This document shows positions 1-64,000 of a DNA stretch of 64,000 nt, piece by piece. The notes below the pieces were generated by a model, which saw only the letters and a list, made by a program, of their open reading frames with translations, did no database searches and was not told where the DNA came from. This stretch comes from Eubacteriales bacterium mix99 (GTDB lineage Bacteria; Bacillota; Clostridia; Caldicoprobacterales; DTU083). The translations under genes and the position numbers were made by a program. Every line of letters begins with the position of its first letter. Position 1 is the stretch's first letter. The DNA is taken from positions 2,078,500 through 2,142,499 of the forward strand of contig CP121690.1 in NCBI GenBank assembly GCA_038396605.1. The letters are read 5' to 3'.

Positions 1-902
1 AATACCTTACTCCTGCTTTTCTGATCCTTCTTTCCGTTTTGCTGATCGCTGTTTTTGCAAAGCCCATGGGAGATGCGGGCACATTTTCACCTCAGGGAGA
101 TTACAAAGCGAAGCCTTTTTTTACCGGGCTGCTGGACGGGTACAATACGATGGATGCGCTGGCATCCCTGGCTTTTGCCATTATTATTATTTCCGGCATT
201 CAGAATCTGGGCGTCCGAAAGCCGCATTCCATTGCAGTGGAGACCTGCAAGTCCGGTCTGGTCAGCGTCTTTCTGATGGGTATTATTTATGCAGCCCTGG
301 CGTATATGGGAGCTGCCAGCCCTGGCAGCATCAGCCGGGCGGACAACGGCGGCCTGATCCTGTCCATGGTCAGCCGCCACTATTTTGGCATCCCCGGGCA
401 GGTGCTGCTGGCGGCAATTGTAGCCGTTGCCTGTCTCAAGACAGCGATCGGACTGATTACCGCCTGTTCGGAAATGTTCTGCAAGCTGTTTCCCAAATCC
501 GTATCCTACCGGGGGTATGTGACTTTGTTCACGCTTTTATCCTTTTTCATTGCCAATTTCGGATTAAACAACATCATACAATGGTCTGTACCGATTTTAA
601 TGTTCCTTTATCCACTGGCGATTACTCTGATCCTGTTATCCCTGCTTGCTCCGTGGATTCACAGGCAGAGGGATATTTACCGATGGACCACGGGGTTTGC
701 AGGGATTGCGGCTTTCTTTGATTTCTGCAAGGCTTTCCCGAAGCCTTTTCAGGAATTGCCGGCCGTAAAGCATCTGGTTCAGTTTGCAGAACGGATTCTG
801 CCGGGTTTCGGGCTTGGATTTGGCTGGATTGTTCCCGCATTCTGCGGCTTTTTCATCGGATGGATCCTCCGGAGGATCTGCAAAAGGGAAAGCCCGGTTT
901 AA
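1..902 (+). CDS. brnQ: Branched-chain amino acid transport carrier BrnQ, 3' part
   Basis: The reading frame is already open at base 3, so the N-terminal part lies outside the window; about 300 residues are visible. BrnQ (LIVCS family) proteins are 12-helix, cation-coupled importers of leucine, isoleucine and valine in the cytoplasmic membrane. The visible part shows the conserved TPAFLILLSVL segment, the PMG / FFTGLLDGYNTMDALASLAF block typical of this family, and about seven hydrophobic helices ending in a basic tail (RRICKRES). It converges on the amino-acid ABC operon that ends at 969, with only about 66 bases between them. The family assignment is firm; substrate preference among branched-chain amino acids is not visible. 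Confidence 0.9.
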   Translation, partial: YLTPAFLILLSVLLIAVFAKPMGDAGTFSPQGDYKAKPFFTGLLDGYNTMDALASLAFAIIIISGIQNLGVRKPHSIAVETCKSGLVSVFLMGIIYAALAYMGAASPGSISRADNGGLILSMVSRHYFGIPGQVLLAAIVAVACLKTAIGLITACSEMFCKLFPKSVSYRGYVTLFTLLSFFIANFGLNNIIQWSVPILMFLYPLAITLILLSLLAPWIHRQRDIYRWTTGFAGIAAFFDFCKAFPKPFQELPAVKHLVQFAERILPGFGLGFGWIVPAFCGFFIGWILRRICKRESPV

Positions 903-968
903 AGGCTTGTCTTTCCCGGACTTTCCTTTCTGAACATACCAAATGGGTAACAAATGATCAGAAGGAGG

Positions 969-1865
969 TTATTCGACAGTGCCTCCCTCCACCACCAGGC
1001 TGTCAGGCCGGACCGCTTCTCCGTAAACAGGCGCCAGTGTTTCCTCATAATCTTTATGGAAGAAGTTTTCTCTGCCAAGGGTTTTGATTTCTTCATTCAG
1101 CCAGTTGAGCAGTTCTGTGTTGTCCTTCTGAACTGCCGGCGCGATGGTATCGACATTGCCAAGGCTTTCGATTCCCACGGTAAAGCCCTTGTTCTTAAGA
1201 GCCCAGGCAAGCACTTCTGTGTTATCTGTTGAGAAAGCATCGCCGCGTCCATCCAGCAGCGCATTGTAGGTTTCCGTGTATTGGTCGAACTTGAGCAATT
1301 CAACGCCAGGATAATTTTCGGTAAAATAAGTTTCTGCTGTGGTGCCTTTGGCGACGATCAGTGTTTTGCCCTTCAGCTGGGACATATCGGTGACCAGGGA
1401 TTTATCCGGACTGACAATACCGAGGGAAACCTTCATATACGGAAGAGCAAAATCCACGGACTGTGCCCGTTCTTCCGTGACGGTAAAGTTTGCCAGAATA
1501 ATATCCACTTTGGCGGTTTTCAGATACTCCACCCGACTGGCCGGTTCCACAGACACATACTCGACTTTTGCGCCCAGGTCCTTTCCGATTTGTTCTGCAA
1601 AATACACATCATAGCCCTGATAAGCGCCGTCGGAATCCACATACCCAAAGGGGGCTTTGTCGCTGAACACTCCGATTCGTATTTTTCCGCTTGTTTTGAT
1701 TTCATTTAGTGACCTTGCCATACCGGTATTGTCCTTCGCACTTGATGCAGCCCGGCTTCCGGAAGCTGTATCATCAGAAGATCCTGTGCCTTTGCAGCTG
1801 ACGAAAATCATTGGAACAATCATCAGCAGGGAAATCAGAGATAAAACCTTTTTGCGTCTTTTCAT
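969..1865 (-). CDS. Polar amino-acid ABC transporter substrate-binding lipoprotein
   Basis: This is a 298-residue extracellular binding protein of the SBP_bac_3 (GlnH/FliY) type. Residues 1-24 form a lipoprotein signal peptide with a lipobox ending at Cys24 (IFVSC), so the mature protein should be anchored outside the membrane. The typical two-lobe core follows, beginning IRIGVFSDKAPFGYVD with GYDVYFAEQIGKDLG and DIILANFTVTEERAQSVDF. It is the last gene of a minus-strand operon (permease, permease, ATPase, binding protein) and starts 15 bases after the ATPase. Homologues bind glutamine, aspartate/glutamate or cysteine-type ligands; the ligand cannot be told from sequence alone. Confidence 0.93.
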   Translation of the reverse strand: MKRRKKVLSLISLLMIVPMIFVSCKGTGSSDDTASGSRAASSAKDNTGMARSLNEIKTSGKIRIGVFSDKAPFGYVDSDGAYQGYDVYFAEQIGKDLGAKVEYVSVEPASRVEYLKTAKVDIILANFTVTEERAQSVDFALPYMKVSLGIVSPDKSLVTDMSQLKGKTLIVAKGTTAETYFTENYPGVELLKFDQYTETYNALLDGRGDAFSTDNTEVLAWALKNKGFTVGIESLGNVDTIAPAVQKDNTELLNWLNEEIKTLGRENFFHKDYEETLAPVYGEAVRPDSLVVEGGTVE

Positions 1866-1880
1866 AATACTGCCTCTTTC

Positions 1881-2630
1881 CTATTGAAAATTAAAAATAT
1901 TATTCAAAAACCTGTTCGCCCGCTCCGTTTTTGGATGGTGAAAGAATTCCCTCGGCTTGCTGTACTCAATGATTTCACCGTCGTCCATGAAAACAATATG
2001 GTCTGCAATCACTCTGGCAAATTGCATTTCATGGGTTACAATTACCATTGTCATCCCGCCCTTTGCCATTTCTAATACCACATTCAGCACTTCATGCACC
2101 ATTTCAGGGTCCAATGCCGCCGTGATCTCGTCAAGCAGCATCAATTCCGGTTCCATCATCAGCGCCCGGACAATTGCCACCCTCTGCTTCTGACCGCCGG
2201 ACAGCTGACGGGGATAAGCATCGGATTTATCCGGCAGGCCCACCCGTTGGAGCAGCTTTCGGGCAGCGGCTGTTGCTTCCGGCCTTTTACGGTCCTGTAC
2301 CTTCGTTGGGCCAAGCAGTATATTTTCCATTACCGTCATGTGAGGGAACAGGTCGTAGCTTTGAAATACCATGCCTATTTTTTGCCGGACCTGATTCCAT
2401 TGTGTTTTGCCATCTGTAATGATCTGTCCACCCAGCAGGATTTCTCCCGACTGAATGGGTTCCAGTCCGTTCAGGCATCGCAGGAGTGTGCTTTTACCAC
2501 AGCCGGATGGACCGATGATCACCACAACTTCGCCTTTATGGATCTCCAGGGAAATATCCCGCAAAACCGGCTCCTTGTCATATGCTTTTTTTAAATGCCG
2601 GATTTCCAGCAGATTTTCTGTTTGTTCCAT
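1881..2630 (-). CDS. Polar amino-acid ABC transporter ATP-binding protein (GlnQ-like)
   Basis: This 249-residue ATPase energises the amino-acid importer encoded around it. It has an intact Walker A (GPSGCGKST), a signature (LSGGQKQR), a Walker B (LMLLDEITAALDPE) and an H-loop histidine (IVTHEMQFA). The Walker B reads DEIT rather than the more usual DEPT, as in part of this subfamily. The chosen start is the ATG at 2630, because GAGGGG lies seven bases upstream; an in-frame ATG at 2654 lacks a good site and would overlap the preceding permease. It lies between the second permease and the binding protein in one operon. Confidence 0.94.
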   Translation of the reverse strand: MEQTENLLEIRHLKKAYDKEPVLRDISLEIHKGEVVVIIGPSGCGKSTLLRCLNGLEPIQSGEILLGGQIITDGKTQWNQVRQKIGMVFQSYDLFPHMTVMENILLGPTKVQDRKRPEATAAARKLLQRVGLPDKSDAYPRQLSGGQKQRVAIVRALMMEPELMLLDEITAALDPEMVHEVLNVVLEMAKGGMTMVIVTHEMQFARVIADHIVFMDDGEIIEYSKPREFFHHPKTERANRFLNNIFNFQ

Positions 2631-2641
2631 GTTTTCGCCCC

Positions 2642-3314
2642 TCAATTCTGCCATCTTTTTTCAATTCGGCCTGCCAGATGCGAAATGGGATAACACACGA
2701 TAAAATAGAGAAAGAAAATCGTGCCATAGATCCATAATGCACCGGAAGGCGCTGTATAACGGTTCGCTTCAATGATTTGCTGGCCCACCTTCAATACTTC
2801 CACCACACCGATCAGGACAAGCAGGGAAGTGGTCTTTATCATGCGTGTCGTCAGGTTGATCGCCAGGGGAATCAGTCTTCGCACCGTCTGCGGTATGATG
2901 ATGTACCGGTAAACCTGAAGATTGTCCAATCCCAGGGCCCTGCCACTGTCATACTGGTGTTTGGGTATGGAGATCAGGGCACCTCTTACCAGGTCTCCCA
3001 TCTCCGCGGTACCCCATACCACAAAAACGATCAGGGCGGACAGCTGTCCGGAGAGATTAATGTGAAAGGCTCTGGCCAGGCCGAAATAAGCAAGAAACAG
3101 CAAAACCATCTGCGGCATAATGCGTACAAATTCCAGGTAAAGTCTGGTCAGTATCCTGACAACCGGATTTTTCAGGGTCATCAGCGTCCCCATGAAAATT
3201 CCCAGAACAAGGGAAAACAGCAGTCAAGGCAGTTTTTACCGTGATCCACAAACCGCCAAGCAGGCGAACAAAATTGTTTCCCTCAAAAAGTATCTGAATG
3301 CCCAAATCCTGCAT
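2642..3314 (-). pseudogene. Amino-acid ABC transporter permease, broken by a +1 frameshift
   Basis: Two reading frames together make one normal permease of about 223 residues. The first starts at the ATG at 3314 (MQDLGIQILFEG), behind a GGAGG site, and runs to VKTALTAV. The second continues as SLVLGIFMGTLMTLKNP and carries the conserved loop region (EMGDLVRGALISIPKHQYD). Removing one T from the T run at 3214-3217 (coding strand GCTGTTTTCCC) restores the typical sequence, so there is one extra base. If real, the importer lacks one of its two membrane subunits unless frameshifting rescues it; a consensus error in a short homopolymer is equally possible. It overlaps the upstream permease by 32 bases. 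Confidence 0.82.
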
Positions 3315-3954
3315 AGCGCAGCCTCCTTTCCAACAGGGACGCGGCGATGGAGATCGGCAGCAAAATGACGAGATAGGACAGTGCCAGCATAAGCAGCGCC
3401 TCATCTGTCTTATAGTATAGCCCGATCAAGTCCTTTGCCACATACATCAGATCAGCCAGGACAACAACGCTGAAAACCGAAGTTTCCTTTATCAGAAAAA
3501 TGATGTTGGCACAAAATGCGGGCACGGATATGGAGACAGCCTGCGGCAAAACAATATATCGAATGATCTGTGAGCGCCTCATACCAATACTGAGGCCTGC
3601 TTCCACCTGGCCTTTTTCCACCGACTCCAGTCCGCTTCGGAATGCTTCCGCCATATAGCTGCCTCCCAGAAAGGAGAGACCAACTATGGCGCATCCTTCA
3701 GAGCTGATTACCAGGCCCAGCTTAGGAAGGCCAAAGTACAAAAAGAACAGCTGAACCAAAAGCGGTGTATTGCGGGACAATTCGATGTAAATGGACGTAA
3801 GCGGTTTGAGTATCGGTATTTTAAAATACTGAATCAGGCTGCACACAAGCCCTGCCACCAGGGAAAAGAGGATTCCCCAGAAAGCAATCCGCAGTGTTCT
3901 TCCTGCTGCTTCAACGTACAGAGGCGTATATTTTATCATAAAATCAACATCCAA
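3283..3954 (-). CDS. Amino-acid ABC transporter permease (HisM/GlnP type)
   Basis: This is a 223-residue integral membrane subunit with several hydrophobic helices and the ATPase-contacting loop around residues 140-165 (EAFRSGLESVEKGQVEAG). I place the start at a TTG at 3954, because AAAGGAAC lies about eight bases upstream and the resulting N-terminus (M-DVDFMIKYTPLYVEAA) matches the length and pattern usual for this family; an ATG at 3939 is the alternative. Upstream in-frame residues back to 4089 overlap the promoter and are unlikely to be translated. It is the first gene of the four-gene transport operon. Confidence 0.9.
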   Translation of the reverse strand: MDVDFMIKYTPLYVEAAGRTLRIAFWGILFSLVAGLVCSLIQYFKIPILKPLTSIYIELSRNTPLLVQLFFLYFGLPKLGLVISSEGCAIVGLSFLGGSYMAEAFRSGLESVEKGQVEAGLSIGMRRSQIIRYIVLPQAVSISVPAFCANIIFLIKETSVFSVVVLADLMYVAKDLIGLYYKTDEALLMLALSYLVILLPISIAASLLERRLRYAGFGHSDTF

Positions 3955-4034
3955 AATAAAAGTTCCTTTCCACGATAGTCTGAAAGTCAGGCCCGCATTT
4001 TTTTTACCCGTCCCATACCATGTGCTGATAGCCG

Positions 4035-4054
4035 ACTTATCATATATGATAAGT
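4035..4054. promoter_or_regulatory. Perfect 20-bp palindrome, candidate operator
   Basis: ACTTATCATATATGATAAGT is a perfect inverted repeat. It lies about 17-36 bases downstream of the -10 of the promoter at 4071-4099 and before the first permease gene. A dimeric repressor bound here would block elongation of the amino-acid transporter transcript. No regulator gene sits next to it, so the binding protein is unknown. Confidence 0.5.
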
Positions 4055-4070
4055 ATATAATAATGATATG

Positions 4071-4099
4071 ATAATACTATATTTCTCAACGTGTGTCAA
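4071..4099 (-). promoter_or_regulatory. Promoter of the amino-acid ABC operon
   Basis: On the minus strand a consensus -35 (TTGACA, 4099-4094) is followed after exactly 17 bases by TATTAT (4076-4071). This is a near-ideal vegetative promoter for the permease-permease-ATPase-binding protein operon. Confidence 0.75.
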
Positions 4100-4130
4100 T
4101 GTGAATGGAATCCTGAATCAATTTGAAAAA

Positions 4131-4157
4131 ACAGGTTAACACAGGTTAACAGGTTTA
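4131..4157. repeat. Direct 10-bp repeat upstream of a promoter
   Basis: ACAGGTTAAC occurs twice head to tail (4131-4150) and a partial third copy (AGGTTTA) follows. The array ends just before the -35 box of the plus-strand promoter at 4160, a position suited to activator binding. No function is assigned. Confidence 0.5.
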
Positions 4158-4159
4158 TG

Positions 4160-4188
4160 TTTACACCGGTCTTTTTTCCATATATAAT
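4160..4188 (+). promoter_or_regulatory. Promoter for the small membrane protein and secDF
   Basis: TTTACA (4160-4165), a 17-base spacer and TATAAT (4183-4188) lie about 40 bases upstream of the GTG start at 4228. No other good promoter is visible between here and secF, so the three genes are probably co-transcribed. Confidence 0.65.
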
Positions 4189-4227
4189 AAAAGGGTCGTC
4201 CAAAAGATAAAACAGGGAGGGAGCACA

Positions 4228-4665
4228 GTGGGAAGGACTTGTCTTCAGGGAAGGAAAGCTTCGGCTTTTTTGCTGCTGGTTTTTGTTCTCTTTATTTTGT
4301 GTATTCTTCCCAATGACTTCTTCAACGAAGAGGAACGGGGGATGGGAAACTGTCCGGAGGCCGGGCGGGATTTTCCCATTCAGGAGGACTTTTTGGAACA
4401 AAGTTATGCTCTCCGACTTCCTGTTCCCCTTCCGGAAAACAAAACGTCTGATGAGCTGGTTCTGACCCGGGCAAAGGACAGATCCCTTCTGATCAAAAAT
4501 GAATTTCTGATCCGGCTTCCCATTCTTTGCCGGATTCTGCTTGCCTGTCTGATGTTCTGGCAGCGAAGCTTCCGGAAATTTATGCATCGTTCCAAAGGCT
4601 GCACTTCGGTCCTTTCCCTGCGTATCGGGGGGCATGCTCCTCCTGCCTGTGTTGTTGCCGGATGA
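4228..4665 (+). CDS. Small membrane-associated protein of unknown function
   Basis: This is a 145-residue protein I do not recognise. It starts at a GTG with GGGAGG about seven bases upstream, and a good promoter precedes it. Residues 12-29 are a hydrophobic segment (AFLLLVFVLFILCILP) after a basic N-terminus, which suggests a membrane anchor or uncleaved signal. A soluble, acidic stretch follows, then a second hydrophobic patch around residues 96-110 (LPILCRILLACLMF) and a basic C-terminus. It lies 38 bases upstream of secD in the same direction, so a role at the membrane is possible but only inferred. A longer opposite-strand frame exists but lacks a start signal. Confidence 0.6.
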   Translation: MGRTCLQGRKASAFLLLVFVLFILCILPNDFFNEEERGMGNCPEAGRDFPIQEDFLEQSYALRLPVPLPENKTSDELVLTRAKDRSLLIKNEFLIRLPILCRILLACLMFWQRSFRKFMHRSKGCTSVLSLRIGGHAPPACVVAG

Positions 4666-4703
4666 ATTTTTCATAAAATCAGATGCGGGAAGGGAGTTAT
4701 CAG

Positions 4704-5987
4704 ATGAAAAACAGAAAACCGGTCTTTTTTATCATATTGATCATCACAGCCATCATGGCCTATACAGCTGCGTTCGGTCTGGTCATTCCTCTGGGCAGGG
4801 CTTTGGAGCTCGTTATTCCGGGGGCAAAGGACATACGGTTTGGCATTGATATCCGGGGCGGGGTGGATGCGGCATTTGAGCCGGTCAATCTGAAGCGGAA
4901 GCCTACCAGGCAGGAGCTGGAATCAGCACGCTCCATTATTGAAACAAGGCTGGACAATCAAAATATCCTGGATCGGGATGTGACCATAGATGACAAGAAC
5001 GGTTATGTGATTGTGCGGTTTCCATGGCAGGCGGATGAAAAGGATTTCGATCCGGAAGCAGCCATCCGGGAGTTGGGTGAGACTGCCATGCTGACATTTC
5101 AGGATGAACAGGGAAATGTTCTGCTCAATGGATCCCATGTCAAAAAGGCAAATGTCGGTACGAATCCGGAAGACGGACGCTATGTTGTACAGCTTGAATT
5201 TGATAAAAAAGGGACACAGCTCTTCAGTGATGCGACAGAACGGCTGGTGAAACAGAAAATCAACATTTATATGGATGAGACCATGATTCAGTCCGCGGTT
5301 GTACAAACGCATATTCCCAACGGCAAGGCAATTATTGAAGGAATGAAGGGGATTGATGAGGCAAAGGCCCTTTCCGACAAGATCAATGCCGGAGCATTGC
5401 CCTTCTCCCTGACTGCCAAAACCCATTCCACCATCAGCCCGACGCTGGGAAGCGGAGCTCTTGAAGTGATGGTGCAGGCAGGAGGAACTGCGTTTCTGAT
5501 AATCTGTGTTCTTTTGATCCTGTATTATCGTCTGCCTGGATTTGTCGCCTGTATTTCCCTGTTGATTCAGGTAGCCGGGCAGATTCTGGCCCTGTCCATA
5601 CCACAGATTACCCTGACCCTGACAGGGATTGCAGGTGTCATTCTTTCCATTGGAATGGGCGTGGATGCCAATGTCATCATCTCCGAACGGATCAGTGAGG
5701 AGATGAAGTCCGGAAAAAGCCTGGGATATGCCATATCCCTTGGATTCAAGAATGCCTTTTCCTCTGTGTTTGACGGTAATATCACCGTGCTGATCGTTGG
5801 CGCCATCCTCATGATTTTTGGTTCCGGGTCTTTGCTGTCCTTTGCGTACACCCTGCTGACCGGTATCTTTTTCAATTTTGTTGCAGGGGTAACGGCATCC
5901 CGGCTGATGATCTATTCCCTGAGCCAGTTTGAGTTCCTGAAAAAGCCCAGGCTTTATACCTGCCTGTCAAGGAGGGTGACGTTATGA
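4704..5987 (+). CDS. secD: Protein translocase subunit SecD
   Basis: SecD works with SecF to complete protein export through SecYEG, using the proton motive force from the outer face. This 427-residue protein has the N-terminal membrane helix, the conserved block GIDIRGGVDAAFE, the large external domain, and a C-terminal membrane region with the SecD/RND signature GVDANVIISERI followed by GFKNAFSSVFDGNITVLI. The start at 4704 is chosen because GGGAG lies seven bases upstream; the in-frame ATG at 4683 is not preceded by a site. It overlaps secF by four bases (ATGA), so the two are translationally coupled. Confidence 0.96.
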   Translation: MKNRKPVFFIILIITAIMAYTAAFGLVIPLGRALELVIPGAKDIRFGIDIRGGVDAAFEPVNLKRKPTRQELESARSIIETRLDNQNILDRDVTIDDKNGYVIVRFPWQADEKDFDPEAAIRELGETAMLTFQDEQGNVLLNGSHVKKANVGTNPEDGRYVVQLEFDKKGTQLFSDATERLVKQKINIYMDETMIQSAVVQTHIPNGKAIIEGMKGIDEAKALSDKINAGALPFSLTAKTHSTISPTLGSGALEVMVQAGGTAFLIICVLLILYYRLPGFVACISLLIQVAGQILALSIPQITLTLTGIAGVILSIGMGVDANVIISERISEEMKSGKSLGYAISLGFKNAFSSVFDGNITVLIVGAILMIFGSGSLLSFAYTLLTGIFFNFVAGVTASRLMIYSLSQFEFLKKPRLYTCLSRRVTL

Positions 5988-6913
5988 AGGTGATTGATTT
6001 TTACGGGAAGCGCTGGATCTTTTTTGCAATTTCCATGACCATATTGGTGATTGGTGTGGTTATGAGCTTTCTCAATGGCGTTCAGCTGGATATCCAGTTT
6101 AAGGGCGGATCCATGCTGAAGTACAGTTACAAAGGCAAAATCGATGCGGATAAGGCAGCGGATATTACAACGGATTTGACCAAACGGGTAGTCAGTACCC
6201 AGACGACAACGGATCTGTCGAGCGGGCAAAAACGACTGATCATCAACATTGCCGGAGATTACGGCCTGGATGTAAAGGATCAGGAAAAGCTGGATGTTGC
6301 GCTGAAGAAAGAATTTCCCGATGCAAAGCTGAAACTTTCCGAGTCCACCATGGTGGAACCCTTTTTCGGGAAGAAATTTCTCACCAACGGCATCAAGGCA
6401 ATTCTGTTGTCCTCTGTCCTGGTGGTGATTTATGTGTGGTTTCGCTTCCGCAGGATTGGAGGCCTTTCCGCAGGAATTATGGCTCTGGTGGCTCTGTTTC
6501 ATGACCTTATGGTGGTGTATGTCACATGTGTCATTTTCCGGATCCCCATTGGGGATTCCTTTGTGGCAGTGGCACTGACCATCATCGGATATTCCATTAA
6601 TGATACCATCGTCATATACGACCGGATTCGGGAAAACTTCAAGAAATATCCGAAGGAGCCCATAGAAACGATGACCAATCTTTCCATCACCCAGTCCATG
6701 ACGAGATCCATCAATACCAACCTTGCTGTTTTGATCAGCGTCAGTCTGGTTTTTATCCTGGCTCAGGTCAACAGTATCGAATCGGTGCAGAGCTTTGCCC
6801 TTCCCATGGCAATTGGATCCATCAGCGGGTGTTATTCCACCATTTGCATTGCGGGACCGCTTTGGGTGGCATGGAAAAAGCATAAGGGGACGGAACATAA
6901 AATATACCAATAA
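5984..6913 (+). CDS. secF: Protein translocase subunit SecF
   Basis: This 309-residue partner of SecD has the expected N-terminal helix, the motif QLDIQFKGGSMLKY, the external domain, and five C-terminal helices with the signature TIIGYSINDTIVIYDRIREN and the block RSINTNLAVLISV. It begins inside the last codons of secD (ATGA overlap). The stop codon at 6911-6913 is followed directly by the tandem-repeat patch described below, so the gene end may have been reached by repeat expansion in the past. Confidence 0.96.
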   Translation: MKVIDFYGKRWIFFAISMTILVIGVVMSFLNGVQLDIQFKGGSMLKYSYKGKIDADKAADITTDLTKRVVSTQTTTDLSSGQKRLIINIAGDYGLDVKDQEKLDVALKKEFPDAKLKLSESTMVEPFFGKKFLTNGIKAILLSSVLVVIYVWFRFRRIGGLSAGIMALVALFHDLMVVYVTCVIFRIPIGDSFVAVALTIIGYSINDTIVIYDRIRENFKKYPKEPIETMTNLSITQSMTRSINTNLAVLISVSLVFILAQVNSIESVQSFALPMAIGSISGCYSTICIAGPLWVAWKKHKGTEHKIYQ

Positions 6914-7080
6914 TGCGGGTGTAATCAATAGTGCGGGTGTAATCAATAGTGCGGGTGTAATCAATAGTGCGGGTGTAGTCAATAACGCAAGTTTATCAGG
7001 AACGCAGGTATATCAGCAAAGTATCAGGAACGCAGGTATATCAGCAAAGTATCAGGAACGCGAGAATATCAATAGTATAG
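6914..7080. repeat. Degenerate tandem-repeat patch after secF
   Basis: Three exact copies and one near copy of TGCGGGTGTAATCAATAG (18 bases) run from 6914 to 6985. A diverged unit follows, then two exact copies of a 28-base unit beginning AACGCAGGTATATCAGC (7001-7028 and 7029-7056) and a broken third. The common core (CGCAGGT-TATCA or GCGGGTGTAATCA) shows that both units are variants of one sequence. There are no unique spacers, so this is not a CRISPR array. It starts right at the secF stop codon and ends before a strong palindrome. Confidence 0.85.
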
Positions 7081-7105
7081 CTGAAATGCAGCTGAAATGA
7101 TTCTT

Positions 7106-7150
7106 CCGAAAAGAGGAACGATGTACATCGTTCCTCTTTTCGGCCCTTTT
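7106..7150 (+). terminator. Palindromic terminator after secDF
   Basis: CCGAAAAGAGGAACGATGT and its exact complement form a perfect 38-bp palindrome (7106-7143), followed by CCCTTTTTG. It can end the secDF transcript and, given its symmetry, may also act on transcripts from the minus strand gene at 7226. Confidence 0.75.
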
Positions 7151-7225
7151 TGCCACTTTCTCTCCGACCCGTTATATCTCTGTACAAAGGAAATTATTTT
7201 CAAAGGGAATCGTTCCCAAATGAAG

Positions 7226-8230
7226 TTATTGAATCACTTTGTCAGCATATTTATTGGTGATCACTTCTTCGAAAGGAACACGTTCGTCCAATTCTCCGGC
7301 AGTTTCCATAATATCCTGCAGCCGGTCAAAGGATTCCTTGTTCATTTTCGGATTGTCCGGCCAGGTATCCTGATCCCTGTAACGTTTCACGACTTTGGTC
7401 AGAAACTTCTCATCGCTGTCCGGGAAAGCCGGCTTGATCACTTTTGCGATTTCTTCCGGACTGTTTTTGGCGACAAATTGCTGGCCTTTATAGATGGCAC
7501 GGGTAAACCGTGTCACCAGATCCCAGTTGTTTTTTATATAACTTTTTTTTGCCGCATATGCCGTATAAGGCAGGTTTCCGGCTGCTTCCCCGACCGATGC
7601 GACCACGTAGCCTTTTCCTTCCTCTTCCAGTTTGGAGCCGACCGGCTCGAATAAAGCCACATAATCTCCGGTTCCACCGGTAAAGGCACCGGCTGTCAGA
7701 TCAAACTGGATATTCGTCAGAAACTCCAGATCCTTGTTTGGTACCAATCCGTGATTTCTCAGGGCATACTCCAGTGCCATGGCGGGTACTCCGCCTTTTC
7801 TTCCGCCAATGATGGTGGTGCCGGCGAGATTTTCCCATTTAAAATCCGGCTCCGGCTGCCTGCCCACCAGGAACGACCCATCTTTCTGCGTCAGTTGGGC
7901 AAATACCACCGGATGGTCCTCCTTGCCTTCGTTATATACATAGATGGAGGCCTCCGGGCCCATAAATCCGATGTCTGCCTGGCCGGCAAGAACGGCTGTC
8001 ATGGTTTTATCGGCGCCGCCTCCGTTCATCAGTTCGATTTCAATTCCTTCGTCCCCGAAGTAGCCTTTATACATGGCGACATATTGAGGAGCGTAGAAAA
8101 TGGAATGCGTCACTTCCCACAGTCTTATCTTAGATGTTTTCGGCTTTGTGTTACAACCTGTCAGTACGGCCGCAGCAAGAAAAACCAATGTAAACAGAGC
8201 TGCGAACAATTTCAGGTTTCTTGATTTCAT
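7226..8230 (-). CDS. ABC transporter substrate-binding lipoprotein, NMT1/SsuA-like (orphan)
   Basis: This 334-residue protein has a lipoprotein signal (basic start, hydrophobic core, lipobox AAVLTGC). The mature part resembles the NMT1/SsuA/TauA type of binding protein, with the segments LWEVTHSIFYAPQYVAMYKG, GGGADKTMTAVLAGQADIGFMG and GGRKGGVPAMALEYALR. Family members bind nitrate, sulfonates, taurine or thiamine precursors. The start at 8230 is supported by GGGGGGAT just upstream. No permease or ATPase gene adjoins it, so its transport partners must be elsewhere. The ligand is not known. Confidence 0.88.
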   Translation of the reverse strand: MKSRNLKLFAALFTLVFLAAAVLTGCNTKPKTSKIRLWEVTHSIFYAPQYVAMYKGYFGDEGIEIELMNGGGADKTMTAVLAGQADIGFMGPEASIYVYNEGKEDHPVVFAQLTQKDGSFLVGRQPEPDFKWENLAGTTIIGGRKGGVPAMALEYALRNHGLVPNKDLEFLTNIQFDLTAGAFTGGTGDYVALFEPVGSKLEEEGKGYVVASVGEAAGNLPYTAYAAKKSYIKNNWDLVTRFTRAIYKGQQFVAKNSPEEIAKVIKPAFPDSDEKFLTKVVKRYRDQDTWPDNPKMNKESFDRLQDIMETAGELDERVPFEEVITNKYADKVIQ

Positions 8231-8353
8231 ACTATCCCCCCTTGACTTATCCAAAATAATGCTTGAATCACACAGATGATTACTCTATAATATTCCTGTG
8301 GGGGAAAACTGTGAAAGCCCAAAGCGGTAAAATCCGGTTTTCAGAAATAATAG

Positions 8354-8382
8354 GTGACAGATTGAGAATTTTATGTTATAAT
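8354..8382 (+). promoter_or_regulatory. Promoter of the tRNA-Thr/tRNA-Pro pair
   Basis: GTGACA (8354-8359), a 17-base spacer and TATAAT (8377-8382) lie 24 bases upstream of tRNA-Thr. Confidence 0.75.
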
Positions 8383-8406
8383 CAGTAGCTGTAATGCATA
8401 ACGGTT

Positions 8407-8482
8407 GCCAATATAGCTCAGCTGGCAGAGCAGCAGTTTCGTAAACTGCAGGTCAAGGGTTCGAATCCCTTTATTGGCTCCA
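8407..8482 (+). tRNA. tRNA-Thr, anticodon CGU
   Basis: A full cloverleaf can be drawn: acceptor stem GCCAATA/TATTGGC, anticodon stem GCAGT/ACTGC with loop TTCGTAA, giving anticodon CGT (reads ACG), T-arm GGGTTCGAATCCC, and an encoded CCA. Confidence 0.96.
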
Positions 8483-8489
8483 ATTTTAT

Positions 8490-8565
<76 letters not shown>

Positions 8566-8566
<1 letters not shown>

Positions 8567-8608
8567 GAAAGACATAGCTTCCGCCAAAGGTAAGCTATGT
8601 CTTTCTCT
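8566..8608 (+). terminator. Terminator of the tRNA pair
   Basis: AGAAAGACATAGCTT pairs with AAGCTATGTCTTTCT over 15 bp with an 11-base loop, and a pyrimidine-rich tail follows. The stem begins at the last base of the tRNA-Pro CCA end. Confidence 0.75.
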
Positions 8609-8700
8609 ATGTCTCAAAATTCAGAATTATAGATGCAGGCTTTAATATAATATGCAGATAAACTGGAATTGAACGAGTAGCCTTGAGTTATATTTATATT

Positions 8701-8804
8701 TTTGGAGGTAAAATAAGAAAGCACAACTACGTGTAGCGAAAATCCATGAAAGACTGGATTCTACTCACGGTAGAATTGTCTTCGCTTAAGCAGTTATTGC
8801 TTTG
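8701..8804 (+). promoter_or_regulatory. Structured leader upstream of the XRE gene, possible attenuator
   Basis: This gene-free stretch contains a ribosome binding site (GGAGG, 8704-8708) followed by a seven-codon frame ending in TAG at 8733-8735 whose first codon is ATA, not ATG. Next comes a branched fold: AGCGAA (8735-8740) with TTCGCT (8781-8786), enclosing AATCCA/TGGATT and CTAC/GTAG hairpins. A further weak hairpin (AAGCA/TGCTT) follows. This layout resembles leader-peptide attenuators in front of antibiotic-response genes, but that is inference. Confidence 0.35.
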
Positions 8805-8873
8805 CTTTGATTCATTTGTTAGAATAAGGATCAGAAAGAGCGCCCTTTACTTTTGCTAAAAAAGGTGAGCATT

Positions 8874-9674
8874 ATGAAATTACTTCTCGGAAACAAAATT
8901 AAAACTTTGCGTAAGGCTCGAGGCATTACGCAAGAGCAACTCGCCGATGCTATTGGTATATCTTTTCAAGCGGTGTCAAAATGGGAAAACAATATTGCCT
9001 TGCCCGATATTGCTCTTGCACCGTCTCTTGCCAGTTATTTCGGGGTGACGATGGATGAATTGTTTGAGTTCAACCTCAAGGAAATGAAGGAAAAAATTGA
9101 TGTCATTTGTGCAGAAGCATATCAATATCGTGAAAAAAATCCGGAAGAAAGTCGCCGTATACTTGAAGAAGGTTTGAAACAATATCCCGATAATGACATT
9201 CTTCTTAACAATCTTCTTTATGTGATGAACTACACGAATAACCCGGATGAAACCATTACTCTCGCCAGCCGATTGATTGAGAAAACTACCGAAAACGATA
9301 TCAAATACGATGCACTCCGCTTTCTAGCTTACGCTTATAACGCAAAGGGCGATACCACCTCAGCCATTGCAGCTATGAAGCAAATACCTGAGCTGTATTT
9401 CACAAAGCTCTCCGAAATGGCATTTATTTTGACAGGAAAACCAAAATACGAAGCTGCAGAAAAGCAAAAATGGATTTCCTTTGAGATATTGATTCAGATG
9501 ATGTGGAAAATAGCCGAATGCTATGAAGCAGATGGTAAAGCAAGTGAGGCAATTTCCGAAACCAGGCGAGCACTTGCTCTGGTAGAGGCATTACATGAAG
9601 AGCCAAAGATTGAACGATTCCAAAGCTATATCGAATATTTTAAAAATCAGATTGAGAGGATGAAAAATAAATAG
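8874..9674 (+). CDS. XRE-family transcriptional regulator with C-terminal repeat domain
   Basis: This 266-residue protein has a Cro/CI helix-turn-helix at residues 5-60 (IKTLRKARGITQEQLADAIG, then ISFQAVSKWENN) with the usual DxxLFEF segment after it. The remainder is mostly alpha-helical and resembles tetratricopeptide-like repeats (EESRRILEEGLKQYPDN, TTSAIAAMKQIPEL, ASEAISETRRALAL), which could bind a peptide or partner protein. The start at 8874 is chosen over a TTG at 8853 because AAGGTGAG lies just upstream. Base composition is lower in GC than the flanking genes. It leads an accessory cluster with antibiotic-modification-like genes, whose regulator it may be. Confidence 0.85.
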   Translation: MKLLLGNKIKTLRKARGITQEQLADAIGISFQAVSKWENNIALPDIALAPSLASYFGVTMDELFEFNLKEMKEKIDVICAEAYQYREKNPEESRRILEEGLKQYPDNDILLNNLLYVMNYTNNPDETITLASRLIEKTTENDIKYDALRFLAYAYNAKGDTTSAIAAMKQIPELYFTKLSEMAFILTGKPKYEAAEKQKWISFEILIQMMWKIAECYEADGKASEAISETRRALALVEALHEEPKIERFQSYIEYFKNQIERMKNK

Positions 9675-9788
9675 GAAATTCCAACCAAAATACACGATGC
9701 AATGTGTGTTACCGCCGATAAACTCCGTGGAATGATGAACAAAGGCGAATTTCTCAGTAAAGACATTGGAAAAATGGAGGACTGCAGA

Positions 9789-11387
9789 ATGAATCTTAAC
9801 GAAGCCATCCAAACCATGACAAACGAAATCGTATCTGTCCTCGTCGACAACACTCCGACCATTTATCTTTTCGGCTCGGTTGTGCTTGACGATTTCAGGC
9901 TCGGTTGGAGCGACATTGATATACTTGTTCTGACCGAACGTGAAATCACCGAGCAACAAGTAAACACATTGGTCGGGCTTCGGCAGAATATACTGGAACG
10001 CTACCACGGCAATCCATACTTTCGCTTGTTTGAAGGCGGTATGCTCACAGCAGATGCTTTTCTGAATGGCAAAAACGATCGAACGGTATATTGGGGAACC
10101 AGCGGTCAGCGTATAGCCAATAACTATAAGATGGACAGCTTCGGTATGGCGGAACTGCTGGACAGCGGCATCCTGCTTTATGGTGATGATATTCGCAGCA
10201 AAATGAACTATCCCACATATGCGCAAATGCGCGACGATATTGCCCGTCATGTTCAGGCAGCGCGAAAATGCGGTGTTGTTGTAGGTTGGTTGTTGGATAT
10301 TGCACGAGGTATTTACACCCTGAGAACTGGTAAAATCATTGCTAAAACTGACGCCGGTGAATGGGCGTTGGAAAATGGTTTATGCCCCGATAAAGAAGCT
10401 ATGCAAAAAGCTGTTCGGAATCGGAAAGAAGCACACATCGGACAAGAAAAGCGCGTTGATAATGCTGTTATTCAACGGTTTGCGAATGTTATAGATGAGG
10501 AATTTACGAATACAATCAGGCGTTTTGTGGAATCAGAACTGCAACGCATGAACACCACCTACACCACCCTCTCGTTAATCCGTAATAAAGACGGCGTTTC
10601 GGTCTGGCGAGTAATGACCGAAGCAGATAGCTATGTAGCGAAATGTTTTGACAAGCCGGAATACCGCCGCGAAATTGCCAACTATCAGCTTCTGAAATCG
10701 CTTGGCGTTCCCTCGCTGAGGGTAATCGCTCACACCGACTGCTCTCTTGTGATTGAGGATATAGAACACAGTGCCTATCGGATAGGCACTTCGGAAGATA
10801 TTAACGACCCCGAAATTGCTAAACTGATTGCCCACTGGTATAAGACACTTCATGAAAACGGGCGAGAGTATGCCAATACACATACGCTTTATGACGAGTG
10901 CGACTGCCTGACCTTTGATAACATGAGAGCCATTCAAGGAAAAACCGGTACAAGTGGGTTGCCCGTTTGGCGGTTGATTGAGGAACATTTTATTCAAATC
11001 CAAACTGCCGCCATGAGTCTTCCGCGAACTCTTACCTACAATGATTTTCATTTTACCAATCTTGCTGTGGCTCAGGACGGCTCTGACGCTTTGGTGTTTG
11101 ATTACAATATGCTGGGCAATGGGTATGTGTATTCCGACATCCGCAATGTGTGCGGGCATTTGGGAAACGAAGACGCAAGAAAGTCATTTCAGACTGAATA
11201 CGGCTCGTTTGACGAAAAAGAAAAGCTCGTTGATGATGTGGTAAACCTTTTGAACGGTCTGCATATTGCTTGCGGGCGAAAAAATTTCCCGGATTGGGGA
11301 CAAGGATTACTGGCAATGGTCAAGGATGGGAAATTGCAGACGGCAGTAGAAAAGCTGTTGGAAAGTAAAAGTGAGGTACTGGGATGA
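9789..11387 (+). CDS. AadA-like nucleotidyltransferase fused to an APH-like kinase domain
   Basis: This 532-residue protein joins two antibiotic-modification folds. Residues 1-250 resemble aminoglycoside adenylyltransferases: the polymerase-beta motif Gly29-Ser30 ... Asp42-Ile-Asp44 (FGSVVLDD...SDIDILVL), then the helical DUF4111-type part (LDIARGIYTLRTGKIIAKTD, AGEWALENG). Residues about 260-532 resemble aminoglycoside phosphotransferases, with a nucleotide-binding lobe (SVWRVM...YVAKCF), a catalytic loop Tyr417-Asn-Asp419-Phe-His-Phe-Thr-Asn424 and a metal-binding Asp438 (VFDYN). The usual first His of the loop (HxDxxxxN) is Tyr here. The start at 9789 follows GGAGG. An upstream in-frame extension from 9702 has no start site. 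It is coupled to the YdcF gene by ATGA. Substrate and activity are unknown. Confidence 0.8.
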   Translation: MNLNEAIQTMTNEIVSVLVDNTPTIYLFGSVVLDDFRLGWSDIDILVLTEREITEQQVNTLVGLRQNILERYHGNPYFRLFEGGMLTADAFLNGKNDRTVYWGTSGQRIANNYKMDSFGMAELLDSGILLYGDDIRSKMNYPTYAQMRDDIARHVQAARKCGVVVGWLLDIARGIYTLRTGKIIAKTDAGEWALENGLCPDKEAMQKAVRNRKEAHIGQEKRVDNAVIQRFANVIDEEFTNTIRRFVESELQRMNTTYTTLSLIRNKDGVSVWRVMTEADSYVAKCFDKPEYRREIANYQLLKSLGVPSLRVIAHTDCSLVIEDIEHSAYRIGTSEDINDPEIAKLIAHWYKTLHENGREYANTHTLYDECDCLTFDNMRAIQGKTGTSGLPVWRLIEEHFIQIQTAAMSLPRTLTYNDFHFTNLAVAQDGSDALVFDYNMLGNGYVYSDIRNVCGHLGNEDARKSFQTEYGSFDEKEKLVDDVVNLLNGLHIACGRKNFPDWGQGLLAMVKDGKLQTAVEKLLESKSEVLG

Positions 11388-11967
11388 ACAATAGAATTAA
11401 TGACGAAATCACCGATTTCATATTTATATCCGATAAGCCACGCAAAGCAGATGTTATCCTGCTACCGGGTGGCAGCGACCCAACTATTCCTGAAAAAGCG
11501 GCTGAATTGTTTGCAGACGGCTTTGCTCTATTTATTATTCCATCCGGTGGAGCGAGTATTAAAACGGGCAAGTTCAGCGTAAGGCCGACATTTATTGCGG
11601 CGATTACCCAACAGACTGCGCTTTCTATACGGATGTATTGCTGAAAAACGGGGTTCCGCATTCCGCAATCATTGGCGAAGATAAATCAGGTTTCACTAAA
11701 GAGAATGCTGCCTTGTCCAGGAAAGCTGCTGATGAATGCGGTTTGGATGTCAGCACGGCGATCGTGGTTTGCAAATCCTTTCACGCTCGTCGATGCCTGA
11801 TGTGTTATCAGTTTGCCTTCCCCGAAGCGGAAATTATGGTTGTTCCCGTGGATGTTTACGGCATCAACCGCGACAATTGGCACAATCATGACTACGGCGT
11901 AGAACGGGTGTTGGGCGAACTCGCCCGTTGCGGGAATCAGTTTTCAGAGGAGTTTAAACATGCCTGA
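11384..11967 (+). pseudogene. YdcF/DUF218-family protein, frameshifted
   Basis: The gene starts with an ATGA overlap on the previous stop. The first frame covers DVILLPGGSDPTIPEKAAEL and FIIPSGGASIKTGKFSV. Near 11575-11585 the homology moves to another frame: KADIYCGDYPTDCAFYTDVL, then LLKNGVPHSAIIGEDKSGFT, ENA and VVCKSFHARRCLMCYQFAFP. One missing base (or two extra) explains the shift. DUF218 proteins are small Rossmann-like enzymes of poorly defined function; the conserved GGGs and the acidic/basic pocket residues are all present across the two frames, so the gene was intact recently or the base is a sequencing error. Confidence 0.78.
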
Positions 11968-12080
11968 CTTATATTACCACGGAACCCTGATGCATGGTCA
12001 TATGCCGTAACTCATATTGGAGACAAGCTGCGTATCATGGAAGACTGGCAGAAGAGAATGGAGGCGGCGAATAATAGCAG
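11968..12080 (+). pseudogene. Short coding remnant between YdcF and GNAT genes
   Basis: An open frame with protein-like composition runs through this gap (for example YAVTHIGDKLRIMEDWQKRM) but has no start codon and ends within the GNAT gene start region. It reads like the C-terminal fragment of a lost gene. I do not recognise the family. Confidence 0.3.
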
Positions 12081-12581
12081 ATGGAAATTGAATTATTGTC
12101 TACGAAATATCGAGTGAAGCGAATGGAAGAAGCCGATATACCGGAAGTGTATATGCTTTGTAAAAACAATCCATTGTATTATCAATATTGTCCGCCATTT
12201 GTAACAATTTGCAGCTTAAAAAAAGATCTGACGTCATTACCAAAGGGAAAAGCACTGAAAGATAAATATTATCTTGGTTTTTATAAAGGTGAATTGCTTA
12301 TTGCGGTGATGGATTTAATATCCGGGTATCCCGATGCAAAAACCGCCTTTATAGGCTTCTTCATGATGAATCAGCAAGTACAGGGGAAGGGAATTGGGAC
12401 CGCCATCATCACGGAAGCCTGCAAATACTTAAAAGAATCAGGATTTTCTTCTGTAAAGCTTGGATATATGAAGGGAAATCCTCAAAGTGAATCCTTTTGG
12501 ATCAAGAATCATTTTCAAAAAACAGGTGTAGAAGCACAAACAGAAAGCCACGTAATTGTTGTGATGCAAAGACATCTCTAA
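12081..12581 (+). CDS. GNAT-family N-acetyltransferase
   Basis: This 166-residue protein shows the GNAT fold: an N-terminal beta strand with EEADIPEVYMLCKNN, central strands (AFIGFFMMNQQVQGKGIG), the acetyl-CoA pyrophosphate-binding motif QGKGIGTAI, and a helix-strand end (GFSSVKLGYMKGNPQSESFW, then KNHF). Such enzymes acetylate amines on small molecules or proteins; the acceptor is not known. No strong ribosome binding site precedes the ATG at 12081, and one at 12123 is an alternative start. It closes the AT-richer accessory island, where its neighbours also resemble antibiotic-modifying enzymes. Confidence 0.82.
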   Translation: MEIELLSTKYRVKRMEEADIPEVYMLCKNNPLYYQYCPPFVTICSLKKDLTSLPKGKALKDKYYLGFYKGELLIAVMDLISGYPDAKTAFIGFFMMNQQVQGKGIGTAIITEACKYLKESGFSSVKLGYMKGNPQSESFWIKNHFQKTGVEAQTESHVIVVMQRHL

Positions 12582-12732
12582 TCCAGGCGACTTAGCTGTT
12601 ATACATTCCAATACGGGACTTGTCGTCCGGAGGCAGATGGAGCAGCTACCTCCGGCGACGAGTTTGAATAATGATCTGAACAAAGCGTTCGCCTATCTCA
12701 GCAATACATAACTTGAATGAGTCCCATGATTC
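12582..12732. other. Island/glycan-operon boundary, no gene recognised
   Basis: The gap between the GNAT gene and the convergent GH3 gene contains a plus-strand frame without a start codon (DLAVIHSNTGLVVRRQMEQL) that could be a remnant. I see no terminator, integrase or direct repeat that would mark an attachment site. Confidence 0.3.
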
Positions 12733-15621
12733 CTATGATACTATTATGCTTTTGTTCAAATAGAAGCGGAAAAATTTCAACGAAGTCTGTACCGTAAAGC
12801 AAATGCGAAGATCGAATAGCCCATCCTGCGGGCAGATCTTGCAGTAAACGGGAGAAAATTGTGTCAGGCTTCCGGTGCCTGCAGATCTGCAAATGCCTAT
12901 CATCTCTCCTGTGTTATTGTCCGCAAGGATCAGGTCCGCATGTCCTGCAGGGGATGAAATCAACGCTTCGAAGGCATCACAGCCTTTTAGGTCCAGTCCT
13001 TTATATACGGCAAAACTCCGAAAATCCCTGGCTTCCAGATAGGGCTTTGCGTCTTTCCTGTCTGTGAGAAACTGTACTTCACGGTAATCGTCCACATCGA
13101 TGGCACTCCTCCTTTTTTGGGCATCCCTGCCGGTGATCTCTGTGCCAATTACATGAACCGTAACTTTACATCGTATATCTTCGGAAGATGCTCCAATTTG
13201 CAGGATATAATCTCCGTCCTCTACTACAAAGCATTCCGTATCCGTACACCAGAACGCCAGATCAGAAGCCCGAAAGGAAAGGTTCACACAAACGGACTGA
13301 CCTTTTTTCACGAAAACACGTTGAAAAGCCTTCAGCATTTTACGGGGCCTGGGATAGACCGATTTAGGCGGGACCACATAAAGCTGTACCACTTCGTCTC
13401 CATTACAAGGGCCGATGTTTTCCACGGTTACAGAAGCGCTGATTTTCTCGTCTTCTTTGTATACCTTCTTTTCTGTTTCTGCGTTGGAGTAGTCAAACTC
13501 AGTGTAACTTTGTCCATAGCCAAAAGGATAGAGAGGATCTCCATCAAAATATAGGTAAGTGGTCCTGTTTTTCATAATATCATAATCGTTCATGGCAGGT
13601 AGATCCCGAACAGAACGGTACCATGTCGTTGGAGTCCGGCCGGCAGGATTGTTATCGCCGAAAATTGTATTTGTTGCTACCCGCCCGAGACCTGGGCCAA
13701 GATGAGTAGAGCAGAGTACTGCCTTTGCTATTCTTCGTTCCTTCTCAATGGCGAAGGGATATCCAGTAATTAAATATAACAAGGTATTCTCATTGGCATG
13801 GCATGCAGCGTCCAATAATGCACTTTGCTTTAAAGGCAGACAGATATCCGGCCGGTCGTGTTCTTCACGGGCGTTGATAAGCGGATGATTGCCCGCACAA
13901 ACGATAACATAATCGGCTTCTCCAGCCAGTTTTGACGCTCTGTCCTTACCAGAGGACAAGACTTCTGTTTCAAATTGCTTTTCCAGACCGTCCCCGGGAG
14001 TTGATGCGGAAACGATATGCCCTGAATCATCGGCAATAATATCACGGTCCTGCCAGGATTTAAGATACAGAACACCATTTTCGTTCCTGGCTTTGATCAA
14101 TTCCTTGACAAACCAGCCAAAGGCTTCCTCTGAGACACAATTCATACCCGGATGAATCGAAATGGCAGAAGTATTATTCGTTTTGATTCCATCCGGAGCT
14201 TTTTTCAACCCGCTGCCTTCCGTGATGTATTTTCGGGTTCTTAAGGAACGGAGGGTCCAGGATCCGAATCCCCAATCACAGCATTCAAACACCTCCGCCC
14301 TTTCGATAGGGGAATCTGCAATCAGTTCCCCATTTTCACCAGTCCGGACATATTTTCCGGTCCGTCGGGATTTGAGAATGATATGATCAAAACATTCATC
14401 CATAAGAACCCGATTTTCTCCCAGCTTTTCCCGTAATCCTTCTGTCACAGATATTTGATGCGGAGCATAGCCACAGTACCAACAGGTATAGTTTTTATTG
14501 GCAAGTGGCCCCAAAACTGCCAGTTTACATTTACCATCGTCCTTCAATGGAAGCAGGCCTCTGTTTTCCAGAAGGATCATCGATTCTTCCGCTGCCCTTA
14601 CTGCCAATTGCTTATGCTTACTGCAGGCAAGGAGGGAAGGGTCCATATGAGCATATGGATTTTCCTCCGGATCGAAATCTCCAAGCATGAAACGGATCTG
14701 AAGCATGGCAGTCAAAGCCTTATCCAGGTTTTCTTCTGAAAGATATCCCCGGTTCAATGCTTCACGCACAGCTGGATCTACTATGTCACGGCTGTCCAGC
14801 ATCATATCTGCTCCCACACCGAGAACGCCTGCAATCGACTCTGCATGATTTGCCCAGGTGCGGTGGGCTGACACATTTTGTGCAAAATCTCCGCCATCGC
14901 TGACCGCAAAAATCATGCCCCATTTCTTTTTGCAGATTTCTGATACATCCGGGTTATTCAGGGCTTCTACTCCATTGATCCTATTGTAAGCGGTCATCAG
15001 GCCTACTGCACCACCTTCGCGGATTGCGGGCTCAAATGCCTTGAGATAGTATTCATGCTTCAGGCGTGGCGTGATATTTGCACTGGTGGTCTGACGTTCG
15101 TTTTCGTAGTTGTTTGCATAAAAGTGTTTGAGCAGGGGAGCGGACTTCAGATATTTTGGGTCCTTTCCCGCAAGGCCCTTCGTATAGGCAACTGTCATTT
15201 TCCCGGTCAGACAGGGATCTTCTCCATAAGCTTCCTCATTGCGTCCCCAGCGGGGATCCCGTTCCATATCCACAGTTGGGCCAAATAATACCAGGGAACT
15301 GGGGCTTTCCTCCATCTGATTGCTGATGCGCACCTCATCTCCGGCCATATCTCCCAGCTTTTCCATGAGAGCATCGTCAAACATGGCAGCCATACCCCAG
15401 GGCTGGGGGAGAATAGTGGTCTCCCGCTTGTTGTCGCGCTGAACCAGCCCCCTGGCAATTTCCACACCAAAGTTCGTCTTCCTGATTCCCAGGCGGGGTA
15501 CATCGTCCAGACGGGAGGTTACCATCCCAATCTTCTCTTCCCGGGTCAGATGAGATACCAGATCTTTCGCTCTTTCCTCAAAAGAAAGCGACGTCAATTG
15601 AAAACGATATAATGGTTTCAT
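12733..15621 (-). CDS. GH3 beta-glycosidase with inserted fascin-like domain
   Basis: This 962-residue enzyme belongs to glycoside hydrolase family 3 (beta-glucosidase/beta-xylosidase group). The N-terminal TIM-barrel part carries NGVEALN and the nucleophile Asp242 (FAVSDGGDF). The second GH3 domain (KLAVLGPLAN; VCAGN) is split by about 140 residues that look like a fascin-type beta-trefoil (LKSRRTGKYVRTGENG, LRSLRTRKYITEG). A fibronectin-III-like domain (VTVENIGPCNGDEVVQLYV) and a C-terminal CBM6-like beta domain follow. No signal peptide is seen, so it probably acts on imported oligosaccharides. The start at 15621 follows AAAGGAG. It is the last gene of the glycan operon, 19 bases after the GH2 gene. 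Confidence 0.9.
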   Translation of the reverse strand: MKPLYRFQLTSLSFEERAKDLVSHLTREEKIGMVTSRLDDVPRLGIRKTNFGVEIARGLVQRDNKRETTILPQPWGMAAMFDDALMEKLGDMAGDEVRISNQMEESPSSLVLFGPTVDMERDPRWGRNEEAYGEDPCLTGKMTVAYTKGLAGKDPKYLKSAPLLKHFYANNYENERQTTSANITPRLKHEYYLKAFEPAIREGGAVGLMTAYNRINGVEALNNPDVSEICKKKWGMIFAVSDGGDFAQNVSAHRTWANHAESIAGVLGVGADMMLDSRDIVDPAVREALNRGYLSEENLDKALTAMLQIRFMLGDFDPEENPYAHMDPSLLACSKHKQLAVRAAEESMILLENRGLLPLKDDGKCKLAVLGPLANKNYTCWYCGYAPHQISVTEGLREKLGENRVLMDECFDHIILKSRRTGKYVRTGENGELIADSPIERAEVFECCDWGFGSWTLRSLRTRKYITEGSGLKKAPDGIKTNNTSAISIHPGMNCVSEEAFGWFVKELIKARNENGVLYLKSWQDRDIIADDSGHIVSASTPGDGLEKQFETEVLSSGKDRASKLAGEADYVIVCAGNHPLINAREEHDRPDICLPLKQSALLDAACHANENTLLYLITGYPFAIEKERRIAKAVLCSTHLGPGLGRVATNTIFGDNNPAGRTPTTWYRSVRDLPAMNDYDIMKNRTTYLYFDGDPLYPFGYGQSYTEFDYSNAETEKKVYKEDEKISASVTVENIGPCNGDEVVQLYVVPPKSVYPRPRKMLKAFQRVFVKKGQSVCVNLSFRASDLAFWCTDTECFVVEDGDYILQIGASSEDIRCKVTVHVIGTEITGRDAQKRRSAIDVDDYREVQFLTDRKDAKPYLEARDFRSFAVYKGLDLKGCDAFEALISSPAGHADLILADNNTGEMIGICRSAGTGSLTQFSPVYCKICPQDGLFDLRICFTVQTSLKFFRFYLNKSIIVS

Positions 15622-15640
15622 TCGAACTCCTTTCTCATGC

Positions 15641-18241
15641 TCATACATTTTGATCTGCCCTGGAATTAGGCAAACTGCAAACCGTAGAGGCGTTTTCGTT
15701 AGGCTCCAACTCCAGGGCAAATGCTTCCGGAGTTTCATTGCAGGCTTCCAGCTTCACTTCTTTTTTCTCGCCAGGATAAAGTTTAAAGTAGTTATCGCTG
15801 TAATGTACCCTGTCATCACTGGTTTTCAGACAGATGATCGGTACATAGCAATCCGCGGATACGTTAATAACGAGATCTTCTCCCTCATTATCTAATTTTT
15901 CCAGCTGAATATTTGCTTTTGGAAAGATATAATCCCGGTAATAAGCACGCAGACTGTCTGCCATTTCAAATCCAGTCCCTGGTGCCTTGGCGAAGAGGAA
16001 TCCTTTTTTCAGATCCCCCTTCGCCTCAAAAGCAAACTGCTGCCAGGAATGCGCTTTTGCTTCCAGTCTACGAACTATAACATGAGAGGTGTTCCCATAG
16101 AAATCCATGTATCCACAGGTAATTACCAGGTCGGTATTTTCAGGCGTTTCGTTGATTACCGTAACCTGTGCATCGTATTTCCTGGCTCGTATAATGAGCT
16201 TCCTCGTTGCAAAAGCACGTTTTAAAAAATAAAAGGAGATTTTTCTGGTAAGATAATAATCAATGATCGTCCAACCGGTTTCCGGCCAGCAATCGTTGTA
16301 CATCCAAATGAGGTTTCCGGAACCATAGGGCTTTTGGCGCATGGCTTCTGCCATTTCTGAATAAAGGCAACCTTGCATAACACCGCTATAAAGCAGATAT
16401 GCCCTTTCATCCAGCCCTGAAAAGTTGATGAGGTGACGATTGATGGCACCATCGATACTCCTCCGCTTACGCTCAAATTCCCCGTGATGAATCCAACTTG
16501 GGTTTCGAAATGACATTTCCTGCCCATCCAGATATCGCCGTACTGTACTTTCCATCTGTGCGCCAAAAAAACCGTATTCACTGGAAAACCTGGCAGGCAT
16601 CCTATCAAAGGCTTCCAGCTCATATGTATATCGAAACCGGGTCTCTTTTTTGCGACCAAGACAAGTCCAGGCATGCACGTCACCATCGTCTGTCTGATTG
16701 GCTACCGTTCCAAAATAAGGAGAGGATGGCATATAGGGAATTTGCGGGCTGTTTCTGTGAACTGCTTCCGGCTGAACATAATTAAATATTTTTTCTCCAT
16801 AAAAGCGATCCGGAGCAACCAACTCCGGGAACCAGTCTGTATAGGACTCATGGATCTCATTATTACCGGTCCACACGGCCATGCAGGGATAATGAGCAAG
16901 ACGTTTCGTCTGATATTCCGCTTCTCGCTGTGCTTCGAACAAAAAGCCATTATCCTGATCAGGATAAAATCCACAAGCATACATAAAATCATGCATCAAT
17001 AGAATACCATTTTCTGAACAGTATTCATAAAAACAATCCGGCTCATAAGTCCCCCCGCCCCATATACGAAACATGTTGAACCCTGCTGCCCTGGCTTCGT
17101 TTACCAGAATACGGTAACTGGAATCCGGTGTTCGTAGATAAATAGAATCTGTAGGAACCCAGTTCCCTCCTTTGCAAAATATACGCACACCGTTGACCTT
17201 AATGAAAAAATTTCTCGTACCGTCCGTCCTTTTGGAATGATCAATTTCTATTGTGCGGATACCGACTTTTTTTGTTCGATCCTCATTGATGAATCCCCGG
17301 CAGATACAACGGGCATTCAACTCATAAAGACATGGATCTCCATAGCCGTTTGGCCACCAAAGACTGACATCCGGAATCTTCGTAATTTCCCGAACAAAAT
17401 TCCATCCTCCCACCAAGAGTAGCTGCTTCTTTCCTGTAAGCACTGTCTTTCCATCTCTTGACAGCTCATATTCCAATACTGCCTCTTCCGAAGAAGTCAT
17501 ACAGGTTTTATCCAGCTCAAAATATAATTCCACCAAGGCGGTTCCGTTTTCCAACGATAAGGTATCCAACCGGGATTCCGAAATCCTGGCACCGCTGAAT
17601 CCTTCGAGATAAATGGAACGCCCTATGCCGCAGGTTGGGACAGGCTGACACCAGTCCCATCCATAAGTATATTGTGGTTTGCGTACATAAATTCGTTGAT
17701 TACAGATCGAATCGTTACCGCCACAGTAAAAAGAAATGGAATCCCTTGGATAATGATCTTCCATACCGGATGTGAGACGAATTATGATAGTGTTTTTTCC
17801 CATCTTTAGAAATCGCTTTACGTCTTCATAAAAGGGACAAAAAGCATTGGTGTGGTGGGCTACCGGTCTGCCGTTTAAAATAATATCTGCTTTAAAATCC
17901 AGTACTTCAATGAACAGCCGGATCACATCCTGCTGAAGCAACTCTTTTGGAACTTCGAAGTCCTTAATAAACCACTAGGACAAGTCCCTGACCCATAAAC
18001 ATTTTTTTGTATTCTGCCTTAAAAATGGTTCTTCAAGGATTCCATTTTCAATTAAAGGAGTGATAACATCACATGGAATCATAGCCTTCATGAAACCCGT
18101 CTTGGAAGGAAAGGCATTTGGCTCCTGATAGACAGTAAATTGCCCTTCTGGCTTTTCCAGGACTTCCATAAACCGTTCCGGACCAACATCCAAAAATTCG
18201 GCCCGAAGTTTCCATTCCCCGCCTAATGATAGTTTATACAA
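15641..18241 (-). pseudogene. GH2 beta-mannosidase-like enzyme interrupted by an in-frame TAG
   Basis: The frame from 18241 reads 88 codons, meets TAG at 17977-17975, and continues in the same frame for another 777 codons without further interruption (…CLWVRDLS, stop, WFIKDFEVP…). The product would be about 866 residues, normal for a GH2 beta-mannosidase. It has the sugar-binding domain, RIWGGGTYEPDCFYEYC, the acid/base site WTGNNE and the nucleophile site FSSEYGF. A single change of TGG (Trp) to TAG is the simplest explanation, as SWWF would fit the family. TAG is used as a normal stop by other genes here (for example at 9672 and 36447), so recoding is unlikely. A downstream restart could still make an N-truncated protein. 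Confidence 0.85.
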
Positions 18242-18285
18242 ATGCAGATCCCCTTTTCTTATTAATGATTAATACGAATAAATGC

Positions 18286-18322
18286 AGGAAGCAGAAAAGA
18301 AATCATCACTTTTCTGCTTCCT
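18286..18322 (-). terminator. Intercistronic stem-loop after the binding-protein gene
   Basis: AGGAAGCAGAAAAG pairs with CTTTTCTGCTTCCT (14 bp) between the binding-protein and GH2 genes. There is no T run after the stem on the minus strand, so it more likely stabilises the upstream mRNA or attenuates partly, as is common behind binding-protein genes. Confidence 0.5.
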
Positions 18323-18345
18323 ACCCAGGAATAACAGGAAGCCCT

Positions 18346-20013
18346 TTACTTCTGGTTGACTTTATTACTCATATAGTCTTCCATTTTCTCCTTTTCTGCA
18401 TTGTAAACTTTTTGAGCTTCTTCAAGAACATCCTGCAGGCCAAGCGAATCCAATGTGGCGATGTAATTGTCCCATTTCTTGATTGATTCTGTGCCAGCGA
18501 TAACACCCCACATATAGCGGTTTTTTTCGTCTTCAATATCAGTCCGGCAATCGACCCATTCTGTAAGGGAAGCAGGATTCTTCCATTCTATCAGCTGAGC
18601 GGCACGATCGCGGCTATTTTCACCAGATTTTTTAAAAAGTGCTTTGGTTTCGGGCGTATTGCTGATTAACCCTTCATCTTTTCTGTTAAACAGGTTATGG
18701 AATAGATTGAGTCCTATGTTCTTTGTATTGTTTTCTTCCGATTCGGGCCCAATGACTGGCTGGTAAACACCATCCTTATCAAAGGTATAGTCTTCGCCTT
18801 CCACTCCATATCTTCTCTCAATGTAATTGTCAAGGCTGCACATATCATCATATATGGCATATAACCTTTCAGGATCAGTGGCCGCTTTCGTAATGCCAAA
18901 ATAGCACCAGGCCGAGCTGGTAGCAGGATCTTCCTGCGGATTTCCGTTCTTTCCTTTTACCATATCAATGGGAACCCATTTGGCATTCGGATTGCTGTCA
19001 TAGAAACTGATCATCGTCTGGGAATCCGGATTATTGTAAGCACACCAGTTGTATGTAACACCAAATCCACCATTTGCCATTTCCTCATCACGGTCGGTTG
19101 TTTGAGTAATGTTGGGAGTAATATATCCCTTATCATATAGTTTTGCGACTTCAGCTAACCATTTCTTTGTATTTCCATGGGAAGGGCCATAAATAACCTT
19201 GCCCTGATCATCTACAGAAAAGCGGTCATAATGAGTATAGTCATAGCCTTGAATCCATGGCCAGAAGGAACGGAAATCATTGCCAGCGCCGCCTAAACCA
19301 TAGGTGTCTTTCTTTCCATTTCCGTCTGGGTCATCCTCCGTAAAAGCACGCATAACCTCCTCCAAATCCTGAATGGTGGTCGGTACTTTCAGATTTAGAT
19401 TATCCAGCCAATCCTGGCGAATCCAAAGGCATTCGCAGGAAGGCTCAGCTACATCGCCGGGGATACGATAGATAGCGCCATCATCTTCCGTGGCATAAAA
19501 TAAGGTTTTAGGGTCCATTTTGTTGTAATAGTCCCGGATATTCGTATACTTATTCAGATATTTCGAGACATCCACAAGCAAATCTGCATCTCTCCACTGC
19601 AAGAATTCATTGTCCATGCCCCACCACCACATGATATCAGGCATATCATGCCCAGCCATGAGAAGACTGACCTTGGACTGGCCATCCGTCCAACCCGGTA
19701 ATACAACCAGGTTAATATTAACATTATACTTTTTTTCCAGCATTTTTTCGACCCGGCTGTCAGATTGGGTAAAGCCAGTCATGACGGCAATGGAAACATC
19801 CATAGGTTCCTTATAGGATATAGGATCCACTTTCTTATTGGATGAGACAGTATCATTGCTTTTGGATTCTGTATCAGATACTTTCCCATTTCCTGTTTTC
19901 GAAGACGACTTGCTTTGGGGAGAACCTTTCCTGTCTCCATTGCAGCTTGCAAATAAACTGCAAAGTACAGTTACCAACAGGATACTAAGCGTTTTATTCC
20001 AGCAACTTTTCAT
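18346..20013 (-). CDS. Oligosaccharide ABC transporter substrate-binding lipoprotein (LplA-like)
   Basis: This 555-residue lipoprotein has a signal peptide with lipobox LFASC (Cys24) and then a Ser/Lys/Asp-rich linker. The mature protein matches the large extracellular solute-binding proteins of LplA type (VSIAVMTGFTQSDSRVEKML, LLMAGHDMPDIMWWWGMDN, GGAGNDFRSFWPWIQGYDY). Such proteins capture oligosaccharides for the LplB/LplC permease pair encoded immediately upstream; the ATPase is normally a shared MsmX-type protein encoded elsewhere. Nearby GH31, GH2 and GH3 enzymes suggest a xylose- or mannose-containing beta-glucan fragment as ligand, but this is inference. Confidence 0.92.
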   Translation of the reverse strand: MKSCWNKTLSILLVTVLCSLFASCNGDRKGSPQSKSSSKTGNGKVSDTESKSNDTVSSNKKVDPISYKEPMDVSIAVMTGFTQSDSRVEKMLEKKYNVNINLVVLPGWTDGQSKVSLLMAGHDMPDIMWWWGMDNEFLQWRDADLLVDVSKYLNKYTNIRDYYNKMDPKTLFYATEDDGAIYRIPGDVAEPSCECLWIRQDWLDNLNLKVPTTIQDLEEVMRAFTEDDPDGNGKKDTYGLGGAGNDFRSFWPWIQGYDYTHYDRFSVDDQGKVIYGPSHGNTKKWLAEVAKLYDKGYITPNITQTTDRDEEMANGGFGVTYNWCAYNNPDSQTMISFYDSNPNAKWVPIDMVKGKNGNPQEDPATSSAWCYFGITKAATDPERLYAIYDDMCSLDNYIERRYGVEGEDYTFDKDGVYQPVIGPESEENNTKNIGLNLFHNLFNRKDEGLISNTPETKALFKKSGENSRDRAAQLIEWKNPASLTEWVDCRTDIEDEKNRYMWGVIAGTESIKKWDNYIATLDSLGLQDVLEEAQKVYNAEKEKMEDYMSNKVNQK

Positions 20014-20119
20014 ACTGATTTTCCTCCTTTATTATAATTGTTTTATTATTTTGGATTGCCTGCTTTTCAGCATATGACACCAAATTTCTTAGACTGACTT
20101 ATCCATAAACTGCAGCCTG

Positions 20120-21040
20120 TTATCCCTTTACACTGCCGATCATGACACCTTTGACAAAGTACTTTTGTGCAAATGGATATACTATCAGGATAGGAATCGT
20201 AGCTACAGCGATGGAAGCTGCTTTGATTGTTTCAGCGTTCGTATTGGATTGCGCCCGCACGTTTACGCCAGACGCCTGCATAGCCTGCTGGGTATTCGTC
20301 AGCATATTACGGAGCACTGCCTGCATTGACCATTTATCCGTGCTTTTAATATAGAGAACTGTTGAAAAATAGTCATTCCAATACATCACCGCTGTAAACA
20401 AGGCAATCGTCGCAATAGTAGCTTTGGATAGCGGGATGATAATTCGAAAGAAAATATGGACATCATTGGCACCGTCAATTCTTGCGGATTCTTCCAGACT
20501 GTCTGGAATAGACTGAAAAAAGCTTTTCATAATAATACAGTTATATGCACTCATCAGAAGAGGAAGAATCAAAGACCAACGACTGTCATAAAGATTTAGA
20601 TTTCGGATAAGCAAATAATTAGGAATCATCCCTGCATTAAAAATCATGGTAAACAAAATAATCATCATCAATATCTTCCTGCCGCGAAGTCTGGGCTTAC
20701 TGAGAGGATATGCCGTCATGGCGGTCAGCAATGTCCCGAGCACAGTGCCAACAACAGTGACGAGTAATGTAGTACTGAAACCTGTGTAGATATCAGGATT
20801 CTTGAATACGGAATGATAGGTATCCAAATTGAATCCTTTTGGCCATAAGAAAGCCCCGCCTTTCAGTGCTTCTTCCATGCTGCTTAAGGATAGCATCACC
20901 ACATGCCAAAAAGGATAAATCATTATGAGGCACAGCACTGTAAAGAAAATATAATTGAATACTGCAAATGCCTTTTCACTGGGTGAGGGTTGTATACTGT
21001 TCGTTCTTTTAACGATATCCGTCGTTTCTCTTTTTACCAT
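20120..21040 (-). CDS. Carbohydrate ABC transporter permease (LplC-like)
   Basis: This 306-residue integral membrane protein of the binding-protein-dependent permease family has six predicted helices. It carries the conserved C-terminal-side loop (EESARIDGANDVHIFFRIIIPLS) that docks the ATPase, and the family ending YFVKGVMIGSVKG. GGAGGG lies about nine bases before the ATG. It pairs with the LplB-like permease 15 bases upstream and lies before the binding-protein gene in one operon. Confidence 0.94.
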   Translation of the reverse strand: MVKRETTDIVKRTNSIQPSPSEKAFAVFNYIFFTVLCLIMIYPFWHVVMLSLSSMEEALKGGAFLWPKGFNLDTYHSVFKNPDIYTGFSTTLLVTVVGTVLGTLLTAMTAYPLSKPRLRGRKILMMIILFTMIFNAGMIPNYLLIRNLNLYDSRWSLILPLLMSAYNCIIMKSFFQSIPDSLEESARIDGANDVHIFFRIIIPLSKATIATIALFTAVMYWNDYFSTVLYIKSTDKWSMQAVLRNMLTNTQQAMQASGVNVRAQSNTNAETIKAASIAVATIPILIVYPFAQKYFVKGVMIGSVKG

Positions 21041-21055
21041 ACCTATTTTCCCTCC

Positions 21056-22009
21056 TTACCAAATACCCTCGTTACCGGATTTTTTCGCAGTGTAATTTAC
21101 ACTGACGATCATAATCAATGCAGCAACAGACTTGAACATTCCTGCTGCGGTGGTAAAGGAATAGTCTGTTTTCTGAATGCCCATACGATAAACATAAGTG
21201 TCAATAATGTCAGAAACGTCATAAACCAATGCTGAATAAAGCATGAAGATTTGATCAAAACCAGCATTGAGAATATTGTTGCAATTCATAATCAGCATGA
21301 TAATTACGGTAGGCATAATAGCTGGAATGGTAATGCGAAGGAGCTGTTGAAACCGCCCTGCGCCATCTATATAAGCTGCTTCGTATAGTTGAGTATCCAC
21401 TCCGGAAAGAGCTGCAAAATAAATAATTGTTCCCCATCCCATATTCTTGTATACATCAGTTATGACCAACATAGGAACAAAAGCGACTTTACTGGTAAGC
21501 ACCTGCATATTTCGACCAGTAATTTTTTTGATAAGGTGGGTGATCACTCCGGTGGAAGGATCCAGGAAATTCATGATGATTCCGGCCAATACAACCCATG
21601 AAACAAAATACGGTAAATAAAGCAGGGTTTGGGAAATTTTTTTGAAATGCAGACTTCTCATTTCATTCATCATCAAAGCCAGTATAATTGGAATTGGAAA
21701 CCCAATTAACATTTTCCATAGACTGATGGAAATAGTGTTTCTTAATACTTTGAGGAAGGAAGGTTTGGAAAATAATTTCCTAAACTGGTCGAAACCTACC
21801 CATGTACTTTTTTCAGGAGCAAACGGATTATAGTCCATAAACGCAATCCGCAGATCGATCATGGGTATGTACTTAAAAATAAGAAAGAATGATATACCCG
21901 GAAGTAAAAGAAGGTATAGCCACTTGTCCCGGATAACGTCCCGAATGAACTTTTTTTGCCTTAGTGGGCGGGGGAGAATCCTTTGCTTTTTTTTCACAAG
22001 CGCATTCAT
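21056..22009 (-). CDS. Sugar ABC transporter permease (LplB-like)
   Basis: This 317-residue permease begins with a basic cytoplasmic stretch and has six helices and the ATPase-docking loop (LYEAAYIDGAGRFQQLLRITIP). The segment IPMIDLRIAFMDYNPF is typical of the LplB group. GGAGG lies ten bases before the ATG. It follows the GH31 gene on the same strand after a 180-base gap that contains a hairpin. Confidence 0.94.
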   Translation of the reverse strand: MNALVKKKQRILPRPLRQKKFIRDVIRDKWLYLLLLPGISFFLIFKYIPMIDLRIAFMDYNPFAPEKSTWVGFDQFRKLFSKPSFLKVLRNTISISLWKMLIGFPIPIILALMMNEMRSLHFKKISQTLLYLPYFVSWVVLAGIIMNFLDPSTGVITHLIKKITGRNMQVLTSKVAFVPMLVITDVYKNMGWGTIIYFAALSGVDTQLYEAAYIDGAGRFQQLLRITIPAIMPTVIIMLIMNCNNILNAGFDQIFMLYSALVYDVSDIIDTYVYRMGIQKTDYSFTTAAGMFKSVAALIMIVSVNYTAKKSGNEGIW

Positions 22010-22189
22010 CGTATCAAAACCTCCTATATATTTATTAAAATTCTTTCATTCCACATTTCATGATTTTTCTGCTTTTTTATCTCACCTGAGTTTATATTAA
22101 GAATCTTCTTCTAATGGAATCACATATAATGCATTGCGTAATATCCATATGCGGCCTGTCTCCAGGCTGCATATGGATCCAGACAGGAA
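22010..22189. other. Gap between GH31 and the transporter genes
   Basis: Besides the hairpin at 22143-22178, this 180-base AT-rich stretch has no coding potential and no convincing promoter. The first half (22030-22120) may hold an untranslated leader for the transporter genes. Confidence 0.4.
22143..22178 (-). terminator. Stem-loop between GH31 and LplB genes
   Basis: ATCCATATGC and GCATATGGAT form the outer stem, with GCCTG/CAGGC inside around a four-base loop. It lacks a T tail, so it is probably an attenuating or stabilising element that sets different levels of the enzyme and transporter transcripts. Confidence 0.5.
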
Positions 22190-24466
22190 TTACGACAAAA
22201 GCACGACAGCTTCCGCCGCTTCCTTGTCAATCGGCGCTGTCCCGGTCTGTCCCTTCCGGGACACCCGGACCGTGCCGCCTGGACATTTGCCTTCGAAACG
22301 GACCATAACCCTGTTGCCGTCTGAGTTTGCGTGTACGGTGCACATATAATCCCCTCTGCTGTCATACAGGTTGGCCCTTGCATCCGCTTCCGGTTCGTAG
22401 ATATGAAAGAGCATGGGAGTGGAACAGTCATACGTGGTACCTTTGTCCGCTTCCGATTCCTCCAGCATGGCAAGAATACTGTTTGGCCGGACCCACAGGG
22501 GAAGGCTGAAATAATCGTAGGTTCTCCTGATATAACGTCCACCGCGGATCGTCTCGTTGGTCAGCAGATGAGTGAATCTTCCTTCCGGCAGATATACTTC
22601 CGAAGAACCGCTTTGGTTGAAAATCGGTGCTACAACAATGCTTTCTCCCAGCATATACTGCCTTTCCAGATAAGCGCACGCTGTATCGTCCGTGTATTCC
22701 ATCACCATGGGCCGCATAACCGGGATGCCGGTTTGGGAAGTTTCACATGCTGCGCTGTAGATATAAGGCATAAGCTTCATTTTTAAGTTTACGAAATACC
22801 TCAATACATCGACGGATTCTTCGTCAAACAGCCAGGGCACGCGATAGGACGAACTGCCGTGCAGCCGGGAATGGGTGGACAATAATCCGAACGCCACCCA
22901 ACGCTTGTACAGGTCTGCCGTGGCGGTGTTTTCAAAGCCGCCGATATCATGGCTCCAGTAGCCGAAGCCTCCCAGGACCAGGGACAACCCTCCGCGAAGA
23001 CATTCCGCCATGGATTCGTAGGTGGCTTCGCAGTCCCCGCTCCAATGAACCGGATACTTCTGGGAACCTGCCGTTGCACTTCTTGCGAACAATACGGCTT
23101 CCTGCGGTCCCCTGCATTCCTGCAGAAGTTCAAAGACGGCCTTGTTGTAAAGATAAGTATAGTAATTATGCATTTTAGCGGGATCGGAATGGTCACTGTA
23201 GCACACGTCCAGCGGGATTCTTTCGCCGAAGTCTGTTTTGAAACAGTCCACCCCCTGCTGAAGAAGCTTCCGGAGATATCCCTTATACCAGCTTACAGCA
23301 TCGGGATTTGTAAAATCCACAATCGCCATTCCCGGCTGCCACATATCCCATTGCCAGACACTTCCATCCGCCTTTTTCAGCAGATATCCGTTCTCTTTTC
23401 CCTCCTGGAACAACGGAGACTTCTGGCCGATATACGGATTGATCCAGACGCATATTTTCAGCCCCCTTTCCTTTAAACGGGCAAGCATGGATTCGGCATG
23501 GGGGAACTTATCCGGGTCCCAGCGAAAATTGCACCATTCGTATTCCTTCATCCAGAAACAGTCAAAATGAAAGACGGAAATCGGGATACCGCGTTTTTCC
23601 ATGCCATCGAGGAAATGGGTGACAGTTTCTTCGTTATAGTCAGTGGTAAAGGAGGTGGACAGCCACAGGCCGAAGCTCCATGCGGGAGGAAGCGCAGGCT
23701 TTCCGGTCATATCCGTATAGTTGATCAGGACCTGCTTCAGGCTGTCTCCGGCGATCATGAAGTAATTCAGCTCTTCGCCGCCTACGCTGAACTGGGTTTT
23801 TGAGACCGATTCCGATCCGATTTCCAACGAGATTTTTCCGGTGTGGCGGATAAAAACCCCATATTTTCTGTTGGAAACGTAAAAAGGGATGTTCTTATAT
23901 GCCTGTTCGGAGGAAGTGCCTCCATCTGCGTTCCAGATGTCCACCGACTGGCCGTTTTTCACGAAATTGGAAAAGCGTTCCCCCAGGCCATACAGGCATT
24001 CGCTGACGGACAGGTTCAGGCGCTCCCGGATATAGGGCTTCTGATCCACCGTCAGATAAGCGAGTTGTTTGGTATCGGACAGGGTGAGGAGATTTTCACC
24101 GTAAAAATAGCAGATACGGAAAGGATCCTTTTCCACCTGGGCGGTCAGGCTGCCGGAAGTGATGGTCAGCTTCTTTTTATCCTGGACAACTGTCAGATGC
24201 AGATCTTCTGCATGGAGCTCGAATTCCGGCCCGCGTTTCATCGTGCCCCTGAAGTGATACGCCTTTATGCCAAGCACATCAATATGTGGGGAAGTAAATT
24301 CAATGGTCAGCAGCGGGCCGGTGAGAGTCTGCCCCCTGTGGGATATTTTTGCCGGGGAAACATACACAATTACGCGATTTTGCATAATGGCCACATCCGT
24401 AACCGCAGCTGCGCCATAACATTTTACGTTGTCTTTTAAGAGCCAGTGTCCATTGGTGAATTTCAA
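22190..24466 (-). CDS. yicI: GH31 alpha-xylosidase (YicI-like)
   Basis: This 758-residue enzyme should release alpha-linked xylose from the non-reducing end of isoprimeverose-type units of xyloglucan oligosaccharides. It has the N-terminal beta domain, the (beta/alpha)8 barrel with nucleophile Asp412 in CFKTDFGERIP (the YicI hallmark, Asp416 in E. coli), and the acid/base region WSGDCEATYESMAECLRGGL. Length and start (MKFTNGHWLLKDNV) match YicI closely. No signal peptide is present, so it acts in the cytoplasm. It heads the minus-strand operon and is divergent from an AraC gene. A TATAAT lies at 24507-24502 without a good -35, consistent with activator control. Confidence 0.94.
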   Translation of the reverse strand: MKFTNGHWLLKDNVKCYGAAAVTDVAIMQNRVIVYVSPAKISHRGQTLTGPLLTIEFTSPHIDVLGIKAYHFRGTMKRGPEFELHAEDLHLTVVQDKKKLTITSGSLTAQVEKDPFRICYFYGENLLTLSDTKQLAYLTVDQKPYIRERLNLSVSECLYGLGERFSNFVKNGQSVDIWNADGGTSSEQAYKNIPFYVSNRKYGVFIRHTGKISLEIGSESVSKTQFSVGGEELNYFMIAGDSLKQVLINYTDMTGKPALPPAWSFGLWLSTSFTTDYNEETVTHFLDGMEKRGIPISVFHFDCFWMKEYEWCNFRWDPDKFPHAESMLARLKERGLKICVWINPYIGQKSPLFQEGKENGYLLKKADGSVWQWDMWQPGMAIVDFTNPDAVSWYKGYLRKLLQQGVDCFKTDFGERIPLDVCYSDHSDPAKMHNYYTYLYNKAVFELLQECRGPQEAVLFARSATAGSQKYPVHWSGDCEATYESMAECLRGGLSLVLGGFGYWSHDIGGFENTATADLYKRWVAFGLLSTHSRLHGSSSYRVPWLFDEESVDVLRYFVNLKMKLMPYIYSAACETSQTGIPVMRPMVMEYTDDTACAYLERQYMLGESIVVAPIFNQSGSSEVYLPEGRFTHLLTNETIRGGRYIRRTYDYFSLPLWVRPNSILAMLEESEADKGTTYDCSTPMLFHIYEPEADARANLYDSRGDYMCTVHANSDGNRVMVRFEGKCPGGTVRVSRKGQTGTAPIDKEAAEAVVLLS

Positions 24467-24594
24467 CGAAAGACCTCCCTGAAAATTTTATCATATTACT
24501 GATTATAAGTTTGCCCGGATGGAGATATTCTGTTGTTCCCGTTCCAATGGTATCGCCTGCCACATGAATATGCTTGCATTATTCCAATGTATTG

Positions 24595-24623
24595 TTGCAC
24601 TATTGCAATATTTTTTATACAAT
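24595..24623 (+). promoter_or_regulatory. Promoter of the AraC-type regulator
   Basis: TTGCAC (24595-24600), a 17-base spacer and TACAAT (24618-24623) precede the AraC gene by about 110 bases. The spacer contains the inverted sequence ATTGCAATA, a possible regulator contact. Confidence 0.6.
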
Positions 24624-24732
24624 ACATACAGAAAGCAGTTGATTTATAAACAAACCGGTCAGGAAACAATATGCTCAGGAAACAACGGATGTATTGTCTT
24701 AAGGGATAAAGAGACAGGAGTTGATTTTATCT

Positions 24733-25662
24733 ATGGTTGACAGGACGATGCGCGAAATGAGGACTCATGGGGGCAGGGACTTTCCCATAGCCACATATGA
24801 CTGGTACGGTCCGGATATCAGCGGAATGGTTTTGGAATGCCACTGGCATGACGAATGGGAGTTTTTTGCCATTTATGAGGGATGTACTGTCTTCTCGGTC
24901 AACGGGGAAAAGAAGCTGATGAAGGAAAACAATGTGATTTTTGTCCCCGGAAACAGTCTGCATACGGCCGTACCCTACAGGGACAGCAAATGCCGATACC
25001 GAAGCATTGTTTTTTCAATGCCTTTTCTTCAGGGACTGCTGGACGATGTTGTGCAGACAAAGTATATGGAGCCGTTATGCGCCAATCAGATGGGAGCCGG
25101 GATATTTCTGCCGGACAGTCCTCCGCCGGGGATGTGGCAGGGAGACCGGATTTATCCCTTGTTTCAGAAAACCTATCATACTTTGTGTAATCCGACCGGC
25201 CCCTATGAACTCCTCGCAAAGTCCTGTCTGTATGAACTGCTTGCTTATGTGGTGCTTTCAACAGATGCCGTCCGAAGGCCAAAACATGGCCAGGGCGCGG
25301 CCGGAGCGGCCCAAAGTGTGAAAAAGGCAATTATCTATATGAATGAAAATCTGTCGGATCCTATCACTGTGCCACAGCTTGCCGCCATGGCAAACATGAG
25401 TACGGGATATTTTGGAAAATCGTTCCGGCAGATGACATCTTATTCCCCGATTGAATACCTGGTGAATCTGCGATTGTCCAAAGCTTCCTGTCAGCTGTTG
25501 CATACCGATAAACAGATTCTGCAGATCGCCCTGGACGTTGGCTTCAATAACATCGGGTATTTCAATCGTTCCTTCAGGAAAAAGTATGGCTGTCCGCCCA
25601 ATCGGTATCGAAAATGCATGGGAACCCAAAATGGAATGCATTTGTCAGGGCAAATTATTTGA
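24733..25662 (+). CDS. AraC-family transcriptional regulator with cupin sensor domain
   Basis: This 309-residue regulator has an N-terminal cupin-like ligand domain (CHWHDEWEFFAIYEGCTVFS; NNVIFVPGNSLHTAVPY) and a C-terminal double helix-turn-helix (ENLSDPITVPQLAAMANMS, GYFGKSFRQMTSYSPIEYL, ILQIALDVGFNNIGYFNRSF). It is divergent from the GH31 gene with 266 bases between the starts, so it most likely activates the xyloglucan-type operon when a sugar is bound. The start at 24733 is the first ATG with an AGGAG upstream, although the spacing (12) is long. Confidence 0.9.
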   Translation: MVDRTMREMRTHGGRDFPIATYDWYGPDISGMVLECHWHDEWEFFAIYEGCTVFSVNGEKKLMKENNVIFVPGNSLHTAVPYRDSKCRYRSIVFSMPFLQGLLDDVVQTKYMEPLCANQMGAGIFLPDSPPPGMWQGDRIYPLFQKTYHTLCNPTGPYELLAKSCLYELLAYVVLSTDAVRRPKHGQGAAGAAQSVKKAIIYMNENLSDPITVPQLAAMANMSTGYFGKSFRQMTSYSPIEYLVNLRLSKASCQLLHTDKQILQIALDVGFNNIGYFNRSFRKKYGCPPNRYRKCMGTQNGMHLSGQII

Positions 25663-25687
25663 CGAACTGTTCAAAAGACGATAGAAT
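25659..25687 (+). promoter_or_regulatory. Promoter of the two-component operon
   Basis: TTGACG (25659-25664), 17 bases and TAGAAT (25682-25687). The -35 box overlaps the stop codon of the AraC gene, so the two-component operon has its own promoter. Confidence 0.65.
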
Positions 25688-25730
25688 AATTTAGTATAAG
25701 TGAATCAATGTGGAGGGGGGAGTGGGTACC

Positions 25731-27344
25731 GTGATCAAGGTGGTCGTAGCGGATGACGAAGAGAAGGTCTGTCAGCTGATCTGTAACCTGGTGGACTGGC
25801 CGGCATTTGATATGCAGATTGTCGGCACAGCTCACAACGGCCTGGAAGCTTTGGAGTTGGTGGAACGCCTTTTGCCGGATCTGATGGTTACCGATATTCG
25901 TATGCCCGGCTGCGACGGGCTGGACCTGATCCGCCGTGCAAAACAGCTGTACGACCGGCTGGAATTTATTATTATAAGCGGATACGGACACTTTGAATAT
26001 GCGCAGACCGCCATTAAATACGGGGTGGGGGAGTATCTGCTCAAGCCTGTAAAGCAGGAGGAACTGGCTTCTTCCCTGAAAAAAATGCAGGATCATTATC
26101 GGCGCCGGACCGAGCAGCTTACGCAGGAGGAACAGCTGAAGCTGCGCCTGCAAAGTGACCGGGACAGACTGCGTTCCGGTCTGTTTACTGACCTGTTGCT
26201 GAGCAGGAATACGGATCCCCGGGCACTTCAGCTGGAACGGATCAATCAAAATTATCATTATGCATTGCGTCCCGGCTGCTATGAAACAGTGGCTGTCAAG
26301 GCGGACGGAAGTTGCGGCAGGCTTACCCCGGAGGCAATTGAGGTACTGGGGGAAAAGGTCCTTCATATCTTACGCACCCTGTTGAGTCCGTTTTGTATGG
26401 AATCCGAATTTTACTATCAGGGTACCAGGGCATGGGGTATCCTGAATTATCTTCCGGAAAAACGTCAGACGGTGCGCCGTCAGTTCAAGGCGGCATTGGA
26501 TGAAATGACAGCACGCATGGATCTGTTTCCCGGACAGTTTTCCATTGGTTTGGGGAAAGTGGTGGAGACCACCGGGGGGCTGGCTCAGTCCATGGACAGT
26601 GCCTGCCATGCGCTGGATGAGCGGCTGGTGGAGGGAGTGGGCAAACTGCTGTATGCACCGCCCGAAGACCATCCATTCCTGCGTCATCGTTCTCTTTTGG
26701 CGCGTACGGTTCATGAGATGGAGGAAGGACTGGAGATCATGGATCCCCGATCGGTGGTGGACGCAGTCCGCCGGATGGGGGAAAGGCTTTTCAACTGCGG
26801 ATCAACGACGGGTGGAGATGTTTTGTATCTGGCAAACGAAGTTTGCAGTTCCTATGTTCTGTTTCTTCGGGGCCTTCCCTGTGAATTGCCCGATACCGAC
26901 GGTTTTGTGAACGATTTTCAGGTCCGTACGGAGGATTGTGCATCGGCCCGTGCTGTCTGGGAGGAACTCTGTACAGCCATCCGGTCTTCCATGGAGGAAC
27001 TGATCTCCCTCCGACAGCAGGGAAATATCCGGCCGATCCGTATGGCAAGGCAGTACATCCGGGAACATGCCTCCGAACCGCTTACCCTGGAAGAGGTCAG
27101 CGGTGTGGCAGGTTTCAATCCCTCCTATTTCAGCACGCTTTTCAAAAAGGAAACCGGACAGAACTTTGTGGAATATTTGTCCCAGGTCCGGATGGACCGG
27201 GCAAAGGAACTGCTGAAGGAAAGCAATCTGTCCATCGCAAAAATATGTGAACAGGTCGGCTATGCAGATCTGAAACATTTCACCAAAAATTTCAGGAAGA
27301 ATACCGGCATCCGACCCAGTGAATTTCGCAAGCTTTATTCCTGA
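25731..27344 (+). CDS. YesN-type response regulator (receiver plus AraC output)
   Basis: This 537-residue protein has an N-terminal receiver domain with the acidic pair Asp8-Asp9, phosphoacceptor Asp55 (VTDIRMPG) and Lys near residue 105 (YLLKPVKQEEL). A long middle region of about 300 residues without clear motif follows, then a C-terminal AraC-type double helix-turn-helix (EPLTLEEVSGVAGFNPSYFS; SIAKICEQVGYADLKHFTKN). The GTG start at 25731 has GGAGGGGGGAG eight bases upstream. It is followed after 13 bases by its histidine kinase. The likely targets are the sugar transporter genes downstream. Confidence 0.92.
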   Translation: MIKVVVADDEEKVCQLICNLVDWPAFDMQIVGTAHNGLEALELVERLLPDLMVTDIRMPGCDGLDLIRRAKQLYDRLEFIIISGYGHFEYAQTAIKYGVGEYLLKPVKQEELASSLKKMQDHYRRRTEQLTQEEQLKLRLQSDRDRLRSGLFTDLLLSRNTDPRALQLERINQNYHYALRPGCYETVAVKADGSCGRLTPEAIEVLGEKVLHILRTLLSPFCMESEFYYQGTRAWGILNYLPEKRQTVRRQFKAALDEMTARMDLFPGQFSIGLGKVVETTGGLAQSMDSACHALDERLVEGVGKLLYAPPEDHPFLRHRSLLARTVHEMEEGLEIMDPRSVVDAVRRMGERLFNCGSTTGGDVLYLANEVCSSYVLFLRGLPCELPDTDGFVNDFQVRTEDCASARAVWEELCTAIRSSMEELISLRQQGNIRPIRMARQYIREHASEPLTLEEVSGVAGFNPSYFSTLFKKETGQNFVEYLSQVRMDRAKELLKESNLSIAKICEQVGYADLKHFTKNFRKNTGIRPSEFRKLYS

Positions 27345-27357
27345 CGGAGGGGATGGG

Positions 27358-28386
27358 ATGAAACAAAAATGGAAGTTTTTATCGGAACGTGTGCGTTGGG
27401 TGATCCTTCTTCTTCTTGGGTTTGGAGCTGTCCTGTTGTTTGCCCTGGCAGTCAGCTGTCTTTATCTGCACCGAATGCTGTTTTTCCTGCTGCCTGCTGC
27501 AGCTCTGTATATTTTGCTGATTGTTTTGATCCGGAAGGAGCTGGAGCACCCGTTTCAGGAAACCGAAAAAATGATGGAGCTGTTTACGGAAGGGTATACC
27601 CTGCAGGGTGTTTCCAGTCAGGATCATCCTGCCAGTGCCGCAACGGAGGCGGCTTTTGACAAGCTTAAGGAGCTTCTGTCCACCAACGACATGATCCATG
27701 CGACCAAAAGGCAAGCACAGTACATCGCACTGCAGAATCAGATCAATCCACATTTCCTGTATAACACCCTGGAGGGAATCCGGGGGGAAGCCATTGCCGC
27801 CGGATTGAGTACGGTAGCCAAAATGACCGAGGCTCTGGCTACATTTTTCCGCTATACCATTTCCAATCTAGAGAATCTGGTAACCCTGGAAGATGAACTC
27901 GGCAATATTGAAAATTACTTTCTCATCCAGCAGTATCGTTTTGGAGAACGGCTGCAAATGCAGGTGGTCTGCGGGGAAGAAGACTATGCTGCGCTGATCC
28001 GCTGCCGTATTCCAAAGCTGACGTTACAGCCCATTGTAGAAAATTCCATAGTGCATGGAGTGGAGCAAAAAATGGGCAGGGGAAATTTGCGCATCAAGCT
28101 GGAAGGAACCGAAAAGCGCCTGATTATTACCGTATCGGATAACGGAGTGGGCATGGAAAAGGAAGTGCTTGCAGGGTTGAACCGTCAGCTGGCTACAAAA
28201 CGATTTCAGTATGTGAATGCGGATAACGGCCGTGAAGGCGGCATTGCCCTGGTGAATGTAAATAACCGGATTCAACTGCTGTTTGGGGAACAGTATGGAC
28301 TTTGCGTTTACAGTACGCCCGGAGTGGGCACGGACGTGGAAATCACTTTGCCGCGTACCACCCGCAGTGTGAAGGTGACGGGATGA
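27358..28386 (+). CDS. YesM-type sensor histidine kinase lacking an extracellular sensor domain
   Basis: This 342-residue kinase has two adjacent membrane helices (about residues 14-34 and 41-62) with only a few residues between them, so there is almost no external sensing domain, unlike typical YesM proteins of about 580 residues. The His_kinase motif NQINPHFLYNTLEGIRGEA holds His132, and the ATPase domain has the N box (LQPIVENSIVHG) and G boxes (VSDNGVGM; GGIALVNVNNRIQLLFG). The start at 27358 follows GGAGGGG. It overlaps the next gene by ATGA, which suggests tight stoichiometry with the degenerate ABC protein. Confidence 0.92.
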   Translation: MKQKWKFLSERVRWVILLLLGFGAVLLFALAVSCLYLHRMLFFLLPAAALYILLIVLIRKELEHPFQETEKMMELFTEGYTLQGVSSQDHPASAATEAAFDKLKELLSTNDMIHATKRQAQYIALQNQINPHFLYNTLEGIRGEAIAAGLSTVAKMTEALATFFRYTISNLENLVTLEDELGNIENYFLIQQYRFGERLQMQVVCGEEDYAALIRCRIPKLTLQPIVENSIVHGVEQKMGRGNLRIKLEGTEKRLIITVSDNGVGMEKEVLAGLNRQLATKRFQYVNADNGREGGIALVNVNNRIQLLFGEQYGLCVYSTPGVGTDVEITLPRTTRSVKVTG

Positions 28387-29855
28387 AACAGGAAGTATTG
28401 CGGATGGATCGTGTCACACGCATTGTGGACGGGGTAACCCGTCTCAATCGGTTCAGCATGCATATCTTTCAAGGTGAAATCATGGGGATGCTTCCCATGA
28501 ATGATCAGGGAAAGGACGAGCTGGTGCTTCTTCTGCAGAAAAATCTGCCGCTGCATTACGGATTTGTCTATCTGGAGGAAAAGCTGGTAAACAGTTATCA
28601 AAAAAGTCCCATGACCGAAAACGCGATTTCGGTGATTGACCGGCAGAATCGTTTGATTGATGATCTGACGGTGGCGGACAATATTTTTGTTCTGCGCCGG
28701 GGGTTCAAAAAATATTGGATCCGCCCGCGGATATTGCAGGATCAGCTGGAACGGTGCACCCGGGAGATTGGAGTATCGATTCCGGCGGATGCGCTGGTAA
28801 AAGACCTGCCTGTCTATGAGCGGTGTGTGGCGGAGCTTCTGCGTGCGGTTCTTGCAGGAATGAAGCTGGTGGTGGTGCGTGATATCAGCAACATTTTATC
28901 AGAGTCTGATTTGAAACATTTTCATAAACTCATGCATCATTGTACCCGAAAAGGTTTCTCCTTTCTCTATATCTGTGCCCATCATGAAGAAGCCTTTCCC
29001 TTCTGCGACCGCATCTCCGTCATGGAGGAAGGAAGTGTCGTTCTTACAATGGATCAGCCGTTTTCCAGCGATGAGGCGATCTGGTACCGTGCACTGGATT
29101 TCCGGCGGCCGGCTGTCCCCGTTTCCCGGCCGGTTTCCATGCCGGTTCTTTGCATGGATCGGGTGTGCACCGATGCAATCCATTCCCTGAGTTTTTCTGT
29201 CTGGCCGGGGGAATGCGTTGTGATTCTGGATCGGAGCAACACCATTCTGGGTGACATCATGTCTCTTATGAATCGGGAAAGCAAGCCGAAAAAAGGAAAC
29301 ATCCTGGTGAATGGCGCTCCCTGCGGACCACATCTCCGCCCTGAGCCGGGACAGGAACTGGGATTTATCCCGGAGGATCCGGTCCATGCCATGCTTTTTC
29401 CGGGAATGAGCGTACTGGATAACCTTTGTATTTCAGTCGATCAGCGCATTCCGCGGATCTGGCTGGATCCTGGAATCCGGCGCAGTATCAGGGAGGAGTA
29501 TTCGGCGTATCTGCGGTCCGCTCTCGCGGAACAGGATGTTCGTGCATTGTCCCATCGGGAACAGTATGACCTGATATACTACCGGATGCATCTGTATCAT
29601 CCCAAAGCTGTTTTCTGCATGCAGCCTTTTCTGGGAGCAGATATGTATCTTCGTCATCACATTATCACTCTTCTGGAGATGCTGCGAAAGCGCAGGATAT
29701 CCACGATACTGCTGTCGGTGAATATATCGGACAGCCTTTCCATAGCCGATCGGCTTCTGATTGTGGAAAATGGCCGTTTGATCCGGGAATATGCCCGGGA
29801 TGATTTCCATACTCTTAGTCCGCAGGAAGGGTACGATCCTCACCGGACCAGGTAA
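28383..29855 (+). CDS. Degenerate tandem ABC-ATPase homologue coupled to the two-component system
   Basis: This 490-residue protein aligns along its whole length with tandem sugar ATPases of RbsA/MglA type, such as the next gene, but has lost the nucleotide-binding motifs in both halves. In half one the P-loop is MNDQGKDEL (residues 39-47) instead of GAGKST, the signature position is LPVYERCVAELL (142-153) and Walker B is LVVVRDISN. In half two the P-loop is ILDRSNTILGD, the signature LSHREQYDL and Walker B VFCMQPFLGAD. The fold-defining segments (ADNIFVLRR, IADRLLIVENGRLIREY) remain. It begins inside the kinase stop codon (ATGA). A regulatory or adaptor role between transporter and kinase is my inference. 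Confidence 0.85.
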   Translation: MKQEVLRMDRVTRIVDGVTRLNRFSMHIFQGEIMGMLPMNDQGKDELVLLLQKNLPLHYGFVYLEEKLVNSYQKSPMTENAISVIDRQNRLIDDLTVADNIFVLRRGFKKYWIRPRILQDQLERCTREIGVSIPADALVKDLPVYERCVAELLRAVLAGMKLVVVRDISNILSESDLKHFHKLMHHCTRKGFSFLYICAHHEEAFPFCDRISVMEEGSVVLTMDQPFSSDEAIWYRALDFRRPAVPVSRPVSMPVLCMDRVCTDAIHSLSFSVWPGECVVILDRSNTILGDIMSLMNRESKPKKGNILVNGAPCGPHLRPEPGQELGFIPEDPVHAMLFPGMSVLDNLCISVDQRIPRIWLDPGIRRSIREEYSAYLRSALAEQDVRALSHREQYDLIYYRMHLYHPKAVFCMQPFLGADMYLRHHIITLLEMLRKRRISTILLSVNISDSLSIADRLLIVENGRLIREYARDDFHTLSPQEGYDPHRTR

Positions 29856-30008
29856 GCCGCTGAGCAGGAGCCGCAAGGATCGGCAAAGTACGATTGGCCA
29901 AAGTCCTGAAAAAAACCCCCATTCGACCAAAATGGCCCCCCTGCCAACCTGCCGGGAAGGATGCTATACTATAATTGCAATCAGAAAGCGAAAGGTCGGT
30001 GGAATGGA
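29856..30008 (+). promoter_or_regulatory. Leader and candidate promoter of the RbsACB-type operon
   Basis: This 153-base gap has no gene. An extended -10 (TGCTATACT, 29962-29970) overlaps a TATAAT (29970-29975); no consensus -35 is seen, which fits a promoter that needs an activator such as the YesN-type regulator. Confidence 0.45.
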
Positions 30009-31544
30009 ATGCAGCAGAGGATTGTGGAGCTTTCCCACATCAACAAATCGTTTCCTGGTGTAAAGGCACTGGATGATGTTTCATTTGATCTGAATGTGGG
30101 CGAAGTGATGGCCCTGATCGGGGAAAATGGTGCAGGAAAATCCACTTTGATGAAAATTCTCAGCGGCGTATATCAGCCGGATTCCGGGGAAATAAAGGTT
30201 TTTGGCAGCACCGTTGAAGGTCTCACGCCCAAAAAGGTGCAGGAGCTGGGCATTGCCATCATACACCAGGAATTGAACATGTGTACGCATTTAACCGTTG
30301 CGGAGAATATTTTTCTGGGACGGGAAAAGACAAAGGGCATGGTGTTGTCTGCAAGTGAAATGAACCGGGAAGCAAGGAACATTCTGGAACGTCTCGGCAT
30401 GGATATCGATCCGGAAACCGTTATCGGAGATCTTGCCGTTTCCAAACAGCAGATGGTGGAAATCGCGAAAGCGCTTTCTACCAATGCGCGCATCCTGATT
30501 ATGGATGAGCCCACCTCCGCACTCACTTCAAGGGAAATAAGCGATTTGTTTGCCATCATCCGAAAGCTGCGTGATTCCGGCTGTGGCATTGTTTATATCT
30601 CCCATCGGCTGGAAGAACTGCAGCATATTGCGGACCGTGTGTCGATTATGAGGGATGGGAGACGGATTACAACCGGGGATTTTTCCTCCTTTACCATGGA
30701 CAGCATAATCGCCGGCATGGTCGGTCGGCAAATAAAGGAAAAGTTTCCAAAAGTACAATGTGAAATCGGCAAAACCATACTGAAGGTGGAGAAACTGAAC
30801 GCCGGCAGAATGGTCCGGGACATCAGTTTTGAACTGCATGAAGGGGAAATTGTCGGAGTAGCCGGTCTGATGGGGGCGGGCCGAACCGAAATGACCCGGG
30901 TAATTTTCGGAGCCGATGCCCGGGAATCCGGTCAGCTATTTTTAAATGGACAGCCGGTGGAAATCCACTGTCCACAGGATGCAATCCGCGCCGGGATTGT
31001 TTTGGTTCCGGAAGACCGCAAACGGGATGGCCTTTGCACCAGACTTTCCATTCGGGATAATGTTGCACTGCCAAACCTGGATATTCTGTGCAGCAGGCTG
31101 GGTGCTGTTCACCGCAGGAAGGAACGGAGAATGGTCCGGCAGACACAGAAGGGCCTGACCATAAAAATGCATGACATTGAGGCAGATGCCGGAAGCCTTT
31201 CCGGCGGCAATCAGCAGAAACTGGTACTGGGCAAATGGCTGGCCCGAAATTCCCGGGTGGTGATGTTTGATGAGCCGACCCGGGGCATTGATGTTGCAGC
31301 GAAGGTTGAGATTTATCATCTGATGAATGAGCTCAAGAAAGATGGGATAGGGGTGTTGTTTGTTTCCTCTGAAATGCAGGAAATCATGGGAGTTGCGGAC
31401 CGTATCCTTGTCATGTGCGACGGGCGGATGACCGGCGAACTTTTTCCGGAAAGCAGTACCCAAAATGAAATTCTGGAGTGTGCCACCCGATTTGAGAGCA
31501 AATTTCAAAAGGTCGATTCTGCCTACACATCGGAAGGAGCATGA
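30009..31544 (+). CDS. Sugar ABC transporter ATP-binding protein (RbsA/MglA type)
   Basis: This 511-residue tandem ATPase powers import of a monosaccharide or small glycan. Half one has Walker A (GENGAGKSTLM), a signature of RbsA form (LAVSKQQMVEIAKAL), Walker B (LIMDEPTSALTSREI) and IVYISHRLEE. Half two has the partly degenerate P-loop usual for this family (GLMGAGRTEM), the signature LSGGNQQKLVLGKW and Walker B VVMFDEPTRGIDVAAK. The start at 30009 follows GGTGG. It overlaps the permease gene at its end. The intact motifs make a clear contrast with the degenerate paralogue just upstream. Confidence 0.94.
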   Translation: MQQRIVELSHINKSFPGVKALDDVSFDLNVGEVMALIGENGAGKSTLMKILSGVYQPDSGEIKVFGSTVEGLTPKKVQELGIAIIHQELNMCTHLTVAENIFLGREKTKGMVLSASEMNREARNILERLGMDIDPETVIGDLAVSKQQMVEIAKALSTNARILIMDEPTSALTSREISDLFAIIRKLRDSGCGIVYISHRLEELQHIADRVSIMRDGRRITTGDFSSFTMDSIIAGMVGRQIKEKFPKVQCEIGKTILKVEKLNAGRMVRDISFELHEGEIVGVAGLMGAGRTEMTRVIFGADARESGQLFLNGQPVEIHCPQDAIRAGIVLVPEDRKRDGLCTRLSIRDNVALPNLDILCSRLGAVHRRKERRMVRQTQKGLTIKMHDIEADAGSLSGGNQQKLVLGKWLARNSRVVMFDEPTRGIDVAAKVEIYHLMNELKKDGIGVLFVSSEMQEIMGVADRILVMCDGRMTGELFPESSTQNEILECATRFESKFQKVDSAYTSEGA

Positions 31545-31549
31545 AAAAC

Positions 31550-32596
31550 ATGGAAAGAACACAAAAAAGAAATCCCCTGCACAGGATTTCGGCGATACGC
31601 GGCATGGGCCAGGTGATCACAGTGACCATAGGCCTTGTGGTACTGTGCGTTGTATTCGGCATTCTCAACCCATCCTTCTTTTCCGGCCGGAATGTGGGAA
31701 ATTTGCTGCGCCAGGTAGCGCCGATCCTCATTATCGGTATCGGGCAGTCCTTTGTTCTGATTACCGGAAACATTGATCTTTCCATTGGTTCCGTGGTGGG
31801 AATGAGTTGCATGCTTTCCGCCACCATGATGGCCAATGGAGTGAATCCCTGGGTAGCCACTTTTGCTACTCTGGCTTGCTGTCTTATGATAGGGATCGTC
31901 AATGGGGAGCTGGTTGCCCGCTGTAAGCTGCCGCCTTTCATTGCCACATTGGGAACCATGACCATTGCCCGCGGCATTGCCCAGATTGCCAACAACAATT
32001 ATAATACCGATTCCATCGGCGAGGCTGCCGAAGGCTTCCGCAATTTCTTTTATTATGGCAGGTTTCTGGGCCTGTACAATACCATCTGGATTGCAGCAGT
32101 TCTTTGGCTGGTTTGCAATTTTCTGCTTAGCCGCACGCGGACCGGTCGGCATATTTACGCCATCGGATCCAACCCGGAAGCGGCGAGGCTGTCCGGCGTC
32201 AATATCAACAGTACCACCATCAAGGTTTATCTTGTCAGTGCTTTTTGCTCGTGTGTGGTGGGGATGATCATCTGTGCTACCAGTGGCATGGGGACCATGG
32301 ATGCGGGGAACGGATATGAAATGTTTGCCGTGGCTGCTTCAGTAATCGGCGGTGTCTCCACTCTCGGTGGACAGGGTATTTTACCGGGCACGGTGATTGG
32401 CGCATTTATCTGGGGCGTTCTGCAGAATGGTCTGCAGTTTGCAGGTGCCCCGGTTGCCATCCGGAATATTATTATCGGCATCATTGTAGTGGTATCGGTT
32501 TTGCTGGATGTTGTCCTGCGCGGCAGCCGGCCCCGCCGCATTTTCAGGAAAAACGGTCCTGCATCCGGAGTGGAAGGAAAAAATACCCCGGCCTGA
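31550..32596 (+). CDS. Sugar ABC transporter permease (RbsC type)
   Basis: This is a roughly 348-residue inner membrane permease of the BPD_transp_2 family. Conserved segments include GIGQSFVLITGNIDLSIGSV, LPPFIATLGTMTIARGIAQI, RTGRHIYAIGSNPEAARLSG and GGVSTLGGQGILPGTVIGAF. I prefer the ATG at 31550, ten bases after GGAAGGAG; the ATG at 31541, overlapping the ATPase stop, is only one base from that site. It is the single permease of the system and presumably forms a homodimer. Confidence 0.94.
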   Translation: MERTQKRNPLHRISAIRGMGQVITVTIGLVVLCVVFGILNPSFFSGRNVGNLLRQVAPILIIGIGQSFVLITGNIDLSIGSVVGMSCMLSATMMANGVNPWVATFATLACCLMIGIVNGELVARCKLPPFIATLGTMTIARGIAQIANNNYNTDSIGEAAEGFRNFFYYGRFLGLYNTIWIAAVLWLVCNFLLSRTRTGRHIYAIGSNPEAARLSGVNINSTTIKVYLVSAFCSCVVGMIICATSGMGTMDAGNGYEMFAVAASVIGGVSTLGGQGILPGTVIGAFIWGVLQNGLQFAGAPVAIRNIIIGIIVVVSVLLDVVLRGSRPRRIFRKNGPASGVEGKNTPA

Positions 32597-32659
32597 CAGG
32601 AGAGCATTTCCTGCTTTCTTTCCTGAAAATAAAGGAAACAAAATAAAGGAGGCTATGTC

Positions 32660-33667
32660 ATGAAAAAAGTCATTTGGAAAAAGTCCCTTGCTTTACTGAC
32701 CGTAGCTGCGATGTTGCTGTTTGCAGCTGCCTGCAGCAGTGATTCCGGGAAATCTGCTTCCGGCAGCAAGGTAACGCCAAAGCCATCGGAAAGCGAGAGC
32801 CCGGGTAAAAAGGGTTCGGATGGGGACGGAGAAAAATACCGGATTTATTTGATTTCGATGGATCAGATGGATCAGCATTGGGTCAATATGGATAAGGGAG
32901 CAAAGAAGGCAGTGGAGGAGCTGGGAAATGTTGATTACAAATGGACTGCGCCGGATGTAAAGGATGATGCCAAGCAAATCGAATGCATCAATAATGCGGT
33001 TGCGGACGGCGCGGACGCTGTTCTGCTGGCTGCCAACGGCCCGGACGCAGCTGTTTCGGCTTTGAGGGAAGCAGAATCCGCAGGCGTAAAAATTGTCTAT
33101 GTGGATTCTCCGGCCAATCTGCCAGCCGTAAAAACCTTTTGTACCGATAACAAGGCGGCCGGAGCAACTGCAGCAGAACAGCTGCTTGCTGCTCTGAAGG
33201 AAAAAAGCATAACTTCCGGAAAGATCGGCATTATCGGAGTCAACGCTGCTACCCAGTCCACGGTGGACCGTGAGAGCGGATTCCGCTCCGCTTTTGAGGG
33301 AAGTGACTTCGAACTCCTGGAAACGCAGTACAGTGAAGGCGATGCCGCTCAGTCCAAGGATATTGCCACCAACTACATTGCTCAGGACTGCGTCGGGATT
33401 TTCGGGACCAATGAAGGCAGCACGGTCGGCACGGGCAATGCAATCAAGGAAGCAGGCGGAGAAGCCATCGGTGTTGGATTTGATCAATCGGATACGATTC
33501 TTGGCCTGGTCCGGGATGGTTCCCTTCTCTGTGTGATGGCTCAGAATCCGGACAAAATGGGTTATGAAGGGGTGAAAGCTGCCGTTGCCGCATTGGATGG
33601 CAGCGATGAAGGGGACGGCTCCACAGTGGATACCGGCGTTACTGTTTTAGCAAAAGGCGATATTTGA
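32660..33667 (+). CDS. Sugar-binding lipoprotein of the RbsB type
   Basis: This 335-residue periplasmic-binding-protein-like lipoprotein has a signal peptide with lipobox FAAAC (Cys25) and a Ser/Gly/Lys-rich linker. The two-lobe Peripla_BP_4 core contains YRIYLISMDQMDQHWVNMDK, DGADAVLLAANGPDAAVSAL, TDNKAAGATAAEQL and VGFDQSDTILGLV. It is the last gene of the ATPase-permease-binding protein operon. Members of this family can also present ligand to sensor kinases, which is relevant because the kinase here lacks its own external domain. The ligand is unknown. Confidence 0.94.
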   Translation: MKKVIWKKSLALLTVAAMLLFAAACSSDSGKSASGSKVTPKPSESESPGKKGSDGDGEKYRIYLISMDQMDQHWVNMDKGAKKAVEELGNVDYKWTAPDVKDDAKQIECINNAVADGADAVLLAANGPDAAVSALREAESAGVKIVYVDSPANLPAVKTFCTDNKAAGATAAEQLLAALKEKSITSGKIGIIGVNAATQSTVDRESGFRSAFEGSDFELLETQYSEGDAAQSKDIATNYIAQDCVGIFGTNEGSTVGTGNAIKEAGGEAIGVGFDQSDTILGLVRDGSLLCVMAQNPDKMGYEGVKAAVAALDGSDEGDGSTVDTGVTVLAKGDI

Positions 33668-33701
33668 GGAAGAGGGTATTTCGGATTTTTCTCCGGCTGA
33701 G

Positions 33702-33720
33702 GGGCAGCAATCTGCTGCCC
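33702..33720. terminator. Hairpin between convergent RbsB-type and LacI genes
   Basis: GGGCAGCA and TGCTGCCC pair around a three-base loop immediately before the convergent LacI stop codon. The flanking T content is low, so termination strength is uncertain. Confidence 0.5.
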
Positions 33721-33721
33721 T

Positions 33722-34750
<1,029 letters not shown>

Positions 34751-34809
34751 TCATCAGCAAAACTTTTTATTTCACCACGCTGCAGCATGGAGATTTCTTC
34801 CTACAGGAT

Positions 34810-34838
34810 ACCATATAAAATCGATTGTAACAAGTCAA
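34810..34838 (-). promoter_or_regulatory. Promoter of LacI paralogue 1
   Basis: On the minus strand TTGACT (34838-34833), 17 bases and TATGGT (34815-34810) lie about 75 bases upstream of the lacI start. Confidence 0.6.
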
Positions 34839-34895
34839 TCATCGCATTTTAAAATAGTCTTGTCTATAAGAATAACATAGAATAGCGTAATAAGC

Positions 34896-34909
34896 ATAAA
34901 CGTTTTTAT
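34896..34909. promoter_or_regulatory. Candidate LacI operator 1 (ATAAACGTTTTTAT)
   Basis: A near-palindrome centred on ACGT in the AT-rich divergent region between lacI and the GH30 gene. It shares the AAACGTTT core with the sites at 35019, 61601, 61720 and 61839. Confidence 0.5.
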
Positions 34910-35018
34910 ATTTATATCCAAATAATATAAAAAAGAAGATAAAAGCAGGACTATAAGGATAATAATAGCATGTAAATCAAAGAAAAGACTATTTTTATTA
35001 CTATTACTAAAATTTTTA

Positions 35019-35047
35019 TTGAAAACGTTTCGAATAAATGTTATGAT
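35019..35047 (+). promoter_or_regulatory. Promoter of the GH30-transporter operon with overlapping LacI operator
   Basis: TTGAAA (35019-35024), exactly 17 bases and TATGAT (35042-35047). The near-palindrome TTGAAAACGTTTCGAA (35019-35034) covers the -35 and the first half of the spacer, so a bound LacI protein would block RNA polymerase. The promoter at 61714 has the same arrangement. Confidence 0.65.
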
Positions 35048-35135
35048 AAACCACGCGGAATTTATTACAACACAGGATTTGTTTAAAATAAAAATCCCGC
35101 GGAATACTGGATATATATCAATCAGGAGGTTGGTT

Positions 35136-36449
35136 ATGCCAAAAGTTTATCGTACGGACGAAACACAAAAATTTTCTCCGGCCCGCACACAGGATTTCAG
35201 CCCAAATCGTTATTACGGTTTGCCCACCCTTTTGCTGGACGACAGCGTCCGGCATCAGAAGATACTGGGCTTTGGCGCTTCCTTTACGGATGGAAGCTGC
35301 TACACCCTGAACCGGCTGGAGCCGGGAGCACGGAAGGCCCTGATCCGGGATCTGTTTGGCAGGGAAGGCCTTGGCCTGAATATTGGCAGACTGAATGTCG
35401 GAGCCAGTGATTTTGCCACAGAATGTTATTGTTACGATGAAACCGCTGATGACTTTGAAATGAAGGATTTTACAGTGGAAAAAGACAGGGAATACCTGAT
35501 CCCGGTCGTTCGTCAGGCAAAGGACGTCAATCCCGATCTTTTTCTGTTTTCGTCCATGTGGAGCTGTCCCGGCTGGATGAAGACCAGCGGCAGCATGTGT
35601 GGCGGATGGCTGCGCGGCGATTATCTGAATGCGTTTGCTGATTATTACACCCGGTATCTGCTTGCCTATCAGGCAGAGGGAATCGGGATTAATGCAATGA
35701 CTTGCCAAAACGAGCCCGAAACCGATCAAATCTCCAAAATGCCTGCCTGTCTGCTGCATCCGGACTATGAAAAAAGACTGGTAGGTTCTCTTATGCCGGA
35801 ACGTCTGGAGAAAAACAACCTGAAAACCAGGCTGTGGATTCTGGATCACAACTTTGTGCACTGGCAAAGGGCAGATTACCTGCTTCAGGATGAAGATGTG
35901 CGCGCTCATGCCGCCGGTGTTGCATTCCATCCTTATGAAGGACAGGCGGACGATATGCTGCTGCTCCGCAAACGTCATCCGGAAATTTCCTTTCATCTGA
36001 CGGAAGTTGGCCCGGATATAGGCGATGGATATGAAACGGATTGGTGCCGCTGGGCAGATAGAATCGGCGAAGCATTCCAGTACGGATGTGAAAGTTTTAC
36101 CGCATGGAATCTTGCGTTGGATGAAACCAGCTGCCCGAATATCGGACCTTTTCCATGCGGCGGGATTGTCACCGTCCATTCCAGGACATGTGACATCAAA
36201 AAAAGCGGCATGTACTGGGCATTAAAGCAATATACCAGCCATATCCGGAGAGGTGCGTACCGAGTGGAACTCTCACAGCTGACGGAAATGCCGGCAGGGG
36301 TAAGAGCTACTGCTTACAAAAATCCCGATGGAAGCGTTGCTCTTGTATTTGTGAACCGAGGCTCGCGCAACGATATTCAGTTGGGGCGGAAGGGAAGCTG
36401 GCTGCGCTTTTCGCTGGCTGCAGATTCTGTATCCACTATGATTCTATAG
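35136..36449 (+). CDS. GH30-family glycoside hydrolase
   Basis: This 437-residue enzyme matches glycoside hydrolase family 30 (glucosylceramidase-like, including beta-1,6-glucanases, beta-xylosidases and xylanases). It begins with the family pattern ILGFGASFTDGSCYTLNRL. The barrel carries acid/base Glu193 (CQNEPETDQ) and nucleophile Glu290 (FHLTEVG). A short beta-sandwich follows (VALVFVNRGS). No signal peptide is present, so it is cytoplasmic. The start at 35136 follows CAGGAGG; upstream in-frame codons overlap the promoter. The exact bond cleaved cannot be given. It is first in an operon with a permease pair and binding protein. Confidence 0.9.
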   Translation: MPKVYRTDETQKFSPARTQDFSPNRYYGLPTLLLDDSVRHQKILGFGASFTDGSCYTLNRLEPGARKALIRDLFGREGLGLNIGRLNVGASDFATECYCYDETADDFEMKDFTVEKDREYLIPVVRQAKDVNPDLFLFSSMWSCPGWMKTSGSMCGGWLRGDYLNAFADYYTRYLLAYQAEGIGINAMTCQNEPETDQISKMPACLLHPDYEKRLVGSLMPERLEKNNLKTRLWILDHNFVHWQRADYLLQDEDVRAHAAGVAFHPYEGQADDMLLLRKRHPEISFHLTEVGPDIGDGYETDWCRWADRIGEAFQYGCESFTAWNLALDETSCPNIGPFPCGGIVTVHSRTCDIKKSGMYWALKQYTSHIRRGAYRVELSQLTEMPAGVRATAYKNPDGSVALVFVNRGSRNDIQLGRKGSWLRFSLAADSVSTMIL

Positions 36450-36497
36450 GAAATAAATCCCTGGTTTTGCCAGATGGATGGAGAGGAAGATGGACCC

Positions 36498-37445
36498 GTG
36501 TCTCAAACAGAAAAAAGAGAAAAATCAAAAAGCACCGGCCTGCGAAAGGAATGGAAAAACAATTATCCTTTGTTTCTCATGATTGCTCCAATCTGCATTC
36601 TCACGATTGTACTGATGTATCTGCCGATGAGCGGCCTGTTGCTGGCGTTTAAGGATTATCATTACAATATGGGTATTTTTGGCAGTCCATGGAGCGGGCT
36701 GGATAATTTCAGGTTCTTTTTCATTTCCGGAAAGGGCCTGCAGGTGACACTCAATACAATTGTCTATAACACGATAAATACCATTACCTCACAGGGCCTG
36801 GCCATTCTTTTGGCGATTATCATTTCGGAAATGACCGCGAAAAGGTTTACCCGGGTGACCCAGTCCCTTGTTTTTCTGCCTTACTTTATTTCGTGGATTA
36901 TTGTTGGCACCTTTGTTTACAACATTTTTAACTTTGAAACCGGTGCCCTGAACAATTTTCTGAAAGCAATCGGAGCGCAGCCGGTTAATGTGTACTCCAT
37001 GCCGGGTGTCTGGAAATGGATCATCATGGCATTCAACAGCTGGAAATGGGCAGGCTATAACTCGGTTATCTATATTGCTGCCATAAACAACGTGGATCCG
37101 CAATGCATCGAGGCGGCCGATATTGACGGTGCAAATATCTGGCAGCGGATCGCTCATATTACCATCCCGGAGATTAAGCCCACCATCAGCATTATGTTGC
37201 TGATGCAGGTCGGCCGTATCCTGCGGGGCGATTTTCAGATGTTTTATCAGATCATCGGGAACAACGGTCAGCTTTTCAATGCCACCGATGTAATCGATAC
37301 GTTTGTATTCCGCTCCCTGACCACCAGCGGAGATCTTGGAATGACCAGCGCTGCGACATTGTATCAATCTGTGCTGTGTTTCATCATTATTACGATTGTA
37401 AATGCGAGGGTGCGAAAAGCCGATGAAGAAAGCGCATTGTTTTAA
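36498..37445 (+). CDS. Sugar ABC transporter permease (LplB-like, second system)
   Basis: This 315-residue permease has six helices, the LplB-type segment LTIVLMYLPMSGLLLAFKDY and the ATPase-docking loop QCIEAADIDGANIWQRIAHI. I place the start at a GTG (36498) with GAGGAAG eight bases upstream; the in-frame ATG at 36474 has no site. It lies 48 bases after the GH30 gene and before its LplC-like partner. Confidence 0.92.
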   Translation: MSQTEKREKSKSTGLRKEWKNNYPLFLMIAPICILTIVLMYLPMSGLLLAFKDYHYNMGIFGSPWSGLDNFRFFFISGKGLQVTLNTIVYNTINTITSQGLAILLAIIISEMTAKRFTRVTQSLVFLPYFISWIIVGTFVYNIFNFETGALNNFLKAIGAQPVNVYSMPGVWKWIIMAFNSWKWAGYNSVIYIAAINNVDPQCIEAADIDGANIWQRIAHITIPEIKPTISIMLLMQVGRILRGDFQMFYQIIGNNGQLFNATDVIDTFVFRSLTTSGDLGMTSAATLYQSVLCFIIITIVNARVRKADEESALF

Positions 37446-37472
37446 TCTATCCTGAAAGGAGGGAGAGATTCC

Positions 37473-38393
37473 ATGCAAAATTCCAATGTCATGCGAAAGA
37501 AGGCTTCCAGAATCAAGAATCCGCCGGCTACCGTTGCATTTAACTGGGTAGGCGTGATTCTGCTCACGATTATGTCGGTTTTCTGCCTTCTTCCGTTTAT
37601 TCTGCTGATTTCCGGATCCCTTACCAGTGAAGAAGCAATTGTCCGTGATGGCTTCAGCCTGATTCCGCACGAGTTTTCCACGGAAGCGTATAAGCTGCTT
37701 TTTCGCTATCCCCAGACGATTCTCCGTGCATATGGCGTGACGGTCTTTATCACGGTAATGGGTACGACACTGGCCTTGCTGGTCATTTCGATGGCTGCAT
37801 ATGTGCTGTGCCGAAAATCGTTTCGATACCGAAACCAATTTTCGTTTTTTCTGTACTTTACTACCTTGTTCAATGGCGGCATGGTTTCCACCTATGTATT
37901 CTTTATCCGCTATCTTCATTTGAAGGACAGCCTTTGGGCACTGATTCTTCCTTTGATGGTAAATGTCTTTTATCTGCTCATTATGCGCAGTTTTATGAGT
38001 TCGATACCGGAGACGATCTTTGAATCCTGCAAGATAGACGGTGCAGGAGAATTCAGGATATACTTTCAGTTTGCCCTGCCGCTTGTAAAAAGCGGGCTTG
38101 CGACCGTTACCCTGTTTATTGCCCTGGACTACTGGAATGACTGGTACAATGCCATGCTGTACATGACCTCGCGTGAGAAATTTCCGCTGCAGTATATGCT
38201 GTATGACATGCTTGCTTCCACGGAGGCATTATCACAGCTTGCCTCTTCTGCAAATGTAAGCATGGTGGATATTCCCGGACAATCCCTGCGTATGGCAATG
38301 GCAGTTGTGGCGACCGGGCCCATTATTCTTGTTTATCCCTTTGTACAGAAGTATTTTGAGAAGGGAATCACCATTGGATCCGTCAAGGGGTGA
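37473..38393 (+). CDS. Carbohydrate ABC transporter permease (LplC-like, second system)
   Basis: This 306-residue permease carries six helices, the docking loop ESCKIDGAGEFRIYFQFALP and the family end YFEKGITIGSVKG. AGGAGGG lies eight to nine bases before the ATG. It resembles the LplC-like protein encoded at 20120 in length and layout, but the two are well diverged, which suggests different ligands. Confidence 0.94.
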   Translation: MQNSNVMRKKASRIKNPPATVAFNWVGVILLTIMSVFCLLPFILLISGSLTSEEAIVRDGFSLIPHEFSTEAYKLLFRYPQTILRAYGVTVFITVMGTTLALLVISMAAYVLCRKSFRYRNQFSFFLYFTTLFNGGMVSTYVFFIRYLHLKDSLWALILPLMVNVFYLLIMRSFMSSIPETIFESCKIDGAGEFRIYFQFALPLVKSGLATVTLFIALDYWNDWYNAMLYMTSREKFPLQYMLYDMLASTEALSQLASSANVSMVDIPGQSLRMAMAVVATGPIILVYPFVQKYFEKGITIGSVKG

Positions 38394-38501
38394 GCATTCC
38401 GGAAATCGCCCCAGATATCCGATTCTATTTGTCGGATTGTGCATGGTTGGAAGAACAGATGCAGACCCGACAGATTGGCAAAAAGAAAAAGGAGGAAGTC
38501 C

Positions 38502-40010
38502 ATGAACATAAAAAAATTGATTTGCGTAGCATTGACAGCGATTATGCTTTTCCCACTGGCTGCCTGCGGGAAGAGCGGCAAAAACCCTTCTGAAACTCCC
38601 GGCAACCCTTCACAATCGGCCGATGAAGCCGGAAAGCCGAAAAAAGAGGTGGAGTTGGTGACGTATGCACTGGGTACCGAGCCCAATCGCCATGAGGAAG
38701 TAATGAAGCCCTTCAATAAAAAGCTGAAGGAAAAGCTCAATACGACTCTGAAAGTGAAATTCATCGGATGGGGCGATTACGAGACCAAATACCCGTTGCT
38801 GCTTTCCTCCGGAGAGTCCTTTGATATGATCTATACTGCAACCTGGCTGAATTTTTTCCAACAGGCCAGGAAGGGCGCGTTTATGGAGCTGGACGATCTG
38901 ATCCCCAAATATGCGCCGGACGCATGGGCACAGATTTCAGATGTCAATAAGAAAACGGCTATGGTCGATGATCATATTTACGCAATTCCTTCGGGCAAGT
39001 CCACCTATAACGCATTTGGGGTGATTGTCCGGGGAGACCTGATGAAGAAATACAATTTGCCGGAGATCAGGACCTTTGACGACTATGCCGCCTATATGCA
39101 GGCGATTGTGGACAACGAGCCTTCCATGCAGGCGACAGACGTATATTCCGGCGGCAGTGAGATTGATGATGTCTACTATATGAATCACGGCCTTTACCCG
39201 CTGACCGGGAATACAAAATCCATTTACTGGGTGGATCTGGATGCCGAAAAGCCGGTTGTGTTCAACAAAATGAGCTGGAAAGGCACGCCGGACATGCTGA
39301 AGATGATGAACGAATGGAGCAAAAAGGGATACTGGCCGAAAGCTGCCCTTTCCAACAAGGACAGCGATATGATGTCCACCGGCAAGGCTGCTTCCGGCAC
39401 CCACAGTCTGGACAACTGGGTTTCCCAGTATCAGCGTCATCCGGATTGGGACTGGCGGTTTTACAACATGGTAAAGTATAATGAAGAACTTTCTGCCATG
39501 CAGGATGCCATGGCAATTCCGAATTCTTCCCAAAATCCGGAACGTGCCCTGCAGTTTATCAATCTTGTCCGTACGGATGAAGAATTGTATGACATGCTGG
39601 TATATGGAATTGAGGGAAAGACCTACGGGATTGAAAAGGACAATACGGTACGGGCACTGGATCCCGATAACTTCAATCTGGATCCCTGGGCCTGGGGCCT
39701 GCGGACCAATGACTTTACCCGGGATTATGCCGGTTCTCCGGCTTCTTTGCCGGAAAAGCGCGACGAGATCCGGGATACCCTGCACACCAATCCAATGCGT
39801 GCGTTTGCAATGGATACTGATCCGGTCAAAAGCGAATATGCAGCGGTAACGAATGTCATGGCCCAGTATTACGATCCTCTGAAGCTTGGCTATGTGGATA
39901 TGGACTCCGGCACAAAGGAATTGAAAAAGCAGTTGAAAGCTGCCGGGGATGACAAGGTTGTTGCTGAGCTGCAGCGTCAGCTGGACGATTTTCTGGCCAA
40001 TTACAAATAA
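38502..40010 (+). CDS. Oligosaccharide ABC transporter substrate-binding lipoprotein (second system)
   Basis: This 502-residue lipoprotein has a signal peptide with lipobox PLAAC and a Ser/Pro/Gly linker. The core contains VELVTYALGTEPNRHEEVMK, LLLSSGESFDMIYTATWLNF, YAIPSGKSTYNAFGVIVRGD and AMAIPNSSQNPERALQFINL, typical of the DUF3502-type subgroup of large oligosaccharide-binding proteins. The start at 38502 has AAGGAGG upstream. It closes the GH30 operon and is followed by a strong terminator. No cognate ATPase gene is present, so a shared MsmX-type ATPase is expected. Confidence 0.9.
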   Translation: MNIKKLICVALTAIMLFPLAACGKSGKNPSETPGNPSQSADEAGKPKKEVELVTYALGTEPNRHEEVMKPFNKKLKEKLNTTLKVKFIGWGDYETKYPLLLSSGESFDMIYTATWLNFFQQARKGAFMELDDLIPKYAPDAWAQISDVNKKTAMVDDHIYAIPSGKSTYNAFGVIVRGDLMKKYNLPEIRTFDDYAAYMQAIVDNEPSMQATDVYSGGSEIDDVYYMNHGLYPLTGNTKSIYWVDLDAEKPVVFNKMSWKGTPDMLKMMNEWSKKGYWPKAALSNKDSDMMSTGKAASGTHSLDNWVSQYQRHPDWDWRFYNMVKYNEELSAMQDAMAIPNSSQNPERALQFINLVRTDEELYDMLVYGIEGKTYGIEKDNTVRALDPDNFNLDPWAWGLRTNDFTRDYAGSPASLPEKRDEIRDTLHTNPMRAFAMDTDPVKSEYAAVTNVMAQYYDPLKLGYVDMDSGTKELKKQLKAAGDDKVVAELQRQLDDFLANYK

Positions 40011-40091
40011 GTGCGAAAGGTTCGCTTCACAGGATGTGGGATGGATAAGTACCGATCAATTCATTTGATTTGCAGATGTTTTGATCAGGGG

Positions 40092-40122
40092 GTGCGGCAG
40101 GATTTTCCTGCCGCACTTTTTT
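40092..40122 (+). terminator. Terminator of the GH30-transporter operon
   Basis: GTGCGGCAGG pairs with CCTGCCGCAC around ATTTT and is followed by six T residues: a classic intrinsic terminator. Confidence 0.92.
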
Positions 40123-40330
40123 GAACTGTTTTCCAAAGACAGCCGGCAAAGATTCTGTTTCTGAAAAAACCGGACAGGCAGGAAGGCAGGACAAAAGAGT
40201 TTCGTTTCCGACGGACGGGTGATATAATAAAATGAGGGCAAAAAACAAATTGAAATATATGACAGATAATGCGGAATGATATCAAGTGCCGGATGCGGAC
40301 AAATGATATTGTTCATTGGAGGAATACAAA
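40123..40330 (+). promoter_or_regulatory. Upstream region of nadE with extended -10
   Basis: This 208-base gap contains an extended -10 (TGATATAAT, 40221-40229) about 100 bases upstream of nadE; the -35 is weak. No other feature is evident. Confidence 0.45.
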
Positions 40331-42286
40331 ATGAAATTGGGCAAATATGGATACCTAAGAGTTGCGGCAGCGGTTCCCGATGTCCGGATCGGGGACCCGG
40401 CACGGAATGCCGCGGAGATTTTCGATCGGATCCGGGATGCGGACCGCCATGGCGTGAAGGTAATGGTGTTTCCGGAGTTATCGATGACAGGATACACCTG
40501 CGGCGATCTGTTTCACCAGAGTTCTCTGCTGGACGCTGCCCGACAGGCAATGCAGGAACTGTTGGACCGGACAAAACATTGTGATGTGCTTGCCGCAGTC
40601 GGAATGCCGGTGGAGGCGGAGAACCGGCTGTTCAACTGTGCGGTGGTATTTCATTCCGGGAGGATCCTTGGTGTGATCCCAAAGACATTCCTGCCCAATT
40701 ACAATGAATTTTACGAGAAAAGATGGTTTGCTTCCTCTTCGGACCGCATCCATGATTCGGTACGACTTCTGGATCAGGAGATTCCGTTCGGTGAGAATAT
40801 TCTGTTTCAGTCAGAGGATTCCGATTTATGTATCGGCGTGGAGATTTGCGAGGATTTGTGGATGCCGATTCCTCCCAGCTCCCGCCATGCGCTTCATGGG
40901 GCCAACCTGATCCTGAATCTGTCTGCCAGCAATGAAACTGTTGCAAAGAGCGATTACCGGCGGGAGCTGGTCCGGCAGCAGTCCGCAAGATGCCTTGCAG
41001 GCTATGTGTTCTGCTCTGCCGGACAGGGAGAGTCTACCACCGATCTGGTTTTCGGAGGGCATACCATACTGGCGGAAAACGGACATATCGCCCGTGAAAT
41101 GATTTTTCCGGAGCCTTCTGCCTGCGCCTGTTATGATATGGACATTGAGAAGCTCCGGAACGACCGGATCCGAAGCAACAGTTTTACGGCAAAGGCGAGG
41201 CCGGAGGACTATCGGTCCATCAAGCTGGAATGGAACGGGGATCCGGATGTAAAGGAGTGCTTTTCGGTTGATCCTCATCCCTTTGTTCCCGGCGATGCCT
41301 CGGAGAAAGATGCAAGATGCAGGGAAATTTTCCGCTTGCAGTCTGTAGGCCTGGCGGAACGGCTGAGGAAAACCGGTATTCAGAAGGCAGTGATCGCTGT
41401 TTCCGGCGGACTGGATTCCACGTTGGCTTTGCTGGTGACAGCGAAAGCATTCCGTACTCTTGGCCTTCCCGGTAAGAATATTATCGGGATTACCATGCCG
41501 GGCCTTGGCACAACGAAACGAACGCATCAGAATGCAGTGACATTGATGCAGGAGCTTTGCATAACCACAAGGGAAATATCAATTGTAGAGGCCTGTATGC
41601 AGCATTTCCGGGACATTGGTCACGACGCTTCGGTTCATGATGTCACATTTGAAAATACACAGGCGCGGGAGAGGACGCAGATCCTGATGGATGTGGCGAA
41701 TCAGGAAGGAGGCCTTGTCATCGGTACCGGGGATTTATCGGAGCTGGCCCTTGGCTGGTGCACCTATAACGGCGATCATATGAGCAACTATGCTGTGAAC
41801 GCCGGAGTTCCGAAATCCCTGGTGCGGCATCTGGTATCCTGGTATTCGGAGACGGCGAAGAACGAAAGAGTCGCAGAGGCGCTGAGGGATATCCTGGAAA
41901 CTCCCATCAGTCCGGAGCTGCTGCCGGCGGATAAAGACGGGCATATCGCCCAGAAGACGGAAGAAACCATTGGCCCCTATGATCTTCATGACTTCTTTCT
42001 GTATCACATGGTCCGCCATGGCTTTTCGCCTGCAAAAATCCTGAAGCTGGCGACTCTGGCGTTTCCATCGTATCCTCCCCGGGGAATTCTGAAATGGCTG
42101 ACCGTTTTTTATAGACGATTTTTTACACAGCAGTTCAAACGATCCTGTATGCCGGATGGGGTAAAGGTAGGTTCGGTCTGTCTGTCTCCCCGCGGGGACT
42201 GGCGTATGCCCAGCGATGCATCTGCGGAATTATACCTTGAGGAGTTAAGGACTGCAGCGGCTGAATTGGAGAATGGTTCGCTGTGA
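40331..42286 (+). CDS. nadE: Glutamine-dependent NAD(+) synthetase
   Basis: This 651-residue enzyme converts deamido-NAD to NAD using glutamine and ATP. The N-terminal nitrilase-type glutaminase domain shows the Glu-Lys-Cys triad regions (FPELSMTGYTCGDL; IPKTFLPNYNEFYE; GVEICEDLW). The C-terminal synthetase domain has the PP-loop VSGGLDSTLALLVTAKAF, GTGDLSELALGWCTYNGDHM and the NAD-pocket segments. The start at 40331 follows GGAGG after eight bases. It is apparently a single-gene unit between the GH30 operon and pgsA. Confidence 0.95.
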   Translation: MKLGKYGYLRVAAAVPDVRIGDPARNAAEIFDRIRDADRHGVKVMVFPELSMTGYTCGDLFHQSSLLDAARQAMQELLDRTKHCDVLAAVGMPVEAENRLFNCAVVFHSGRILGVIPKTFLPNYNEFYEKRWFASSSDRIHDSVRLLDQEIPFGENILFQSEDSDLCIGVEICEDLWMPIPPSSRHALHGANLILNLSASNETVAKSDYRRELVRQQSARCLAGYVFCSAGQGESTTDLVFGGHTILAENGHIAREMIFPEPSACACYDMDIEKLRNDRIRSNSFTAKARPEDYRSIKLEWNGDPDVKECFSVDPHPFVPGDASEKDARCREIFRLQSVGLAERLRKTGIQKAVIAVSGGLDSTLALLVTAKAFRTLGLPGKNIIGITMPGLGTTKRTHQNAVTLMQELCITTREISIVEACMQHFRDIGHDASVHDVTFENTQARERTQILMDVANQEGGLVIGTGDLSELALGWCTYNGDHMSNYAVNAGVPKSLVRHLVSWYSETAKNERVAEALRDILETPISPELLPADKDGHIAQKTEETIGPYDLHDFFLYHMVRHGFSPAKILKLATLAFPSYPPRGILKWLTVFYRRFFTQQFKRSCMPDGVKVGSVCLSPRGDWRMPSDASAELYLEELRTAAAELENGSL

Positions 42287-42396
42287 GGGCGAAGCACATC
42301 GCTGAAAACATTTTTGTCTTTTTGGCGGAAAGGGAGGATTTTTAGGTCCCGAAATCGAATAATATAACAGAAAATATATTGAACGGAGGTTCTTTT

Positions 42397-43107
42397 TTGT
42401 TGATGAATCTGCCAAACGCTCTGACTTTGGTGCGGTTTCTTTTGGTTGGCGTGTATGCTTTTTTGTATTTCAATGAGGGCCTGGCAAATAATGAAATGTG
42501 GGCATTCCTGGTTTTTCTCCTGGCGGGGCTGACCGACATATTGGATGGTGAGATTGCCCGACGCCACAATCAGATTACCAAATGGGGAAAGATGATGGAT
42601 CCGCTGGCGGACAAGCTGATGCTGATGACCGTTTTGATTTGTCTGTTTATTGATCACAGGATTCCGCTTTGGGCCGTATCCGTTGTTGTATTAAAAGAAC
42701 TGCTGATGATTTTCGGGGTGGCGCTTTTATACGGCAAAAAAAGGGTTGTGGTACAATCCAATTTCTATGGCAAGTTTGCCACGGTTTTGTTTTACATTGC
42801 CATCACTGCCCTGGTATTCAATTTCACCTATGCAAAATACGTTTTATGGGCTGCAATCGCGAGCACAGTTGTTTCTTCCCTGCAGTATGCTTATTCGACC
42901 CTCATAAAGAAAAAAGAAATGAAAGAACAGGGTGTAATGGCAGAACAGTGTGATGTTTTGAAAGGGCAGAAGAGTGGAAGAGGCCCGGATGGAGAGAAGA
43001 AGCAGGGAACAGAAGGGGAAAGGTGGAACAAGGATTGGGACGGCAGGCTTTCAGACAAGGATGTGCCGCTGGAACAATCCGCCGGGTCTACCGGGAAAGG
43101 CGATTGA
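42397..43107 (+). CDS. pgsA: CDP-alcohol phosphatidyltransferase, PgsA-like, with long charged tail
   Basis: PgsA makes phosphatidylglycerol phosphate from CDP-diacylglycerol and glycerol-3-phosphate in the membrane. The catalytic motif DILDGEIARR...GKMMDPLADK is intact, and four to six helices cover about 170 residues. The last 65 residues (from about KKKEMKEQG) are hydrophilic, rich in Lys, Gly, Glu and Asp, and are not part of the usual enzyme of about 180-200 residues. The start is most likely a TTG at 42397, seven bases after GGAGG; the ATG at 42403 has 13-base spacing. The T-box promoter of valS begins within the final codons of this gene. Confidence 0.9.
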   Translation: MLMNLPNALTLVRFLLVGVYAFLYFNEGLANNEMWAFLVFLLAGLTDILDGEIARRHNQITKWGKMMDPLADKLMLMTVLICLFIDHRIPLWAVSVVVLKELLMIFGVALLYGKKRVVVQSNFYGKFATVLFYIAITALVFNFTYAKYVLWAAIASTVVSSLQYAYSTLIKKKEMKEQGVMAEQCDVLKGQKSGRGPDGEKKQGTEGERWNKDWDGRLSDKDVPLEQSAGSTGKGD

Positions 43108-43131
43108 CAATACCTGTTTTTGGGTTATAAT
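43104..43131 (+). promoter_or_regulatory. Promoter of the T-box-valS unit
   Basis: TTGACA (43104-43109), 16 bases and TATAAT (43126-43131). The -35 overlaps the stop codon region of pgsA. Confidence 0.75.
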
Positions 43132-43137
43132 AACAAA

Positions 43138-43400
43138 GAGAACAACGGCAGGGAGAAAGAGGAGTACATATTGGTCTTTCCGCAGAGAAGGGAGCTCAGG
43201 GGCTGAAAGGTTCCCGGGAGAAGACAATATGGAACGTCGCTTTTGAGCTTTTTGACCGAAGGGATATTGATACCCTGTAGGTCATTACGGGTGCTCCCGT
43301 TACAGGGCCAGAGCGTCTGCCGGGCTATTTTGGAAGCCTGGCGGAAAGAAAGGTGGTACCACGAAACAGACTTCGTCCTTTGGGGCGGAGCTTTTTTGTT
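43138..43400 (+). ncRNA. T-box leader, valine specific
   Basis: The canonical T-box sequence AAAGGTGGTACCACG is at 43349-43363. Upstream, stem I is formed by CATATT..GTCTT and AAGAC..AATATG, below which the 5' side has AGTA and the 3' side GGAACGTCGC, giving a specifier GTC (43236-43238), a valine codon. A terminator follows (CTTCGTCC/GGGGCGGAG then TTTTTT, 43371-43397). Uncharged tRNA-Val would stabilise the antiterminator and switch on valS, and perhaps lacZ behind it. Confidence 0.92.
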
Positions 43401-43442
43401 TTTGGAACGTGTAATAAAATTTAAGGATGAAGGAGTATCGTT

Positions 43443-49300
<5,858 letters not shown>

Positions 49301-49338
49301 ATTGTCCCTTTCAAAGTTCAAAAAGGCTTAAAAAGACA

Positions 49339-49372
49339 AAAAGTCGGGAGATCCGGGTCTCCCGACTTTTCT
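49339..49372. terminator. Bidirectional terminator between lacZ and the DUF4364 gene
   Basis: AAAAGTCGGGAGA and TCTCCCGACTTTT pair over 13 bp around a six-base loop, with A/T runs on both sides. It serves both convergent genes. Confidence 0.88.
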
Positions 49373-49386
49373 TCTTTCATTCGGCA

Positions 49387-49902
49387 TCAAATCAGGGTTT
49401 CCATTATTTTTTTATAAACAGCGGGCGCTTTTGCCCTCCAGTTGGAACAAATGGTCTTGGCCTGACTGGCATCGGTTACATTCAGATGCAGTTCCATCAG
49501 GGTGATGTCCTTTTCCATTACTCTAAGCAGAACTTCATATTCGTTGCTGGACAAACGCCTGTATTCGGCCGTAAGCTGGCTTTCCTTCCGGATACGGTTC
49601 CGGTTCTGATCCGCATAAGCCTCAATCATCTCCCTGGTTTGGTAATCAATCCGGGAATGAAAAAAATGCAACGCTTCTTTTCCTTTGTCGGTAAGGGTAT
49701 AATAATGGCTCTGACGTCCCTCCATGTAGCTCAGATGCCGGGATTCCACCAGTTCCGACAGGAGCTGCTGCAGTTCGAAGTAATTCATCAGATATTTCGT
49801 GATGAAGAACTCGGTGATTTGCTCATTGGTAAGAGGGATCCTCAGACACTGTGCAAAAAAAAGGATGGACAGCTTATTGTCCGCCAGTTCCGCCATCTTC
49901 AT
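49387..49902 (-). CDS. DUF4364-family, winged-helix-like protein
   Basis: This is a 171-residue protein of a family common in clostridia and of unknown role. The N-terminal half reads as a winged helix of PadR/MarR style (LSILFFAQCLRIPLTNEQIT, YFELQQLLSELVESRHLSYM, YYTLTDKGKEALHFF), with the TDKGKEAL segment typical of the wing. The C-terminal half is a small alpha/beta domain. It probably binds DNA. The start at 49902 has AGGTGA seven bases upstream; an ATG at 49935 has no site. It converges with lacZ. Confidence 0.82.
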   Translation of the reverse strand: MKMAELADNKLSILFFAQCLRIPLTNEQITEFFITKYLMNYFELQQLLSELVESRHLSYMEGRQSHYYTLTDKGKEALHFFHSRIDYQTREMIEAYADQNRNRIRKESQLTAEYRRLSSNEYEVLLRVMEKDITLMELHLNVTDASQAKTICSNWRAKAPAVYKKIMETLI

Positions 49903-50015
49903 TGTATCTTCACCTACATTATCAGAATGAAACAATTATACCATAAAACCGGGAGAAGAAAAAATATCTGTCACGATCTTACAATTGCCAGAGTCGGGCA
50001 ATAGCCGGAATATAT

Positions 50016-50047
50016 TAAAAACGGCATAGTCAACAGAGACTATGCCG
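50016..50047 (-). terminator. Terminator of the HPr-like gene
   Basis: On the minus strand CGGCATAGTC pairs with GACTATGCCG around a six-base loop and is followed by a T run (plus-strand A run 50017-50021). Confidence 0.88.
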
Positions 50048-50124
50048 AATTTTACAGAGATCCTGCATCTCTGTTTGCCGTCCCGGGGTTTCCTCAAAGG
50101 CGCCCTTTATGCAGCATCGACGGA

Positions 50125-50352
50125 TTATATGATAAAGCTCTTGATATCTTCGAGGAAATCATCACAGTCGTCGTTGTAAATCTCAACGATTACCGGCTTG
50201 CTCAAATCCAGGCTAAAGATTCCCAGGATAGACTTCGCATCGATCACGTGACGTCCGGAACGCAGGTCAATCTCATAGGGGTATTTGTTGACGATGTTGA
50301 CGAAATTTTTTACATTCTCCGCCAGAGACAACTTGATATTGACAGTTTTCAT
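50125..50352 (-). CDS. HPr-like protein without the catalytic histidine
   Basis: This 75-residue protein aligns with HPr over its full length. The regulatory-serine region is well kept (AKSILGIFSLDLSKP, Ser41 at the HPr Ser46 position). The segment that normally holds the phosphorylated histidine (GIHARPA in Bacillus HPr) is replaced by LAENVKNF, with no His in that position. It therefore cannot carry phosphate between Enzyme I and EIIA in the usual way, but could still be an HPr-kinase-type target or a CcpA-like co-regulator, comparable in idea to Crh. GGAGG precedes the ATG, and it is a single-gene unit with its own promoter and terminator. Confidence 0.82.
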   Translation of the reverse strand: MKTVNIKLSLAENVKNFVNIVNKYPYEIDLRSGRHVIDAKSILGIFSLDLSKPVIVEIYNDDCDDFLEDIKSFII

Positions 50353-50385
50353 ATGCTTACCTCCTATATGTAATATTTCATTACC

Positions 50386-50415
50386 AGTATACCACTATCC
50401 CGCGATAAGTAGCAA
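50386..50415 (-). promoter_or_regulatory. Promoter of the HPr-like gene
   Basis: On the minus strand TTGCTA (50415-50410), an 18-base spacer and TATACT (50391-50386) lie about 35 bases upstream of the start codon. Confidence 0.6.
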
Positions 50416-50552
50416 TACCTTCCTCATTTTTTTCATTTGGGAAGGATATTGTATCGTTTCTGTTCAGGAAGCTTAAATTACAAAGAAAAGGAAACAATAG
50501 ATCCGATAGTCTTTTTTGGGCGTTTGGGAAAAATGATTGTGGGAGGGATTTT

Positions 50553-51656
50553 TTGAAAATCGGAATTCCCGGAGCATTGCTCTGTTTTATTTATTATCCA
50601 TTGTGGAAAACGTTTTTGCAGGAGCTGGGCCATGAGGCGATCCTGTCTTCCACGACCAACCGCAGGATATTGGATGACGGCGTAAAGAACTGTGTAGACG
50701 ATGCCTGCCTGCCGGTAAAGCTGTTTCATGGACATGTCATGGATTTGATGGGAAAAGTGGACCGGATTCTGATTCCCAGGCTGATTCGTGTAAAACCCGG
50801 CGAGTATATCTGCCCGAAGTTTATCGGCTTACCGGAAATGATTAAAAATTCCGTGCCTGGAAAACCAAAGCTTCTTATTATGGACTTCAATGTCCACAGG
50901 GGTGTGGAGAATGGATATCAGGGCATGCGGAGCCTGGGAAGGAAGCTGGGTGCATCCCATGCTGCAATCCGGCATGCTCTGCGGAAGGCTATGGAGACGC
51001 AGGATGCCTATACCCGTCTCCTGCTCATGGGATTCAATCCCAATGCAATTTTGGGCAAAAACGAAAAGCTGCTGTCTGAGATCCGGGATCAGCAAAACGC
51101 AGGGAAAAGGATTGACGAACAACCGGACAAAAGAGTCCGAGGAAAGAACAGAGAAGCCTGTAAAAAGGTTACGAAAGTCAGGGGAAGGATCGGGCTGATC
51201 GGCCATCCCTATCTGGTTTACGATCAGTATGTCAATATGAACATCTGTGAAAAGCTGGATGCGAGAGGATATGACTGTCTGTTTCCGGAAAATATTCCAT
51301 CCTGTGAGATTGAAAGGGCCTGTGAACGGTATCCGAAAAAACTGTTCTGGACCTATGGAAAGAATCTGTTGGGAAGCGGGCTGACCATGATGGAACAGGG
51401 GAGAGTAGACGGATTGATTCTGGTGACGGGTTTTAACTGTGGAATTGATTCCTTTATCGATGATCTGCTGCAGCGGGCCAATCAAAGAGAATACCATGTT
51501 CCCCTGACAACGATCACACTGGATGAGCACACCGGCCAGGCTGGCATTGACACCAGGCTGGAAGCATTTCTGGATATGTTGGAATGGAGGCGCAAATATG
51601 ATTCTTACTTTCCCTCACATGGGGCGGATGTATATTACCCTCAAAGGACTGTTTGA
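50553..51656 (+). CDS. 2-hydroxyacyl-CoA dehydratase activase-associated protein (DUF2229 type), first copy
   Basis: This 367-residue protein resembles the CoA-protein-activase modules (DUF2229 / HgdB-like) found in the C-terminal part of giant activases of clostridia. Features are the start KIGIPGALLCFIYYPLWKTF, a conserved cysteine in CVDDACLPVKLFHGHV, and GRIGLIGHPYLVYDQYVNMN followed by TGFNCGIDSF. The cysteines could help hold an iron-sulfur cluster. The TTG start at 50553 follows GGGAGG. It overlaps the next gene by 59 bases and heads a three-gene operon. The acyl-CoA substrate, if any, is unknown. Confidence 0.8.
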   Translation: MKIGIPGALLCFIYYPLWKTFLQELGHEAILSSTTNRRILDDGVKNCVDDACLPVKLFHGHVMDLMGKVDRILIPRLIRVKPGEYICPKFIGLPEMIKNSVPGKPKLLIMDFNVHRGVENGYQGMRSLGRKLGASHAAIRHALRKAMETQDAYTRLLLMGFNPNAILGKNEKLLSEIRDQQNAGKRIDEQPDKRVRGKNREACKKVTKVRGRIGLIGHPYLVYDQYVNMNICEKLDARGYDCLFPENIPSCEIERACERYPKKLFWTYGKNLLGSGLTMMEQGRVDGLILVTGFNCGIDSFIDDLLQRANQREYHVPLTTITLDEHTGQAGIDTRLEAFLDMLEWRRKYDSYFPSHGADVYYPQRTV

Positions 51657-52710
51657 CGATCTGGGCGTAAAGACGGTGATTCCGCCCCCGGTCAGTCAGA
51701 GAACCCTGGAGATTGGCACCCGGATTTCTCCTGAAACCGCCTGCCTGCCGCTGAAAATCAATCTTGGGAACTATATTGAGAGCATTGCGCAGGGTGCGGA
51801 TACCATTGTCCTTACGGGGACCTGCGGGCCGTGCCGTTTTGGATATTATGGAGTGATGGAGCAGGAGATTCTGAGGGACAATGGCTACAATGCTGATGTC
51901 GTGATTCTCGAATCCCCAACCCGGGATCCGAAAGCCTTTTTTCAGCGGATCCGGAAAATATCAGGGAACCAATCCTGGCCGGCCATCGGGAAATCGTTTC
52001 TGCAGGCATATGGAATCTTGACACAGGTGGATGAACTTCTGGACCTGAGCTTAAGAAAAAGGCCAAGAGAGAAGAACAGCGGCGAAACGGACCGGGCTCT
52101 GACGCAGTTTGAAAAGCAGGTGCGAAGCTGCTGCGGCAGCAGGGAAATTCTGGGCCTGATCCATCAGTATCAGGATATTTTTGCAGGGATTGAGGAAAAA
52201 GAAAACGGGGATCCGCTGAAAATAGGATTGATCGGAGAGATCTATACCCTGATTGAGCCCTATGTGAATTTAAACATTGAGAATAAGCTTGGAGCGCTGG
52301 GCGTGGAGGTTTATCGGGGGATTACCATTACCGATTGGGTCCGGACGCATTTGTATCCGGACAGGGACTACAGAAAGCAAAGGAAAGAAAAGATGGAGAG
52401 GGGAAAGGAATATCTGGGTTTGTGCATTGGTGGGCATGCGTGGGAGACAGTTGCCTCTGCCGTCCATTACTGCGATATGGGGCTGGATGGTGTAATACAG
52501 ATCCTGCCATTCGGTTGTATGCCGGAAATTGTTGCAGAAAGCATTTTGCCGGCCATATCCAGGGACCGGGACTTTCCTGTCATGACCCTGACAGTGGATG
52601 AAATGACCGGAGAGGCGGGTTATCTGACAAGACTCGAAGCGTTTGTGGACCTGCTGTCACAAAAGAAGGAAAGGAAGTATGAACAGGATGGAATTGTATC
52701 TGGGACTTGA
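51598..52710 (+). CDS. 2-hydroxyacyl-CoA dehydratase activase-associated protein, second copy
   Basis: This 370-residue protein is a diverged relative of the previous one (GLFDDLGVKTVIPPPVSQRT, SPETACLPLKINLGNYIES, TGTCGPCRFGYYGVMEQEIL, GLIGEIYTLIEPYVNLNIEN, LPFGCMPEIVAESILP). Conserved Cys residues occur in ACLP, CGPC and GCMPE, consistent with iron-sulfur binding. The start at 51598 follows GGAGG; earlier in-frame codons lie inside the upstream gene. It overlaps the activase gene by 32 bases, so all three are probably made together. Confidence 0.8.
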   Translation: MILTFPHMGRMYITLKGLFDDLGVKTVIPPPVSQRTLEIGTRISPETACLPLKINLGNYIESIAQGADTIVLTGTCGPCRFGYYGVMEQEILRDNGYNADVVILESPTRDPKAFFQRIRKISGNQSWPAIGKSFLQAYGILTQVDELLDLSLRKRPREKNSGETDRALTQFEKQVRSCCGSREILGLIHQYQDIFAGIEEKENGDPLKIGLIGEIYTLIEPYVNLNIENKLGALGVEVYRGITITDWVRTHLYPDRDYRKQRKEKMERGKEYLGLCIGGHAWETVASAVHYCDMGLDGVIQILPFGCMPEIVAESILPAISRDRDFPVMTLTVDEMTGEAGYLTRLEAFVDLLSQKKERKYEQDGIVSGT

Positions 52711-53680
52711 TGTGGGTTCGGTTAGTGTGAACCTGGTACTTATGGATGGAAAGTGTAATGTACTGGAAAAGCTATATCTGCGGACAGAAGGCAAACCGAT
52801 TCCTGTGCTGCGGGATGGGCTGGATAGAATGTGCAGGTCCATGCCCGCAGGTTGTGCGATTGCCGGAGTTGGGGTAACGGGCAGCGGCAGGGAACTGGCA
52901 AATGCGCTGGTGGATGCCGACGTTGTAAAAAATGAAATAACCGCTCACGGCATGGCTGTGCTGCATTGTGTTCCGGATGCACAGGCCATACTGGAAATCG
53001 GAGGGCAGGACTCCAAGATCATCTTGCTGCGAAATGGTATTGTAACGGATTTTGCCATGAACACGGTTTGTGCCGCGGGCACAGGTTCCTTTCTGGACAG
53101 GCAGGCCGCTAGACTAAATATACCGATTCAGGAGTTTGGAAATATGGCGCTGCAGTCTGATTCGCCGGTCCGCATTGCCGGCCGGTGTGCCGTGTTTGCT
53201 GAATCGGATATGATTCACAAGCAGCAGATGGGATGCAGTTCCGGGGATATTATCAAAGGATTGTGCGAAGCTCTGGTCCGCAACTACCTGAACAATGTAG
53301 GCAAAGGGAAAGAGATCCTCCCGCAAATTGTTTTTCAGGGCGGAGTAGCTGCCAATGCAGGCATCAAGAAATCCTTTGAAGAGGTATTGGGACAGCCGGT
53401 GTTCGTTCCGGAGCATTATGACGTCATGGGAGCCCTTGGCGCAGGAATTTTGGCCAAAATGGAAACACAAAAAGGCAGAGCGACCCATTTCCGGGGATTC
53501 CATGCGATTCCGGAAGACTTCCATGCCCAGACATTTGCGTGCAGCGGCTGTCCGAACCTGTGCGAAGTCGTTGAGATCACTTCCGGCGGAAGCGTCCGGG
53601 CAAGGTGGGGAGGACGCTGTGGGAAATGGGCTGTCACGGCAGAACAGGAACACCCGGCAGAATTGGACCATCTTGCATGA
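52679..53680 (+). CDS. Acyl-CoA dehydratase activase (BadF/HgdC-type ATPase)
   Basis: This 333-residue ASKHA-fold ATPase has the phosphate-1 motif (LGLDVGSVSVNLVLMD), EIGGQDSKII, the cysteine motif that ligates the inter-subunit 4Fe-4S cluster (MNTVCAAGTGSFLDRQA), the second cysteine region (AGRCAVFAESDMIHKQQ) and the adenosine motif (FQGGVAANAGIKKSFEEVLG). The usual HgdC is about 260 residues. The extra C-terminal 65 residues hold a Cys cluster (CSGCPNLCEVVEITSGG ... GGRCGKW) that may bind metal. Such proteins deliver an ATP-energised electron to 2-hydroxyacyl-CoA dehydratases; no dehydratase gene is adjacent. Confidence 0.88.
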   Translation: MNRMELYLGLDVGSVSVNLVLMDGKCNVLEKLYLRTEGKPIPVLRDGLDRMCRSMPAGCAIAGVGVTGSGRELANALVDADVVKNEITAHGMAVLHCVPDAQAILEIGGQDSKIILLRNGIVTDFAMNTVCAAGTGSFLDRQAARLNIPIQEFGNMALQSDSPVRIAGRCAVFAESDMIHKQQMGCSSGDIIKGLCEALVRNYLNNVGKGKEILPQIVFQGGVAANAGIKKSFEEVLGQPVFVPEHYDVMGALGAGILAKMETQKGRATHFRGFHAIPEDFHAQTFACSGCPNLCEVVEITSGGSVRARWGGRCGKWAVTAEQEHPAELDHLA

Positions 53681-53752
53681 AGGTTTGCGGGACAGCTGTC
53701 CGGATGAAATGGAGGAATCTCTGAAAAGTTTTCAGGATTCGGGCCAAAATGC

Positions 53753-53781
53753 TTGATATGGACACAATAATGTATTATCAT
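53753..53781 (+). promoter_or_regulatory. Promoter in front of the non-coding RNA candidate
   Basis: TTGATA (53753-53758), exactly 17 bases and TATCAT (53776-53781). No open reading frame follows within 300 bases. Confidence 0.65.
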
Positions 53782-53787
53782 AGAACT

Positions 53788-53990
53788 AGGGAATCCTGAG
53801 GTGCACGAATTCTATTGTATTTAACCCACAGTTAAAATACGGGAATCCGGGTTTGCGGATGGATATCATGCCTGACATGGGAAGATAAAAGTCCGCAGCA
53901 GGTCTCCCACCTGTCGTGAGGCGGGTATTAAATTCATAGAAGACCGACATCTTGGGAAAATAGGCCCTCAAGGGATTGGGGGCTTATTCC
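53788..53990 (+). ncRNA. Structured non-coding RNA candidate, about 200 nt
   Basis: The stretch after the promoter is gene-free and unusually rich in local complementarity. Hairpins include GTATTTAAC/GTTAAAATAC (53814-53837 region), a long arm TGCGGA/TCCGCA enclosing TATCATG/CATG..GATA (53851-53900 region), CAGGT/ACCTG inside CCGC/GCGG, and AATAGGCCCTC/GGGGGCTTATT near the end. The 5' GGAAT can pair with the final ATTCC, closing the structure. Size and isolated promoter recall 6S RNA or the clostridial raiA RNA, but I cannot confirm either family by eye. There is no T-run terminator at the end. Confidence 0.5.
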
Positions 53991-54063
53991 ATAAGCATGG
54001 TTCCATAAACAGGATAAGGTCCCGGCAGTGCAGGAGCTTTTCATGAGGATTTCAAAATTGGGG

Positions 54064-54092
54064 TTGACATTTCTGCAGGGAATGCTTATAAT
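54064..54092 (+). promoter_or_regulatory. Promoter of the tRNA-Gln/tRNA-Glu pair
   Basis: TTGACA (54064-54069), 17 bases and TATAAT (54087-54092): full consensus, 50 bases before tRNA-Gln. Confidence 0.85.
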
Positions 54093-54142
54093 ATCCCTTG
54101 TCACCGAATGTGCGGCATCCAATGGACAGATGGTGAGTGTAA

Positions 54143-54216
54143 TGCGGAATGGTGTAACGGCAGCACCTACGACTCTGACTCGTATTGTCTAGGTTCGAAT
54201 CCTAGTTCCGCAGCCA
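54143..54216 (+). tRNA. tRNA-Gln, anticodon CUG
   Basis: Acceptor stem TGCGGAA/TTCCGCA, anticodon stem TACGA/TCGTA with loop CTCTGAC giving anticodon CTG, T-arm TAGGTTCGAATCCTA, discriminator G and encoded CCA. Confidence 0.96.
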
Positions 54217-54254
54217 ACGGCCTCGCTTGTCAGAAGAAGCGGGGTCTCTTACAG

Positions 54255-54330
54255 GCTCCCATGGTCAAGAGGTTCAAGACACCGCCCTCTCACGGCGGTA
54301 ACAGGGGTTCGAATCCCCTTGGGAGTACCA
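54255..54330 (+). tRNA. tRNA-Glu, anticodon CUC
   Basis: Acceptor stem GCTCCCA/TGGGAGT, anticodon stem CCGCC/GGCGG with loop CTCTCAC giving anticodon CTC, T-arm GGGGTTCGAATCCCC and encoded CCA. Confidence 0.96.
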
Positions 54331-54333
54331 CGT

Positions 54334-54370
54334 GAAAAGGATCGGCTGCATGCAGCCGATCCTTTTCATT
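54334..54370 (+). terminator. Terminator of the tRNA-Gln/tRNA-Glu unit
   Basis: GAAAAGGATCGGCTGCA and its exact complement form a perfect 34-bp palindrome (54334-54367), ending in CCTTTTCATT. Confidence 0.85.
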
Positions 54371-54466
54371 ATCTTTCCCTTTTTTATCTCTTTTTTATGT
54401 TTTCCGGAATGAAATCCGTCAGGCTTGCTTCTTTGTGCGGGGTGCTTCAGAATAATATCTTTTTTC

Positions 54467-54871
54467 TTATTCTGATTCGGTTTCTTCCTCGTTATCGTTT
54501 GCTTCCTCGACCTGCTCCGGCAGAATGATCTTTTCAACATAGATGTCGACACGTTCCACGGAATAACCTGTCAGGGTCTGTATCTCACTGATGATTTTCT
54601 CCTTGAGCTGTTTCGCCACTTCGGGAATCACAACACCATAGATAACGGTGATCCTCAGATCAAGGGCAATGGTGCCGTACTCATTTTCCGTATCTTCCGT
54701 TTCCGCTTTCTTCACGGTAATATGCGGATCAAACTTTTCCGTAAAGGCCCGTGTAATCCCGTTCAGCGTCCCTCTTTTCTCCTGCCGGTATACGCTCCCG
54801 ACCTTTTTCATCGCTTCCTTTGCTATTTCTACAAATACGGCATCATTAATTGTGGTTTTCCCTGCTTCCAT
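54467..54871 (-). CDS. Asp23/Gls24-family envelope stress protein
   Basis: This 134-residue protein has the Asp23 domain (INDAVFVEIAKEAMKKVGSV; IALDLRITVIYGVVIPEVAK; EKIISEIQTLTGYSVERVDI) and a very acidic C-terminus (EEANDNEEETESE). Family members associate with the cytoplasmic face of the membrane and respond to cell-envelope stress; in clostridia a paralogue often sits beside fatty-acid genes, which is not the case here. The start at 54871 follows GGGGTG; a GTG at 54880 overlaps that site and is less likely. Confidence 0.9.
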   Translation of the reverse strand: MEAGKTTINDAVFVEIAKEAMKKVGSVYRQEKRGTLNGITRAFTEKFDPHITVKKAETEDTENEYGTIALDLRITVIYGVVIPEVAKQLKEKIISEIQTLTGYSVERVDIYVEKIILPEQVEEANDNEEETESE

Positions 54872-54999
54872 ACTCGTCACCCCTGTAAAATTATTGCAGA
54901 TATATTTTCTTCTGCCGATATATCCACTTGTATAATTAATGATATTCTACATATTTTACAGAATTCCTTCCGGAATCTGAAAACAGGGGTATCCGGTTG

Positions 55000-55908
55000 C
55001 TATGGACTTTTCTGCTGCGCGGTGCCGCTTTTTTCCCAGTTGCTTTCAAAACTCGCCTGGCTGCTTTCAAAATCAAAGAGGACCCTTTGCCGATCTGAGG
55101 CATGAAAATAAACACGGCAGGCCGCACTTTCATGGATGGTTCGGCTCATATTTCCAAATTGCGGGGCTTTCAGCGGCTGACCACGGGCTTCCAGCGCCTC
55201 AATGCAAAGCAGGACCCGACCCTGCCGAAGCACGATTTTCTTTTCATCCATATGGAGGGGCCGTGCTCCGGCATAGGTACCGATACGGTGCTCTTTTCCG
55301 TCTTGGTACCAGAATCCAAGACATCCGACAAAGCTGTTTCCGAAAAAAGGGATGTCCGCCACGGACACCATGAAGCTTTCTCTCCCCCGGCAGCACTGGG
55401 CCCAGAGATAGCGGCCTGGGAAGGAAGTTCCCCGATCTCCCTCTGCATATCCTGTTCCCCCGCGGAACAAAATGGTCTTTCCGTTGATCACAAGATCCCC
55501 GTTTACGGAATGAATCAGGCTGAATACGCTGTGACGGCATTCCATAAAAGGGACAAAGCGAAACGGCCCCATCATGTCGTATTTTGGCTTGCGGAAAGGG
55601 CCATAGTTCAGCTGGCCGTGGATTTCAAAGTCATCCTTTTTGGCATCCAGCCGGCATCCCTGCTCTGAGAAGAAGCAGTCCCCGATCCGGATTTTAAGCC
55701 TGTTCCGTTCAGCGGAAAAAGCTTCCGCAGGAAAGGGCAGGCTTACGGATTCCGTATCGGTAAGTATCTGCAGGGAGGCGGAAGGCTTTCCGGTTTCATC
55801 CCTGTGAAATGCAGGAATCAAGGCTACTGTATCCCTGCCGTTTTGCTGTTTGAAGTACCAGCCTTCAAAATAGGAACGGCATTTTCCCGCCCCGTGAAAA
55901 CTGCGCAT
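55000..55908 (-). CDS. Tocopherol-cyclase-like (PF14249-type) protein
   Basis: This 302-residue soluble protein begins with the family hallmark YFEGWYFKQQ and contains further conserved segments (FHRDETGKPSASLQILTD, HSVFSLIHSVNGDLVINGKT, GYAEGDRGTSFPGRYLWAQC). Plant relatives cyclise tocopherol precursors, but bacterial members have no established activity and the organism need not make tocopherol. A lipocalin-like or carotenoid-modifying fold has been suggested for related proteins. It is 15 bases downstream of the SDR gene and likely co-transcribed with it. Confidence 0.8.
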   Translation of the reverse strand: MRSFHGAGKCRSYFEGWYFKQQNGRDTVALIPAFHRDETGKPSASLQILTDTESVSLPFPAEAFSAERNRLKIRIGDCFFSEQGCRLDAKKDDFEIHGQLNYGPFRKPKYDMMGPFRFVPFMECRHSVFSLIHSVNGDLVINGKTILFRGGTGYAEGDRGTSFPGRYLWAQCCRGRESFMVSVADIPFFGNSFVGCLGFWYQDGKEHRIGTYAGARPLHMDEKKIVLRQGRVLLCIEALEARGQPLKAPQFGNMSRTIHESAACRVYFHASDRQRVLFDFESSQASFESNWEKSGTAQQKSP

Positions 55909-55923
55909 GAAAGAAATCCCTTC

Positions 55924-56802
55924 TCAACTTTCTGTAATCACTCCGCCGTTTATGTGAAGGACCTGTCCGGATACATAGGATGAATCCTTACCGGCAAGAT
56001 AGACATAGGCCGGCGCCAGTTCTGCCGGCTGGGCAGCTCTTCCCAGCGGCACATCCTTGCCGAACTTGCCGACTTCCTGTCTGGAAAAGCTGGATACGAT
56101 CAGGGGAGTCCATACCGGGCCGGGAGCAACTGCGTTGACCCGTATTCCCTCACTGGCCAGGGAAAGTGCCATGGATCGGGTGAAGGAAACGATGGCGCCT
56201 TTGGTGGCGGAATAGTCGATCAGCGTGGGATCCCCCTTGTAAGCGGTGATCGAAGTGGTGTTGATGATGGAGGCACCGCATTTCAAATGCGGGAGAACGG
56301 CCTTTGTCATATAAAAGCAGCTGAATACGTTTGTGGCAAAGGTATTGGTGAGCTGTTGGGCGGTAATGTCCTTAATGCTGTTCTGCGGATACTGTACGGC
56401 AATATTGTTTACCAGGATATCGATATGGCCGAATTCCTTCATGGAAGTATTCACAACCTGCTCTGCGGAATCCTCCATCTTCAGATCACATTTGACCAGT
56501 ATGCACCGGCGTCCCGTCGTTTTTACCATGCTCACCGTATCATCGGCATCCGGCTTTTCACTGTAAAAGGGAACAACAATGTCTGCACCCTCTTTTGCGA
56601 AGGCGATTGCCACGGCCTGTCCGATGCCGCTGTCTCCGCCACTGACAATGGCGGTCAGGCCATCCAGCTTGCCGGAGCCCTTGTAACACGGATCCTCCGT
56701 TATGGGTTTGGGATTCATATTTTTCTGGGAACCGGGTTGCATGCCCTGATGCTGTTCCGGAAAACTTGTGGGAGGTTTGATGGTTGTCTGTTGTTTGTTC
56801 AT
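55924..56802 (-). CDS. SDR-family oxidoreductase (general stress protein 39-like)
   Basis: This 292-residue short-chain dehydrogenase has the NAD(P) motif (VSGGDSGIGQAVAIAFAKEG), NNIA, the catalytic Ser-Tyr-Lys set (TTSITAYKGDPTLIDYSATK) and the GPVWTP loop. A 45-residue hydrophilic N-terminal stretch rich in Gln and Pro precedes the core, as in the YdaD/YhdF (Gsp39) group of stress-related oxidoreductases. The substrate is not known. It is first in a two-gene unit with the tocopherol-cyclase-like gene. Confidence 0.9.
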   Translation of the reverse strand: MNKQQTTIKPPTSFPEQHQGMQPGSQKNMNPKPITEDPCYKGSGKLDGLTAIVSGGDSGIGQAVAIAFAKEGADIVVPFYSEKPDADDTVSMVKTTGRRCILVKCDLKMEDSAEQVVNTSMKEFGHIDILVNNIAVQYPQNSIKDITAQQLTNTFATNVFSCFYMTKAVLPHLKCGASIINTTSITAYKGDPTLIDYSATKGAIVSFTRSMALSLASEGIRVNAVAPGPVWTPLIVSSFSRQEVGKFGKDVPLGRAAQPAELAPAYVYLAGKDSSYVSGQVLHINGGVITES

Positions 56803-57286
56803 GATATCGTTTCATCCTTTCTGTTGTTATTCGTCTTTGAGAATGGGAGGTGGACTCGGTTTTGGTTATTGTTTCCGAAGGGAATGAAAATATGCGGGCC
56901 ATGTCTTTTGAACGCAACCGATCTTTTTTGTTGGAACAGCAGGAAAGATGGGAGCGGTTCACTGTATTGACTATAACTTTTGTATCTTGAAGATTTAGCA
57001 CACTTTCTTCAAAAGCAGCCTGAAATCTGATAGAATAAATGTATTGCATTAAGCAATCAAAGTCCCGGAAGGTTTCAGACCCGCTGTACAGCCTATGGGG
57101 AGCTTATCTACAGGGCCTGAATCAGTATGTCCGGAATTCTGAAATGGCCTGAGAAGCATGCAGGAATCCCTGGCGACTTTCGACACCTGAATCAACCATT
57201 ACAAAAAGGCAAATTCTCAGAAAGAACGCCGGATCGTCGAACAGCCGGCAATTGCCTGGCCTGAGAAAAGAAAATGGGGGAGCATT
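56803..57286. other. Gene-free region upstream of the SDR gene and of the fossil
   Basis: This 484-base stretch has no supported gene. It should hold the SDR promoter on the minus strand and the old promoter of the response-regulator stub on the plus strand; GGGGGAG just before 57287 is a residual ribosome binding site. I see no repeat or structured element with confidence. Confidence 0.4.
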
Positions 57287-57390
57287 ATGTATCGGGTAAT
57301 TATTGTAGATGATGAAGAAATCATGCGGGAAGGATTAATTGGACTGGTAGACTGGAAAGGTATGGGGTTTGAGATAGTGGGTGATGCACA
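57287..57390 (+). pseudogene. N-terminal stub of a YesN-type response regulator
   Basis: A frame beginning MYRVIIVDDEEIMREGLIGL and continuing to about VGDA is an unmistakable receiver-domain start with a good ribosome binding site. After about 34 codons homology ends and the next bases belong, in another frame, to an FAD oxidoreductase. Translation would stop at 57424. A deletion has removed the rest of the regulator, including the phosphoacceptor Asp and the DNA-binding domain. Confidence 0.8.
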
Positions 57391-58831
57391 GGGAGCTCGT
57401 ATACGGCATATGGGATCATATTAAAAACAGCGGAGAATATGGTTCTGCCCGTTATGATCTGGAATATGTGGCCCCGGTTCCCGGGAAAAGGGAATCCCGG
57501 CGCCTGGTGGGTGACTATATTCTGAAGGAAAGCGATATTGTCGGGCAAAAGGATTTTGAGGACACCGTGGGGCATGGGGGCTGGTCCATTGACCTTCATG
57601 CTCTGGAAGGCTTTTTTTCCAGGGACCTGGTCAACCGACATATCATTTTAAAAGGGATTTATCAGATACCTTATCGTACCGGGTATTCCAGAAACATCAA
57701 AAACCTGTTTATGGCAGGTCGCTGCATGTCCACAACCCATGTTGCCTTTGGAACAACTCGGGTCATGGCGACTCTCAGTACCCTGGGGCAGGCATTGGGG
57801 GCTGCTGCCTACCTCTGTGAAAAATACAGAACAACTCCCCGTGGGGTTTATCAGGAGCGTCGAAAGGAGCTGCAGCAGCTTCTCCTGAAATATGATCAAT
57901 ATATTGTTGGGGGAAAGAATGAGGACCCGGATGATATTGCCCGGGATGCAGTTGTAGAGACTTCTTCTGTTCGGAAATTCAGTATGGAGAAAGTGGAACG
58001 CATATACTCCATGAAGAATCCCGTGGGATTGATTCTGCCGGTGGACGGCTTCCTGGAATCGGTATGTGTAAAAATAAAGTCATCTCATGATACAACGCTG
58101 CGTTATACAATATACGAACCCTGTAAAAGGGAAAACTATAATCCGGAGAGCAGAATAGCGGATGGTGTGTTGAAGATAAAGGCTTCAAAGGATTTGGAAT
58201 GGACCCGCATTCCGATTAACCGGACGATTGATCGGAATAAGGTATTCCTTGAGCTGACATCAGACCCCGATGTACAAATCGGGCTGGCATCCGGGAATCT
58301 GACGGGTGTTATAACGATGGATAAAACAGAGAACAAGGGAGATACCATCGTTGATGTGGATACCCTCAAAATGAAGGAATTCATGTGGCATCCATGGAAG
58401 GACAGGACATTGTGTTTTGTACGGTTCCGGAAGTAAACATGTATGCTTCGGAGAATCTGACAAACGGGTATGCCCGTCCCTATGGCCTGCCGAATATCTG
58501 GCTTTCCGATGAGAAAGCGGAAGGCGAGTTTGTTACACTCTCGTGGACCCAAAAGAGGCGGCTGTCTGAAATGATTCTTTTCTTCGATTCGGATCTCAAC
58601 TATCGTTTCCAACCTTCAGAGAACAACGTTATTCCACAGATCGTAAGAGACTATGATATCTATTGCCGGACAGGGAACAGATATGAAAAACTGCGGGAGG
58701 TAAGGGGCAACCATCAGAGGATGAACCGGATTCCGATGGATTCCATGGAAACCGACGGAGTCAGGGTTGTATTTCTTGCCACCAACGGCAGTTCCCGGAT
58801 CGGTTTGTATGAAATCAGAATATATGAATGA
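57381..58831 (+). pseudogene. FAD-dependent oxidoreductase remnant (5'-truncated and frameshifted)
   Basis: The first frame (to 58436) matches the C-terminal half of the intact FAD oxidoreductase at 59772: GIWDHIKN, VPGKRESRRLVGDYILKESD, IPYRTGYSRNIKNLFMAGR, TTRVMATLSTLGQALGAA. The N-terminal FAD-binding part is missing, cut at the junction with the response-regulator stub. Near 58395-58405 (TGGAAGGACAG) one base is missing and the homology moves to a second frame (GQDIVFCTVPEVNMYASENL ... SSRIGLYEIRIYE), which forms discoidin-like C-terminal domains. The product cannot be functional as an oxidoreductase. Confidence 0.82.
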
Positions 58832-58867
58832 TTGATAACTTTTATATCCAATCAAGTTTTTAATGTA

Positions 58868-58896
58868 TTGACTATGGGATGGAATGGGGCTAGACT
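58868..58896 (+). promoter_or_regulatory. Promoter of the deacetylase-oxidoreductase operon
   Basis: TTGACT (58868-58873), 17 bases and TAGACT (58891-58896), 60 bases before the deacetylase start. Confidence 0.6.
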
Positions 58897-58956
58897 CGGA
58901 ATGTAATCTGTAAATACATGAGACAATATGATTTCACTATCCTGGGGGGAAACAAA

Positions 58957-59775
58957 ATGGACGTAACTCTGAATTACTATCCTTGTGGAAAGACCAAAGC
59001 AATTACTTTAAGCTATGATGACGGGAGAATTTATGACAGGAAACTGGTGGACCTGTGTAATCGCTATGGAATGAAAGCCACGTTTCATCTGAACTCCGGT
59101 TTCTTCGGAAGAGAAGGGTATGTCACCAAAGAAGAAGTTGGGCAGTTGTACCAGGGGCATGAAGTTTCCGTACATACCCTGACGCACCCCTTTCTCAATC
59201 ATATTTCCCGGGAGCGGATCTGTCAGGAGGTCCGGCAGGATCGGATCAACCTGGAGAGAGCGGTGAATTATCCGATCCATGGCATGTCCTATCCTTTCGG
59301 CGCATATGATGCGGAAGTGATAAGCCTCCTGAAAGCACAGGGAATTGTATACAGCAGAACGACGCTGGCCACCGATTCCTTTGAACTTCCCAAAGACTTT
59401 ATGCAATGGCACCCTACCTGTCATCATAATCACAATCTTTTGGAAAATGCCCGGCGTTTCCTGGAACCTCAACGATATCAAAGAATGCAACTGTTGTATG
59501 TATGGGGACACAGTTTTGAATTTCCCAGGGACAATAACTGGGATGTCATGGAGGATTTCTTCCAGATGGTCTCCGGAAAGGAAGAAATCTGGTTTGCAAC
59601 CAATATGGAGATATGCCGTTATGTAAAGTCCCTGAAGGACCTGGAGTTCTCTGCGGATGGTTCCGCTGTGTATAATCCTTCGGCGAACAGCGTGTGGATC
59701 GGTGTGGACGGCAGGGCGGCTGAAGTCAAGCCGGGCCGGGTATGCCGGCTTTCAGGAAGGGAGAAGGAAGAATGA
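58957..59775 (+). CDS. Polysaccharide deacetylase family protein
   Basis: This 272-residue protein has the NodB/CE4-type fold: TLSYDDGRIYDRKLVDLCNR (motif 1, metal-binding Asp), HEVSVHTLTHPFL (motif 2, HxxxHP) and GMSYPFGAYDAEVISLLKAQ (motif 3). No signal peptide is seen, which is unusual for an enzyme acting on outside polymers and suggests an intracellular de-O- or de-N-acetylation of imported glycans. The start at 58957 follows GGGGGG. It overlaps the FAD oxidoreductase start (ATGA), so the two enzymes are made together. Confidence 0.88.
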   Translation: MDVTLNYYPCGKTKAITLSYDDGRIYDRKLVDLCNRYGMKATFHLNSGFFGREGYVTKEEVGQLYQGHEVSVHTLTHPFLNHISRERICQEVRQDRINLERAVNYPIHGMSYPFGAYDAEVISLLKAQGIVYSRTTLATDSFELPKDFMQWHPTCHHNHNLLENARRFLEPQRYQRMQLLYVWGHSFEFPRDNNWDVMEDFFQMVSGKEEIWFATNMEICRYVKSLKDLEFSADGSAVYNPSANSVWIGVDGRAAEVKPGRVCRLSGREKEE

Positions 59776-61499
59776 AGGAGAGAACACATCAGGCAGATTT
59801 ATGTGTGGTGGGAGGCGGACTGGCAGGAATGTGTACGGCCATTTCTGCGGCACGGCACGGCGTCCGGGTGCTCTTGATGCAGGACCGGCCGGTTCTTGGC
59901 GGCAATGTCTCATCAGAGATACGTATGTGGATCTGCGGAGCTCACGGGGAAAACAACCGCGAGACGGGGATTCTGGAGGAAATTGAGCTGGAAAACAGAT
60001 ACCGGAATCCCGCTACCTCTTTTTCCATATGGGACAGTGTCCTGTATGAAAAGGTAAAATATCAGGAGAATATCACCTTGCTGCTGAATTGTACCTGCAA
60101 TGGCGTGACGATGGACGGAAATCGTATCCGGTCCGTCCGGGGCTGGCAGATGACGACGCAGACCTGGCATACGGTGGAGGCCGGTCTGTTTGCAGACTGT
60201 TCGGGGGACAGCATCCTGGCGCCCCTTACCGGTGCGGAATACCGGATGGGACGGGAAGCGGCGGGTGAGTTTCAGGAAGATATTGAGCCGGAGCAGGCTG
60301 ACGGGAAGACCATGGGTATGAGCTGCCTGATCCAGGCCCGGGAAACCAATCGGCATCAGGAGTTTATTCCGCCTGCGTGGGCATACTCGTATCCTACGGA
60401 TGAGGATCTGCCCTGCCGGAGTCATGATGTAAAAGCATCCAACTTCTGGTGGATTGAGCTGGGCGGAGACAGGGACAGCATTGATGATACGGAAGAGATG
60501 CGGGATGAACTGCTGAAAATCGCCTTTGGCGTGTGGGATCATGTGAAGAATCACGGAGATCATGGCGCAGAAAACTGGACGCTGGACTGGGTCGGATTTC
60601 TCCCGGGAAAGCGGGAAAGCCGCAGGTACGCTGGAGATCATATCCTGACGCAAAATGATGTCCGTGCGGAAGGAAGATTTCCGGATCTGGTTGCCTATGG
60701 CGGGTGGACCATGGACGATCACAATCCGGCGGGATTCCGATATCCCGGATATCCGACCATTTATCACCCGGCGCCATCCCCCTTTGGGATCCCTTATCGG
60801 TGTTTGTATTCCCGGAACATTGCAAACCTGTTCTTTGCAGGAAGAAATATCAGCGTCACCCATGCAGCCCTCAGTGCCACAAGGGTCATGGCGACCTGCG
60901 CCACTTTGGGTCAGGCCGTGGGGACTGCCTGCGCCATAGCGGTAAGGGATGGCCTGAGCCCACGGGAGGTTTATGAAAAAAGCGTGAAGGAACTGCAGCA
61001 GACATTGATGGAGGATGATTGCTACCTGCCCTGGCAGAAAAGGGAGATCTGCGGTCTGACCCGGAGGGCCCATCTGCATTCTTCCGAAGGAAATCCGGAG
61101 CCGCTGCGAAACGGCATGGATCGTCCCGTAGGCGGCAAGGACAACGGCTGGACCGGATTGCTGCGGGAATCCTGGATCGAATACCGGTTTGACAAGCCGG
61201 AGCAAATTCGTGAAATGCGGTTTGTCTTTGACAGCGATCTGAACCGGAAAACGCACAATATGCCCTGCAATTTTCCCCTTTCAGGCAATGACCGGAAGGT
61301 TCCGGAGACTCTCGTCCGGACATTCCGGATAGAGATGGAGAAGGAAAACGGGCAATGGGAAACGCTATGGCATGTTGACAACAATTATCAGCGACTGCTG
61401 AAAATGGAGATGGATATCCGGACATCTGCTGTTCGTTTCATTCCGGAAGAGACCTGGGGCTCACAGAAAGCCCATTTGTTCGCATGGGATGTCCGGTAA
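59772..61499 (+). CDS. FAD-dependent oxidoreductase (FAD_oxidored type) with discoidin-like tail
   Basis: This 575-residue enzyme has the dinucleotide-binding motif VVGGGLAGMCTAISAARHGV near the N-terminus, RPVLGGNVSSEIRMWICGAH, DCSGDSILAPLTGAEYRMG and LPGKRESRRYAGDHILTQND. The last about 130 residues form a beta-rich, discoidin-like domain. Members of this family often sit in carbohydrate clusters and are thought to oxidise sugars or their derivatives, but the substrate is unknown. It is translationally coupled to the deacetylase. A broken paralogue lies 1 kb upstream. Confidence 0.88.
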   Translation: MKERTHQADLCVVGGGLAGMCTAISAARHGVRVLLMQDRPVLGGNVSSEIRMWICGAHGENNRETGILEEIELENRYRNPATSFSIWDSVLYEKVKYQENITLLLNCTCNGVTMDGNRIRSVRGWQMTTQTWHTVEAGLFADCSGDSILAPLTGAEYRMGREAAGEFQEDIEPEQADGKTMGMSCLIQARETNRHQEFIPPAWAYSYPTDEDLPCRSHDVKASNFWWIELGGDRDSIDDTEEMRDELLKIAFGVWDHVKNHGDHGAENWTLDWVGFLPGKRESRRYAGDHILTQNDVRAEGRFPDLVAYGGWTMDDHNPAGFRYPGYPTIYHPAPSPFGIPYRCLYSRNIANLFFAGRNISVTHAALSATRVMATCATLGQAVGTACAIAVRDGLSPREVYEKSVKELQQTLMEDDCYLPWQKREICGLTRRAHLHSSEGNPEPLRNGMDRPVGGKDNGWTGLLRESWIEYRFDKPEQIREMRFVFDSDLNRKTHNMPCNFPLSGNDRKVPETLVRTFRIEMEKENGQWETLWHVDNNYQRLLKMEMDIRTSAVRFIPEETWGSQKAHLFAWDVR

Positions 61500-61527
61500 T
61501 TATGGCAAGGACTTTTTTTCTTCAGAC

Positions 61528-61564
61528 TTTTCAGGAGCGTACCGCAAGATGCGCTCCTGAAAAA
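61528..61564. terminator. Hairpin after the oxidoreductase gene
   Basis: TTTTCAGGAGCG pairs with CGCTCCTGAAAA (12 bp). A-residues rather than T-residues follow on the plus strand, so it would be a better terminator for minus-strand transcription; T-rich sequence does precede it (ACTTTTTTTC). Confidence 0.5.
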
Positions 61565-61600
61565 ATATGCAGTTCCACATGATCCTATGGACGTCTTAAT

Positions 61601-61614
61601 ATAAAACGTTTTAT
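61601..61614. promoter_or_regulatory. LacI operator candidate (ATAAAACGTTTTAT)
   Basis: A perfect 14-bp palindrome about 110 bases upstream of the -35 box. It is the best match to the AAAACGTTTT consensus shared by both LacI regions in the window and could support DNA looping with the sites at 61718 and 61839. Confidence 0.6.
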
Positions 61615-61713
61615 GAAAAGTGCAGGAAACATAGCTCTGGAATGGATCAAAATACTATTCAGTAAGATAGAGTGGAAAAAGAAGCCTATTTTGAGGGAAT
61701 TTTCTATTTTGTA

Positions 61714-61742
61714 TTGACAAAACGTTTTTGTGCAAATATAAT
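61714..61742 (+). promoter_or_regulatory. Promoter of LacI paralogue 2 with overlapping operator
   Basis: Full-consensus TTGACA (61714-61719), 17 bases and TATAAT (61737-61742). The operator-like CAAAACGTTTTTG (61718-61730) begins in the -35 and fills the first half of the spacer, as in the GH30 promoter at 35019. Confidence 0.75.
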
Positions 61743-61838
61743 AAAAATAGTGAAAATACATCATGAAATGATAGTCTTTACAGGACGGAAGCAAACGGAA
61801 AATCAGAGAGCAGAGCAATTATGGAAGGCACACAGAGG

Positions 61839-61850
61839 TAAAACGTTTTA
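61839..61850. promoter_or_regulatory. LacI operator candidate downstream of the promoter (TAAAACGTTTTA)
   Basis: A perfect 12-bp palindrome about 90 bases downstream of the transcription start and 100 bases before the lacI start codon, suited to roadblock or looping autoregulation. Confidence 0.6.
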
Positions 61851-61948
61851 ATTATTTGGAGCCGTATGAATCTGCAGTCGACAATTCTTCCATAACTTCC
61901 ATAACATTTTGGGGAATAAGCATGAAGCAACAGGAGAGAGGAGACAGC

Positions 61949-63007
61949 ATGATCACAATCCGGGATGTAGCCAAAAGGGCAGGGGTATCCATTTCCACCG
62001 TATCCAATGCACTGAACGGGATGCCCAATGTAGGGGAGAAAACCCGGCAGCGGGTTATTGACTCGGCGAAGGAATTAAATTATGTACCCAATTTGAATGC
62101 AAAACTGATGAAAAAGAGGAAAACAAACAATATCGGTCTTTTCCTGCCCAATTTTCACACAACGTTTTATACCCGTCTGGTTCAGGAAATGTATTCCGCC
62201 TGCAGCAATGCAGGGTTTGCCATGCTGGTGCATATCAGCGATTCCTATACCAGCCGGCGCCTGGCTGCCACGATACTTTCCTCCAATATTGACGGCGCTG
62301 TCATCCTCAATGAGAATCTGCTGGATAAGGATGTAGGCGTGTTGGAAAGCAAAAAGATCCCCTATGTTTTTCTGGATAAACAGGTAGCCGGGAACAAACT
62401 GTCCAGTGTGCTGGTCAACAATGAAATGGGTATCACCCAGGGTGTGGAATATCTGGTCCATACCGGGCACAAGCGGATTGCGTTTCTGAAGGGTACGAAC
62501 AATTTTGACAGCGTTGAGCGTTATCAGGCGTTTCAGCAGGCCATGCGGCATTTTAAACAGCCCATCGATCCGGAATGGATGATTCAGGGATATTTTGAGG
62601 AGAATGCTGCCTACAGCGCTGTCCGGGGTGCAATGTCCCATCTTGCCTTCCGGCCGGATGCCATTTTCTGTGCCAATGACGAAATGGCAGTGGGCTGCCT
62701 GCGTGCCTTGCAGGATTTGAAGATTGCCGTGCCGGAACAGATGAGTGTCATGGGCTTTGACGATGGAGACGCCGTGCTGCGCTGTGATTCGTCTTTGACC
62801 ACCGTTCGGAATCCCACGTCCAAAATCGCCCGTCAGTCCGTGGAGGAGCTGCTGCGTCTGATGCAGCCGGAAACAAAAGGGCAGATGTCCCGGATCAAGA
62901 CGCAGCTGGTGGTTCGGGCTTCCTGTGCGATCCGCTTTTCCGGGGATCTGCACAAGCCTGCGGACAATATCACGGATCCGGAGGAGGATGTCCTGAATGA
63001 TGATTGA
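61949..63007 (+). CDS. LacI-family transcriptional regulator (paralogue 2)
   Basis: This 352-residue repressor has the helix-turn-helix [20 protein letters not shown], hinge NLNAKLMKKRKTNNIGLFLP and effector domain ([44 protein letters not shown]). It is a clear paralogue of the regulator at 33722, with an identical recognition-helix core. The start at 61949 follows GAGGAG. The GH5 gene overlaps its end by 11 bases, so regulator and enzyme form one operon that the regulator itself probably represses through three AACGTT sites. Confidence 0.94.
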   Translation: MITIRDVAKRAGVSISTVSNALNGMPNVGEKTRQRVIDSAKELNYVPNLNAKLMKKRKTNNIGLFLPNFHTTFYTRLVQEMYSACSNAGFAMLVHISDSYTSRRLAATILSSNIDGAVILNENLLDKDVGVLESKKIPYVFLDKQVAGNKLSSVLVNNEMGITQGVEYLVHTGHKRIAFLKGTNNFDSVERYQAFQQAMRHFKQPIDPEWMIQGYFEENAAYSAVRGAMSHLAFRPDAIFCANDEMAVGCLRALQDLKIAVPEQMSVMGFDDGDAVLRCDSSLTTVRNPTSKIARQSVEELLRLMQPETKGQMSRIKTQLVVRASCAIRFSGDLHKPADNITDPEEDVLNDD

Positions 63008-64000
63008 ACAGAAGAAGGTTATACCGCAGTCTGGGCATGCGGCGCTGACGGAGGAGGATTTTTTGGAAGGCAAGGACGGAAAGCTCTTCAACCGCAGAGG
63101 GGAACTGGTTGTGCTGCGGGGAACCAACCTGGGAGGGTGGCTGATTCAGGAAGCATGGATGTGTCCGCTGGCGAAGCCTGATAAGGCCTGGGGCAGCTGG
63201 GATACCCTGCATGCCCTGGAGCAGCGGGATTTTACGGAGAAGCAGGTTCTCGGATTATTTGACGCCTATCAGGACAACTGGATCACGGAAAAGGATTTGG
63301 ATAAGATTGCGTCCATGGGGATGAATTGTGTCCGGGTGCCGTTCTGGTATCGTAATTTTCAGAAGGACGGCAACGGAACCTATTATGGCGACGAAAACAT
63401 GGATGAAAATCCTGGCTTTCAACGTCTGGACTGGCTGGTGGAGCAGTGTGCGAAGCGTGGAATGTATGTCATTCCGGATATGCACGGTGCGCCGGGCTTC
63501 CAAAGCGACGACCACAGCAGCGGACGTGTTGGGGTAAGCGGGCTGTTTGAGGACACCGAATCCGGAGAGAAATACCGTCTTCTTACGATTGAGCTGTGGA
63601 CGCGCATTGCAGAGCGGTATAAAAGCGAAGCAGCTGTGGCGGCTTATGATTTGCTGAATGAGCCGATGAACGGTTTTGATGCCCTGCGCAAAAGTGATGC
63701 CAAGTTATGGAATATGTATGATCGGATCATCCGTGCCATACGTGAAGTGGATCCGGAGCATGTCATTTCGGTGGAAGGGGTATGGGAAATAAACAATCTG
63801 CCGGATCCCCGTTCCTATGGCTGGACAAATATGCTGTATCAGACACACAACTATAACTGGAAAACGGAAGAGGTGGATCAGAAAATCCGCGACATCAGGG
63901 ATCGGGCCGATTGGAAAGTGCCGGTACTGGTGGGAGAATTTCAGAGCGGAGGAATATGGGATTACGCATTGTCCGCTTATAACCGGGAAGGCATCAGCTG
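62997..64000 (+). CDS. GH5-family glycoside hydrolase (5' part, cut by window end)
   Basis: The frame stays open from the ATG at 62997 to the last base, giving at least 334 residues. It is a family 5 (clan A) endo- or exo-glycanase: VLRGTNLGGWLIQEAWMCP, MGMNCVRVPFWYRNF, YVIPDMHGAPG, acid/base Glu222 (DLLNEPMNG) and nucleophile Glu314 (VLVGEFQSGG). The early GWLIQE segment resembles exo-beta-1,3-glucanase/beta-glucosidase-like GH5 proteins. No signal peptide is seen, so cytoplasmic action is likely. GGAGGAGG lies upstream; the ATG at 63000 is a close alternative. Confidence 0.9.
   Translation, partial: MMIEQKKVIPQSGHAALTEEDFLEGKDGKLFNRRGELVVLRGTNLGGWLIQEAWMCPLAKPDKAWGSWDTLHALEQRDFTEKQVLGLFDAYQDNWITEKDLDKIASMGMNCVRVPFWYRNFQKDGNGTYYGDENMDENPGFQRLDWLVEQCAKRGMYVIPDMHGAPGFQSDDHSSGRVGVSGLFEDTESGEKYRLLTIELWTRIAERYKSEAAVAAYDLLNEPMNGFDALRKSDAKLWNMYDRIIRAIREVDPEHVISVEGVWEINNLPDPRSYGWTNMLYQTHNYNWKTEEVDQKIRDIRDRADWKVPVLVGEFQSGGIWDYALSAYNREGIS

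Follow-up and report, generated by a model that had tools for sequence, protein, structure and literature searches.

The window analysed here, a stretch of 64,000 nucleotides from the genome of Eubacteriales bacterium mix99, contains a group of forward-strand genes in which a response regulator (for which later GTG starts are possible), a histidine kinase and a tandem ABC pseudo-ATPase are followed by the components of an rbs-type sugar transporter (Table 1). As the initial annotation had recognised, the start codon of the pseudo-ATPase gene overlaps the stop codon of the kinase gene, the two being joined by an ATGA at 28383-28386. It had also placed a functional paralogous ATPase, a permease and a binding protein directly behind the pseudo-ATPase; these genes do lie downstream, but 153 bp carrying operator-like and promoter-like sequence intervene. 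The surrounding region (12733-40010) is devoted to carbohydrate use, with GH3 (12733-15738), GH31 (22190-24466) and GH30 (35019-36449) genes, two oligosaccharide-type permease and binding-protein sets, and AraC and LacI regulators. The window further holds a T-box leader (43142-43383) and a 6S RNA (53790-53962), both from Rfam, and four tRNAs.

Table 1. Features of the regulatory and transport genes in the window, with the evidence for each
Feature	Position	Strand	Evidence
Response regulator, receiver and AraC-type HTH (YesN type)	25710..27344	+	Pfam Response_reg, HTH_18; orthologous in kinase/pseudo-ATPase loci
LytS/YesM-type histidine kinase, no sensor domain	27319..28386	+	Pfam His_kinase and HATPase_c, hydropathy, tree
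Tandem ABC pseudo-ATPase, 490 aa	28383..29855	+	Open frame, Pfam, NCBIfam, motif alignment, AlphaFold
Putative operator, tandem direct half-sites	29904..29949	+	Place conserved in 14 loci, leave-one-out top match, unique pattern in genome
Promoter-like site CTGCCA-18-TATACT for rbsACB	29941..29970	+	Consensus match only
rbsA-type tandem ATPase, canonical motifs	30009..31544	+	Pfam, NCBIfam, motif alignment
rbsC-type permease	31541..32596	+	Pfam BPD_transp_2
Sugar-binding lipoprotein, rbsB type	32660..33667	+	Pfam Peripla_BP_4

The pseudo-ATPase, encoded by an open frame of 490 codons, has the length of RbsA. The Pfam ABC_tran profile matched two stretches of it (41.6 bits, cut-off 25), and an AlphaFold prediction made with 17 orthologues gave a two-NBD ABC fold (pLDDT 80, pTM 0.77); the profile score above the curated cut-off and the fold together identify the protein as a member of the ABC ATPase superfamily. 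The RbsA, AraG and XylG models cover its full length, but score only 95-125 bits where the curated cut-offs lie at 586-850, and it falls below the NCBIfam thresholds for the RbsA, AraG, XylG and MglA equivalogs. Identity to the intact RbsA encoded downstream in the window is 21%. The Pfam match, the full-length model similarity and the predicted fold thus bear out the earlier statement that the length and fold landmarks of an RbsA/MglA-type ATPase have been kept. The best structure matches of the model (VIA) were tandem DppD/OppD, with Z of 24-27, and no solved RbsA-type tandem chain was near enough for permease-contact mapping at E 1e-60.

Walker A, the Asp-Glu of Walker B, the signature and the switch His are replaced in both halves, and none is usable. 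The strings that the initial annotation had listed for the loss of Walker A, signature and Walker B in both halves (MNDQGKDEL, LPVYERC, VVRD, ILDRSNT, LSHREQ and MQPFLGAD) are all present. Neither the pseudo-ATPase nor any of its orthologues retains even one site with the residues of an active ABC ATPase (Walker A GxxGxGK[ST], Walker B DE, LSGGQ and switch His), and the RbsA proteins encoded alongside them carry canonical motifs in the alignment. Even in intact RbsA one site is degenerate (GLMGAGRTE at Walker A of NBD2, LAVSKQQ as the 'signature' of NBD1), so that what has been lost is the single canonical working site that RbsA keeps. The replacements are themselves conserved, as CINxxGK/Q, LIxxRDISN, YICNHHE, DxNNTxxxD and VVFCxQPFxxADMYLR, and, as judged from the alignment, the replacement of the motifs is remodelling rather than drift. 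The conserved Cys and His residues of YICNHHE had suggested metal binding, an idea that we abandoned since parts of this motif are missing at three loci (L031, L032 and L134).

In a comparison of the window with its sister genome, the pseudo-ATPase had a dN/dS of 0.18, similar to the values for the genes around it (regulator 0.16, kinase 0.11, RbsA 0.13), and no internal stops were found in the orthologues of 18 genomes. The pseudo-ATPases form their own clade (support 100/99), with a within-family identity of 43% compared to 70% for RbsA. The coding sequences thus show a gene maintained by selection. Selection had previously been read from the open frame; the frame alone is no proof of it, and the conclusion stands on dN/dS and the 17 intact orthologues. 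The orthologues with the same losses and the dN/dS value also rule out an isolated degenerate copy, and the separate clade rules out a recent duplicate of the adjoining rbsA.

The kinase is of the LytS/YesM type, with His_kinase and HATPase_c domains and intact catalytic boxes. Hydropathy predicts two transmembrane helices that lie only about 6 residues apart, in keeping with the earlier description of a kinase with almost no extracellular domain; its structure model (pLDDT 72, pTM 0.53) has two long helices with a two-residue break. The kinases of all 18 genomes that encode the pseudo-ATPase have by hydropathy the same two helices and loops of 3-12 residues, an architecture like that of intramembrane-sensing kinases, and form one clade (100/100). 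In the other LytS/YesM kinases compared, about 40 from the sampled genomes, the transmembrane helices are almost always separated by some 240-280 residues.

Orthologues of the pseudo-ATPase were found in 18 genomes from 11 genera and 9 GTDB families, in a sample of about 790 genomes (391 of the class and 398 of the phylum, with 2 positive genomes common to both sets). In the class set it occurred in 13 of 391 genomes, and the short kinases (a clade with E values of 1e-236 to 1e-87, next match 1e-66) in the identical 13; in the phylum set both occurred in the identical 7 of 398 (kinase clade at 1e-137 or better, next match 1e-81). Every sampled genome thus had both or neither, with 18 having both and none only one, and a pseudo-ATPase without the sensor-less kinase was never met in the roughly 790 genomes. 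This co-occurrence partly reflects joint inheritance of one operon. A further match at E 3e-44 (L036 in G145) was left out of the count because it has Walker A and is a true RbsA. No relatives were found in viral contigs, and a scan of genome contigs returned the sister genome UBA4874 only.

The gene order response regulator, kinase, pseudo-ATPase is kept in 17 of the 18 genomes, with rbsA, rbsC and the binding-protein gene next wherever the contig continues, so that the order described for the window holds across the 9 GTDB families. Neither of the findings that the initial annotation had named as refuting it, homologues with intact Walker motifs and an unconserved gene order, was thus encountered. 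In the remaining genome (G353) the pseudo-ATPase gene is on its own, flanked by ileS and peptidase genes, and the regulator, kinase, rbsA, rbsC and binding-protein genes lie on another contig without it. Its retention there, away from the kinase-transporter locus, argues that the functional tie has outlasted the linkage.

The converse case is found in G294, where a near relative of the window transporter (RbsA 65%, RbsC 69% identical; L161, 1551-6375) lies directly behind a ROK-family regulator gene that overlaps the rbsA start. No orthologous response regulator, kinase, pseudo-ATPase or operator was found at that locus, and the best matches to the pseudo-ATPase profile in this genome are at the level of ordinary RbsA. 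The transporter can therefore exist without the pseudo-ATPase, and the regulatory arm has apparently been swapped for the ROK regulator.

Between the pseudo-ATPase gene and rbsA, 14 loci share a putative operator with half-sites resembling CCAAAA-N(3-6)-CCCC spaced about 21 bp apart. A leave-one-out matrix ranked this place first in all eight non-redundant regions tested, with L133 shifted by one repeat, and a pattern search of the whole window genome matched only the site before rbsA. None was found before the relocated pseudo-ATPase gene (L027) or in L034; L134 is weak, with no clear site, and the contigs of L033 and L035 end before the operator region could appear. The promoter-like site overlaps the downstream edge of the putative operator, and L130 has a terminator-like hairpin 3' of the pseudo-ATPase gene. 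From operator, promoter-like site and hairpin, the regulatory arm is likely one transcription unit and rbsACB another, and the response regulator likely activates rbsACB through the predicted operator.

More distant sensor-less kinases also adjoin tandem ABC proteins without Walker A in three genomes (G098, G171 and G303), these non-orthologous pairs being convergent in G098 and on the same strand in the other two, with rbs-type transporter genes nearby. These ABC proteins (L078, 7667-9154; L079, 4663-6153; L081, 3486-4895) are about 20% identical to the window pseudo-ATPase and to one another, and sit on long branches of the ABC tree; they may or may not share one origin with the window protein. 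In the kinase tree, L078 and L081 are sister to the pseudo-ATPase-linked clade (95/81), and L079 lies elsewhere with weak support. At L078, ADH and FGGY kinase genes are found upstream.

Co-occurrence with the kinase, the G294 locus, the operator site and the distant pairs together place the pseudo-ATPase in the regulatory arm, with the response regulator and the sensor-less kinase. Gene order and the conserved putative operator before rbsA in turn tie this arm to the transporter, again at the level of sequence. The reading that we favour goes further, and has in our judgement about an even chance of being right: the pseudo-ATPase would serve a three-component sugar-sensing system as its third member, derived from RbsA but catalytically dead, which docks on the permease and signals to the kinase. 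It would have kept the ABC shape and the face with which NBDs grip the permease, and could dock on the RbsC dimer, either replacing RbsA or on a fraction of the permeases. From there it would relay the state of permease and binding protein to the cytoplasmic part of the kinase, substituting for the extracellular sensor domain that the kinase lacks; the kinase would then phosphorylate the regulator, which would bind the tandem repeat and activate rbsACB. With no ATPase activity, occupancy by the pseudo-ATPase would serve as a readout and not as a motor.

This preference for docking on RbsC and relay to the kinase is inferred from conservation. The mechanism put forward in the initial annotation, with the pseudo-ATPase competing with RbsA or joining it at the permease and informing the kinase about transport, would likewise agree with the pattern of conservation. 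In importers, the region after the NBD Q-loop contacts the coupling helices of the permease. The stretch after the NBD1 Q-loop of the pseudo-ATPase (LTVADNIFVLRRGFKKY) is among the most conserved and contains the most RbsA-like part of the protein; by conservation rank, the NBD1 groove reaches 0.66 compared to 0.43 for the old Walker A. The same stretch has low pLDDT and is predicted to be disordered in the monomer, as would be expected of a surface that becomes ordered on binding its partner. The RbsA-likeness of the 22-residue groove block is only suggestive when compared with random blocks (0.06), the ten-residue RbsA-like core was selected after looking, and the NBD2 groove showed no excess RbsA-likeness. 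A further point against docking is that sequences of the LTVxENI kind occur widely among ABC NBDs and may have a structural role.

The main rival to permease docking, possible though distinctly less probable, is that the pseudo-ATPase serves the kinase alone, as an adaptor or ligand sensor in the cytoplasm, following a PhoU-like logic in which the rebuilt ATP sites would sense a metabolite or the energy state with no permease contact. The strict tie to the kinase and not to the transporter, the translational overlap with the kinase gene and the new conserved consensus of the old catalytic loops would all fit such an adaptor; retention of the permease-facing region but not of Walker A, and the presence of an rbs-type transporter at every locus, distant pairs included, would not. 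We consider it unlikely that the protein throttles transport as a dominant-negative competitor of RbsA at the permease (inducer exclusion), its link to the kinase being co-expression only. The fold is the same as that of RbsA and the docking face likely the same, but a throttle leaves unexplained the tie to the sensor-less kinase, the absence beside the ROK-controlled transporter, and the position of the rbsA operator and promoter behind the pseudo-ATPase gene. Less probable still is a nucleotide or energy sensor for the kinase that binds without hydrolysis: a Gly-Lys pair persists where Walker A used to be, both in the window protein and in some orthologues, but the Lys has become Gln, Leu or Met in many others, the Ser/Thr of GK[ST] is gone in nearly all, and the Asp-Glu and switch His are absent throughout. 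A decaying rbsA duplicate caught in the operon would fit the loss of all catalytic residues and the lower within-family identity, but is hardly tenable given open frames in 18 of 18 genomes under purifying dN/dS, a clade distinct from the local rbsA, newly conserved motifs and survival of the relocation in G353.

The proposed arrangement has several partial precedents. Importer NBDs or NBD-associated adaptors signal to regulators in MalK-MalT and PhoU-PhoR-Pst, but there the signal comes from a working importer NBD or the PhoU adaptor, whereas here it would come from a separate dead paralogue. In the flux-sensing Bce modules (BceAB-BceRS), a sensor-less kinase is signalled by an ABC transporter and controls the genes of that transporter; the working transporter itself signals, in response to antimicrobial peptides, with BceB transmembrane helices touching BceS and with BceA active (PMC10314905). 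The read-out of an ABC transporter by a kinase without sensor domain is thus a precedent, but the present system differs in its dead ATPase paralogue, its LytS/YesM-type kinase and its sugar importer, and the window permease is of the RbsC type (BPD_transp_2) and not a BceB-type permease with a large extracellular domain. In XylFII-LytS and CuaDSR, three-component systems of the SBP type, an extracellular binding protein binds the kinase ectodomain (PMC10384115). As is proposed here, the sensor for a sugar importer is a third protein of transporter origin that serves a LytS/YesN-type system; by contrast, the pseudo-ATPase is intracellular and its kinase has no ectodomain, and each locus encodes one SBP, with no second extracellular binding protein. 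With RbsA, AraG and XylG the pseudo-ATPase shares length, tandem NBD fold, gene neighbourhood and likely ancestry, but it differs in lacking the catalytic motifs, forming a separate clade and scoring far below their curated cut-offs.

In the literature searched, largely without subscription journals, no account was found of a sugar two-component operon that includes a pseudo-ATPase. Many kinases have no recognisable sensor, and how they are signalled is an open question; the pseudo-ATPase is a concrete candidate for the missing input, as a transporter ATPase that may have become a signal reader. If the model holds, it would clearly exemplify, in bacteria, a signalling role for a pseudoenzyme ABC subunit. 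The combination of dead ATPase and sensor-less kinase, which many Firmicutes have kept, suggests a new way to read a transporter and decide on making more of it. The natural variants, with the pseudo-ATPase in trans, the transporter without it, or partners that have Walker motifs, make the idea directly testable.

We lean slightly towards a wider, as yet undescribed class of dead-ATPase three-component systems, in which the pseudo-ATPase takes the place of the kinase sensor domain and signals what state a sugar permease is in, with ABC-ATPase partners on more than one LytS/YesM branch and Walker-keeping, regulator-linked ATPases as perhaps earlier stages. RbsA-like tandem ATPases that retain Walker A motifs (L080, 2848-4470; L084, 2450-3943) lie directly upstream of YesN/YesM-type response regulator-kinase pairs in G182 and at another locus of G171, the kinase loop at the G171 locus being larger. 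In these the third component may exist in a form still competent for ATP.
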